This document shows positions 1 to 64,000 of a stretch of 64,000 nucleotides of DNA, one piece after another (position 1 is the stretch's first letter; each line of letters opens with the position of its first letter). The notes under the pieces are model-generated. The model was not told the origin of the DNA. It worked only from the letters and a program-made list of their open reading frames with translations, and did no database searches. The stretch is from Escallonia rubra (Eukaryota; Streptophyta; Magnoliopsida; Escalloniales; Escalloniaceae). A program made the position numbers and the translations under genes. The stretch covers positions 1-64,000 of the forward strand of contig JAVXUO010001346.1 in assembly GCA_033065855.1 (NCBI GenBank). Reading direction: 5' to 3'.

Positions 1-1328
1 TATTTAGAAACGATTGATTGTCGTTATATATGTGTAGGTGGACTTGCATATGGACGCCAAAATGGCCATGACGGAAATTGGAGGAAAAAAATAGGACGCG
101 ATGTGCAAATATAACACCGAGTGATCAAATCCTTGAGACATCAAGCCGGTGTCTAAGAACGCAAATGCTGATGCAAAATAATGTCCTTGTGTGTAAGATG
201 AGTGTTTCGATGGTGTTTTCAATTCAGTTTTTAGGTTGAGAAGCCATGAAAAGAAACGGATGCAGGCATATGGTCACATACTTCAGCATGTACTAAACAT
301 TGTAACTCGAGTTTCTTTGGTAGAATTGCACCAGCTTACAATAATTAAATGAAAAAAGGTGCCTCTTCTATTATTTGTTTTAGCAGTATGCCCTTGTCTA
401 TACTTTCAGGTTGTACCAAGTGTACCTGAACGGAGAAGCATTGTGACTCGACAATGGGTGGCCTCTGCTACACTGAACAAAACTAAAAAAAATCCTGTGT
501 TCTCCTGCACTACTAATCATAAGACGGAGAACAATAAGATGGCGTTACAACTCTTCAGACGCATTTTTTTCCTGCTGTTATAGCAAGTTTCCATAGGAAC
601 CGATACCATATTACCATAAAAGAATTGCCTAACCTACATTCTACACGTCAGGAAAAAAAAAAAAATCCTGGATGCCTTACCATCATTAGTGCATCCGTAT
701 TACTTGGATATAGTGTCAAATATTTGTAACGTGTGAAGCATATGAGTGTGCATTTGTTACGGAATGATGTGTGAATACGTGGGCGTGTTCCTGTGCGTGG
801 GTTATCAGCTGTTTAATCTCATAGCCTTATCATATGCATGGTCCTGAAGCCGACTGCCAGATCTTTTCTTCTTTCACTTCATGATCTACTGGAATTTTTG
901 TGATTAATTAAATGGCACAATAGCGAAGACCGTTATATTAATAGTTGTAATAGCTTTATGTCTTCTTCCATTCGATTGAAGTGTGTTTTTTCTTGGGCTA
1001 GAATAGAGCGTGATTTTAGTCATGCTTGAAGCACGGCAATCTCATGTATGATGGTACCAAAGATATGGTAGATGAAGTACATAGGCCAATATAGCTGTTC
1101 ACTTGTAATGAAGTAACAGTGTGAGGCAAACCAATAAGGAAGCGAATAAGAAGTTAATTAACCGTGAATACCTTTGAACACCTGAGATAATTATTTATAA
1201 TTTACTCATTGCATGGATATCACAGATCAAACAAAGATATGCATCCATTTTGTGGCGAGTAAGCCCCTTTTAGTTCAGGCCTTGGAGCCAAGACCCATTA
1301 TTAGGAGCTGGTGAGGCCCTTCTAGTAT
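1..1328. other. Intergenic DNA, no supported gene
   Basis: AT-rich sequence with short A and T runs. The only open frames are under 75 codons and resemble no protein I recognise. The right end may hold the 3' untranslated region of the minus-strand germin-like gene that ends at 1329. Confidence 0.6.
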
Positions 1329-1955
1329 CTAGTTCAGGCCGTTTGAGCCAGCAAGTCCATTCTTGATTTTCTGAATGGTGGCTATGTCGGTTTGGAAGGA
1401 TTTTCCCAAGACAATATCAGGAACGCTGGTAATGAAGATGGTCTCAGGAAGAGTAACACGTCCAAAGTTTGCACTGCCAAATGCCGACAGTGCAGTGGCC
1501 GGTTTCTTGGGGTCACTGTTGTACTGGTAGTGAACAAGCCCCTTAGGAAACAAAAACATATCGCCCTTTTCGAGAGTCTTAGCGAAGAGCTTGAAATCGG
1601 TGTCAACAAGGAAGATGTCAAGCCTGCCTGAGAGGAGGAGCAAGATCTCGGATCCACGAGGGTGGGAGTGCGGTGAGTTGACAGAGCGAGGAGGGAACTG
1701 CAAAAAGGCATAAGAAACACTCTGGCCGTTGAGAGCTGGATATTCAAACATGCTCACTATAGTAAGCGTAAAATTTGGTGGCGTGGGTCCTCCAATGAGA
1801 CCTCGCAGGCCAGTGTAGGTGAAGTAGTCGGCGGTTACATTGGTCGCATCTGGTGGCACAACGTAATCAACAAGGATGTCTGGATCCGCGGCTGCAATGT
1901 AGAGGCTAGCCAACACAACTGCTAGCATATTCAAGAAGGCGTTCTTGGGGGCCAT
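1329..1955 (-). CDS. GLP: Germin-like protein (cupin), single exon, 208 aa
   Basis: An intact one-exon gene for a secreted cupin of the germin-like family. Known members are glycosylated apoplastic metal-binding proteins, some with superoxide dismutase activity; the activity of this one is inferred only by family. A hydrophobic signal peptide covers about residues 1-23, ending in an Ala run before DPDI. The first cupin motif carries H96, H98 and E103 (PHSHPRGSE) and the second carries H142 (GDMFLFPKGLVHYQYN), so the usual three His plus one Glu metal ligands are all present. Potential N-glycosylation sites are N39 (NVT) and N61 (NFT). The protein contains no cysteine, so it lacks the N-terminal disulphide of classical germins. 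The length is normal for the family. The ATG at 1953-1955 is the first in frame, and a TATA-like box lies about 110 bp upstream. Confidence 0.95.
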   Translation of the reverse strand: MAPKNAFLNMLAVVLASLYIAAADPDILVDYVVPPDATNVTADYFTYTGLRGLIGGPTPPNFTLTIVSMFEYPALNGQSVSYAFLQFPPRSVNSPHSHPRGSEILLLLSGRLDIFLVDTDFKLFAKTLEKGDMFLFPKGLVHYQYNSDPKKPATALSAFGSANFGRVTLPETIFITSVPDIVLGKSFQTDIATIQKIKNGLAGSNGLN

Positions 1956-2060
1956 AATGGAACTTAGGGGTGAACAGCTGCAGTTTGATACTATATGGAA
2001 AGGATTTGATGGTCTGTTCGAATATGGAGAGTGGGATGGATGTCTCCTTGGCTTGAGTCC

Positions 2061-2070
2061 CTTATATAAT
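2061..2070 (-). promoter_or_regulatory. Putative TATA box of the germin-like gene
   Basis: Read on the minus strand this is ATTATATAAG, about 110 bp upstream of the germin-like ATG. That position would give a 5' untranslated region of roughly 75-85 nt. The assignment rests on motif and position only. Confidence 0.5.
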
Positions 2071-3697
2071 ACTCCGTAGTGTGTAAGCTTGCAAGGTATT
2101 TCAGCAGTGTTTTGTGGAAAGAGACAGCAGTCGTGGCCGCCTTGGCCTCCTGCTTTCCGTTCGAATAATTGAGCAACGTTTCATTTGGCCGCCACCGAGC
2201 TTCAGTACCACACAAACCAAACTCTACTCGAACCTTCAGTGGTGATTTCTGTGGCTGGCTTGATTCCGTCCATTTGACCGCCACCGTAAGCTAGGGACTG
2301 GAGGTAAGGGACAGAAGAAATGCCTCCGGAGGGCCACCCTGCCTTCCGTAAGCGAATTGAGTAAGGTTTCAAACGTGCCATCTAGCCTTCAGACTTCAGT
2401 AAACCACAGGAAAGCTTAACTCAGCAAAACTATTTCTCTCTCGTCTCTACCTTCTCTCTACTCTCTCTCTCTCGGAACATGTCATTCGGCAAATACCAAG
2501 TCAAACACATGTGCAGCAAAATCAAATTGAAACTCTGATAGACTAGTTTAAATTGAAAAATTTTGGCTGCTACCCCGGTTGGAGGAATCTTCCTCCTACT
2601 CCTTATATAGCGACAATCAATTGTTACTAAACGCAACAACTACGAAGCAATATATTAAAGAAAAAAGAAACGAGAAATTTAAATAAAAAATAAACCAAAC
2701 GCACAACACAAGAATTATGAAGTTCACCAATATGGCTACATCCCCGGAGTATAACCAGATTTTGATTTCACTATTCAGCAGCGTTATAACCAAAATCTTA
2801 ACCCCCACTCTATGTTGTGGTTTTCTCTCTTGACCCAAAACAATATAAGACCATGTATATTTATTTAGAGCTAAGAGGTGATCTTTCTCTAAATAACAAA
2901 CGTGGGACAAAACAGTTATATACTTGGGCTAAGTTGTGACCTTCTTTCAATAAGTAACGTGGGACAACCTCACAAAAACTTGCTTTTGGGTCACTACCTC
3001 ATTGTAACAATGTTTCTAGATTGAAATCAGGCTCCACATACAACAATCTCCCACTTGAAGACTGATACAACTCCAATGCTGAAACTCCACACAAATGTTG
3101 GTGATACTCATCCAAGAAGCATCAACGGAGACTAATCAAAGTTGAGCATAGGCTCAACTTTTGCGTGTCTAATGTTTATCTTCTAGTGTCTAATGAACTC
3201 CAGCAAGATGCGCCAGAATGCACTATGTTTTTCAATGAGTATGTACGTATGAATTCATTAAGTATCGTCTAGCTGATTACATATTCTATTTTCGATCCAT
3301 TAAAATTTTTTAATGTTCTAATGTTTCAGTATCGTGGCTTAGATACGATTTCTGCATCAAGTGTTTGGTTGACCCTCTTGATCGTGACCGTTCTTTTGTT
3401 TCTTTGGATATTACATGCTTCTGTACATCGTATCTATACACACACAGTTGTATGATTCCTCATGTTATCTAATAGATCTGCTGAACATAAAAAGCCCCGA
3501 TCATTCTGTTGACATTCCGGCTGTGACCATTGCTTATTTTCATACCTAGTGCTACTGGTATATGCCTACCAATATGATCCAAAGTCAAGTTTACAACGCA
3601 ATCACATCATCATTGCTTGAGAGAACGCTACCTGGGCAGCTCCAGCTTGCTATTTAATCAGCGTCGTATTGACACAAGGGAAACAAGATATTTCAGA
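2071..3697. other. Intergenic DNA upstream of the receptor-kinase pseudogene
   Basis: AT-rich DNA without a supported gene. A CT-rich run sits near 2433-2475. Two short related phrases, AAACGTGGGACAA near 2898 and GTAACGTGGGACAAC near 2955, hint at an old repeat. No element ends could be defined. Confidence 0.5.
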
Positions 3698-5992
3698 ATG
3701 AACTCCAAGAGTATTGTCTCGTTTTGTGCCCACTTTTTGTTTACCTTGCTAACCACATTGTTGCTAATCCATAATGGAACCCTTGCACTTGGAACATCAG
3801 GTAGTGGTTCCTTTGGTGGAAATGAAACTGACCACTCTCTCGCTGCTGGCCTTCAAGTCAATGATATCGGATGACCCTCAAGGCGTCCTTGATTCGTGGA
3901 ACACTTCGTTCCACTTTTGCCAGTGGGAAGGTGTTACATGCGGCCACCAGCACAGAAGAGTCACCGTCTTAGACCTCCGACTCAAAACCTTGACGGGTTC
4001 TATTTCCCCTTACATAGGAAACCTGAGCTTCCTTCAGAGGATCAGTCTGTCTCACAATTTTCTTCAAGGTGAAATCCCTCAAGAAATTGATCGTCTTTTC
4101 AGGCTCCAAGTTCTGGACTAGATAAATAAATAACACTCTTGAAGGTGAAATTCCAAAAAACCTATCCCATTGCTCCAACTTCATTTACCTTGGCCTGGCT
4201 TTCAACAAGCTAGTGGGGAAGATTCCCCTTGAACTGACCTACTTGTCAAAGCTCGAAATGCTTATTATTCACTATAACAATCTGACACAGGGCATCCCAC
4301 CTTCCATTGGGAACTTGACATCCCTCCTGGGTTTGTCAGCAGCTTACAATTCCTTCGAGGGACAATTACCAGATACATTGGGTCAATGTAAAAGCTTATA
4401 TTTCCTAGGACTTGGGGCGAACCAACTATCAGGTGTGATCCCTTCTTCCATCTTCAATCTTTCCTTACTTACAATGTTGGGTCTAAGTGGAAATCAGTTT
4501 CAAGGAATTCTTCCATCAGACATAGGCTTCACTCTTCAATTCCTAGTTTACAGGTTCTTGATGTATGGGGAAACCGGTTAAGTGGACCTATTCCTCTTTC
4601 AATTGCCAATGCTTCACAACTCTCTAGATTGGTGATAGATTCCAATAATTTTACTGGTCAGGTATCCGTAAATTTCCGTAACCTAGAGCAACTTTCTTAT
4701 GTAGAACTCGGAGACAATAGTTTGGGAACTGGGAAATATGGTGACCTGAGTTTTCTGAGTTCCTTGGCTAATTGTAGCAGTTTGCCAATATTGGAGCAAT
4801 CAATCAATAACTTTGGAGGACCGTTGCCCAATTTTGTTGCCAACCTCTCTAGTCAACTCACCAGTTATAAAATAGCAGAAAATCAAGTTTCTGGAAGCAT
4901 CCCCTTGGGCATAGCTAATCTTGCTGGCTTGACTATTTTAGCAATGGATGGTAACCATCTCACAGGTCGTATTCCCCTTAAAATTGGTAATCTTCACAGG
5001 TTGCAAAGAGTTGCTCTTAATTACAATTTACAACCAACTCGAAGGAGATATTCCACACTCTCTAGGAAACCTTTTTCCTTTTTGAACGAACTTCACTTGG
5101 AAAATAATACGTTAGAGGGAACCATTCCACCTAGTCTTGGGAACTGTAAATTATTGGTGCTGTTAAACCTGTCTCATAATAACCTCAATGGAACTATCCC
5201 CAGCCAACTTTTTGGTGCTTCGGCTCTTTCAAATTCCCTAAATCTAGCTCCAAGCCGTTTGTCTGGATCCTTACCCTCAGAGATTGGCCATCTGATAACG
5301 TTAGGAGAACTTGATGTATCTAATAACGAGCTGTCTGGTGTAATTCCAAGTAGTCTTGGTAGCTGCACTGGCCTCGAATGGCTGAATATGGGAGGGAACT
5401 TCTATCAGGGTTCCATTCTTTCATCGCTGAGTTCTTTGAAAGGAGTGCAAAATCTTGATCTTTCTCGTAACGACTTATCCGGGGACATCCCAGATTTTTT
5501 TGGAAAAGCCTTCGTTGAAGCTTCTAAACCTAAGCTTTAATGACTTTGAGGGTGAGGTACCAACCAAAGGAATTTTTAAAAATGCAAGTGTTGTATCACT
5601 AGTAGGGAATGCTAAGCTTTGCGGGGACATATCTGAACTTCGGCTTCCAAGATGCAAGATTAATGAGTCAAATAAGAAAAATGTATGTAACGCGCATTCT
5701 ATTAATCTCCATATTGTCGCCCTTGCTGGGAGTCGACATTGTTTCATTATTCTTATTCTTTTGCCTCAAAAAGAGAAGAAAGGTGCAGTCATCAGAACCA
5801 GTGTTGAAGGAATCATTCTTGAAGGTGTCTTACGAGGGACTCTTGAAAGCAACTGACGGTTGCCGATGGTCCAGAGAAATGAAGGCAAGCTCAAACATCC
5901 CACATAAAGAAGATGATTGGGTTGTGGGTGTTGTGAAAACTGAAAAACCATGTTCCTTTTTCCAGTTCAGTGTATCATTTTTATGGGGATAA
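3698..5992 (+). pseudogene. LRR receptor-like kinase pseudogene (subfamily XII, EFR/Xa21-like), kinase domain lost
   Basis: The reading starts with a signal peptide (MNSKSIVSFCAHFLF, from 3698). It continues with an LRR N-terminal cap with the LLAFKS and CQWEGVTC signatures (about 3840-3945), then some twenty plant-type LRRs of the LxxNxLxGxIP kind to about 5540. A juxtamembrane LRR-to-membrane linker (KGIFKNAS, NAKLCGD), a transmembrane helix and a KKRRK stop-transfer follow to about 5785. The remnant ends just after SYEGLLKATDG near 5855, where a functional homologue would enter the kinase domain. The frame is broken near 3840, by a stop at 4119-4121 followed by a frame change, near 4545, near 5500 and near 5690. 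Intact members are plasma-membrane immune or developmental receptors. This copy cannot encode one: the kinase is absent and what follows is unrelated DNA. It could only give short LRR fragments. Confidence 0.92.
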
Positions 5993-6143
5993 CTATGAAA
6001 CTCAAACTCACTTTCCTCATCTGGTTTGTAGCGTTAGTGTCCTTATTATTATCGTTCAATCTACACCCCATCTTTGTCGATATGCACCGGTTCATGGTCT
6101 CAATGCAGATAGAGTCCTCAATGTGAACCAGAGATAACAAATA

Positions 6144-6185
6144 GACTGTGGACTGTGGACTGTGGACTGTGGACTGTGGACTGTG
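6144..6185. repeat. Heptanucleotide tandem repeat (GACTGTG)6
   Basis: Six perfect head-to-tail copies of GACTGTG lie about 160 bp beyond the pseudogene. The purity suggests recent slippage. Confidence 0.95.
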
Positions 6186-6649
6186 GGAGAAAGAAGATGG
6201 GAAGGAAGAGAGCGGTTTTTGGAGTGCAGTGGGGAGGAAGAAGATGGATGGGAAGAGAGACCGAAATTTCAAGATGAGTTTAACAGTAATATTCCGTTAA
6301 TTCTCTCCAGCTAAATCACGTGCAAGGAATATGACGGCCGATTTATTGGACTAATAAGACGCTACCCCGTAGAGGGGTAGCAGGATAAGGCTGCATCCTG
6401 GTCAGCAGCAAATTTTTTGTCAAAAGTATACCTCTCTCATGTCGGTCTACGTCTTATTTTGTACTCCAATTGAAAGGCATATTACAACTTTTCAAATATC
6501 CACCTCTTTCCATTATAATGAAGCGGACAGCGTAATCCCCTGTTGCGCTGTCCATCTGCAACGTCCAACCGGTCCAAAATAAATAAAAGAATCTCATCTA
6601 CCTGTCCTGACCCCAGACTAGCACTCTTCGCCCCCGCCCCCACCTCCGC

Positions 6650-7081
6650 ATGGCGAGCCTCTTGAGAGCCCTAACGGGCTCCGCCCAGCCCACCGACGAC
6701 TACGACGGCGTGGACTTCTGGTCCAACCCCGAGCGCACCGGCTGGCTCACCAAGCAAGGCGAGTACATCAAGACCTGGCGCCGGCGCTGGTTCGTGCTCA
6801 AACAGGGCAAGCTCTTCTGGTTCAAGGAGTCCACCATCACGCGCGCCTCCCGCCCGCGCGGCGTCGTCCCCGTTGCCTCCTGCCTCACCGTGAAGGGCGC
6901 CGAGGATGTGCTGAACAAGCAGTTCGCCTTCGAGCTCTCCACGCGCTCCGAGACCATGTACTTCATCGCCGATTCGGAGAAGGAGAAGGAGGACTGGATC
7001 AACTCGATCGGGCGGTCGATTGTCCAGCACTCGCGCTCCGTCACCGTTAACGAAGTCGTTGACTACGACAGCAAGCAGTGA
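6650..7081 (+). CDS. PH1: Pleckstrin homology domain-containing protein 1, 143 aa
   Basis: An intact single-exon gene for a small protein made almost wholly of one PH domain (about residues 30-124). It matches the plant PH1 family in length and layout. Visible hallmarks are the first strand GWLTKQGEYI (31-40), the basic phosphoinositide-binding loop KTWRRRWFVLKQGK (41-54) and the C-terminal helix with W116. Arabidopsis PH1 binds phosphoinositides at endosomal membranes, and by family this one should be a peripheral membrane adaptor. The coding region is much more GC-rich than its flanks, as in many plant single-exon genes. The ATG at 6650 is chosen because it gives the family-typical start MASLLRALTG. 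The frame ends with a TGA at 7079-7081. No intron is needed. Confidence 0.95.
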   Translation: MASLLRALTGSAQPTDDYDGVDFWSNPERTGWLTKQGEYIKTWRRRWFVLKQGKLFWFKESTITRASRPRGVVPVASCLTVKGAEDVLNKQFAFELSTRSETMYFIADSEKEKEDWINSIGRSIVQHSRSVTVNEVVDYDSKQ

Positions 7082-10000
7082 ACCGGTTTGGCCGGGGATC
7101 GGTGTGGAATTTGCTCGGTTAGGTATGCTCTTCGTCGGTGATTTTGATGAAATTTCTATGTGTTTGTGTGGAATGTGTATATATCAATTGAAGATCAAAT
7201 CTCTTTTTTGATCGTTGTAAGTGTTACTTTGTGCTGTTAATCAGATCTTGAACGCTAAAAGAAATTTACTTTTTGTTTTGACCTTATTTTTGGGATGATT
7301 TATTACTGAATTGGAGGTGTTCTCGTTGAGCTACGAAGCTTTCTGAATCGGCTATTTGTTTCTAGTTCTAGTGGAATTGTTGGCTTCCAAGAAAGAGTAG
7401 ATGTGTATTGTACTATTGTGGTTTTTACACATGTACCGTTCATTTAAACTAATTGTAGATTGTTAGTCATATTAAGTGGTGTGTCCTGAGCCGCTTTATT
7501 GTGGAAGGCCCGAATATACATGATGATGCCCAACTTGACGCAAAAGCTTAAGAGAAAATAGTGTGGGCGCGTGAGATATTGAAAGGCTTTAAACCGTGTG
7601 ATAAATTGTAAAGGCACTTACGCGGTGCTGTTAAGAGTGTGTTTTGTGAGTTGATATAATGTGATAGCCTGATAGGTATTACTAAATGAGTTCCTCTTCT
7701 ACTTTGTTTGCTTATTTTGTTTTCGGGGTTATACAAAACTCCACTGTGCTGAATCTCTCTGGTGCTACATTTGGTATTGAAATCTTACAAGGGAGATCCT
7801 AGGGTGTTTGATTGATATATTTTTGAAGAATTACAACCAAGAGTGTGATCTTGGGGCATTGACCCGTTGGATGAAAAGTCATCAGAGTTATTTTTGGAAC
7901 TAGGAAAAGAGATCCGGTTACCAAAGGTCTGTGACAGTACTGTGGTACGTCAAGAAAATTGTTTTAAGCACCAGGATTTTGTTTGCTAAGGAGGCCTGAC
8001 GAAAAGAGGAAAGCTGAAGCCAGGTTTTGACAAATACCAGTAGGTATTTACTAAATAAATCTTTTACTAGGGATTGAAGTCATGGAATAGTTTGAGAATG
8101 AAAAAATGTTTAAAAAGATGGCAATTTTGTATTTTGTGGCTTATATGAACTTTCCCCTGCGGTAATTCTCAGGTCTTACATAGTTGTGTACTGTGTACTA
8201 AACATTTAGAGCTAGTTTGATTGAAGCGTTATTTACCGCTATCTGCCTATCTGGACCAGAGGTCCAGAACAGAGTGGTTAAGATGAGGAGACGTCAAAAT
8301 GTGAATGTATTTTTCCTTGTTATTTTGGGGGCTTTGCCGCGTTTGAGTTTAAATGCAAAAATTTAAGCTTTTATGCATGCACTGATATTGTGGCAAATTT
8401 ATGGATGACTTTCCTTTTTGAAACCCACAAATCTGCCTGTGTAATTTTTGAAACAATCAAGAGCACTTTCTCATGCCAAAGAAGGGAGATTGAATACTAA
8501 TCTTTAACTCCTCAGCACATGCCGTAACCTTTGTCGGTTGGGAAGTTATGGCATTTGGTAAATTTGCTTTTTGAAGTAGTCCTACTTCGGCATCTGGAGA
8601 TGAGAATCACCATATGACTAGGCAGGAACTGTGCACTGTCATAATCTGTCACGCTCTGCAGTTTTCACTCTTGATATTTCCTATCGGTTTTAGATCATTG
8701 TTTTATGTTGAATTAAGAAACTCTTGGACATAGAAATATATAGTCAAGACCCAAATGATTAAAAGAGGCCTCAATGGCATAGGCGGATGATTGCTAAGAT
8801 CGACGTGTTTAAGTAAGATTAAAGCCTTGTCTAATATATAAAAGCAACGAACGATTATATGAGATACACAAAGATGTGGAATATCTATTGGTGCATTGAC
8901 AGAGATGAAATGTCTCTGAACAATGACGTTCCAGTTTGAGCTTTTCTTTCTCTTTGTGGAAAAACCCTGGTTAGAGATAACGTAGGAGTGTTATTGCTCT
9001 ATTAGCTGACTCCATTATTGAGAGAAAAGATATCTATAACAACATACGGAGTATTAATTATGAGCATCTGTGACTCGTGTCTCTATAGTGCTTTAGTGTT
9101 TATTCCTGCATTTTAATTTCATAACTACCTTTTTATATTCCCAAAAGTTACATTATGAGAGGGATAGAGACATTTACTTAAGAGAGAAATTATCATCATG
9201 TCGATGTTATTATGCTAAACTAGCTCTTGCGGCAGAAGTGGGATGCTAAATTATCAGTAAGAGAAGTTGCAGTTTTGAAGGCAGTCTTCTGGTTAAAACC
9301 TAGATATTAAGACTTCGTAAAAATAGCTTAGTTAGAAGTTCACCATTAACCTTTGATGAACTTTACCTTATTTTCTTAGGCTTGATAATATCATGCCGAC
9401 TATCTAAGTAGAATCACCGAGGAGTGAATGGCTGAGACACTTGATAACCCACTCGTGACAATTGCTATTTTGGTGGCCGATAACTCTAGGGAAGCTGTGG
9501 GTTATAGGGATCTCAGTAAAGATTAGATCCAGGATCTTTATTGTGGGACAATACTCCGTCGGGCACTGTATGATATAGAATTGGATAGAAAAGTCCCTTT
9601 TCATCTGGAGCTTCGAAAACATAATTTCTATTTTCCTTTGTGTGCGTCCCTGTTTCTCTGATCTTTTCCTTTGTTGAGTTGGCTACATTTGGAGATTAAA
9701 TCGTGATGAACAACACAAGCAAATCCGTTCATCACATGTATGAAAGGATTATGTATAGTACCGACGATATTCCCGACCATTTTTATTCTAGCCGAGTTGT
9801 AACTGGAGTTATTAAGCTTACAGAGAACTGACCAGTTGTCTTCTGTGGCGTCCAAACGACCGTAGATGGGTTGTTGACACATGCAATGTGTTCAACCCTA
9901 TGGTCCCCTAATCCAGGCATGGAAATATAATCGAAGCGGTATGAAGTTGTGCCAATATTACAGAGCTTAGATGAGTTCTTTATCCATAGGAATGGGGTTC

Positions 10001-11300
10001 AATGCATTAATCCCCTTCTTCTCTCATGCTTTGTTTCAATTGAACTGAAAGTATCTGCACCACTGGAGGAAGCGGTCCAGAATCCGTTACGGTCTATACA
10101 AAATTTGATTTATCAGTGTATGCATTTGGACTTTTAGACTGTTCTGAGCAGTTTGCTCGAGGGGGAAAACTTCAGATTTACAACCAAATCCTATGCTTTC
10201 TCCCGCGGAAGTTTTGAACGTTCCTCGGGAGAATAAGTTTTTGCCCTGGACGCAGCACTATATACCCGTAAAGAAAACTGCCAGCCTATCTGGGCCTTGA
10301 AAAAGCATTTCCTATAGCTTTTCGTCAGTCTCTGTTATTATTTTTTCCTTGCAAATCAAGCATCCAAGGAAGTTACTGCCTATTGAAGCTCGAGGGAGTA
10401 CTGGAGTGTAAGGAAGTTACTGGGCTCGGGCTCTCCTTTTAAGTGCAGATATCGTCTGCAATCTCACTGGAGGTGGTAGATATAAAGTCGCAACAGCCAA
10501 AGGTATATGATTAATTGAAGTTTTTTACGTAGAAGCAATCAAATTTATCTTAACCGCCTCGACATGAATTTCTTCTCTCTTTTTATCAGGCCTCCACTAA
10601 TTTCACACGCATATGTATACAGAACCCTAATTGCACAAGTTAAACGCTAACATTACACAATAGAACTTGTGGAATTGATAGGCAACAGCAACAAGTAATG
10701 TGTGTTGTGTGCGTGTTTGTGTGTGAAATGAGGGAGGGAGAGTGAATAATAGAAATGGGGCCATCGAAATTGCTCCACATAACAGCGAAGTCAAGTTTAA
10801 TGGAAGATCATTATGCCTCGTTATCAGCATATACATCGCTTCCGCCATCGGTCCCTTTTATCACTAAACTACTTCGTAGATTTTTGTATTGTTTACTCAC
10901 ATTCGATGGATAATCCTCGCCAAAAGTACAAGTACTAACGAAGTTCAAACTTAGCGACAATTTTTTTGTAAAATAAAATAAGGTTCATCGGCTAAAGCAA
11001 TATCGAGCTCAAAATGCTAAATCTATATCAAATATATGCTTTTGTAGTTACCCCAGGCTAACTTACAAGGAACAAAAATCGAAAAAAACCTTCCGCTTGT
11101 GCTACTTAATGGGTTACATCTTTGCTTGTCCACAAAAGAAGTTACAACCGAGGGGAAAAGCCAATTGAAGGCAGTCTTCTGCTTAAAAGCCGACTCGGCC
11201 AACTTGGGATTTATAATTCAACACTAACTACATTACATTTCGTCACAGAGAATGAGATTGTTGATGCTCCAGCTGACATTCTTTTTCTGGATCATTAATA
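7082..11300. other. Long intergenic region between PH1 and anthranilate synthase
   Basis: The first few hundred bases should include the PH1 3' untranslated region. The rest is AT-rich with no recognisable gene. On the minus strand 9404-9882 is nearly open as two successive frames of 84 and 72 codons, but I recognise no family and a frame change separates them. The phrase GAAGGCAGTCTTCTGGTTAAAA near 9277 recurs with slight change near 11167, which may mark a short dispersed repeat. Confidence 0.5.
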
Positions 11301-14300
11301 TCATACATTTACAAAAGCCGACTCGGCCAAGTCAATGGCTCGAACGAGACAAGCCGCTTTGTTTTCGCACTCACTCTGCTCTTCTTCGGGATCACTATCG
11401 GCCACAATCCCGGCCCCTGCTTGAAGGTAAGCCACCCATTCCTTGCGCTTGTTGGCATCCTTGTACAAATACATGGTGTCGAACCGGGTCCTAGTTGGGA
11501 ACACGATGGTCCTCAGGGCCAATGCAATGTCCATATCTCCAGAAAAGGAAATATATCCAAAACCACCACTATAAGGCCCTCGCCTTGTTACTTCCAACTG
11601 ATCAATCAACTCCAACGCCTTCACCTGTTCATCATTGCAGCTGATGATCAAGATAACAACGCAATAGAAGGGGTAACTTACGAGAGCATTAACCACATAA
11701 ACAGTTGAAGAAACAGCAAACATTAGAAAAGAGTCCACAATTGGACATCGGGAGAGGCCCAGTACAGCCTAGCTGGTTGGCATCCTTGTGCCACAAAATA
11801 GGTAGGAGGAACCCTCTCCCTAGTACCCCATCAGTAACACTACTGTTCCCCAATCCTATCCAAAATTGGTCAAAGTTGAGGAACTTATGAGTCAAGATCT
11901 TGGCTTGCCTAGCTGGATCTGGCTTAGGCTTATTTAATTAGACGCTGTCTCGGGCTTGGCTCGTGTTCATAACGAGCTTAGCGTGCTTACACAAGCTCGT
12001 ATTCACTTGGATTGGTGAGATCTCACTTAGATAAGCGCGCTCAACTTAAACATTATGAGGAGATTAGTGTTGCGCTGGAACCCATACAGCTGGGTATCCC
12101 AGTATTAGTAAGCTAGATTTTGACAATTTTTATATGAGCAATCTCATAGGTGAAGATCTTTACCCAGGAAGACTGCATGAGTCCATGTATATGATTGTGA
12201 GCACGTTTTCCATTTAAAATTAGGATGTGATAGTAAGGCTTTCTATCAGCAGATGAGAAAGGGCAAAAGGTCAGAGCTTAGACGGACGGATGGATACATA
12301 AGAATATTCACCCTTAAGAAGTGAGACAACTAATGGGAAATAGAAGCAAACTGAAAGATACCTTTGGTGCTCCACTAACGGTTCCAACAGGCAATGCAGC
12401 ACGGAGGGCATCCCAGCAAGTCAGATGATCAAGCAACTCCCCTGTGACCTGAAAATAGGTATGGCATAAATGACAGTTCATCAATATAAGTTTTCATATT
12501 TCCTTGACAGGAACGATTCATTAGGTAGATTTGAAATGGCAAGGAACTGGAAAACAAAGATATAACTTCAATATGTTCAAGCATGAGAAGATGTTTTCTT
12601 CACTTCCTATTTTGACCATGTTGACAGGGGAATATAAGATGGATTCAAATATTTCCTACCCCATGTAGTCTTACCGTTGAACTCATGTGCATGACATGAG
12701 AGTATCGTTCAACTGCCATGAGCTTTTCCACCTCCACAGAACCAGATTTTGAGACCTATATCCAGAATAAGTGTAAATACAACCGGCTACATGCATGGTA
12801 AGTTATCGCAAATTTGGAAAAATAATATAAGCAGATTGTTGTCCAGGAACACAGTTCATGCCGCATGGGCGAGGGACAAACTAGGTGTGATTAAACAACA
12901 AAGCGCACCTAGAGCACCCCCCTCAATTGCTATCCTAATTCCTATACCAAGGATTTCAGTCAATGAGTACGACTTATACAGGGATCAAAAAAATGTTCTT
13001 TATATTTTTATCCTTCTTTTATGTCAAGGACAAAAGAACAGTGGGACAATTGCTGATTGAAACTTAACTGGATAATGCATCTGGGGAGACCAATTTTGAT
13101 GCGGAAATCCTTTGCAGACCCAAACCAGAAAAGTTAAAAAAATCCCACCCCCTTGAAAAGCTGGAACATCTTTATGATGAATGACAGGGTTACGAAAATA
13201 AAGGAAAGAAATTTTTTAGATGTAAAGTCAACATTATTAGTAGTCATATACCGGCACGTTCACCACTGCAAAATGAGAAGCATGACAATATCTCTATTAG
13301 CAAATACTACTCGGCATCGACCAAAATAAAATGACAATATCTCCTTAAGCAACCTCTATACAAACAACAACGATGAAAGCAAATCCATGAAAGTAAAACA
13401 TAACAATGACAACAACAGAAGGAAATCCATAAGGATACAGACATACGATGAGCTAATGAAATACACCAGTTAATAGGACAACAACAGAAGGAAATCCATA
13501 AGGATACAGACATACATTGAGCTAATGAAATACATCAGTTAATAGGACCAAGAAAACGTTGCACAGACAATGTATATCTACTGCTCAGAGTATTGAAAAG
13601 TACATCATAAATGGCGAAATAATATGGGAAAGAGAACAGAAGAACCTTTCCAACATCATTTCGTCCCAAATCCACCAACATGATGTGCTCAGCACATTCC
13701 TTTTTATTGCTTAGCAGCAGAGCTTCTAATTTCTCGTCTTCATGGGGAGTCTTCCCTCTTCTAGTAGTCCCAGCCAACGGCCGATTAACGATCTTATTCT
13801 ATCAAGAGAAAACAAATGCACATCAGTTTGGTCACTGTTAGAAGATTACTGTTAGATAGATAACAGGGAGCGCAATGTCGCTAGTGTACTTGGTTCTGTC
13901 CATGTGTATATGTCCAAACATTTTTCACACTAACTCGATGTGGCACTGACACAATTACAATATAAACATTATTTTCAAGGATTTGTATCATGCATGTTCC
14001 AAGCTAAGAAAGGAAAATAATCTTTTTGAGCTTCCAGAATAGTAACTGAAGGGATACCTTTTTTGCACGCGTAAGAATTTCTGGGCTTGAAGCAACCAAG
14101 ATACACCCTCTAGCCTGATAATATGCAGGATCAAAACTTGAAGTACTGAGAGGAGAAATTTTGATAGTCTCCGTAAACAAACCTGCAGATATGTCATATA
14201 TGGACTTGGATTCACAACTCTCAATGCTCTGTAGACTTCGAAGGGATCAGCAAAAGTTCGGCGTTCAAAGCGTTGACTTAATACAATCTGGAAAATATCC

Positions 14301-17300
14301 CCTGCAAGGATATGTTCTTTTGCTTGTAATACTGCATCCTTGTATTCTTCTCTAGTCATGTTAGACTCTTGCATACAAGGACTGAAATGGTGCGTGCATA
14401 ACTCCACAGAACCTGGAGATAGCCTCGGGCTAACAATGGAGAATCAGATAACATGAAGAATCAGATAACCATAGAGCATCAGATAACAGTAGAAGAATGA
14501 CTCAAAAGCAAATCAAAGTATGACATGAAGAAGAATAAGACATATTTTACTTACGGAACAATATCTTGTACTTTGGAAACTAATGTATCCAGGCGTTCCA
14601 TACCATCTACATAAGCTTCCTCAACAGATAAATACTGATCTAGCAGCACCCAATGAACTACATATGCTTTCTGAGGATTCAAAGATGCCCTCATCAGATC
14701 ATGGTAATAATGTAGTCACTTCGGTATAGAAAGCCCTTCATTCCCTATCTATCAGTTCCAACTCCACCCCACCCCAACCAAGAAAATAAGTATAAAGACT
14801 TGAGTCATATATCCTGTGTAAGAGCTCACCCATATTTAATTGGCATAGAGTACCTTCTCCACGTGATCAAAAACAATCACATCCTTGTAAAGTCCTATAT
14901 GAATGTCAGCGAGATTCCTATCATCTTGTGGTGCCCCGGAAAATGGTACCTTCTTCCTCTCTACATAGCGAACTGTGTCATACGAGAAATAACCAACCCA
15001 TCCACCTACACATGATGAAAAGTACATATAAAGACATGATAATATTGGCATGTGCGCATTGATCGAAAATAAAATTATGAAGATAAAATGTGTTCTTACT
15101 TTGAGAATACTAAATTAGACTTTTTCCTCCAGAAATATAACTGATTTTTACAGCCATACATCCAATAGCATAGAAAGGCTATATAATTTTTGCGAATTTA
15201 TATGCACATTTTGGTGTAGCATATGTACATTTAGGTACAAGTATGCTTAAGTTTCAGTGATAAGACGTCAACTGTGAACTTGTGACCCATGGGCTTCATA
15301 AATTTTTTTACTCCTCGATGTTTCATATTGTTATTTTACATTTCTCAATCATCATTCTTATTGTAAATGACTCAGTTTGAATTTTCATATCAGTCCACTC
15401 TTCTATCATATTTGAGGCAAACTCTTTGTTAGGGCATATGTGTCATTTCCAATTGGGTATTGTGACTGTTTACACGTTCCTTGTCTTTGTTTATGTCTTG
15501 GGTTGGAACAAATTACTAATTCGTCCTCGCCTGCAAATTAGTCGACATTTTTCACAAATTTTACGAAAGGAACTGGTTAGTTCCATTGATTTGTTTATAT
15601 TTGGTGGCGGTGCACCTCAATTATTCTTTTTAATTTGTCTCCCACAATCAGGGGCTATCACGTAGGGGGTGCGTCGAAGCAACAATAGAAATGTTGCTCT
15701 CATTCTCTAACCGCTCAAGCTGTTAAACCAGATTGGTTTAACAATAACGTAGATGTCTTCAAATTCATGTACATCAGTGAATATCTGCAAAGACTCGAGA
15801 TTCCAAAAACACTCAGATTGAACATCAAATGGGAAAAACACCCATGCACACATGTAAAGTTCTATGCTTACTTAACTTCACTTCTGCCGTTCTGCTTGCC
15901 TTTGAGTTTAGGATGTGTGTTATTAACATACTAGTGGTGAGGTGTCCAGTCAACAATTTTACTGCATCAAATGTGTTGGAAGCGTAATCATAGCAAAAAT
16001 CTTGTCTTAAATCCAAAAAAAGCACGCATCCAAAACTAATCCGAGCAATGTGATCCAGTAAGTGTAGACATAATTAGGCACTTCTTACCACAGAATGTAT
16101 CTGGAAGTTCATCAAGAAGTTGGGGCTTCCAATCCTTTGAAATAGTTCGAGGAATTTCCATGGGGTCGTCCACAACTTTCTCAGTAAAGCTCCCTTTCTC
16201 GTGGTCCACTATCGTAACGTTAGTCTCCTTTGCCACAATCTCTATTGCTGGCTGAGAACCAATTACACTAAATCGACCCTACAAAATCAAATTCACGACT
16301 AAGCAAAAAGATTAGCAACAATGTTTAATAATCAAACGAATACAACAGAACTGCTCTTACAACACTAGAAGCTTTGGAACCGGGCTCGACAGACTCGAAA
16401 AGAAAGCTAGGAGCCTCCCGGTCATCCTCTTTCACCAAACAGCGGTAAGCAAGCACAGGTGTCAAGTGATCGGAGAAGATGCATTTGTGAAGCGGTACTA
16501 AATTTCCATTCTTTGAAGCTTCAACGAACTTCGTATGGTCACCAACTGGACCAAAATAGCAAAATCAGAGTTACAAGTAAGAAAACCTATATTTCGTTGC
16601 TAGCAAATTGTTGAGAAGGAAAGCGTTGATAAATGGTAATTCATAGAATTACAAGGCCCTATATGAAGAAACTGGATTGTATTTATTAACCATAACATGG
16701 ATTGCCAAGCCCATTCCCTAAGATATTAATCTCTTAGAGCAACCAGCAGCTTAACATAGTATTAGGGCTCAAAAGAGCTAATGATTGCGCGAGGGCCTGA
16801 AGACAATTCACTTTTGCTTTTTGTGCCATTTACTATTCTTGTTTCAGCACTTTTAGGTGTCGGTGCATCCTGATTTGTCTCTTGGCCAGACGGAGGGCTT
16901 ACACATGCGGAGGAGTGTTAAATCATGATACACAATTTCATTGGGAGAATTAAACCGCCTCACTCCCTCCTCATCCTCCTCCTGTTCAAAAAAGAAATCC
17001 ATCTTTAATTGTTAAATCAATTCAATTTCTTTCAAACATAGGAGTTGGCTCCCCCTTTGACTTCTAAGAAAGAGGGAAAATTCCCAAAAATTCGGCAACT
17101 CGTCTCTCGAATTTAATGTGGTCTACTTTCCTAAACTGCAGCCCTTGATGTCACTAAAAAATTTCTGTACATGCTTATAACTTTTTATAACAATTTCCTA
17201 CAAGACACACTCGTACACACATAGTAATTGTATAGTTTATATTCTTCTCTCTACAATTTCCAATTAGTTCGAATTCGCTAAAAGAAAGTTTAGTTTTAGA

Positions 17301-17792
17301 TTAAACTATACGAACTTCTAGAAAATTTTATGGTTCTACCGCCGTATTGTTTACATTGTTGGCCCTGTAACAACATGAAATATATATATTCAAGGCCATT
17401 CACTAACAACTCACGCTTTTGGAGCAACCGGTAACTCGAAACTAGCAAATAGCTAACGAAATTTTTCGAAATTTAAAGATCCCTTACTTTTTCAAGCAGT
17501 TCTAATGATTTAGACAGGAGATAGTCTGCTTAAAGACACAAATTAGATACACACATTCACGCAAATGTCTCAGTGTGTGCGCGCGCACGCTTGAATGTAT
17601 AGATAGAGAGAGAGAGAGAGAGAGAGAAGAGAGACCTATAGGTGGAGCCTGGACAGCGCGGCATGGGAGTGTACGGAGCCGCAGCGAATGTTGACATGTG
17701 TTCAAGCTTGGGCACGAAACAGCGGCGAACGGAACCGGAGATAGCCGGTGACCGGAAGGAGGCAATCTGAGAGAGAGAGTTAGGGATTGCAT
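11301..17792 (-). CDS. ASA: Anthranilate synthase alpha subunit, chloroplast precursor (11 exons, 582 aa)
   Basis: Converts chorismate plus ammonia, supplied by the beta glutaminase subunit, to anthranilate and pyruvate: the first committed step of tryptophan and indole-derived auxin synthesis in plastids. Coding exons by splice sites and phase: 17792-17636, 16545-16361, 16278-16089, 15005-14854, 14670-14555, 14429-14183, 14114-14058, 13798-13646, 12755-12675, 12448-12362, 11624-11301. They sum to 1749 nt with no internal stop. Residues 1 to about 50 are Ser/Arg-rich and look like a transit peptide. The regulatory domain contains LFES (101-104), the region that binds feedback tryptophan in this family. 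The catalytic domain shows [46 protein letters not shown] and [15 protein letters not shown]. Donors after exon 1 (GTCTCT) and exon 8 (GTTCTT) are weak but needed for phase. All key motifs are intact, so the gene is probably functional. Whether it is the ASA1 or ASA2 type is undecided. Confidence 0.95.
13408..13545. repeat. 69-bp tandem duplication inside an anthranilate synthase intron
   Basis: Two adjacent 69-bp copies (13408-13476 and 13477-13545), both beginning GACAACAACAGAAGG, differ at only a few positions. They lie in the intron between exons 8 and 9 and do not touch splice sites. Confidence 0.9.
17605..17627. repeat. (AG)n microsatellite in anthranilate synthase intron 1
   Basis: About 11 AG dinucleotides on the plus strand, which read as a CT run in the transcript. 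The run begins within about 10 nt of the exon 1 donor at 17635, so most of the 5' end of the intron is pyrimidine repeat. Confidence 0.95.
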
Positions 17793-17885
17793 TTTGATTT
17801 TTTGAGCATGTGCAGCAGCAGCAGAAGCAGAGGAATGGAGTTAACTCAACTGGGTGAGCTGTAAGGGAGACGGGGGAAGGCAGAG

Positions 17886-17895
17886 CTTTAAATAG
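17886..17895 (-). promoter_or_regulatory. Putative TATA box of the anthranilate synthase gene
   Basis: On the minus strand this reads CTATTTAAAG, about 95 bp upstream of the ATG at 17790-17792. It is a weak TATA variant at a suitable distance, with no other candidate nearer the start. Confidence 0.4.
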
Positions 17896-20315
17896 AATGA
17901 ATAAGGTGGGTAAAGCAAGTAACAGAAACTTGCCTCATTTATGACCTTTTACTTAATTAAGTAATCCTTCAACTTTTTTTTAGATTTGTTGAGTAACTTA
18001 ATTGGCCTGCAAATTGGGTAAACATAATCTAAGTCAATTAAATGTGGAGCTAGATTTGGGCCCTATTTGTTGGTTATACTTACGTCTTTTTGGGCATGCT
18101 TTTCTGTTAGAAATATTTTTAGCGGCTATCGAGGTTGTAAGAAAATAGCTATAATTATTTGTGTAGCAAGAATTAATAGTCGCTAAATATTTTCAGTGAC
18201 TTTTTTTAGTACTAACAATAAAAGGTACTGCTAAAAGTTATCGCTAAAAGTGCTAATAAATGTCACATAATATATTTAGCGACTATTAATTATCGTTATA
18301 CAGGAGGTTGTTGTTTTTTTTCTTACGACCAGAGTAGTAGCCAAAATAGTTCCTTCTTATTGAGGTGAAAATTTAGAACTTGGAATGCATGTACTTGGCG
18401 TCTCACTGTTTGTGATTCGAATTTTGAGTTAAATGTCACGTGAATCTGTCTCGCTATTATTGAATGTCAGCTTGGTTATAAAGGATGTTGATCACCTCGT
18501 ACTTTGTCTCTTCATAAATGGTTTGCCTCATTTTAGAGTGCAGAAAAAGTGGTTACGTCCTATGTTGCTTGTTAATGCGACATCACCTTTTCATTTTGGT
18601 GTATAATGTTCACCTTTTTTACTTTGAAGTGGGTACCTTTTAACTATTTCTTGAAAACAATTACTACATATGGGGCAAAGTAAAAAAACAACGGAACATT
18701 TTAACGCACTGAAACTAACTTCTGACGAAAAATAATATGTCGTTAATTATGCATTTATTGTTTTCATTACTTGACAGCGCTTTACGATTAACCTCATAGT
18801 TTTACATGAATCAACAATTGTCGTACGATTCACCAATGAGCGTGGATAGGCACTTTTACCTTCAAAAAAAAAAAAATTTCCACTGCACCAAAATTTATCA
18901 GATCGGACTTCAGAAAAGAACACATGATTCCTTAACTTGTAGTTAGCAATCATCTTCGAATGCTTCAACTGTCTTCTGTAAGTGCCAAACAACTTGGGCT
19001 GCCCAAAATTTATCAGATCGGACTTCAGATAATGGAATTGTAGGACAATGAAGTGTGTTGAGCCATAGCTATCAGGTCACTGCAAGCAACTTCCACATGA
19101 CAGTTGAAGCTTCACGGGACAGCAAGCATCGCGTTGAGCTTGAAACCAAGATGTTTGGTTCTGCCTTTAAGAATGGAGGCCTAAGCGTCCGGACAATTTC
19201 CTATAATTTTGGAACATTGTGCAACTTTTAAGGTAGATGATATAACTCATACACTACTATGTTAGGTACTATGTTTGCGTGAAGTGACGAGTTGAACGGA
19301 CTTCAATTTTAGTCATTTGAAGGTAGAAAATAAAATAGTCTTTATTTCGCATATGTGGTCAAAGATGAATTATAGATTTTGTAGTGAGATTTAAGCACGT
19401 GACTAACTAAGGTCTGCTATTTTTACGCGACTATGTAACATAGCTTTGTTGGTGCCCTTCATTTTGCTAAAAGAACCCTTGAATGCTATACGTTCGTATC
19501 CTAAAAGGGAGAAGGAAAAATGGGGGAGATCATGTTGTATTGCCAATAAATTGTCGTTCTTTCAGTAAATGAGTTGACTCTCTTATAATTACTATTCAAT
19601 AAGTTATTATTCTCTAGCAACTATTCTTTTTTTATTTGTTCAATGGTGATTACTTAACAATTTCTATTAACTATAAGTTAATAGAGGTTGTTAATACCCT
19701 TGTATATACACCTACATTACATAATGATACTACCTCTCTTACATTTACAATTTTTTTCTCTCCCAGGTCTCCAAGTCAATCTACTACGACCAATGTCACA
19801 AGAAAATGCTCATACAAAATATAATTTTCTCACCGATCGTAGGAAACAAAAAGAGAAACTTAGATATAAGCCAATACAAGAAGCTCAATCATAGTAGATC
19901 AAAGGATATCAGAAGTTCATTTTTGTCTCGGGTGAGACTAATTTATGAATTTTGTGGAGAAGCAAAAATTATATTTGAAAAATGATTATTTGGTCTCTTT
20001 ATATTGAAGTATCAATACATGAATTCAGACCCTTTAGATGGGTACAAGTGGACAAACAAACTTAACTTGTTACTTTTAATAATTGATTGATAATGGCTCG
20101 GTATGATTGGACACTTGTAAAAGTGTATAAACAAACAAGTATTGAAAGTGTGAAGGCGTTTCACTCTCTATGATTGGACGCAGAGGAACGTGAGTTTACT
20201 ATTGTTCTCCTGAGTTCTGTTTTCAGGTCAAATTATGATCAAACTGACTGGCGTAGCTTTCAAATGATCCGACTAGTAATAGTATTACAACGGACAACCA
20301 AGTACCGACCGTAAA
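17896..20315. other. Intergenic DNA with TAGCGAC-type repeat remnants
   Basis: No gene is supported. Between about 18115 and 18310 the motif TTTAGCGACT and its complement recur several times, interspersed with related forms. This resembles the subterminal repeats of CACTA-type elements, but clear termini are missing. The remainder is AT-rich. Confidence 0.5.
18888..19029. repeat. 27-bp direct repeat, period 115 bp
   Basis: A 27-bp sequence beginning CCAAAATTTATCAGATCGG occurs at 18888-18914 and again, identical, at 19003-19029. The sequence between the copies is not obviously duplicated. Confidence 0.85.
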
Positions 20316-20316
20316 C

Positions 20317-21181
20317 TTAGGTAGCGTTTGACAAATTATTTTTTCCAGCTTTTTTTAGTTTTGTAAATTAAAAAAAAATTCGTTTGACAGACAGTTTTTA
20401 TTTGTTTTTCCCCTTAAGTTGAAAAATCGGTTTTTAGGACATAGCTATTTTTTAAACTCCATTTTGGAGTTTTGAGTTTTGAGTTCTTCGTTTTGATTTT
20501 TGTCTTGAGATCCAACCTTCAAATTTTGTTAAAAGCAAAAAAATTAGCATCACTTTAGGAAAACCCCCTTACACACAGAGCTCCACCACCACCACACTTC
20601 CTTCCATCAGCCAAATCTGCCCCGTCGTCACCCTATTGCCGTGGTAACCCACGAATCTGCCCCTATTGCCGTCGACAATCACGGTCTACCACACCACCAC
20701 TACCACACTCTCGCCACTGCCACCCACAGATTTGCCCCAACATCGCCACCCTACCGTCATTGCCGCCCACGGATCTAGCCCACCGAACGACAATGAATCA
20801 GACCTTAACCCACCATCTCCACCCCACTACCATGGACAATCAATGGGACCTCAAGTAGTGCCGCCACCTCAGCACCGCCACACAATCCACAATTTGCCCT
20901 ACCGTCACCACCCAACCACCATTGCATTTGATTATGATGGTAGTGCTGCGACTTGGATGGGTCATGGTGCTTCGGGGATCTCTAGGAATCTGTTGGAAAA
21001 AAATATTTTGTGAAAAAATTAAAGAAAAACATGGTAAAAAAAAAAACTCAAAATAAAAACTGACTAATCAAACACTCATTTGTTTTTGTAAAAAATAAAA
21101 ACTAAACTGGTTTTGATTTTTTTTATTTTTATTTTTTTGGAACTGGAATTAAAACTGTAAGTGATTTCAAACAGACCCTTT
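20317..21181. mobile_element. Non-autonomous TIR element, family M1 copy 1 (hAT-like ends), with CCACC-rich core
   Basis: The left end reads TTAGGTAGCGTTTGACA and the right end, on the other strand, AAGGGTCTGTTTGAAATCA. The right arm (about 21055-21181) is clearly homologous in reverse orientation to the left arm of the element at 47003-47377, which defines a family. The arms are rich in T and A runs. The core (about 20580-20990) is rich in CCACC and CACC steps and carries a spurious 115-codon frame. No transposase is present and no clean target duplication was found. Confidence 0.7.
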
Positions 21182-21990
21182 GGTACCGGTGAAGTTGTTG
21201 CCACATATCTATTTTGGAACCGTGATGAACATGCTTGAAACTGTACCCATAGTCTTTATTGTACAGATTTTATTGCACTAACTTAGTGAGATTTCTGACA
21301 GTTGGGATGACGACCTACCACATTCAAAGAAGTTATGGGGAGTTTTAAAGATTTCGGGGTCCATCAGGGGCATTTAAATGATACAGAGAAGGGTCTAAAA
21401 TGATGCAGCACATTTACCTGGAATAGGCTGTAAGATCATGAGCCTGAATGTGCTGTATAACAATGGAGAAGAGCTTTAAGAACTTGCCTGATCCAGAATG
21501 GCCTACCATGTTCACGTTTCTCATGAATTACATCTCGATCCTGGTCCATGCTAATATGGGAGTGACCAACAGAACATGAGATGTCGGATGAGGTTGATCA
21601 ATCAATAAAAAAGCAAAGTACAATAACAAACCCAGTTAATGTGCAATTGCCCTTAGTAAATCTGAAGCATCCAAGTATAGAACAACAAACAAATGGTGTA
21701 GAGCACAACAAAGGAATCCGAATCAATGATCCATGCCCCAGCCTTGGAGAACACAAGCAGCAAAAAGCATCAGCATGATATCAAATTGCTTTCCTCCACA
21801 AATGGGCACATGCCTTTACGATCTTTATTACATTAAACAAAAAAGGAGGAGTAAAAGCCACCTTTTGTGTGGAAAATCTCTGCCTATATTACTATAATGT
21901 CTAACAGCTCATGTAATGGGACTCATTTGAATGATCTCAGTAGCACAAAACCAAGGATGTGAAGGTTTGATTGGACTATCTATTGTATCG
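21182..21990. other. Intergenic DNA downstream of EGY2
   Basis: AT-rich sequence. The part nearest 21990 should hold the EGY2 3' untranslated region. A 65-codon plus-strand frame at 21581-21778 resembles nothing known and is probably chance. Confidence 0.5.
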
Positions 21991-24900
21991 CTAAAAACTT
22001 GTGATGGCTTCACTTGTGAACGGAAAGGGGTATGGCAAGCATACCAATAGTCCTAGAAGCAGAACTGTAACTCCAAGTGCCACATATTTGTTGTCAGGAT
22101 CAGTGATTTCCTCAGAGAGTGGAGCAATTGGACCTCTCTGCAAGAAGAATATCAGAGCTACCCAATAAAAAGCTACATCATTGAACAATGAGGATAGTCC
22201 AAGTAGCACGATAGAGGCAGCTGTGAAGCGAGAAGACGCCTGCCAAAGTAGAAAGAAAACCATAAAGAACATATATGAAAGATAAAACTCTCTATTCTCA
22301 ACATCAGAGATCAAGATCAGTTTGTTATGGGTTGGTGACTGAGACCAGGCTGCCTGTTGATTTGCAGTAGCATATTTGGGCTGAACTGGCATGTGTGCAG
22401 GCGATTATACGTTAAGCTGTCAGGACATACCTTTCTTCCCCAAATGGCAAAAGATATCCGTCCACCATCAAGCTCCCCTGCTGGGATACTGTTGATTGCA
22501 TTAATGAGAAGCCCAGCCCATGCCCATATCACAAGGGGGTTCACAGATATTGGAGTTCCTTCTTTGAGAACATCGCCGAGAAGCAGCTTTGCTATTAACA
22601 CGGAGTAAAACTCACTTTAGTATCTTAAACTCGGTAAATAAGTGCTAAGATAGATAGGCCCTCAGAAAAGGTGGGCAAGAAAATGCTTTAAGATTCGTCG
22701 CAATAAATGCATAAACACATGAAATCGCATCAAAAGCACTGTAGCAGAAAAGAGTATTACCTATTCCTCCAGCAAGAAGCGACTCATGAAATACAGAAGA
22801 ATCAACAACAACACCTATACCATCGCCGGGTGGCAAAATAAACCCTAAAAGCAAAAGAACAATGCCAAAAGAGAACCCAGCTAAAGGGCCTGCTGCTGCA
22901 ACCTTCAAAAGATCCTCACGTTTCGGTACAATGTTTAAAATCCTTGTTATAGCACCAAAAGAGCCTATCTGCCACCAAAAGAGCTCATAAGACTTCCATA
23001 TTTTGAAGAAGCTTCATATGGATTGAAGGAAACATTTTGGAAAGGATTTTTGGAAGGATGAGTTGTATTAGTAGGCAGCTACATTTGAAAACGGGAAGCA
23101 TCACTATAATTAGACTTCCCAATATCTTTTCTAGAACATGCGTGTAGTGATGATGGGAACACTGAACTATCTGAGGTTATATGTATGGCTATAACGTATG
23201 CAAAACAAGTATTTCAATTCACGACAAGAACGTACATGAAGAGAAAACAAAAAAGCTAGCACCAGGCATTTCCATTCTCCTTTGTATATTAGAAGCACCT
23301 GGAGCTGGATAAGTGGTTACAGTGATACCATGCAGAGTTCAAAATGAACACCGCCTTACAAATTGGAAGCACTTACTTTCCAAGCAGAATTGCTGTGGTT
23401 ATTATGTAAGGAGAAAAATGATATCCCACTGAGTTGGAATCCTTTTATTTTCTCAAAGTACAGATTACTTACAATAACATAACCCAGATGAAGTGATAAT
23501 GCTGAAAAGTTCATATCACCTGCCAACTAGGCACGAAGTATGGCAGCCCAAGCTTAACTCCAGCACTCCTTGCAACTAAAATGTGGCTTATTTCATGTAC
23601 ACCCAAAACAAGTGCAGTCACAAGGGCTCCAGGAAGGCCGTCCTTCAACAAGTCAAGGTTGTCTAATGTTGATCTGGCCATAACAAACAGAAAATTCATT
23701 CTACTTGCTGACCTTATAACCATCCATAGATAGGAAGGGGAGGGGTGCTATGATAAACAAACTCAAATAGATCAAGGACGCATTTGTCTCTATTCATCTT
23801 AAAATAATGGTACACATGAATAGGTGGTCTCCTCAGTCGAGCAGAAGTAAAAGAGATGAGGACAAAAAGTCATGCGGTAATATGGTGATGTTATGTTCCT
23901 TGCTCAAAAAGAGTTAGCTTACACTTTAAAGAACCACATATTCATGAATCCTTGACATCTAACTTATATTTTCTCCAAATAGTAAATGGTCAGCGAGCGA
24001 CTTCAAAAGTAAAATGGACTATGAGGGAACAAATGCTAGAACTACCATACATCTCAAGTAAGACTAGTACATTGTGCTCTTACAGTCCCGGGTCAGAGTA
24101 AAAGAATATTGTAGACCAATCCAAATTAAGAGATGAGACGAACTACATACAATAGGTTCGACTGCAAGGCAGGTACGTTTCGTAGAAGTAATGTGAACAA
24201 TGTAACTAATCCAAAAGCTCCTGCTGCAAACCATTCTGGGACGGCTATTGAAGATAAACAGAAGGCATTAGAATTTGATAACACGCCTCAACTTAGCACT
24301 TATCTTAAACGCGGTTCACTTATTACAGAAGTGAGTGAAAAAATTAAGAGCGAAACAAATACCAGTTGTTTCTGGTTGCAAGGTCTTTCTTGGAACCACA
24401 ACTGCCACAGGTTTATCATCCTCTGGATTTAATAGAAGGAAAAGCTTATATTGATCCCCCAATCTGTCCTGCAAATAGAATGTAGATAAATCTGTTTCCA
24501 ATAAAACCTCTGTTGTGAACTTTCAAAAATCCAAACAAAAATGAGTGCAACTACGCAAACCTCGATCCTCTTTGTTATCTTTTCATAACTTTTAGCAGCC
24601 TGTCCTCGAAGGTTCCCTTTAAACAGTAATCCACCCTACAATCAAAAAGTTAAAAATTAGCCACACTTCCAAGAAAACAAGAGCATATAATAATGTATTG
24701 TAGCTATAAAGAGCATATACAACATAAGTCCTGCATATTTCACCTCTAAGAGTACGCCTACCTTTCAACAAGGCATTGTATTCAATCATATGCAATCATG
24801 GTTGTTATAATCTTGTAACTTCCATACTTTGTTCCAAGTAAAATCGTACAAAGCTATCTGTGTGCTAACCTCGTATGGCTCCTGGCTCGTCACAAAGAAG

Positions 24901-26699
24901 GTGTCAAATCCGAAAACTTGATCCCTAAGTACATCAACCGTTTCTTTTGGAATCTTGACAAATTCATCAAGCTGCTGTGGCTGTTCAGAAAAACTGGGGT
25001 TAAAGGGAAATACATCATATAGGGGGCAGAAAAAGGGTAAAAGGAACATGGTCTCGCAAACAGTCATTAGAAGAAGAGGCAATGGATAAGGCACTACAAA
25101 TCAACATAAAAACCAGTACGTCTATAACTTTAATCACCTTCACACCTGGCAAAGGTGATCCACTTGTAACTTCAACACTATTAGAGTCCTGCGTCAACAC
25201 AACAACGAAATAAGGCACCTCTATTATTCTGTAAGAACATACAACTTTTGTTGTCTAACTATGTATATGTGTGCTTATCTATGTTCTACTAGGCTCCAAA
25301 TAGAGCTAACAAGACTCAGATTTACATGAAGTCAGAAAGTCTGGACCTGAAAGGGATATGTACCACTAGACTATTACCTGTTCCTTTGGAGAGTCGGAGG
25401 TGTACAATTGGAACTAAAGCCTAAAAGTGGAGGTGAACTGTAGGCCGCTAAGATGGCGTGACCTATTTGTAGAAATTGTCTAGACAGCCTGCTGGTGTCT
25501 GGCCTAATTATTGGATATAATTAGATACGATGGTGTGCATGTTACTCTTCTTTTTCTAAGTGGGATGAGCTAGAGATCATGATCATGTTTTCTGAACCTT
25601 GTCTAACGGCTTATATTGCAAGTCTCTAGTAAGCCATACACAGCACGCCGCAATGTATGCTAGCTTACAAGCTCGCAACCATCATACCAACAAAATAAAT
25701 TATGCAGCAACCCAGCTAGCATGTGACTATTTTATCTCGTAACACAAAAACACTGAAATACCTCATCGCTGCCTGGAACCTTAACTTCCAAACTGTTACC
25801 CGTTAGATTGTTAGAGTCAAGCCTCTCAATTGATTGCTCCTTATCCTAGCAGCAAGCACATAACAGATCACTTAAAAGAAGTTATGAACGTCACACGCAA
25901 TTGTCAAGTACAGCGAAAGATTGGACGAACAATTAAACAGCTAAATTACTTGATCGTCAACTATAGGCTGTGGACTCTTTTCGATGATCAAATCACTCGA
26001 ATCAGTGGATACTGGCATTTCACCATCTTCGTGCTCCTTGTTTTCCTAGCAAATTTTCCAGCACATTGGAAACTCAACTAAAGGCAAATGCATATGCATC
26101 TTTGCTTACCCACGTTGGTAGACATCAAAGTAGTATCAGAAGTACCTTATCATCGTTGCTATCTGGCTCAGCCTCAGTCTCAGCTAATCTACATATAACC
26201 TCTCTCTTCCTCTTAAACAGCAACCTGATACTGAAAGAAAAGAAAGGGAAATGAAAAATACTGCAATGCATACTCAAACACCCCATTCCCAACCCAATAA
26301 AAAGAAGAGAAAAAAGAAAACAAAATTACTACAACTGCTGCAACCACATTTATTACATTTCTTGGAAAGGACTGGTCAAGAGGATGGCGTAACGTTGCGA
26401 ATTATCAGAAAGTTTGATTGGACAAGATAGCCACTGAGTAATCGTTTTATCGGTCAATATACAAGGCCCGGCTCATCTTCATTACGTTGCTTTGCGAACT
26501 TTATGTATTAGCAAGGTTGTAGTATATCTGCCGACTAAAAAACCAGAAATTACCTCGAGGCGTGGCTTATATGCAAGTTGCTCAGAGTTTTTCGGGAAGT
26601 GATTGAAGTAGAGCTGAGGGGCTGGAACCGGAGGTCACAGCAAGAGCTGCACTGCGAGAGAGGGACGAGATTCCCGCGCAAACTCGCCGGAGAGAACAT
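21991..26699 (-). CDS. EGY2: EGY2-like zinc metalloprotease, chloroplast precursor (13 exons, 537 aa)
   Basis: A plastid-membrane site-2 protease homologue. Coding exons by splice sites and phase: 26699-26554, 26224-26146, 26045-25950, 25845-25762, 25188-25138, 24980-24870, 24635-24561, 24468-24363, 24244-24151, 23673-23520, 22968-22761, 22591-22431, 22239-21991. They total 1614 nt, open throughout. The N-terminus (to about 60) is Ser/Arg-rich like a transit peptide, and an acidic segment follows to about residue 150. The EGY-specific GNLR motif is at 196-199, the zinc-binding HEISH at 307-311, and the second motif NSIPAGELDGG at 435-445 supplies the third metal ligand, D443. Hydrophobic helices flank these motifs and form the C-terminus. 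Both motif contexts (GVHEISHILVA, IPAGELDGG) match EGY2 rather than EGY1 or EGY3. Arabidopsis EGY2 has 556 residues. Nothing essential is missing, so the gene is probably functional. Confidence 0.95.
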
Positions 26700-26999
26700 T
26701 TCTGGTGCTTGGTTGAGAGTTTATTTCAGTTCTGACCGCATTTTTTGCGTTTTCGAATGTGAGGGAGAACGGAGCAGAGAGGAATACAGACTACCGAGGT
26801 TTAAGAGTCTTATCCAAACGTTTGATTGACGAAGAATATGGAATCAATTATCCGCTTTTTGTTCGTTGCTTTTTTGGAAAGACCCGCCCCGCTTTTGACC
26901 CGACCCGGCCCGACTCTTTGTTCACCTCATTGAGAGGCTAACCTCTGGTTCCCAAATCATGTGTGACACGTGTCATCAGTTTTTCTTATCTTCCTTTCT
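26700..26999. other. EGY2 5' flank
   Basis: Upstream sequence of the minus-strand EGY2 gene. It contains a GC-rich patch with CCCGCCCCG and CCCGACCCGG near 26883-26912. No clear TATA box was seen. Confidence 0.4.
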
Positions 27000-27258
27000 T
27001 TTTTGGTAAAAAAATATATGACCGGACCACAAAAGTATAACGCCCCTAAAAGCACAAGGTCAACTACATACATCTGAACCCCGATTTCCTTACCTATGTC
27101 AGGGCCGAAGCGCACGGAAAACTCGCGTGTAGAGCACATGTAGAGTCAAGAACTTATGTTTATCCGCAACAAGAAACGACGGGCAGAGGACTCGAACTCA
27201 TGTGGTGTGCCTGGATTGAGACCTGAGATCCGCTTAACCAACTCTAACTCCTTGGTGG
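27000..27258 (-). mobile_element. tRNA-derived SINE-like sequence
   Basis: On the minus strand the 5' part has an RNA polymerase III box A-like TGGTTAAGCGG (27240-27230) and a box B-like GAGTTCGAGTCC (27199-27188), about 30 bp apart, as in tRNA-derived plant SINEs. About 190 bp of non-tRNA sequence follows, ending near a T/A-run at about 27005. The tRNA-like part does not fold into an obvious complete cloverleaf, so a functional tRNA gene is unlikely. No clear flanking duplication was found, so both ends are approximate. Confidence 0.55.
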
Positions 27259-28015
27259 TGGTTTTCCTTATCACTAGATAGTAAGAAAGATGTCCAAATT
27301 TTTCCTTCTTAATAATGTTCTTATGGAAAGGCGCAACTTAAAGCAATGTTAAGCTTTATCGATTAACAAGACGAATTTGTTTTGGCAGTATGACCAGTGA
27401 TTTTCGGAATTTTCATGTACACCCTTTCCTTCTGAAAACTTCCTCTAGCAGATGTGTAGAACTAGTGAAAGTGTGAACTTTTCAGTCAACGGAACTCAAA
27501 ACATCCCTGCCCTAACTCAAAGTTGAATCATAGCAGAAATACATACTACCAAAGAGCTCCATACAAAACTCTACAAACTTGGTTATTCAAATAATTTGTT
27601 ATTTGTAAGAACAAGTAAATACTAAATAGTAGAGATCAAACCCTCACGCTTCACCTCAGTTGTCGAAATGAAGGGGGTCGGCAGGGGGAGGGGGGGTTCA
27701 ATCATCTCGCATGCTATTCCATATATCCTAAAATCACCAAGTGACTGCTTTCTCGCCGCCACTGTGTGTAAATTTGACATTGAGCTGAATCAAAGAAGTA
27801 CATGGATGAACAGGTCAGGAACGCCAAATCAAAATCTGCCTAGCAGAACTTCTGCTTAGTACTTCTGATACCTGTGAAGTAAAGAAATCGTTCCACATAA
27901 AACAGAAAAGTGTTGATGTACCTATACCATCCAAGAATCGCAATCAGGTCTGCATATGGCAGCTGCAGGTTAATATGGCAACCAGTTGCTTTACATGCAG
28001 GTGAGAAGGATCAAG
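27259..28015. other. Intergenic DNA between the SINE and WIYLD gene A
   Basis: No gene is supported. The part near 28015 should be the 3' untranslated region of WIYLD gene A. Confidence 0.5.
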
Positions 28016-31000
28016 CTAAACATTTTCAGGCCGCACATCCCACCTTGACTTCCGTTTTTTCCCAGTTTCTGTCCCACCAGCTAAAGTTTCCAATTGCCTC
28101 GGTGTGGGTGGTCGAAATCTTACTGACGCTGCTGATAGAATCACGAGATTATCCTCCTCGTCATCACTGCTAATCCACCCATAATTTGGTTTATTCTTTC
28201 GCGTAGGAATACTATCAGTTGGCGGTGGTGAAGGGATTATTCGTGTTGGAGTCTGAACTGGAGCATTTAGAAGAAGCATCGCCCCTTCAGAACACCGGTC
28301 AATGCTGTTAGCAGCACAAACTAACTCCTTGGTTTGGCAGCCTTCTCCATCTCCTTCAGCTAGCAGGGAACCTTCTTTATCTCCTGCAAATGAAGAGTCA
28401 ATACTGCGATTAGAAGGAACTCTAACAGAACCCTTTCGCTGTTTTATCCGTCAATGGAATGAGGGAACCACATAATACCTGTCGTCTCAGCTTCTAATGC
28501 AGTATTTGTAGCCTCAGAGCAAATAGCTTGAATAGTTCCAATAGAGGGTCCAGCAGTGTCTACTAAAGCCTTATTCCCAGATCCTTCATCTTGAAGTGGG
28601 CCATTCTGCAAGAAGCATATATATGCACGGAGAACAATTAATCACCAACATTCCGTAATTACCAAGGCAACAAAGGCACATAAATAATAGTCTACCAACA
28701 ACTTGTCATATAACATCAAACCTTTTTCCAGAGTTCATGTTAAGCAAAATCTTCCTCGTATACGTATCAATGATATTTTCATCTAGCAAAATGTTATACG
28801 ATTAAACTATTTTTTCACCAATATACTCCATGAAAGAAGTACAACCGGTAAGTACAAATCAAGGACGAAAATGCAACAGAAAACTAAAATCAGATCAAAC
28901 TCAAAGTAATGTGCATGTCTGTTAACATGCACGAACAGAAGTAAGCAACCCAACATCGAAATCCTTTCCAGAACTTAGCTTACGAGAAAAATGTCATAAT
29001 AACATAACAATGACGTGATATAAACAAATCTGGGTACCATTAAACTTTAATCGGTCAAAAAGAGATGTGATACGGCTCAATGAACAAGAAGCAGAAATAA
29101 AGGAAGAAAGTTATACAACAGAGAGCTTAAAAGAAACAACAACAGAAAGATACTAAGGCATGTGAACACTGCAACAATCATCCTACTAGTAGATCGCATT
29201 CTAAGTTAGCAACTACATTGGTTGGACTCAAAAGATTTTGGTGTTCTGGTTCCTGAGAGATAACGTAACTCCTTGAAAAAATGCAGATATCTCCAAGAGT
29301 CCAATTCCCAGGAAAGTTGGTGGTCAAGCCTAGCAGAGGTATTACTAGACTGTGGGGATACTCTCTTACATGACCCATTGACAAGCAAGGATGATGAGTA
29401 GATTTAGCTATAGCTCATGTCTTGCTCTGATTAATAAAGAGTTCACTCCTGCCACAGATAGCAAAAGAGTAAGATTGGCATGGCATGGCCCAGGTATGAT
29501 CAAGGTTTCCAAAGTTGAACCCATTTCAAACTCCAAAAGATGGCCAAAAACTAGAACATGTCCACGTTACAAGAGCAAGAGCTAAAAGGGACAAATGAAG
29601 TACAGATTCATGCAACCAAAACCTGTATATCCATAGATGACGTGCCACCTCATATCCCGCCCTACATTAGGTTAACAGATCTAAATATTTTTCACGTTGC
29701 AGACATCACCTATCTATGAACCGGTGTCCAAAGTTAAGAAGTTACATACCAAAAATCGCAAGCAAGAAAAAAAATACTTGTGCTTCCATGACAGCGCATA
29801 AGAATCTTATGGAGAGGTGCAATGAGAGCTCATTGCCTTTCAAATTGTAACAGATGCAGTTTTCAGAGGCTTCGTCGTATCCAAAATTTATCTTTTCGTG
29901 ATTTATATGCTCTCGCTCACTGATGGCCTTGGTTCCATTTTTCCCCCTTTTCTGCTTTTTGGTTTTTGATACTCTTTTTCCTTTTTGGACTTTGCATTTT
30001 TTACCCTTATTTATTACAAGTATGACCAACTTCTTCAAGGCAAGTAGTTGAAAACTAAACTTGGATGTTTGGTTATTTAACTGAATTTAATATTACAAAA
30101 GAGCGAGATATTATGCTGCAACAGATGCAGCGCAATGAGAAGTTCCTTCCTCTAACTATATTTACGTTGTTGAATTTGAAACTGCCTATAGATGGATGAG
30201 GAACGCTTGCCAAGAAGATTTCCCAATTTCCATAACGCTTACAAAGGTAAACACGCATTGAGCACTGTTCAAACAGGAACCTTCATGTATTACCACAGAC
30301 AATGTACGTTCATCGTTGACTTGGCTTAACACTCCAACAGGCAAATACAATTAAGAAAAGAAGCTGCATTTACAAGGTAGATACTTTATATCAAAAGAGA
30401 AAACAACTGCGTGTGATATACTAGAATAACATACTGTAGAAAACAACGATAACTCAACGTTCCCGAATGTAAAACCAAATAGTTTCGAGGGATGTGCTCA
30501 CTACCATATTCAAATGTTTCACACTACCATGGCATGTCATTGTAAAACTCTGTCATGGATCTTCTTTGAAGCAAAATGGAAACATGAATATAAGGATTCC
30601 CCTCAAGTCTCTCTGCCTCCCTAGCCAAAAAAGATGGAAAGAAAGAAAACAGCGAGAATCATCAAAAGTATAAGAGGATAACTACTCGTCCTAATACTCC
30701 CCTTGCGCACTCCAACCCCCCCCCCCCCCCCCACAACACACACCCACCCACCCAAAAAATAATAAAAATCTAGTTCACTGGATGATCAATGGCCATGTAT
30801 GACTTCAACTAATGAGGTGCTTCATAATTACCTAAAATAATCATTTTCAACGAGAAAGAAGTAGAGAACTAAATCTTGGCCTTAGACAAAAGGGGGCAGC
30901 CAACTCCATTGCTCTACAAAAAAAAAACAGAGACCCAATGTCCGACTCCTGGGGTATAAGAATTCCCCCCGCGTACTTTTGGAGTACCTCTAAAACGGGT

Positions 31001-32977
31001 GGAATTACCCGACCGCAAAAAAGGGATAATCTTTTCATCTTTACTCAGGGTTAGACATGAAATGCTATTGCAACCTTATTGTCAGCATAGGAAACGATCT
31101 GAAGATGACTCCATATGCATATTTTAATGTGTTTCAAGAAGATCATTGGTTGTTGCACCTCTACAAAAAAAGATCAAACCATGTAACATCTACCCAGAAC
31201 TCATGTCTAAAATAACATAGCTATAGCAAGTGAGGGACGGATATTATACTGAGTGTCGTACCTAGTAATTCACTTCCGTAAGTATGTTGGCCAACTTATA
31301 ACAAAGTTGATAAAGATGGATTCACATTAAGATACAGGAATTCTGCACCTTGAATCACAAAAACATGGGAGCTAGATATAGAACCTGGAAAGGGGCCCGA
31401 AATATCTCTTGATGTGGTTTGAGCATAATAATATGAGTGGCACTCTATTACAGATTATCCCATCACCACCAAAAGACACTGGCCAAAAAGACAAAAGTGT
31501 TGAGAACATGAAACCGAAAGTAGTCATGTTATAACATAACCATAACAGACGAATCAAAGAGGTAGCAAATAAAACTAAGCTAAGTGAGGAGGTCGAGAAC
31601 AAACTGCAGTCCCGACTTGATACTTTTGGATTTATAAGTATTCTTCCCAAAACATTGTAAAAGCACCAGCTTAGATTTTTACCTTCCAAGTTGTAAGAAG
31701 CACGCCTTAGCAAATCAAAAGGAAGGCTCACCTTACACTTTGAAATCTTAAAGGAAGGTTCACCTCATGCTCGGGGATTTTGGAGAGATGAGACACATGC
31801 AAATCTTAGTAATCAGGCATTGGATATATCATTTCTTTTTCGATCCCATCCAAATCTCCATGGCTTTATACCTGAGATGATCAGCTTGGCACCCCAGTTA
31901 GGGTGAACCGCTTATACCTTGTATCATTTTTCTCTTAGAATGGAATCCTAGAAAGTACTAATGTAGTAGAAAAACTGCCTCTGCCCAAAACATACTTAGA
32001 ACCCTCCTTTTCTTTTGTTTATGCGTAAAGAATAAGAAGATGAATCCATCGTTAACCAACCTTGACCAAGCACTAGGACAATATAGTTCTCAACAATACT
32101 GCTTCCGTCAAAACATTTGAAAGTGGCATCAAAAACAAATTGAAAATCCAGCATGTCCACAATTAAAAGATACTCCATCTATTTTATAATTTTTGTATCT
32201 TTTGACTTTTTGCGACTTCCTAATAAACATTATACTTACACATTCTTGCCTTAGTTCAAAAAATTCTATCAGTAAAATCCGAAAAACTCAGAGACAATAT
32301 AATGAGACGAGAGCTACACATCACACGGAAAAAGCAACGTAAGTGGGTTTCTTCCTTCTAAGATAAGCCTTTTACCACACATCAGCATTAACAACTTCTG
32401 ATCAAAAGTCCCAAACTCGTACTAAAGCATTTTCCCTGTATCTAATTTCAATAGTTTAATCCAATTAGAAAATGACAAGGCCGATTTTGTTATTTATACC
32501 TCCAACAAATTATCCCTTTCTGCACAATATTCTTGAACATCCCCTTCTTGCTGACTCTTCTCTTGTTCACCGAGAATGGTCTCCAGCAAAACATTGTAAG
32601 CATCAGCCTCTATAAACGGCCACCCTTCATCTCCCCCATATTCCTGGACCAAAAACCCCCTTCCATTTCAAGAAACTTACAACCCACAAGAAAAACAGAA
32701 CAAAAACCGGAGATTAAAAAAGAAAAGAAAAACAGAGAACGTAAATTCCTCACATTGAGAAGGGTTTTCACCGATTTCCTCACAGTCTTCTCAGAAAACC
32801 CGAATGGAATCATGGCGTCCACCGCTGCATCCATTCGCGACAATCTCGCCTGAACAATTGGAACGGAAAACGGTAAGAACAGAGAGAAAATAACAAGGAG
32901 AGTGCTCTAAAGGTGGGGAGACAGCGATTGATCAAACCGACCCTGTTTCTGTTTCTGTGTCTGCCTCTTGGTGCCAT
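28016..32977 (-). CDS. WIYLD-domain protein A (5 exons, about 256 aa)
   Basis: Coding exons by splice sites and phase: 32977-32942, 32849-32754, 32643-32500, 28605-28479, 28383-28016 (771 nt, open). Residues 13 to about 72 form a WIYLD domain, the ubiquitin-binding module known at the N-terminus of SUVR histone methyltransferases. Visible signs are LSRMDAAVDAMIPFGFSEKTV, then W52 in EGWPFIEADAYNVLLETIL. No SET domain follows, so this is a small WIYLD-only protein. The middle is polar and acidic. The C-terminus has KPNYGWISSDDEEDN, shared with paralogue B, plus a further basic tail ending RWDVRPENV. Role is inferred: nuclear or ubiquitin-linked. Exon 1 (MAPRGRHRNRNR) uses a weak GTCGGT donor, but paralogue B has the same arrangement. 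Intron 3 is 3.9 kb, and small undetected exons inside it cannot be excluded. Confidence 0.8.
28606..32499. other. 3.9-kb intron of WIYLD gene A
   Basis: AT-rich with a C homopolymer run near 30718-30733 followed by CACACCCACCCACCC. The short frames seen inside resemble nothing known. No transposon ends were recognised. Confidence 0.5.
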
Positions 32978-34080
32978 TGTTGAGGGACCTGGAAACCCCC
33001 TTAGGGCTCAGGCTCAGCCCAGACACGCTGGAAGCACACAGTTCACTCTCAGTAGGTGTGGTCTTGAAACGGAACGGTTAATTACGGGAAATGGAAAGAA
33101 AGCAGAGAGAGGGGAAGGGGGGCACTGGGCAGGGAGGTGGTAGTACGCTTCGGCAGGAGAGCTCAATATGCATGCTAAGGAATATTTTTATTGTTTTATC
33201 GTTGCCCACACACGTACGAGACTCGACGTGCCTCAAACCAATTGTCTCGTGCTGCATAACGAGAAATTATTAAACAGTTTTTCAGCTATATAAAAAACGA
33301 GCTACAGTGGTTCGCACACGCATCGGAACACAAAGTTAATAATATTTATATAATATCAAAAATTGACCTTAGAATATAATTTACCTATATTTTTAATAAA
33401 TTTTAAATTATGAAGAGTAAAAGCAAAGTTATTAAATTTTTATTTTTATTTTTTTAATTTTTCAACAATTCTCTTGTTATGCCAAGTGTCATCATACTAA
33501 GTTCATAGTTATGTTGTAACACCAAAAATGTGTTACACTAAACCATATTTTTCATTCATAAGTAGTATAGATAAATAAATAAAATGTTTGCTAAAAAAAA
33601 TTAAGATTTTGGTAGAATTACAGTTAATTCCATCGACTTTCAAAACCTAACATCTCATATTGAAATCTTAAAAGTTCGTAACACATATACCATTCTGTTA
33701 TACGTATAAGTTTCGTACGAATAACGTATACATACGAAACTTAACTCTTTAAATACGTATTAGTTTCGTACACGTATTTGCTCACATACCCAATTTTTCC
33801 TCCCTCTTACTTTATCGTCACCATTCATAACAAAACTCAAACTACCAACGTTGCCAATGCCCAACGCTGCCATCTCCAATGTCGCCAATGCTCCAAAACC
33901 CTTCAATCACCAATGCCCTCCAACGACAGACGATTCCAGATGATTGTAACCGTCAATTGCATGAAACCCCACCCCCACCAAGCCGATCCCCTCTCCCAAT
34001 CATCCTCCCTCATTGATATCTTCGTTAAAGCATCGATGGTGGGCCATCCATTATATACCGATATGTTGCAGCCAATCAGT
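32978..34080. other. Intergenic DNA upstream of WIYLD gene A
   Basis: Contains the presumed gene A promoter at its left end and AT-rich DNA beyond. TACGTAT-like and TTTCGTACG palindromic steps cluster at 33700-33775. No gene is seen. Confidence 0.4.
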
Positions 34081-34445
34081 GTGTTGTGTGTGTGTGCGGG
34101 CGTGCTCGCATGCGTAGGTCTAATTCCATCAGAGTTTGTTTGTGTGTGCGTGGGTCTGATTCAATTAGAGAGGGAGAGTGTGTGTGGGGGGGGGGGGTGA
34201 ATTCAATTAATGTACACGTGCGTATACACGCGCGTTTGTGTGTCAATGTGGGTGAATTCAATCAAAAAGAGAGTGTGTGTGTGTGTGTGTGTGTGTATGC
34301 CTGTGTGAATTCAATCGATGTGTGTGTACGCGTGTGCATGCTTGCCTCTGTGTGTGTGTGTGTGTATGCTTGTGTGAATTCAATCGATGTGTGTGTACGC
34401 GTGTGCATGCTTGCCTCTGCGTGTGCGTGCACCGCGCGTGTGCAC
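34081..34445. repeat. GT-rich minisatellite with a 69-bp unit
   Basis: Long GT runs alternate with GAATTCAATC/T phrases. A 69-bp unit starting GAATTCAATCGATGTGTG at 34307 is repeated almost exactly at 34376. Looser versions begin near 34199 and 34254. Alternating purine-pyrimidine steps dominate, which is compatible with Z-DNA. Open frames here are an artefact of the repeat. Confidence 0.9.
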
Positions 34446-35423
34446 GTCAGATTGGCAGTGGAGGTGCCGTGATTATTTTGGTTCGTGGTGTTGGGGCCAT
34501 GATCGTGGTTGCTAGTGTTGGAGTGGTCTCGTGGTTGTCATTGGTGGTGTTGGGTTAGTGTCGTGGTTGTTTTTGGTGGTTAGCCATGGTGTTGGATTTA
34601 GAAAGGAAAGGAGGTGGGAGTGTTTTATTAGAAATAAAAAAGAAATGAAGAAAAGAAAGATGGAGGGTGTAACATGAAAGGGTAGAGTAGTCTTTTTTTT
34701 GTCTGTGTTCCACCTAGTCAAAAGATGTAATTTGATATTTTACATAGTCGGTAAACACGCGTGTAACCTGCCTTAATCTCAAGGGTTCAGTGATATTTTC
34801 CCTAAAAAACTAGAAGAAACAAGTTAAGTCAAATTGGTAGCATTCGATCTAATTAGCCAAAAGACACAAGGTAATTAAAATCTAGCATTATTAGAAAAAA
34901 TGCAACATGATTACATCCTTTAAATGGTTGATTCTTGAGAAAAAAAATCGAATTGCATTGCATAATTATACTCTCCTTTGGCGTAGTTACTCGATTAAGA
35001 GGGAATTTTCACAAAGAAAGTTACTATGAAGTGATATTATCATAATCATTTCTATGCATAGAAGAGATTGCGATGTATAATTCTCAAAATTTGTTATTTT
35101 TCGATCAGTAGATTGAATCTATTAGCTACTATGACTTCTCATGAGACAAAAAATTAGAGATGATTTGAAAACTGAGCAAATTTGGCTCATTTTCAGTCGG
35201 GCAAATCCTAAAAAAGCCCCTCTAGTTTGCTCCAGCTGTAAGTGAACCCCCTATGGTTTTATTTTTGTTACAATCCGTTATGGAAGTTATGTAATATTTG
35301 AGTCACCCTCAAGTAAAGGACAAATTACAAAAACAGTCATTTAAATTCGCCAAAATGTTCCTGCAAATATAAAATGTTTATAATTGTTACTTTATGTTTT
35401 TTTGCCATGTCATGTTGTCATAG
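34446..35423. other. Intergenic AT-rich DNA
   Basis: No gene is seen. A GTGGTTGT-type simple sequence occurs at 34500-34590 and AT-rich DNA follows. Confidence 0.4.
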
Positions 35424-35930
35424 TTATCAAGAATGAACTGGACACCGAGTTGGTGGAGGCACTGGTTCACAGTTCACTAATTTAACTGGTGGTTCAACCA
35501 GTAATTTAAGTACACAAATTAACATTACAAATACTTAAAAAAGTTTACTCAAATGTACACGGTTATGTATAAATATCAAATTGAACGAATACATTAGATT
35601 ATCTTCACTTTTTTTCAACATCAAAGTTTTGAAAAATAATCAAACAACGAAAGTTAGTGTCAATTTAAGAAACAAATAATGTATTTGTGTCGTTGTCTAT
35701 TTAAACAAATACAATGATGACCCAGTGGCAAAAGATAGAGCTAAAACTTCCTAAAAGTGAAGGTCCATAGTTCAACCGGCCTGGTTTAAACCAAAAATTT
35801 GCAAACCACCCCATTAATGCCACATCATCCAGATCCCATGCAACTTCGACTCAAAAACAAAACCAAAACGGTGAAGCCACCAGATCATGTTGAGTCGGTC
35901 TGACTGACCGATCCAGTTGGATTCTGATAA
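35424..35930. mobile_element. Possible small TIR element, about 507 bp
   Basis: The left end TTATCAAGAATGAACTGG and the reverse complement of the right end TTATCAGAATCCAACTGG are imperfect terminal inverted repeats. Internally, phrases like GGTTCAACCAG and GTTCAACCGGCC recur. The flanks carry a near-duplicate (CATGTCATGTTGTCA versus TATGTCATGTAGTCA), but not immediately adjacent to the ends, so a target duplication is unproven. Confidence 0.4.
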
Positions 35931-36852
35931 TTATGCATGCTGCTATGTCATGTAGTCACGTAATATTTGTGAGGCAGTCAACATGGAGTCATAGAATCCG
36001 AATTTGCCTCACTCAACAATAGTGTTGACTTCCCACTTGATGAGCCAAATGTACTTAACGGAAGTGAGCTTAAAGGACCAAGAAGAAACAATTGATACTT
36101 GAATGACCATTTCAAGTATTAGAGCAAACTTAAAGGACCATTTTTATAATTCACCCTCTCAATTAAAAGGCGAGGCTTATGGTGGAAATCCACATTATCC
36201 TTTTGCTTTTTCAATCAACATCTCACTTTCTCTTTTCGAAAGTAAATGCTTTGTTGGGTTCAAAGTTCAAGCTTTGAACACAAAGCAGCCGACTAAGAAG
36301 GAAACTTTTTGTACAAATGCTTGATAAACTCTTATAGGTGCCGGCTGCTCAGGTTTAGTTTTGGTGGGGTCTAGGTAAAATGACAGCGGCTAAACGCACA
36401 AAGATAGTGGTGGTGGTGGACAGGCCATGGTTGAGATGAAAGAAGAATAGTGGTGATTGTGCTTGGTTTGGAGGGCTGCCTTCTATGGTGGTGGTGGTGG
36501 TGGTGGTGGTGGACAAGTTAGAAAGGTGGTAATTATAGCTAGATAGTTCTAACGATTCTGTTTGGAGGTTGAACAAGAAATCGAAACGATCAACATAGGC
36601 TCGGAGCGGTTTAGTTTAAGTGGTTCAGTTCAAGTAGTTTGAACGGAAACGATCGAACTGTTTGAGCGTGTTGATTAGTACAGACTTGCATGCATTTTTG
36701 GACTTATTTGAACAAATTCATTTACTATTGGCCTTGTACACTCTTTATAACCACAAGTTATTGGGGCTTGTATGCATAGCTCGGAACAAACGTTTGGAGA
36801 TAAGCAAGAAGCCCAAAAGGATACTTTCTAATTTCTAAAAGTAAAGCAACTA
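35931..36852. other. Intergenic DNA with (TGG)9
   Basis: No gene is supported. A pure (TGG)9 run lies at 36486-36512, with further GGT steps at 36408-36420. Confidence 0.5.
36486..36512. repeat. (TGG)9 microsatellite
   Basis: Nine perfect TGG units. Confidence 0.95.
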
Positions 36853-37362
36853 TAAGGGTTCGTTTGACAAAAAAAAAATTGGTTTTCAGCTTTTAAAGAG
36901 CAGTTAAATTTTTTTTTTATAAAAATAAGTGGATGTTTGATAACATTTTTTTTTTTTTTGTGTTTGGTAACCCTTTTTATTTTGACTTTTTTTTTGTGGT
37001 TTGCAGTGGCGGTGGTGGGGCATAGCGGTGGTCGACGGTGGTGGTGGTGGTGGCCGGCGGCCGGAGGTGGGTGCCGGCAGTCGCCGGCTGTGGTGGCCGG
37101 CGGCCAGAGGTGGCTGCCGGCGATCTCCGGCGGTGGTCGCCTGAGGTGGCTGCCGGCGGTGAGAGGGTGGTGGCGGTGGTCTAAAAAAAAAACCAAAAGT
37201 GAAAAAACAAAACAGTTTTTGGAGTTTTTTTTTTTTACTCTTCAGTTTAAAAACTGATTTTTTTAATTGAAAAAAAAATTGTTACCAAACGCTCCTTTTT
37301 TTTTCAATTTTTAAAACTGAAAAAAAAAAGGAGGAAAAATAAGAGTGTCAAACATACCCTAT
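36853..37362. mobile_element. Non-autonomous TIR element with GGT/GCCGGC-rich core
   Basis: The ends read TAAGGGTTCGTTTGACA on the left and, on the other strand, ATAGGGTATGTTTGACA on the right. Arms are poly-T and poly-A with GTTTGATAAC-like phrases. The core (37000-37180) is very GC-rich with GGTGG and GCCGGCGG steps. The layout matches the other copies of this superfamily in the window. No transposase and no clear target duplication were found. Confidence 0.6.
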
Positions 37363-37774
37363 CACGCTTAAACTCTAATGCAATATGAATAAGAAATTAG
37401 CGGCTAAGAGTAAGAACAAGATTTAAGGCAGAGTAGCCTATTGAATTGATTATAGTAACTACTTAATCAGAATTTGCATGTTCAACACTAATCAAATCAT
37501 ACACGACCCTTCCCACAATTACCCTTTCCAAGAATATGGCCTTTGCAATAGTCCCCAAAAGTTTCCTCTACTTTTGAGTTCTGAGTCTCGAGCAAAATTT
37601 TTTTTTATCTACCACTAGTAGAGTGTAGGAAAATTTCATATTCTATAGTCTCTCATAAATATTGCACCTAGTACCCTACTACCCAATCCCAATCCTGGCC
37701 AAAAGTCTCGTCGGAGTGCTGATGTTATTATCGGTAAAAGAAATTAAGACATCGATACAGTTTTATTGATATCT
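37363..37774. other. 3' flank of WIYLD gene B
   Basis: AT-rich DNA. It should contain the 3' untranslated region of the minus-strand gene B. Confidence 0.4.
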
Positions 37775-40438
37775 TCAACCCGTCAATACAACAAAATCAT
37801 CGTCTTCATCGTCGCTGATCCATCCATAACATGGTCTACGTCTCCGGATTGTTGGAAGACCAGGGAGTGCTGGTGAGGTGCAAACAGGAGCACTGAGCAG
37901 TTCTGCCTTGAGCTTGGGTTGCAGAGTTTCATACTTCGCACGAAAAAGAGAACATTATTACTACTTTCAAAAGAACCAACCACATAATTCAATCGCAAAT
38001 TTTGGGTGTCATGAGAACCTTGACAAAAGAGATGTAAAGAAGGTAACTAATGCACAGTGTCATGAAGATATTATGCTCCTATATACATCCTAAAGGCTTC
38101 CCACGGGAATTGACGTGTCTGAGCATATTTCAAGATTATCTTCAACGATTAGCTCGAGATTACATGAACCATATGTATGTGTGAATTTGGCTACTGTACT
38201 AGAATTGTTTCTTTGGTAGTGTACAATTTGGAACTTGCTTAAGAGAATGTCACAGGCAATCATAAACATGATTACTAAGGACAAGCATGAAACCCAACTT
38301 CCAAGGTACAACCCTTCTTTGCAAAGCTGAGAGGAGTTTCTTAGGTCTGCAATTTGAAGGAGCTTAGTGCAGGAAAGTTCAGAAATTGAAGAACCTCCGT
38401 TATGGGATCATTCAGGAAGTGAAGAGAATGGTTCATGCTGAAGTACTTGCAGTGGAAGTTCCGGAAATCAACTCAATTGGGAACTCTGCTCGAGCTGGGG
38501 CATATCTTACAGTAGCTTCATTTCTTCTACAAACGTTGTCAAGTACTTGCTACCCTTTTCTTTTAAGTTCCCGTTTGATCTTGCTTCTTATTAGCTCCGG
38601 GGTAGTGCACCCTGAGCAGTATGCGGGTGTATATCAATTTTCCTCGCATGAAAACCTAATCAGTTTAATTTTCTGGAGTTGGTCATCACCCAACTAATTT
38701 GTTCCTTAAAAAAGAAGAGTGGTACATAACACTTTTGAGATATAAGAGTGTAGTTGAAACTGATTTGGCACAGCCTAAGTGCCTACATTTCAGAGGGATG
38801 GGGAGGTGGGAGTGCTGTCCTTTCTGTTTCAGCTTAGAATGGTACAACATGACATACTAAAATTCTAATGAAAAATGTTGAAAGTAGAGAGTTGACAATT
38901 GACTGCGGGTACAAACTCTAGCAAATAATAAGTTTCCAGTACCTGTTAGCGAGTTATCCTCTAACCAAACACAAGGCCTGAAGATGTCGAGAATTCGATA
39001 GTATATACGGAGTAGCAAGTTTTGCTAGAGAAGCTAAATCTAAATGAATCATGAAGACATTTCTTGTAGTCAATCACTCCAACTGAATTGCGTTAATTTG
39101 GTTATGTTATCTTGGGTATATACCTCTTTTGGGTTTTTTTTACCCTTTTATGTTGGGGTGGTTGGTGTTCATTTCCTATATCAAACAATGTCATTACACA
39201 ATTAGGCTCTAAAGGTCAAAAAATTTAATCGAGGGCCTAAGCTCAAGCGTTAACCTGATTTTTGAGCAGAAAAACGCAAAGGGCGTGCTCAGCACAATAG
39301 ATACCATCAACTAAATCTATGGCCTACCGACGAGCAATGCTAATTTGCAAATTTTCAAAACCAAGACATTGCTGCCACTCGATAACCCAAATTTCTCACA
39401 GATTAAACGGAATTTAATTGAACTTCTCCTGGCCATAGTTTGGTATATTAATTCCTGTAAAGATTTTGCTTGTTTTCGAGACGGCCTCCCACAGAACTTT
39501 CCTTATTAGACAACAGTAAGCTTGAATATCATGTCTTAGCAAGATAATTATTTTTTGTAAAGGTTGACATTTTCAGAAACTTAAGATTTAGTCTTTGGGC
39601 ATAAATGGAACAAATACATGATATACCTTTCTTATGTTATGACAAGGGAACACATCACCCATGGAATCCCTTGCCCAATTCTGGTTTCAACTACTGAAAA
39701 TTAGGCCTCCCCTGATGCTACATCATTCACTAGAAAAGTTTGCACAATCAACCAAATTCCCAAATTATCGTTGCCAAAGTTCGGTTCATATTCTTCTTTT
39801 AATAGATCGAATAACCGAAATTAATACCAAAAAAGAGAAAACATTACCTCCAAAGTTAAGCATTTCTGTTCCTCAGGTCCCTATTATTGTAATGTCCACT
39901 AGAGTGGCACAATCAACCAAATCCCCAAATTATAGTTGCCAAAGATAGGTTGATATTCCATATTATACGAATCAAAAAGGCAAAGTTTATACCAAACAAG
40001 ATAAAAGATTACCTCCAAAGTTAAAGGTTTGTGTTCCTCAGATCTCTCTACTTGTAATGTCTCTGGTTCACACATGGCTAGCTGCAGCTGCTGTTGGTAC
40101 TCTATGAGATTAAGTTGAGGTTGCTCATCAACTTCAAGAATGGTGTCAATGAGCACCTTATAAGCAGCCTCCTCTATAAAGGCCCACCCATCATTCCCAT
40201 AAACCCTGAGAAGGTTTTTCACAGATTTCTTAACTGTGCTGTCTGAAAACCCTAGAGGGCGCATGGCATCTAAGGCAGCATCCATCCGCGTAAGACCCAC
40301 CTGCAAATTTTTCGAAAATTCACGTATTTAAGTGTACATTCAAATGTTCATCTTCGTAATGGCTTAATACATGAAAATTGAGGAAAAGGGGCTTCAAATT
40401 GAGACCTTTCGGCGCTTTCCCCCAGCCCTAGGAGCCAT
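37775..40438 (-). CDS. WIYLD-domain protein B, paralogue of A (3 exons, about 159 aa)
   Basis: Coding exons by splice sites and phase: 40438-40406, 40300-40013, 37933-37775 (480 nt, open). Exon 1 encodes MAPRAGGKRRK. The WIYLD domain spans about residues 12-72, with LTRMDAALDAMRPLGFSD and W50 in DGWAFIEEAAYKVLIDTIL. The C-terminus contains PCYGWISDDEDDDFVVLTG and stops there, lacking the 40-odd extra residues of paralogue A. The domain is encoded in one exon, whereas in A it is split by a 110-bp intron at the residue just before the Tyr-Gly-Gly. The donor after exon 1 is GTCTCA, the same unusual GTC class as in A. The acceptor of exon 3 was chosen by phase, and an extra exon in the 2.1-kb second intron cannot be excluded. 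Role is inferred as for A. Confidence 0.75.
38386..38697 (+). other. Unidentified plus-strand open frame, 103 codons, in WIYLD B intron 2
   Basis: The frame begins MKNLRYGIIQEVKRM and looks protein-like for its first 50 codons (mixed charged and hydrophobic residues, balanced composition), then becomes Leu/Ser-rich. I recognise no family. It lies antisense in an intron. It could be a fragment of a captured or dead gene, or chance. Confidence 0.2.
39742..40061. repeat. 165-bp tandem duplication that copies the 3' end of WIYLD B exon 2
   Basis: Copy 1 (39742-39895) and copy 2 (39907-40061) both start GCACAATCAACCAAAT and both carry ACCTCCAAAGTTAA, which is the splice donor of exon 2 on the minus strand. 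Copy 2 is the real exon end (donor at 40011-40012). Copy 1 keeps an equivalent GT at 39846-39847, but its frame aligned to the exon hits TAA. Confidence 0.85.
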
Positions 40439-40881
40439 GTTTGATGAAGAAAGGAAGAGACAGAGAGTAAGGTTTTTCATTTGTGAATTTTTGCTGTATT
40501 TGTTACTTGGAGGCAACGTTTCAGTAAGCTGGCCCCTCGTGAGAAATTATTGTAAAAGGAAAATAGAAAAACAGAGGAGAAATGGAAAAACAATATTACC
40601 AATCCTGAAAAAGGAAAAACCTTAAAGATCTTTTTGAAATTATCACAAACGTCGCTTTTGTTTATAGAAATGATAAAACAAGAATTTTCACAACAAAAAG
40701 TAAAAATGTTACTTTCGGCCATAATACGAACACGGTCACGAATGAAGGCAAACGGCAAGTGTTACTACTTACTCATTTAAGTTTGTTGTGAAAATTCTTT
40801 CTTAGTCAGTGTGGGGCCTTAACAAAACACGACGGTCACAAATGACAAGAAAAAACTTTCACAACAAAAAGTAAAAAGATT
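40439..40881. other. 5' flank of WIYLD gene B with a short direct repeat
   Basis: A 21-bp phrase TTTCACAACAAAAAGTAAAA and one further base occurs at 40685-40705 and again at 40857-40877. Otherwise this is AT-rich DNA without a gene. Confidence 0.5.
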
Positions 40882-41709
40882 TAGGGTGTGTTTGATAACG
40901 TAATAAAATACTTAAAATTTAAAGATTTTAGTAGTTTTCAATTAAGTAGGTTAGATAATACTTAACGTTGTATCATTTGAAAAATTATTTCTTGCCAAGA
41001 ATAGATTAAAATTTTAAGTCAGTGTGGACTTACTTAATGATTATCACTTAATTTTAAGTGAGATGGTTAAAAGCTATTGAACATAATTTTATATAAAAAG
41101 AATAATTTTCACCATGATGCCGCCTTGATCAATTTGTTGGCAACACCGCATCTATCACACTACAATCACCACCACAACCGTTATTCCCTTTTCCTACCAC
41201 CAACACAATTACCACGACCTAGTCACTCCCACCACCTTCACCACCATGCACTAACACCACCACCACAAGGATACTGTCACCTCCACCACACCATTGCCGC
41301 CGTCATCACGTTTATATATGTCAAAACTATCTAAATATCTGCTACATTATAACTACTGTCATGACCGCCATGTCGCCGCATATCGCTACCACTACAATTA
41401 TTAACACGATGTCTCAATGCACCACCACTGTAGCCATTGACACCTTTTCACCACACCACCACCATTATTATTCTAGTGTACCACCACTATCAACACGATT
41501 TTGGCAAGAAAAAAAATTATAAAATACAATAGTAAATGCATAATCCCGGTAAATTATAAATGAAAATTTTTGAGACATTTGCTTTTGATTTACCAAACAA
41601 ATTAACTTATTTTTCAATAAAAATTCAGTCACTTAAAATTTTAAATTTTTATAAATTCATCGGTTATCTTTTCGGCACTTAAATTTCAGTTTTATCAAAC
41701 AGCCCCTTA
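40882..41709. mobile_element. Non-autonomous TIR element with ACCACC-rich core, about 828 bp
   Basis: The left end is TAGGGTGTGTTTGATAAC and the right end on the opposite strand TTAAGGGGCTGTTTGATAAA. Arms are AT-rich. The core (41130-41500) is dominated by CACCACC steps. No transposase was seen. It resembles the elements at 20317 and 36853 in architecture; membership in the same family is inferred from the ends only. Confidence 0.6.
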
Positions 41710-42125
41710 ATAACGTGGTCGCCGATGTTTGTAATCATAAATGAAAATTTCCCATATTTTCTTCATGATCGGTAGGGGGAACATAAATGGGCGAAAAATG
41801 GTACACAAAAATCTATCGATTTGAACAAACCACTTTAGTTTGATGATCTTGTTTAGGGGTGTTCCTAACCTACTTTGGTCGCACCAAAGGGCCCACCGGG
41901 AGTCCCGTTTTGCTCGACACGTCACACATTCAACAGCCAATTTTTTAACGCTATCAAGCGGTCAAAGCGCGCACGCTCAAGTCACGTGCATTTTTCATTG
42001 ACTTTTCGCATGACTAAAATTATTTATGTCGCCAACATAGCGACCTTGGCTTCACCAAACACTTAAAAAATATACAAAATGGGCTTAGTGCGCCTCCACC
42101 CGCAAAGGGGTCGGCCATCTCCCTT
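41710..42125. other. Intergenic DNA
   Basis: No gene is seen. The GC content rises towards the minisatellite at its right. Confidence 0.4.
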
Positions 42126-42312
42126 TAAGGGGGGGCACTTTATCTTCATGGGGGGGGGGGGGGGTCGGCCACCTCTTCATGGGGTAGGGGGGGGGGGTCA
42201 GCCACTTCCTCTTCATGGGGGTTCTGCGGGTTGGCCACCTTCTCTTCATGGGGGGGTCGGCCACTTCCTCTTCATTGGGGGGGAGGGGGGGTCGGCCACC
42301 CCTAGCGTAGGG
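42126..42312. repeat. G-rich tandem array (GGTCGGCCAC...CTTCATGGGG)
   Basis: Five or so degenerate units of about 30-40 bp, each with a G run of 4 to 14, GGTCGGCCAC and TCTTCATGGGG. Unit length varies mainly through the G runs. Confidence 0.9.
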
Positions 42313-42496
42313 GGCTTTTGACACATTGCTCGCTTGAACTCACTCAAACACACTGTGGTCCGCAATGTTCATTCTGCATTACCCGCGATCGTACGTCCCC
42401 CGTTACCTCCATCAACGCCATGACAACCGTTGCCGCGCCCATGCACCACTTCCATAACATGTGCCCTCGGCACCAGGTATTGTCTCGCGACAGTCA

Positions 42497-42700
42497 TCGC
42501 CCGCGCCCATGCGCCACAATCAATGTCTCGTGTTGTTGGCACCGCGCCCATGCGCCATAATCATGTCTCGTGCTGTTGGCACCGTGTCCATGCACCAGAA
42601 TCATGTCTCCTGCTGTAGGCACCGTGCCCATGCGCCACAATCAATGTCTCATGCAGTTGGCATCGCGCCCATGCGCCACAATAATGTTACAGGCCTCCGG
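42497..42700. repeat. 40-bp minisatellite, about five units
   Basis: Units of 40-41 bp share GCGCCCATGCGCCACAAT, then CATGTCTCGTGCTGTTGGCA. Five consecutive copies with few changes. The unit is not a multiple of three, yet frames stay open across it because stop codons are rare in this GC-rich sequence. Confidence 0.9.
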
Positions 42701-44389
42701 GCACCACACTCATTCACCATACCATGCGCCCCCAACATGGACGTGGAACATGCTTCGACCCACTCTCCGGAGTGTGCAGCATTCCGATGGGCTCCACTCG
42801 TAGTGCTCCGGCACGAGGACCCTTCGCAGTGGGATAGGCTCGTTACCACAAAGCTATCGCGGCCTGAGGTGACTTGCATGACACTAGGCACTGAGCTGCG
42901 ACCATGTCCACTCATGTTACCGGTGATCGTCGCCCCCAGGACGATAACCCCCGGGACGAAGCAGGTCTTTGGAGGGCATCGCGCCTAGTCTGCCTGGCAG
43001 TTGGCTACAGGGGCAACCCTCACCGTTGTCAGGTTCTCTGCGCGTCTCTTGACGCACCTTTGTGGGATTCAATAAGGGCTTGGACCGGTGGCTGGGCAAC
43101 GGGCTTACTCTGATCATGCTGTCGCAGTGTGGTCAGTCTTCTCAAATAGGCAGAGCGACGCTATGTGGGGCAGGTAGCGCAAATTTGGGAATCGGCAGTC
43201 CAACGGAGAACCAGTATTTTTGGAACCCCTGGTGACGTGTCACTCCTAGAGGATGCCATGTGGCAATTGATGACACATGCATACTTTTGCCTAAAATAGT
43301 GGACTTTGGAACTCATTTTAAAAGAAACTTTTTCATTTCACAAAATCACTTTCTCACTCTATAATCCAGAGCTATTGAATTCTAGAGAGAGAAACACAAT
43401 TGTCTTGTAACTTTGGACATAATATCGACCGTGACATCGGACCCTAGCTTGGACTGTCGACTGTCGGACATGTTCGTCTCCGCCGTGTCTCCACAGCAGT
43501 GCCACTCCTCACAACATGTCTAGGAAGCCTTGCTCTCTGCCCTTACTCCACCCTCACTGTCTCTCATTTTGTACATCTGGAAGCTGACTCGGACTACAGC
43601 CTTTGTGGCACTTTCACGTAGGTACGAACCCACTTTCCTTGACATCAAGGGGCAATTGGATGATCTTTACTTTGGATATCTCAATTTGTCTCAAGGATTC
43701 TCTGATGAGGACTCAAATTCTTTCATTTGTAAAATGCATCTGCCTCCATCATTGTTTTCATTGAGAGACTCTTACACTCGTGTCTATCAGTTTGCAGAAA
43801 AATATACGGGTCATATTTTACTGCATTAACCATTAAAACGCTCCATTCATGGACATTCCCGTTTATTCAGACTAGAAAAAGAAAAAAAGAAGTTTACATG
43901 TTTATTCACTATTTGGAATAGAGGAAAAGAAAGCAAGCAGCAAATAAACACCAAATCATATGAAAATAATCTTATGGATGCCACGTGATAAAAATTTTGG
44001 CCGCCATCCAGACAGTAAAAAGTGTCAGCAATCGTCATATGTAATGACAAATGATGTTTGCTAAATATGCTTGATGACATTTAATAAGTAATGCTAAAAA
44101 AATTCTACTAAGAGTTGTTACTGAAGATGTCTGAAAAATGTTACAAGTAATATTTATCGACAATTAATGATCACTATATAAATAGTTATAAGCTATTGTT
44201 ACTGCTATAGGACCAAAGATGTCTGCATAAACGTAACTAGCAATATTTAACGACAACTAGCAATCACAATATAAGCAGTTTTAAGCTATTCTTACTATTA
44301 TCGGAGTTGCAGCCAATTTTCGCACATAACTATCCATAGAGAGCCCCATGGCCTACATTATGATCTACATGGTGCTATGAGTCAATATC
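42701..44389. other. GC-rich then AT-rich DNA of unknown nature
   Basis: 42701-43260 is distinctly GC-rich with no recognisable protein, and could be part of a long terminal repeat or other element. At 43530-43829 there is a 99-codon plus-strand frame with a protein-like middle (DIKGQLDDLYFGYLNLSQGF) that I do not recognise. 44140-44300 carries two loose copies of an AGCAATATTTA / ATAAGCAGTT phrase. Confidence 0.4.
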
Positions 44390-44395
44390 TAACCA

Positions 44396-44810
44396 CAGGG
44401 TGCAGTTCGTAATTTACTTAGCAACGTGAAAGGATCCAACTCAAACCAATCGACAATAAAGGGAGAGGCCACAAGGCCTATATGCGATTTATTGAATGGT
44501 ATTTTTCCAATCTGGTATGTATAGCTCAACACGTTGGCATACTTCTTTTGAGTGGGCCAAACATGTGATAGATCAATGAAACTGGCTGGTGATGGATCTA
44601 GTTTTGAATTATCTACTGGGCTCGGATCAATTCGCTCTAATATCATGTGAAAACATCCAATATAACACCAACTGACAATGAAGAGAGAGGCCCATATGAC
44701 TTTAGGTCGGTTTATTGATTGGTACTTTTCTGAAACACATGGATAAATTAGGCCGGGTGATTGTAATTTGCCTAACATTTTTGTGATTTAACACTCCCCC
44801 CCCCCCCCCC
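44396..44810 (-). mobile_element. Possible decayed miniature LTR (TRIM-like) element
   Basis: A segment beginning GTGAAAGGATCCAACTCAAA (about 44426) is repeated in diverged form from about 44646 (GTGAAAACATCCAATATAAC). Both go on to GGGAGAGGCC / AGAGAGGCCC and TTTATTGAATGG / TTTATTGATTGG. Just left of the right copy, the minus strand reads TGATATTAGAGC, a degenerate initiator-tRNA primer site. The right copy ends TTTAACA next to a C run, which on the minus strand reads as a G-rich polypurine tract before TGTTAAA. The parts are suggestive but the order is not a clean single element. Confidence 0.35.
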
Positions 44811-45336
44811 ACCCCTACACACACACACAGACACACAAATGTATATTTTTTTCGATCACGTGGGGTTTACATCCTTGATAAAAGATGGCATAAAAAAATT
44901 GGAATGTCCTCCATCAATGACTCAAATTCTTGTTCAAATTTGTGGTCTCTTCCCAACTGCTTGATCAGCAGCTAATGTTTTTTTTATTATTATCAAACGG
45001 ATTTTTTTAGCTCGAGAGAAATTTTTTTGGGAATTATTTAACGATGGATAATTGCTGATGAATTAAATTCCGTTGGTAAAAGTAATATTTTTATTTTTTT
45101 TATGACTTTTAGCGACGGCCAAAATCCGTCGCCAAAAGTTGTTTAATATGAAAACCTTAAATACATTTCTCTTTTTCTTCCCGTCGCTTCTCTTTTCTCT
45201 CTCTTCCTGTCGGTCATTTGTCCGTCCTTCTCCGGCCATCTCCTCACCTACCGGTCACCACTCCACCCCCGCCCTCGTGTCTCCTTGCCGACGACAGATC
45301 CAACTATTTCCCGACCGCCACCACGCGCCCTTCCAC
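44811..45336. other. AT-rich DNA with a TAGCGACGG-type repeat
   Basis: Phrases such as TTTTAGCGACGG and CCGTCGCCAAAAG occur at about 45055-45140, related to the repeats at 50470-50920. A CT-rich stretch follows. Confidence 0.5.
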
Positions 45337-46510
45337 TAGAGATGTCATGTGGGCCGGGCGGCCCGCGGGCCGGCCCTGTTTGGCGCGTTTGTGGCCCGGG
45401 CTGGCCCGGCCCCTTGCATGAACAGTAACGGCCCGCTGAAAGAGGGCCTGGGGCCTGGGCCTGGACCAGGCCGAGAAATCTGGGGAAAATGGCCCGGCCC
45501 GGCCCGGCCCGGTTTGGCCCGGGTTTGGCCCGGCCCGGGTGTGGCCCGGTTTGGCCCGGATTTGGCCCTTTTTTGGCCCCACTTTTTTTTGAAAATCTAG
45601 CTTTTCCCCCCCCTTTCTTCCACCCCTTTTCCAAAATTCCACATACATTATTATTTTGATTGTTAGAGTTTTAAGAATAATTTTTTTTCATATATATAAA
45701 ATAAATTTTTACAAGCAAAAAATATATATTTTAAAAGGAAGGGATAGCATCCTGCATCAAGCATCTTGTCTTTTTGCCTTATATTATTTTCTTCTATAAG
45801 ACTTGATGACCTTGAGCGATGTTTGGTTAGATTTAAGAGAGGCTTATGCCTCATATTGGCAATCATTTTACCTTAACAGTAGTCAGCCTTTAAATTGAAT
45901 GGATAAGAGATGGAAGGAAATTGCAGTCAGCCGTTAAATTCTTTTGATCTTGTCTTTTCTTCAAAAGTCCTGCAAAATTACTTAACTACTAAGCCTCTTC
46001 TATGAGAAAGGAAATACCTATAGTGGTTATGATCTTCCATAAGTGGTCTGGTTAGAGTTTTCAAAAGGTGCACACTGCATAGGCCTTGGGAAAGAGTCAA
46101 AGAAGTTTATACCCATTAAATGAAATTAAAGTTAGACGGAACAACCATTATATTTCTTCCAGATGGGACTACAGCTATAACAAGGCATCGCAACTCATCT
46201 GTTTTTAATCCGCACTTCTTTCTTCTTTATAGTTGACGAGGATCGTATAAATAAATTTCTATGTAAATTGTTATGTGTTAAAATTGAATAACATGAGAAA
46301 AAAAAAAAAGAGGGCCTGGGCCCGGCCCAAGCCCGGCCCTAAATATTGGGCTTAGGGCCTGGGCCTGGACCAGGCCTAGAATTCATTGCGCCAGGCCCGG
46401 CCCGGCCCGGCCCGTTTTCACCCTCCCTTGGCCCGGCCCCGGCCCGGCCCGTTTGCAGGCCCGATGGGCTTGGGCTGGGCCGGCCCAAGCCCGGCCCTTT
46501 GACATCTCTA
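45337..46510. mobile_element. Non-autonomous hAT-type element with GGCCCGG arrays, 8-bp target duplication
   Basis: The left end is TAGAGATGTCATGTGGGCCG and the right end, read on the other strand, TAGAGATGTCAAAGGGCCGG. The element is flanked on both sides by CCTTCCAC (45329-45336 and 46511-46518), an exact 8-bp target duplication as expected for hAT transposons. Both subterminal regions (to about 45570 and from about 46310) are dense arrays of GGCCCGG and its complement. The middle is AT-rich and has no transposase, so movement would need one in trans. Confidence 0.92.
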
Positions 46511-46518
46511 CCTTCCAC

Positions 46519-47002
46519 ACTACATGGGATGTTCTAACGTCACTTCAGCAGAGGTGAGTTGGGAGATATCATTCTAATATAATCTCTAGTTCTTCGTGAT
46601 AGCAGCTTAGATTATACTACTGTTATGTGCCAAGGATCTATGTGCATCACACTCCCCTTTGACTTTCTCCCTTCATTTGAAACTGCTTTGTAAAGAAAAT
46701 GGTGTGCCTGGTTTTGTTGCATTTATTTGGCAAAATCATGCTTCATTATCATGTTACTTCAATATTCTTGCCTACCTGTATAAGGGTATACAATATTTAA
46801 CTAGACTGAGGTATACAATATTGCTTGTTTTTTCTAAAAGGATGAAAGAAAAGAATGAGGAAATTGTAGCATCTTTCCCATTTATTGTTTAAGGGTTTTC
46901 CTATTCTGTTTTTGAACGTTTTCCTACATATGCTTGCTTTGGGTGTGTTTGTGCACGTGTAGACTATGCTTAAGAACTTTCTAACTCGGCGGAAGGTAGC
47001 AA
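46519..47002. other. Intergenic DNA
   Basis: No gene is seen. A 77-codon frame at 46659-46892 resembles nothing known. Confidence 0.4.
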
Positions 47003-47377
47003 CTTAGGGTATGTTTGAAATCGCTTACAGTTTTGATTTTCTGTTTTCAAAAAAATCAAAATCAGTTTAGTTTTTATTTTTTTACAAAAACAAATGGATG
47101 TTTGATTACCCAGTTTTTATTTTGAGTTTTTTCTTTGGTGGTGGTTGCGGTGGTGGGCCGTGGCGATGACCGGCAGGTGGTGGTAGTGGGTGGGGGGGTT
47201 GTCTCAAAACAAAAACCAAAACTCAAAACTCTAAAATGAGAGTTTTAAAAAACATTCATGTTTTAAAAACTTGTTTTCAAAACTGGAAAAAAAAAATGTG
47301 TCAAACACGTTTTTTTCTTCAGTTTACGAAACTGAAGAAAAAACTGAAAACTTAAACGAAATCAAACGCTACCTTAG
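47003..47377. mobile_element. Non-autonomous TIR element, family M1 copy 2
   Basis: The ends read CTTAGGGTATGTTTGAAATC on the left and, on the other strand, CTAAGGTAGCGTTTGATTTC on the right. The left arm aligns closely with the reverse complement of the right arm of the copy at 20317-21181 over more than 100 bp, including CTTACAGTTTT, CAGTTTAGTTTTTATTTTTT and CAGTTTTTATTTTGAG. The core is a short GGTGGT-rich stretch (47135-47200). At 375 bp it is a shorter derivative. No clear target duplication was found. Confidence 0.75.
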
Positions 47378-47991
47378 TTTAAGGGCTTCCTTTTTTTGCA
47401 TTCATACTCCCACAAACAGCTAGCTGGGAAAATCTATTGGTTCCAGCATTTCAGGAAAAATCATTTTGTTGGTACTTAAACAATCTGATAATGAGTTTTT
47501 GGAAATATGTAGGCGACTAAGAACATAGAATTTTACTACTTTTAGTGTTGTACGTGATAGCTTGCCCATTAATTTGCATACTTATAATCTGCCCTCTTCT
47601 TTCTTCATTTATTGAGATTTATACATGCATAATCTAAGAAAAAAATTGTGTTTGCTTCATATTTGATATAGCTTTATATGTTTACTTAAGTTATGGGATA
47701 AAGTGACCAGAAAAATATATGGGAGAGTCTTTGTTATTTCAGGTTATGTTATTGCTTCTTTGTGGTATGGAAGCATTTTTGTGTAGCTGTTAATAAAACT
47801 AAAACAAGAACTTCTTCACAAATTTTCATATGAGAGTACATACATGAACAAGCTCTACACTAAAAAGGAGGCATACCTTACGCTGACTCCAAGGTTAACG
47901 CAATTAATAGGAGTGAAACATCTCAGCAGTATTTCGTTGCTATTACTAAAATAAAATGGATGTAGAGATTGTTTTTTGCAATATCATGTTA
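47378..47991. other. Intergenic AT-rich DNA
   Basis: No gene or element ends are recognised. Confidence 0.4.
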
Positions 47992-48000
47992 TAAAATTAA

Positions 48001-49270
48001 GGGGAAAGTAGGGAATGACCCCCTCTACTTTACACATTGTGCGTTTTGCCCCCCTCCACTTCAAACTTAAACACTAAACCGCCCCACAGTTTAAGAAAAT
48101 GGGCACGGTTGATGGATCCGTTAAGAATAGCGTGAAATGATCAAAATACCCTTATTTTCTAACCCTATTTAATTTTAATACCATTCTTCTAACCTCAAAT
48201 TAGTTTAAAAAATTAGGATTTGTAACATTAGTCCTTCTCAAATTAGGGTTTAAAATTTTAAATTTCTCATTTCCAAATTTGGGCTTCCAAATTGGGGATT
48301 CTCTTCACCTTCCCCCTTACCCGTCGCCACCCTCACCCTCCCCCTTCCCCGTCGCTGCACCCACCATACCTTCACCTCACCGCCGCACCTACCCTCCTCC
48401 TTCCCCGACGCTACAAACCCCGCCCCGTCGTTTGCTTATGGTGGTGGTTTGTATGGCTTGACAGGCCGTGGTGGTGCGGGTGGGTATATATGGCTGTGGT
48501 TTTGGTGTTGGGTTGGAGTTGACGCTAGTGGTGGGTTGCCCATGGTGTTGAGGTATGACGATGGTGCGATTGGGGTCGCGGCGGCGTGTCGCAATGGCTT
48601 GTCGAGGCAGAGGCTCGTTGTGGGGCGTCGTGGCTGTGGCTCACGATGCGGGTGTTGAGGGAGGATTGGGGTCGCAGCTAAGGAAGATGGATTTGAGGGA
48701 GGATTGAGTCGGGGCTGTTGCGGCGGCGCGGTAATCGGTGGTTAGAAATGGTTGATATGTTCACGCAGGTTTAAAAGATTACTAAGAGCAAAGAGAAAGA
48801 GAAAGATGGGTTCTTCCCTTTTTCTACTTGTTCTTCACTCCTTTCCCCTTCCCATTCTCTGCATTTCCCCTTCCCCGTAGTTGTGGTTGTGATTGCGATT
48901 GGTGGCAGTTGGGTGTCTGGTGACGGGGCTTGGGAGTCATGGTCGCCGGCGATGGTGATTGGGAGTCGTGGGTGGCCGGTGTAGGTGATTGGGTTTGATG
49001 AAGGCTACTTTGACGCCGGTGCCGTTCCGGTGGTGCCGTGGTAAAAGGAGAAGAGGAAATTGAAATTGAAGAGCAAATAGAAGGGGCAAAATTGTCATTT
49101 AAAAAAAAATTAGTCAGCGCATGTGTTGACCACGCGCTGTTTAGTTTAACAGTTTCCGTCAACCGGACCCATTTTCTTAAACTGTGGGGCGGTTTAGTGC
49201 TTAAGTTTGAAGTTGAGGGGGTCAAAACGCACAACGTTTGAAGTAGAGGGGGTCATTCCCTACTTTCTCC
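48001..49270. mobile_element. Mutator-like non-autonomous element 1, 1270 bp, 9-bp target duplication
   Basis: Long terminal inverted repeats of about 125 bp (48001-48126 and 49145-49270) begin GGGGAAAGTAGGGAATGACC and, on the other strand, GGAGAAAGTAGGGAATGACC. The perfect 9-bp duplication TAAAATTAA (47992-48000 and 49271-49279) flanks it, the size typical of Mutator-like elements. The internal 1 kb has GC-rich stretches (48290-48720 and 48880-49050) with short open frames on both strands and no transposase. That is compatible with captured host sequence (Pack-MULE), but no source gene is recognised. Confidence 0.93.
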
Positions 49271-49279
49271 TAAAATTAA

Positions 49280-50457
49280 TGTTCCACGGGTATGATAATG
49301 ATTTTAACATACCCGTGGTTAGACAGTTGGAAGGAAAAACTTTACACGTTACACCTATGTTGCATAACACCTGAATTATAAGCCGACTAACTTTAGATTT
49401 AGAAGCTTGCTGGACGTTTCTGTTGACGAGTAAATTGGATGCTTGAGTAGCTGATTCACTCATTGGAAGAGTGTTTCAGTAACTAATACCCTAGCAGGCT
49501 GGTAATCAGATTATTAGTGCCACTGATCATCCACACTTTTTATTTACATGCATTTTGTTCTATCTTGGTACTAATGTTTGGGTGTAAGATTTCTTGAAAT
49601 TTTGCAACTTATGAACATTTTATAACAGGGCCAGCTCCTATTGCCTGGATCAATTTCTTCAAGAAGGTAAGCTCTCTACTTCTTTTTGGGAAGCCTTCAC
49701 CGTAGTCCAACTCTGCCTCCTGTTTTGTTTATCGATCATATTGCACATTATTACTTCCCCACTTTATATCATTGTTCCTTTTTGGCTGCGATTTCTTGCC
49801 AGGCTTTGTTTTGTTGCAAGGATGGAGAGCATAATGGTCAATTATGTCATCCAGCAAATGCCTTTGCTTCAAAACCATGTAGCTATAAAAGATTTCTTTC
49901 AATCAGTAACAGTTTGTGAAACAAAAAGCATGCAAAGGATGAGCTTTTCCCCTTGCATTAGTGGTCTATGTGTGCTTGTGTATCACTAAACTCTCTCTTT
50001 TTGGTTTTAGAGGTTGAATCTCTGTTCAAGATGCAAAGGATGAGCCTTTTCCTTGAAATAAATGGACGAGAACTTTGGAGCAAAAAACATGCTACGAATG
50101 ATGCTAAGAGAGCATTCAGAAATACCTTGTATGTTATATTCCGATTCCACTCGACCGGAGATACGACGTCATTTATCGAAAAGACCTTTAACTATCCTTT
50201 CACCCATATTTAAAGCAAGGAATGGTATCAGCGTGGTAGCTCGTATGTCAAACAAATTCAATTCACTGTCTATCGATGTGAACATATAGAATAACACCTT
50301 GAATTAAAGGCTTCTTATTTTATGTCAACCTCGTACTAGATTAGTTGGGGTTTGTTGAGATTATGAATGGTGGTAGGTGGAGTAGTTTACAATCGCCATC
50401 GGCATTAACTTTTCTTGTGTTCATTGTTTACAATACTTCAATTGTGGTAATGGTTTG
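49280..50457. other. Intergenic DNA
   Basis: No supported gene. The phrase AAAGGATGAGCTTTTCC near 49934 recurs near 50035 as AAAGGATGAGCCTTTTCC, about 100 bp apart, so a small duplication is likely. Confidence 0.4.
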
Positions 50458-50920
50458 CAGTATTAAAGAAAAAATTATATATTTTTAGCGACGAATTTTT
50501 CATCTCTAAAGTACAAAAAGAAGGATCTGCGATTGGTTTTTAGCGACACAATTTTCTCTATGAAGTTATTACTGACGGGCTTTTAGCGACGGAAAATCCG
50601 CCGCTAAAATTCTTATTCGGTTATTATTGACAGACTATTAGCGATGAAAGACCTTTGATATCATTATCACAATTAGCGACGGAAATACTATTGCTAAAAG
50701 TCTTTTTAAAAATGAATTTTGAAAAATAAGAAATTACATTTAGCAATGGACTGCCCCGTCGCTAAAGGTGATTAATTCCGTCGGTAAAAGTTGGACTTTT
50801 GCCAACAAACCACCAATTTCTGTTGCTACTCTTTTAGCGACGGACAAGTATTTTTACCGACAGAAAATAGACTTTTAGCGACAAAAAAGTTCGTCACTAA
50901 AAGTCATTTTTCTTGCAGTG
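50458..50920. mobile_element. CACTA-like non-autonomous element or fragment
   Basis: The right end read on the minus strand is CACTGCAAGAAAAATGACTT, a typical CACTA-type terminus. Inside, TTTTAGCGACGG and its complement CCGTCGCTAAA recur about ten times in both orientations, like CACTA subterminal repeats. The left end (CAGTATTAAAGAAAAAATTA) is a poor match to the right end and no 3-bp duplication is evident, so the element may be truncated or decayed at that side. Confidence 0.5.
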
Positions 50921-52401
50921 CAATTTATGGTTTTCCTTGTTTTTGTACTTGGAACCTTAAGGTTTCAAATTCAGAAAACTAACCTCTTACCTTTTAAAAT
51001 TTACAAACTCCACTACAATTTCTTGGGCACTCGCTTGTGTCTTCGGTGTCCGGGGAATTCTTCCTTTTTAACTATTTGAGAAATTAAAGATAAGTGAATG
51101 GATTGAGAGTGCAGATGTTAGTGATTGACATACCAAAAAGACACTGGAGTGTCCGCTGCAGTTCAGGGTGTAGTGGTGGTGATGGGGTAGCGCTTCAGCG
51201 GAATGGATATCAGAGAGGTGAAATTACTAAATTGCAAAGATAAATATTTGCTGTTTCCAAGTTAAAAATTTTCCTTTAAGGATCTCATATGTTGGCTTTT
51301 CAGTTAAAATACCAAAGTAATTACAAGTACCTTTTTTTTTTTTTTGGTTGAACAAAAATATTATTACTAAGACAATAATTTACAAACTAATGTTTAGTCC
51401 TGGAAAGTACAACAAAGAAAGCACATGCATGAACAACGTGACTTTGAAAGAAAGCGTTAAACATAAGTATTACCATTGTTGGATTTTAAAAATTCATATC
51501 AAATGGTAACAGGACGGAGAAAATGCAACGAGGCATCAGTTCCAAGGGCCGCATAAGATGACAGTTTATATTACTGCCGCGATTTTCATGGGATTCAACG
51601 GAGATGGAGAGGGATCCCAAGGCCAGATCTGAAAGATCCGCAGCTCGAAGGGAAAGAACATCATCCCACTCAGCTAGATCCGTCCACTTCTAATCACAAT
51701 CCCGCCATTTCGAACCCGCATCGAAGATCTCAACCGAAACCAACCGGACTGGAGGTCCGGTGACCACAACGGATCTAAAATAACCTTTCAGATCTGAGGA
51801 TAGCGATTGGTGACACGTTAAGTTCACGTGAAGCAAAGAAGATAAAAAGCTATCAATTTTAAAAAGGTTAAGACTGCCACTTATTTTTTTCATGAACAAG
51901 AGAAGCCGGAATTTACCGTTTCGCATTTACTATTACTTCTTAATCATATAATGTACTTTTTAAGTTGACAAGTGTTGTTGTTTAACGTGTTACGTGTCAC
52001 TTGTTGCATAGATAAGCATGTTTCGCCAACTCTCGTGGTTATGAGAAAAGTAAATTTGGCGTTTCACCACTCCTTTGAAAATGCAAAAATGGATACATTA
52101 AAAAGACTATCCAAATTTCAAGCATAGCCCGCAAAAGTGAAAAAACAGACAATCCCTTGGTTAGATGTACATGGAAGAAAATCTGTGTGGTTAGTCATGG
52201 AAGGTAAGCATATGAAATCAACTTCAGAATTGGTGCCTAAATTGAACACAATTCATTTACACTACATATGAAACATGAATTGAGGCTGAATAAAAGGGGG
52301 TGAAAATTACAACACACCACATATTGGGAAGAAGATGATATATACCTCCGCAGCTATGATACAATACACAAGGTGTTAGATTGATATGACTAAATCTGAA
52401 C
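50921..52401. other. Intergenic DNA downstream of LAX
   Basis: No gene is recognised. A 78-codon minus-strand frame at 51690-51926 resembles nothing known. The part near 52401 should hold the LAX 3' untranslated region. Confidence 0.45.
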
Positions 52402-55400
52402 TCAGTGATGCTGTGGTGGGGGCTTGCACTGGTAGCACTTGGCAAAGAGGCCAAAGGTGTCAACTTGCTTGATGAAGTTGGTCATGCTAGCCCACCCTCC
52501 GAATCCAAAACCGACTACGAATACCCACAGGACGATGAAAATGTTCACCATGTACATGGCAGTCCAGCTCGGGAGAAAGAACGGAGGTTTCTCTGCTGCA
52601 TTCTGCATTTCAAAGACGACGAGGATAGCGTATAGCTACAAGGTTAGGCACGAGGAATGTCGTGTGTGGGATTCTGACTTTGAGCACTCGAAAAGAATTT
52701 GTCAGACAACTTGATAAAATTCCTCAAGAAGAACATGAAACCGTAAAGTGTAACATAGGGAAAACGGTCCTAAATATTATGTCATGAAGGCAGCATTATA
52801 ACACTGGTTTAAGGCTTTGTATGCAACAATAACGAGCATAAAAACCGTCTATAACCTAAACGAAGCAAGGAGCTCAGACGAGGTGAAGGTGGAAATATGA
52901 TGTTCTAGGGCTATTGTTTGCAATACACCAAAATCGAGTCAAACAGAGATATTCTGGACACATCACCAGTTTAACCCAGTTTTATATCTCTACATTTTAA
53001 ATGGAAAGGTGATCCCAGCCGTCGATCAGCACTGACTTGTGGTCACCCAATGGCAATACCCTTTGATTCAAATAAAAACATGAGCACTAGAATAGTTTTC
53101 CAGCTGACTCCAAGAAGTAGACAATTATAACTCCAAGTTAGGCAACTAAAGTAGGGTAGACACAGTGGGTCAACTGGCCAGCTCAATTCAAGGTGTGGCT
53201 AGCAGGAGGGTGACTGCTGTGTATAAACTGAATGACAAGAGAAAGCCACCAAACTTATCTTCTCTCATAAAGTCCAAATTCATAACTATTAAACCCTTTA
53301 GGTGGATATAGCTGTAAAGGCATTAAGGCCATTTCTGAATTAAAGCTAAAAACCATATCACATATCGAATGAGTGATACCCCCTTTATTGTCAAACATTA
53401 CTGCGTGTTTTTATTTGAAGTTCCCCTGTGACCCTAACTTAATCATCTCGAGGATTCACACTTCATCCATTAATGAAGGAGCCTCTCAAACCTTCATAAT
53501 GCCAAGCCAAGAAGATCACCAAGTGTCTAGATATGCAGGCAATTATTGACGCTTACTACAGGGTTTGCCTTAATCAAGAATCATAGTCTAGCAATCCTTT
53601 CTCGGAAAAAGGATGCCTCCAATATAGTGTTAGTTATCTAGATTTCAACACAATGGTTAGATGATACCATAGCAGTCGGGAACATAAGAACTAGTAGGCT
53701 AAAAGATGCAAAATATACCAATCATGGCTATTTTCGGTATTAAGATCTAGGGGCCAACCATAATGAAAAAGGTAGCCACCGCTAGACAATGCCAGCCAAA
53801 TAGCAAGTACAAATGAGGACGAGATGAGGTAGAGATTTGATTGATTACCTGCCGAGCCGAGGCCTTTCTGTAAGTGAGCATATGGGCAAGAGAAGGGATG
53901 ATGTAGACGGTGAAGCTAACTAAAAGTGCCCCCACAGCTGAGTTGATAGGTCCAAAGAAGGGAAATATAATGGCCAGGAACCATATTGGAACCACCACAG
54001 GCAGCCTGGCCAGTGCCCTTAAACATATGCTCTTTGTATCATGCATTCCTACCACTTTCTCCCACACAAAATACAAAGGCGTACAAGCAAACCCAAAAGT
54101 TATAAACTGCAAAACACAATACCAAATGGATGTTCATGACGTTCGCCAAGTATTCTATATTAATTAGGCAACAAAGTTCATTCTTATGATATCAAGTAGA
54201 AACCTGGTGGATGAGCATCAAGACAACGGCTGCATCACGGAAGCCAGTTCGTGGAAGAAGTGAGAAGGCATTGGCATGGTTGAGGAGTTGGTCGCCAAAG
54301 GCCCAATATACTGCAGTAGCTGATGGGATTGTAAGGGTGAATACGTACAAGGTTGCGAACAAATAAATGTACTTGAACTTCTGAGGCTTCCACATTGCAT
54401 GCATGATTTCCCTGTGAAATATGGCAAGAGGGCCGTTTAAAGTACTCTATCATGGTAACCAACCACCAATTTGTCTTGGACTTAGAGAAGTAAGGGAAAA
54501 GGGGCAAGGGGGTGAAACTACCTCTTCATCCAAGAGGGTTGGTAATGATTTGATTTATATTATTCAATCAAGTGCTAAACCAATCGCCAATTATCTTAGG
54601 TAATGCATATATTTTCTAACATATCTGCAAAAACTGAAATTCATACTGGGAACAAACAACTCAAAGCGAAATGGAGTGAAGCGCGATGCTCAATGACTAA
54701 TTTATGCAATGTACTAGAGAACCATGAGTTAAGTCCACGAGGAGTTCAGACTTTTGAGTCCCACATGTAAACCTGAGGCATTTGAAGGACAATTAGCCAT
54801 ATTTGAAATGTCTGAGGTCACACTAGAACTTAATACCCAAATTGCATAATTCGTAATGCAACACAGAAAGAGTCTCTTCAAACTAGTAGGGGTAAGAATG
54901 CGTACATCAACATCCCTAAGACTTGCAATGACAAGAGCCGCAATGATAGGAGCCTTGTGCATTGGGGTTGCCTTTCTTTTTATGGAATTGAAATTAGTTG
55001 GGAAAAAGCAGCCAGTGATTTTTGGGAACCTTGTAATGAAAAATGAACATAAAAGAACTCTCCAAAAGATATGGAAGTGATAGCATTGAATTTATAGCTA
55101 CCAGGTTTTCTATTCCAAAAAACCGAAGTCTTGAATCCCAAAATTCTGTAAAAAATTCCTGCTTATATCGCTGGAAAACTAAGTGCCCAGCGTGTACAGT
55201 AAAAATGTACTATTAGGCTGGGTAAAATTGCACTCGACAAAGAAATCACTCACACAGTGACAGCATGTCCGCCGAAAGTGTAAAGTATATTGGTGGCCCC
55301 TGTAAAATACAACACCAGCTTTTTGGGGGCCGAGTGAGTCACTCCTTCAGCCTGTAGACCAGTACAAATGAATGGGGTTAGTCAAGTTGACAGAGGTAAA

Positions 55401-56463
55401 AGAAATTGCGAATGTGCCAACGAATTGTTCAAATTACCTGGCCGTGAACAATGGCTGCAACGGTCATGTACCACGCAGTATAGGTGGTCATCCCAAGCCC
55501 CAAAAAAGACCAAATTCTATAGTTGTGAAAGGATGGTATGAACACAGTAGTAGCACAACACGCCCCGAAAATATACGTCCATGTCCTCTTATCTAATCGG
55601 TCGTTAACGTAGTATATATTACTGTAATCACCCAGATAACAAAAGAGTTATCAACATTTATAACAAAACATAATTCTAACTTTCTAGCAATCTAAAAAAT
55701 TCTGGAGGACATTATCAAAGTGATTAGGGAAAAACTGACCTTGCACAAGCTATAAGCTGTATAACAGAGCCAAATAGGAGGAAAGTGCAATTAAAGGCCA
55801 ATCCCACAGCTTTCCAGCGTGGACCCAACAAACCATCTAGCACCTCAAACCACTGCATACATGTAGAGCCATAAATATAAGTACATTTTACTGATTACAT
55901 ACATCGATGTAGTTCATTTACTGATTGATCAAACAAGATGAAACTTTTACAAACTCGTTTTGGGGGAAATGATCTTGGAAGACTAACCTGTATAACATGG
56001 TTCTTGAAGCTGACATTCTCTTTCTCCTTTCTGCTTCTGTACTCAACATATAGGACACTGATGAGATAAGCAGTCCAGCTTCCAAGTATACCATAGAAAA
56101 CCTGTAGTATCACTCCAGAAAGCATGCCCAGTTGAGAGAAAGAGTATGGCAAAGTTAGCAAGACCTGTGCCACCTGCAATTAAAAGCCAAAATCCAATCT
56201 TTACAGACAACCCACAAAAGTTAGGAAGTGCTACACTTACACACATGAATACAAACTATAACTAATGTCCTTGTGGATGTTTGACGAAGTACCTGGTTTG
56301 ATGCACAGCTGAACCAAGCATCATACACAGAACCACCATGCCAAAGAAGGCTCTTGAAGCCAGATGTTGACTGATCAACCCTCTCTCCCTCTCTCTCATC
56401 TTGTTCAGTCTCATTCAAGTCTCCAGTTACCATGGCCTCTTCAGCTTGTTTTTTAGGTACCAT
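52402..56463 (-). CDS. LAX: AUX1/LAX-type auxin influx carrier (8 coding exons, 472 aa)
   Basis: A plasma-membrane proton/auxin symporter of the amino acid/auxin permease family. Coding exons by splice sites and phase: 56463-56293, 56173-55988, 55852-55740, 55621-55438, 55351-55254, 54411-54204, 54106-53849, 52602-52402 (1419 nt, open). Hallmarks in order: hydrophilic N-terminus MVPKKQAEEA; LLWHGGSVYDAWFSCASNQ; VAQVLLTLPYSFSQLGMLSG; VSFKNHVIQWFEVLDG; ATNILYTFGGHAVTVEIMHA; CTPLYFVWEKVVGMHDTKS; FPFFGPINSAVGALL; and the C-terminal KCYQCKPPPQHH. Length and the roughly ten to eleven hydrophobic segments match the family (470-490 aa). The ATG at 56461-56463 is chosen because related LAX proteins start the same way. 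A good acceptor just upstream (56488-56489) suggests a spliced 5' untranslated region. The gene appears fully functional. Which LAX subtype it is cannot be settled; the N-terminus is LAX-like rather than AUX1-like. Confidence 0.96.
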
Positions 56464-57690
56464 TTCTTTCACAACTAGTTGAGAGATCTGAAAAAGAAAT
56501 GAACAAGATGCAAATCAATGAGACAAACATTAAACCAAACCTAGAAAGAGACTTGAAAAGAAACTAAACTTAGTCCCTTCCTGCCTGGTTTTTAGATGTC
56601 TCTTTCTTGGGTGGGTAGCAAGGCCACTTATAAAACTCAGTAACTGAAGCTATAAATACTGCCAATTGTTGCAAAATCCACAAATCAGTGGACTTTCAAC
56701 CACCTTTAGAGATAGAATTGACATGTGTAATATACTCCCTCACTTTTTCTTGAGAGCGTGCCACTGGTCAGTGGGTACATATTACAAAACAGCTAGCAGT
56801 TGGTAGGGTAACAAATTCCTGCAAAGAATTGTTTTCCAAGATGGGACGGCAGCAACTTAAATGCCCATTAAAAACCCACAAATAACTACAACCAAGGAAA
56901 TTTCTCTTTCTCAATCACCCAATAACCCAAACAGTCCGCGTAGTAAATGCCAACACAGAGAGTGGTCATTGCCAAAGAAATGCCCAGAGAGGTTTCGCTT
57001 CAACAGTACACTAACAGGCCGAAAGGTTGCTGTTTCTCTATGTAAATTGATGTTTTTGTACGCGAATCGAGGGATCTGAGGAAAAAGTAGCACCCTTCTG
57101 ACGAGTGTAAACAAAGAGAGCGGCCGAGCCGCTTTTGCAGGAAAAAAGAGCACACACTTTCCTTCACTCTGTCTCGAAAGGAAACGTGAATTTATTAACC
57201 CAGAAAGTGATACAGCATGAGAGATCTCTACTCTCCCGTGCTTCTCTTTTTCTTTTTCTGGCCCTTTTGTCTCTCGGTCATGGCTGGCTTCCTTCAGAGT
57301 GGAATTTCTTCAGTAATACAGTATTATGCTATGGATTGATTTGCACCAAAAAAAAAGCTATGGATTGACATTGACCCTTGAAAGGTTTTTTAGTTCTTTA
57401 ATCTTTGTCCAGGTTGCTCAGATCCAAATCTTAGTAAACTCTGAATTAAATAATTCCAGGTCTGAAGAGTTGATAACAAACTGAAATCTTGTAGTTTGTA
57501 TAGCGTGTCAATTTGTTTGTGGCATTTGATTCTGAAACTTAGACTTCACTGCACACCACGATGACGCACTAACTTGAGCTATTTTTCAAATTTTGGAAAG
57601 TTTAAATTCACCGTATTAGTCACTATATCGGTTATCCATTTTTTGGTGTTACATTGCACGACCCTTTTTTTTAATTTGTTCATTTTGACC
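56464..57690. other. LAX 5' untranslated and promoter region
   Basis: On the minus strand TTCTTTTTCAG ends at 56488 and gives a strong acceptor, so a non-coding first exon probably lies further right. No clear donor or TATA box was fixed. The LTR element begins at 57691, about 1.2 kb from the LAX start codon. Confidence 0.5.
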
Positions 57691-58056
57691 AAACAAATGG
57701 ATCACTCAAGCTCACACTTTGTTGCACTCAAAATCATACACTCACTTATATGAGGAGGACATGGAGAGAACTTGAAGAGAACACATAATATACCTTAAAA
57801 ATTTATCTCATAGTTCTTCCTCTCATTTCACTTGCATCATCTTACACATTTTTATAGTACTTCTAAGTAACTACTAGACATGTAATAAATATACCACTAA
57901 CCCACTATTTCAACAATATAATAACCACTACTTCCACTAACACATAACAATAATGCACTTATAACTTATGCACCCACTAAGACATAACTTAATAACCCAT
58001 TAACATGTCACATTAATCACCACTCTAAAAAACTAAATCAAGTTTATTTTCCAACA
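57691..58056 (-). repeat. 3' LTR
   Basis: 366 bp, on the minus strand from TGTTGGAAAATAAACTTG to CATTTGTTT. It is identical to the other LTR except at three sites. Its outer end stops 6 nt short of the ACAACA terminus found in the 5' LTR. Confidence 0.93.
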
Positions 58057-58065
58057 CTCCCCTTT
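58057..58065 (-). other. Polypurine tract
   Basis: AAAGGGGAG on the minus strand lies directly before the TGTTGG start of the 3' LTR. The stop codon of the Gag-like ORF (TAA, 58066-58064) overlaps its edge. Confidence 0.85.
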
Positions 58066-59215
58066 AAACTTGATTTGTGTCTTCAATTATTCTTCTTGAT
58101 TGAGGGGCTTCATAAGTGCCAATATGGTATACATCTCCAATTCCATCAAGAGCAACAATCTTCTTCGCCATTTCTTTTGACGTGTATCGTATGTGGCACA
58201 TCTTTTTGTTGCACCTCTGGCATTTCTTCATCACTTGTGTGCATATTGGATCTTGACCATTTTCTCTGGACATTTCAAGTAACTCTTCCAGGTCAAAAAA
58301 CATCTCCATGTTTACCCAACCTGTGTCACTCAACAAATTCTCCATGCCAAGTTGAGGATAATAACTCGTTCGACTTTCAACAAAATCATTGTCCTTCCTA
58401 GTCATAAAAAACAACTCCCTAGGATGATTTTCAATGAAATAAGTTTTCAAAACATCAACCTTAGCTGCATATTCTTGTGGCACTATCACATCATTCTTAG
58501 CCATGAGAAAGTAATCATTACTCTCTTCTTCAAAATTTGAGAGGCTGTATAGTGGAAATGACCCAACCACATTTTCTTCTCTTAAAGAAACATCAAAGGT
58601 CATACCTGAGTTGTTCACGTTTTGACCTCCGTGAACTCTTACATCTTTGTCAATGCTCTCATCTTCAATCTCTTCATATTGAGCATTATCATCACCATCT
58701 GTGTTCTCGCTCTCCTCTACCTTTTCAACTGGCTCTTCTCCATTTGTCAACTTGTCGTTCTCACTGGCTTTAAAAGCCTTGAACTCTTGTTCAGCCTTTG
58801 TCTCCTCTATTTCTTTAGCTTCGGATGTGGGAAACTCATTTTCATCCTGCATTAGAGTTTCTTCCTCGAGATGTTCACCATCTTCATTCGTGAACTCATC
58901 TTCTTCCCAGCTTTGTACCCAATACTCCTTGGGTAAGAAGTCACGTCTACGGTTGGAAGCAATGACCTCGATCATTTGCCAAACATCACTTGGAGATCTT
59001 ACATCTCCAATGCACATCCATATCTCTGTATGGACGGCCTTATGCAATACTCGGAGTGCCTTTTCTTCCTTCTTTTGTCGAACTCCTTTTGACAAGCTAC
59101 CATGTGGTTCTTCACTGACCACATCCCACAAATCACATGATTTGAGATACAACGAAAGGACACTCCGCATTCTCACATAATTTGATAACAACAGTTTCTC
59201 ACAGCAAATATCCAT
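58064..59215 (-). CDS. Gag-like protein of the TR-GAG element, 383 aa
   Basis: The single uninterrupted ORF of the element. Residues about 8-95 resemble the Copia Gag (UBN2-type) capsid region: SNYVRMRSVLSLYLKSCDLW, then KALRVLHKAVHTEIWMCIGD and SPSDVWQMIEVI. Residues about 100-200 are very acidic and repetitive in Glu/Asp/Asn. The remaining part, to 383, has no family I recognise. Near its end CQRCNKKMCH forms a Cys/His cluster that is not a canonical CCHC knuckle. The protein would be expected to form particles that package the element's RNA, using another element's reverse transcriptase and integrase; that is inference. No stop or shift interrupts it, consistent with recent mobility. The reading ends at the polypurine tract, leaving no 3' non-coding internal sequence. 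Confidence 0.85.
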   Translation of the reverse strand: MDICCEKLLLSNYVRMRSVLSLYLKSCDLWDVVSEEPHGSLSKGVRQKKEEKALRVLHKAVHTEIWMCIGDVRSPSDVWQMIEVIASNRRRDFLPKEYWVQSWEEDEFTNEDGEHLEEETLMQDENEFPTSEAKEIEETKAEQEFKAFKASENDKLTNGEEPVEKVEESENTDGDDNAQYEEIEDESIDKDVRVHGGQNVNNSGMTFDVSLREENVVGSFPLYSLSNFEEESNDYFLMAKNDVIVPQEYAAKVDVLKTYFIENHPRELFFMTRKDNDFVESRTSYYPQLGMENLLSDTGWVNMEMFFDLEELLEMSRENGQDPICTQVMKKCQRCNKKMCHIRYTSKEMAKKIVALDGIGDVYHIGTYEAPQSRRIIEDTNQV

Positions 59216-59284
59216 TTCGGATACTTTTTTCTACAACCGTAGTGACTAAAACATTAATGCCACAACATCCACTAGGACCGTTGT

Positions 59285-59297
59285 GGCTTTGATACCA
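59285..59297 (-). other. Primer binding site (initiator tRNA-Met type)
   Basis: TGGTATCAAAGCC on the minus strand, 3 nt inside the 5' LTR. It differs at one position from the usual plant TGGTATCAGAGC site. Confidence 0.9.
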
Positions 59298-59300
59298 CTT

Positions 59301-59672
59301 TGTTGTAAACAAATGGATCACTCAAGCTCACACTTTGTTGCACTCAAAATCATACACTCACTTATATGAGGAGGACATGGAGAGAACTTGAAGAGAACAC
59401 ATAATATACCTTAAAAATTTATCTCATAGTTCTTCCTCTCCTTTCACTTGCATCATCTTACACATTTTTATAGTACTTCTAAGTAACTACTAGACATGTA
59501 ATAAATATACCACTAACCCACTATTTCAACAATATAATAGCCACTACTTCCACTAACACATAACAATAATGCACTTATAACTTATGCACCCACTAAGACA
59601 TAACTTAATAACCCACTAACATGTCACATTAATCACCACTCTAAAAAACTAAATCAAGTTTATTTTCCAACA
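59301..59672 (-). repeat. 5' LTR
   Basis: 372 bp with TGTTGG and ACAACA ends on the minus strand. It differs from the other LTR at three single bases and carries a full terminus. Confidence 0.95.
59464..59475 (-). promoter_or_regulatory. Putative TATA box in the 5' LTR
   Basis: The minus strand reads ACTATAAAAATG, about 205 bp from the start of the LTR. This is a plausible RNA polymerase II promoter for the element's transcript, by motif only. Confidence 0.5.
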
Positions 59673-59795
59673 GATTGGCCGAAAATGGGAATTATGGTAC
59701 ATTTTAAGAAAGGTAGACATGTGAGAGCATGACGTGTAACATTTAGAGAGTGTTTGAGATTGATTTTAGAATAATCAAACCTGATGAAATTTAGA
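59673..59795. other. Short spacer between the LTR element and Mutator-like element 2
   Basis: No feature seen. Confidence 0.5.
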
Positions 59796-59804
59796 TTAAA
59801 TCTT

Positions 59805-61148
59805 GAGACAACAACCCAGGTGGTCTTTCAACTATAAGCATTTTGCTATATTAGTCCTTAAACAAAAAAATTCGCCATATTAGTCCTTAAACACTACGCT
59901 GTTTGCCATCGTGGTCATTTTCTCCATTTCCGTCCAAAAAAACTGTTAGTGGCCCCCACAGGAGGGGCACTAAAGTCTATCACAATTTTCAAGAACCATA
60001 AGCTCTCTTATGATTCCTGAACTATTAACGTGGCACTAAATTAGTTCATGAACTAATTCTTGCAATCTTGATCCTTTAACATTGCATCATTAGTCATTTC
60101 CGTCCTTTGGATCACTACCAACACCCTCTATCCAGGGAGGGGTGTAAGTTGGATTGAGTTTTTATGGGTTTAACCAATTCAATTCAAGAAAATGTTGACT
60201 CTTACCCCAGTCCAGTTCACTTAATTAAATGGGATAGGATGAGTTGACTCAATATTATAGTAGGTTATGTTGGGGTTGGCATCATAACCCATTCATAGTG
60301 GTCACTACCTGCCACCGTCATCACCCAGCCACCACCACCGCTGCTGGTTGCAGGCAGCCCCTAGCTCTACGTTGTAGGTAGTCAGTCGCCAGTTGCCACT
60401 TTTGGCATTTACAGCTACCGACCACTAATGGCAACCATCGCCGCCGGCTGTTGCCAACCCCCAACCTCCAGTCGCCACCACCTTACTGTTAACCAACGAT
60501 CGACTGTCGGAGGAAGGGGGCTGGCTACAGTGGAACGCTGTTTAACGGTAGGATGGTGATGGCTGGAGGTTGGGAAATTGGCGGCAACTTGGTTACAGTC
60601 ATCTACTGATGGTGGTAGGTAATGACACACTGGCAATTGAGGCAGCGACGAAGTGGTGCCAAGGACGAGATGTCGTGGTGTTTGATGTGTTGGTGACAGA
60701 TGAGAGGGTGTTGATGGTGCATGACAAAGACAAAGCCACCTTGTAGAAAGCTCCATGGTCATGATGGTGACTTATTTTGATGGGGTATACAATGACTTTT
60801 TTAATAGACGTACGAAATTATGATTGAAGTGATCAAAATGATGTAATTGGTTAATCATGCAATGTTAAAGGATCAAGAGTGCAAGAATTAGACCAGGGAC
60901 TAATTTAGCAACATGTTAAATATTCAGGGTCATAAGGAGCTTCTAGTTCTTGAAGACTGTGAAATGACTTTAGTGTCCCTGTTGTGGGGCCATTAACGGT
61001 TTCTCTTGGACGGAAATGGACAGAAATAGAGAAAATGACCACGATGGCAAACGTCATAGTGTTTAAGGACTAATATGACGATTTTTTTTGTTTAAGGACT
61101 AATATGGCAAAACACTTATAGTTGAGGGAGCACTCGAGTTGTTGTGTC
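59805..61148. mobile_element. Mutator-like non-autonomous element 2, 1344 bp, 9-bp target duplication
   Basis: Long, imperfect inverted repeats of roughly 300 bp: the left starts GAGACAACAACCC, the right on the other strand GACACAACAACTC. Both contain CTATATTAGTCCTTAAACA-like phrases, the CATTTCCGTCC motif and ATCCTTTAACATTGCAT. The flanking TTAAATCTT (59796-59804 and 61149-61157) is a perfect 9-bp duplication. The core (60300-60770) is GC-rich with CCACCACC steps and an incidental 115-codon minus-strand frame. No transposase. The TIRs differ in sequence from those of element 1, so it is a separate family. Confidence 0.92.
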
Positions 61149-61157
61149 TTAAATCTT

Positions 61158-63590
61158 TGAAGTGTTCGGCAAAAAAATATAAACTGATTAAATCTGCTTC
61201 AATATGCTCAAAACTGATTAAATTCATAATCCTCACTTTCTTGGATTAAGATTCAGTTTTGAAGAATCAGATTTGACCAAAAGAATTATCAAAATATCTT
61301 TACATATAAACAGATATTAAATGCTCCACTTCTAATTGAATACATTATATGGTGATTTTGTCACACTAAACCTACTTTAATCCATTTTCATCCAAACACC
61401 TTCAATAACTTTTAATCTATTATGCTTAAAATGAATTAAAACTGATTTAAGAAACTGATTCTAATTTAATCAAAATCTAAGAATCAATCACAAACGACCT
61501 CTTAATTGTGGTATTAACTTCAGGAATTACAAGTTTCAATAAATAGATAAGAATAAGAAACCAAAACCAACTCGTCTACCACACGTATTGCATCTTTGCA
61601 TGCTTTTTTCGATTCCAAAACAGAAATCATTTTCACGATCTCGGTTTTGGATGATAAGCGATCCGATTCAATCCGAATAATGTATATCGCTAGAATAGCG
61701 AACTAACAATAAAACCCCAGTGCTGAACTTCGACAAATGTGAAAGATTGAAACATTATTTCTAGAAGGACAAACAACTTTAACTCCTATCCGAGTTGTAT
61801 GAATCTTCCTCAAATCCCGTGTTATAATGACAATTAATAGTTGCTACATATTTTTAGTGACTTTTTTTCTAACACTATCAGCGACAATTATTGACAGTAC
61901 TTTTTTAACGTCACTAAATAAAAGTCACTAGTTAATATTTAGAGACAGTTGATTGTCAATATATAAGGAGTATGAAGAAGATTTTTTCGATTATGATAGC
62001 AGCTAAATTTTTTTAAATTTAAAATTATCGCGGACAATATCCCGTATGAATTCGAAGAAGGATATTTATTCTTGGAAAACAGGACATCACATCGGGGAGG
62101 GGAGAACAAAGAGTGTTCATATTTTATAGAATCCTGTCACATCAGACAGACTAACCCAGATAATAATCACAAAGCATGATTGACACCATTCGCCACATTA
62201 TTACCCCCAAATAAACTTGTTTACTGGCTAATGAGGAGGCCTTGAGGGCCCTCCTCACACTTGGCTCCAAGCTTTTTTCTGAACTTTTTTCATGACTGCA
62301 TCCTCTCTAAACCTCCCTTTGTCTCTTCAACTTTTGACTGCTACATGGTTCCCTGTCCATAGCATTAGTTTACATTATGAGGTTGGCATTCGAGGGGAGT
62401 CATATATTTCCCCAACAAATTCCGTTCATAACTAAGATTGAAAAAGTGGGAAAAAGTACTGACACTAAACAAGTTTCTTAACTTTAGGTTTAGTGGGAGA
62501 CCTAATCATTAAGTGATAAGAGTTCTATTCTACTAGGCTTATGCCTAATGGTACAAACATTTCGCCCTTTTAAGGAAAAGCTCTAGCTAATGTTAGTAAT
62601 TAATGCAATTCTATCTTGGGTAAAGTTCTGAATAATGCAAAGGCAAAGTGTTGGTTTTCTTTCTCTTTTTCCCTTTTCATATCACTCACTATACTCTCTG
62701 TATGCTCAACCCAATTCCACTAAGGTTGTAAAATTTGTGTTCCGTTGTCACTCCTTTGTCATTGTTGTCCCCCCACCCATTCCTTTCGTACCTCTTTCGA
62801 TGACCATTTAGGTTTTCAAAGATGTCGCCCAAACGTGCAAGAAATCGTTCCTCCTTCGCGATTCAAAAAGATAATTGAAGCTATAATGACTTTGACATCA
62901 AATGGATTGGTTAAAATCGTGTTAAGTAACTTAAGGTGAAAAGAAAATACGAATTTCGCAACGACGTACAAATAAATTTAGATTCTATTTCTGCACTGTT
63001 CCTCTTCTAATCCCTGAAAGTGTTCTATCGTATATCTTTTTCTGAGTGTAAATAGTCTCACCTTAAATTTGCGAAGTGATATTTGAATTTCACTTTTAGC
63101 ATTTGAAGATCAAAAAGCGTGGGTAAAGCGATTCTATATTAACACACTAGAAAGATCTTTACTAATGAAAATGAAGCTCAAAATTTGAACTCAAATTTCA
63201 AATTTTAAAATTATTTTTTTGTCAGTTCAAATACAAGCTTGAATCAAATGGGTCAAAGATCCCTGGTAACTTTTATCCTCCTCTGATAAGTTGGGTGAAT
63301 TGCATCTTCATTACGAAGATGGGCTACTTGCATCAGCATGACAATTTCAATACCAGTAAGTGCATCTTGTTTCCCACACAACTAGAACAACATCCATGGG
63401 TCCATCCCATGATGAATAAGAAGGAATCTATCTTGAGTACCCACACAGAGACCAACTTGACTTCGACACATTAATGCAATCGAAATACTGGATTTGCTTG
63501 CCTTTTCCATGATCTTCAAAATCTTGCTTGATGTGTCTTGTTTTCTTTGGCAGTACACAGATGTAAACTGCAAGCTTACCTCTTTATAGC
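61158..63590. other. Intergenic AT-rich DNA
   Basis: At 61850-61960 TTTTTAGTGAC, GTCACTAAATAAAAGTCACTAG and similar phrases echo the TAGCGAC repeats elsewhere. A 63-codon frame at 63382-63573 (minus) and a 64-codon one at 62745-62939 (plus) resemble nothing known. Confidence 0.4.
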
Positions 63591-63723
63591 TTATCCTTTG
63601 GCCTTCTTAATGTCACTTCTCTCTTTAGAATCTGTTCTGCTAGGGGCGTTCCGATAAGCATCAAAGGGCACAGCATTCCCCTTTAGCCCCGCAGAATCCC
63701 GGATTAACTTATAACGATGCCGC
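63591..63723 (-). other. Possible terminal coding exon, unidentified
   Basis: On the minus strand an acceptor-like AG near 63724 is followed by an open frame with a protein-like composition, beginning RHRYKLIRDSAGLKGNAVPF and ending IKKAKG at a TAA (63593-63591). The sequence is basic and polar and I recognise no family. If real, the rest of the gene lies beyond the right edge of the window. Confidence 0.25.
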
Positions 63724-64000
63724 TTTGTGATTTTTTATAGGAATGCAAAAGCAACACATCTCGCGATTATTTTCTCTAAATCCTTCCAGGGTCACAAATC
63801 TAACCTCCTTTCCGAAAGCACAATAGACCAAAGCACGTAACAATTTCGTTTCCAGAGTTTACAAGTGAAAACCAGGTCATGCATGAAATTATTTGCTAGT
63901 TATCACCACTGTAACACAATATTTGAGGGAAAAAAGAAACTGGTTGTGTTTGGATTCAACCAAGGGCGACCTTTAGATTTCTCGCTATCGTGGGGCCGCT
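63724..64000. other. Right edge of window
   Basis: No feature recognised. It would be intron of the possible edge gene if that exists. Confidence 0.3.

Follow-up and report, generated by a model that had tools for sequence, protein, structure and literature searches.

A Short, Partly Gag-like Retrotransposon Family of Escallonia rubra with a Candidate Copia Partner and Integrated Hybrids

Introduction

How does a retrotransposon multiply when it carries a single, partly Gag-like ORF and no detectable pol domain? The question is raised by a 1,982-bp LTR retrotransposon on the minus strand (57691..59672) of the window, by which we mean the whole analysed stretch of 64,000 nucleotides from contig JAVXUO010001346.1 of Escallonia rubra. 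A preliminary description of this DNA had proposed a recently active, non-autonomous family mobilised by a Copia partner, and we have followed that proposal into the host genome. Taken as a whole, the reading of a non-autonomous element carried by the Copia family of one particular element, here called L057, appears likely to us.

Results

Anatomy of the Element

The element consists of two LTRs, a primer site, a polypurine tract and one ORF, laid out as follows.

59301..59672, minus strand: 5' LTR, 372 bp, begins TGTTGG, ends TTTACAACA
59286..59297, minus strand: primer binding site TGGTATCAAAGC (family form TGGTATCAGAGC), presumably of initiator-Met type
59259..59287, minus strand: predicted hairpin GCCACAAC...GTTGTGGC, directly after the primer site
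58064..59215, minus strand: ORF of 383 codons, stop counted in the coordinates; complete in 28 of the 40 copies fetched
58961..59152, minus strand: Gag-like part of the ORF, residues 22-85, from a Pfam PF14223 (Retrotran_gag_2) match below the curated cut-off and a profile comparison with the partner Gag
58601..58930, minus strand: acidic part of the ORF, residues 96-205 (38 D+E, 9 K+R)
58067..58600, minus strand: fast-evolving C-terminal part of the ORF, residues 206-383
58057..58065, minus strand: polypurine tract AAAGGGGAG, adjoining the 3' LTR
57691..58056, minus strand: 3' LTR, 366 bp, without the last 6 bp (ACAACA) and with no visible target duplication

The near-identical LTRs, primer site, polypurine tract and single 383-codon ORF given in the preliminary description were all found again, and to these we add the minus-strand orientation, which it had lacked. 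The interior between the LTRs measures 1,244 bases, the ORF is the only long one and its stop codon overlaps the polypurine tract, and a Pfam search of the element returned no pol domain. The primer site starts 3 nt past the 5' LTR and carries one substitution relative to the form present in 37 of the 39 family copies where the site was found; we take it to be of the initiator-Met tRNA type. The 3' LTR is 6 bp short and no target duplication is visible at the ends of the window copy, so this copy has been trimmed at its 3' LTR end. The two LTRs differ at 3 of 366 aligned bases, which gives an age of about 0.3 to 1.6 million years if plant substitution rates are assumed to lie between 1.3e-8 and 2.5e-9 per site and year.

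Across 39 distinct family sequences, the hairpin predicted after the primer site retains 402 of 465 pair cells; one pair is A-C in 17 of these 39, and two-sided changes are few. A hairpin is predicted at the same place in L057, with unrelated sequence. Elsewhere in the window, positions 34280-34429 hold a tandem repeat with a TG-rich unit of 69 bp (2.2 copies, 96% matches), which lies inside overlapping plus-strand frames.

A Young Family in the Host Genome

We searched the host assembly (566 Mb, 3,222 contigs) and obtained 479 candidates, the best 40 of which, the window copy among them, were scored. All 40 are 96-100% identical, and a chance origin of the element is therefore excluded. The 383-aa frame is intact in 28 of the 40 fetched copies; five have an alternative tail in common and a frame of 377 aa, and seven are shorter. 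Element length is under 2,000 bases in 39 of the 40 and 2,000 in one, the lengths of L039 and L040 being extrapolated. The family LTR is about 372 bp long, with TTTACAACA or CTCCAACA as its terminus in most copies. LTR pairs could be measured in 35 of the 40 copies (L030 was omitted, also from the whole-element alignment; L032, L037 and L040 were unparsed; L039 gave no valid comparison). The median difference between the 35 pairs is 2 in about 372 bp, and eight pairs are without substitution, one of these having a 1-base gap. As the copies nearest to the query were the ones measured, both figures lean towards young copies. A 5-bp target duplication is exact in 30 of the 36 testable copies among the 40 fetched, a count in which L002 and L028 were both entered although they represent one site. 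A young, non-autonomous family of many near-identical copies is supported.

The site shared by L002 (G000:C230) and L028 (G000:C863) is one insertion site on two contigs, either allelic contigs or a duplication. The two copies differ at 26 of 1,988 bases and their flanks at 4 of 500 (about 99% alike). At G000:C1764:15600-18400 (L104), a relative of the window element forms a head-to-tail array, with units of 1,542 bp consisting of one LTR and the interior; the units show 99% identity across the 1,259 bases that were compared, and four N-terminal matches follow one another in a row.

A Candidate Copia Partner

The route to a partner led through a 790-aa frame related to the C-terminus of the ORF, which lies in a locus termed L051. 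Searching with the 5' part of L051 gave 50 matches at 40 loci (the best 40 of 264 candidates scored); six of these 40 partner-gag loci were fetched and the others were cross-matched by coordinates, by eye. The search for an autonomous Copia element with matching LTR and primer-site ends, which the preliminary description had called for, yielded a likely candidate, L057, a complete 4.9-kb Copia element with 100% identical LTRs of about 385 bp and the target duplication TTGAG. Its Pfam domains are gag, zinc knuckle, Pol_BBD, integrase and RVT_2, with the integrase placed before the reverse transcriptase. The L057 copy contains one stop; in a second partner copy, known from the search match alone, the pol match lies within an uninterrupted frame of 1,371 aa. 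The L057 primer site is TGGTATCAGAGC, identical to the family form of the window element. The LTRs of the two families are 69% alike overall and about 82-85% alike over the last 100 bp, and the bases just before the polypurine tract are common to both.

Such shared ends are also what would be expected if the window element were a plain internal-deletion derivative of the L057 family and its ORF a leftover gag: LTR ends, primer site, polypurine tract and the short stretch preceding it all fit. Nevertheless, the ORF is about 22% identical to the partner Gag over 82 aa and the remainder has no match in the partner, and long open frames persist in copies of two diverged subfamilies. A simple deletion derivative, the outcome that the preliminary description had set against its own proposal, is accordingly not supported, and we regard it as very unlikely.

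At G000:C2317:290800-298100 (L056), a diverged relative of the window element is separated by about 390 bp from a partner copy in the same orientation. From this locus we considered whether the ORF might belong to a larger element as an additional 3' gene, and ruled this out, the relative and the partner copy being separate neighbours. At G000:C2856:54423-68217, five Copia pol matches follow one another on one strand at intervals of about 3.0 kb, in what looks like a tandem array.

Hybrids of the Two Families

Four of the six fetched loci (L051, L058, L059 and L060) are hybrids of the two families. Each has LTR ends of the window-element type on both sides, followed inwards by the primer site and gag-pro of the partner and then by the 3' part of the window element; in L051, a Copia gag, protease region and integrase start run in frame into the C-terminal part of a window-type ORF. 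In the order given above, the switch points fall at about nt 851, 374, 375 and 483 of the window element, and the points on the partner side all differ. By eye, the sequence shared at the junction amounts to 8 nt in L051, 6 nt in L058 and 8 nt in L059, and is unclear in L060. The switch in L058 and L059 coincides with the primer site of the window element; if switches were evenly spread over the interior, the probability of two of four landing within 10 nt would be about 4 in 10,000 (post hoc arithmetic), and the 6-8 nt that both sequences have in common at the primer site may also have attracted the switches. Identity within the four LTR pairs of the hybrids is 99.5, 97.5, 91.5 and 85.6% over aligned parts, a range which suggests that the two families were paired repeatedly, at different times.

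The simplest account of these structures is template switching during reverse transcription. Minus-strand DNA would begin on RNA of the window element, take its LTR and copy its interior, after which the strand would move to the partner RNA, in two cases at the template end, i.e., the primer site. The hybrids could instead have arisen by DNA recombination between copies after insertion and would then say nothing about co-packaging. The absence of a target duplication at the ends of L051 fits such an origin, as does the closeness of a partner copy and a window-element relative, about 390 bp, in L056. Against it, L058 and L059 are flanked by exact 5-bp target duplications, window-element-type ends occur on the two LTRs of every hybrid, and two hybrids switch at the primer site. 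In L060 the duplication TGGAC is exact only if the first LTR base is taken to have changed, which slightly strengthens the case for DNA recombination. On balance we think this origin quite improbable, and the hybrids, read as products of template switching, support co-packaging and mobilisation in trans by the L057 family. For the Copia partner that the preliminary description had postulated there is thus an autonomous candidate, which resembles the family in its LTR ends and has its primer site, together with the hybrids. No hybrids of the opposite polarity were seen when 41 partner reverse-transcriptase matches were compared by eye with the N-terminal matches (40 and 150 candidates scored, respectively). 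The search for hybrids began from one hybrid, so other partners would have escaped it.

Exchange is also visible within the LTRs. In L053, L054 and the hybrid L058, the LTR is of the window-element type over its first 60 and last 100 bases, and its middle (U3) matches the partner at 92-93% and the window element at 65%. One lineage of the window family has taken up the partner U3, which could place that lineage under the partner promoter.

The Encoded Protein

The preliminary description spoke of a Gag-like ORF, and this applies only to its N-terminal quarter. Residues 22-85 match Pfam PF14223 with an E value of 1.7e-5, at 24.8 bits below the cut-off of 27, and no CCHC motif (zinc knuckle) is present in the 383-aa ORF. 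The Gag match is weaker in the relatives L052 (E 2e-4) and L053 (E 5e-4), and L054 gave none in Pfam at E 0.01. A profile built from seven ORF N-termini aligned with the partner Gag over 66 columns (E 2e-4, probability 47%, 27% identity); a PDB sequence search returned one weak match (E 0.16). On the best explanation, the protein would combine the N-terminal domain of a Copia Gag, truncated and diverged, with a rapidly changing acidic tail.

The two ends of the protein differ in conservation. In L052-L055, residues 1-91 are 84-95% identical to the window protein and the C-terminal 191 residues 52-65%; at the nucleotide level, similarity by segment is 88-99% in the leader and ORF start and 57-81% at nt 1073-1332, counted along the element. 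Between subfamilies, dS is 0.05-0.23 at the N-terminus and 0.36-0.89 at the C-terminus. This pattern is reversed within subfamilies (L053 with L054, L052 with L055), which indicates that exchange between lineages plays a part in it. An RNA signal may also contribute to the conserved leader and N-terminal sequence.

Selection on the ORF

Does the element need its protein? The ORF might be a passenger in an element carried, TRIM-like, by the RNA signals of LTR and leader alone, its frame open mainly from youth. Within the family, omega is 0.857 over the 28 full frames, and shared variants are near neutral: 38 silent and 84 changing codon variants occur in single copies, and 13 silent and 40 changing in several. 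Older changes therefore show no sign of stronger constraint, the shared variants not being poorer in amino-acid changes. Seven of the 40 copies have shorter frames and five the common changed tail, and silent sites of the leader and ORF start are conserved too. The N-terminal region points the other way. We fetched 40 of 150 N-terminal matches as additional pieces, and for residues 1-91 omega is 0.70 (p=0.008) in 51 copies without stops, compared with 1.08 and 1.01 in the shifted sense frames of these clean copies. The antisense frames gave 1.17, 1.19 and 0.74 (the last with p=0.024), and the frame control is imperfect in that one of the three is low as well. In 33 copies with stops omega is 0.76 (p=0.004), nearly equal to the value for copies without them, which again suits a passive ORF. 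Omega of internal and terminal branches did not differ significantly in a test that went from 90 rows to 88 (L002 and L028 being one site, and one row dropped for gaps) and to 84 without identical rows.

The diverged relatives bear on the same point. Frames of 366-380 codons are open in three of the four fetched diverged copies, and that of L055 is cut at 302 codons. In simulations of neutral decay, the chance of finding no stop was 0.00025 for L052, 0.00475 for L053 and 0.002 for L054, values that apply to copies chosen for their open frames and representing two subfamilies only. We conclude that constraint on the protein is probably present but weak. The dN/dS comparison suggested earlier thus gave omega of 0.86 for the family and 0.70 for the N-terminus, and a purely passive ORF is, in our estimate, somewhat unlikely.

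Discussion

The window element is best explained as a non-autonomous element living on a Copia partner of which L057 is an example. It would contribute an RNA bearing LTR ends, a primer site and a polypurine tract of its own; this RNA would be packaged together with partner RNA, and enzymes of the partner family would reverse transcribe and integrate it. The single protein most likely joins or decorates the partner particles. It is tempting to speculate further that the element is a capsid hitchhiker, in which the N-terminal domain of a Gag, lacking C-terminal and RNA-binding regions, would co-assemble with the partner Gag; the same RNA stretch, from the primer site to about codon 128, would be the packaging signal, with exchangeable tails behind it. 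This is a tentative idea and we would not expect it to hold in full, but if true, one conserved module would be both tag and ticket.

A text-based literature search, with most subscription papers outside its scope, brought up no published description that we recognised as this family. TR-GAG elements, reportedly the subject of Chaparro et al. in 2015, are the nearest starting point for comparison. In the accessible portions of the sources, such elements have two LTRs, one Gag-type ORF and no pol (PMC6022998, PMC8704663, PMC10025401, PMC5818461). One of them, AT5TE33540, encodes a GAG of 562 aa; it was mobile in ddm1 Arabidopsis, and it is similar to an ATCOPIA63 element that may be autonomous (PMC8704663). 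The window element likewise has paired LTRs, a primer site, a polypurine tract and no pol, and its single ORF is in part Gag-like. Mobilisation by an autonomous element, a further trait of the group, has the hybrids with the L057 family in its favour; the target duplication of TR-GAG elements is exact in 30 of 36 testable family copies, though absent from the window copy. It differs in length, 1.98 kb against TR-GAG quartiles of 3.6 to 8.1 kb in the part of PMC10025401 available, and its protein is Gag-like only N-terminally and has no zinc knuckle. With a Gag match of 24.8 bits against 27, limited to residues 22-85, we leave membership of the TR-GAG group open.

The centromeric wheat elements RLG_Quinta and RLG_Cereba offer a second parallel. 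As far as the accessible text of PMC11302176 goes, RLG_Quinta is non-autonomous, encodes a Gag with a domain of unknown function, has LTR ends, primer site and polypurine tract in common with its partner RLG_Cereba, and has undergone exchange between lineages. In contrast to the window element it is a centromeric Gypsy element whose Gag homology is very clear according to the authors, and its partner was deduced from shared motifs (PMC11302176), whereas that of the window element is indicated by integrated hybrids as well. RLG_Sabrina variants of wheat are also non-autonomous, with gag-pro swapped for other short genes, and two of them encode proteins structurally like capsid-forming proteins; unlike the window element, they are Gypsy elements of 6.6-8.3 kb (PMC9744471, in its accessible part). 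At 1,982 bases the window element falls under the TRIM size rule of less than 2,000 bases, as quoted from the available part of PMC6022998, but its 383-aa ORF with a weak Gag match departs from the TRIM feature of no coding domain; given the size rule, a program that missed this match would call the element a TRIM.

For the exchange itself, a 2010 paper represented here by its title points to LTR exchange between partners, as in the window family. Recombination during reverse transcription of packaged RNAs is described, in the portions available, for ONSEN, with one event within U3 (PMC5668417), and for template-switch complexes (PMC1950507). The ONSEN recombinants involve members of one family, whereas here two distinct families are joined, one of them non-autonomous; PMC1950507 deals with whole-element complexes, whereas here two switches lie at the primer site. 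From these partial sources, the window element appears to work like TR-GAG and RLG_Quinta elements: its kind is known, and it is a short Copia-linked variant of that kind. What sets it apart is an odd, truncated Gag-like protein and unusually direct helper evidence. Helper assignments for non-autonomous plant retrotransposons, in the literature compared and as far as its text was available, were based on common ends or on general resemblance. In the present case the integrated hybrids seem to preserve the identity of the two RNAs that came together in a single particle, and in two of these hybrids the point can be read at which the reverse transcriptase changed templates. With these two families it would be possible to test directly whether a Gag-like protein encoded by a non-autonomous element assists, marks or impedes the helper.
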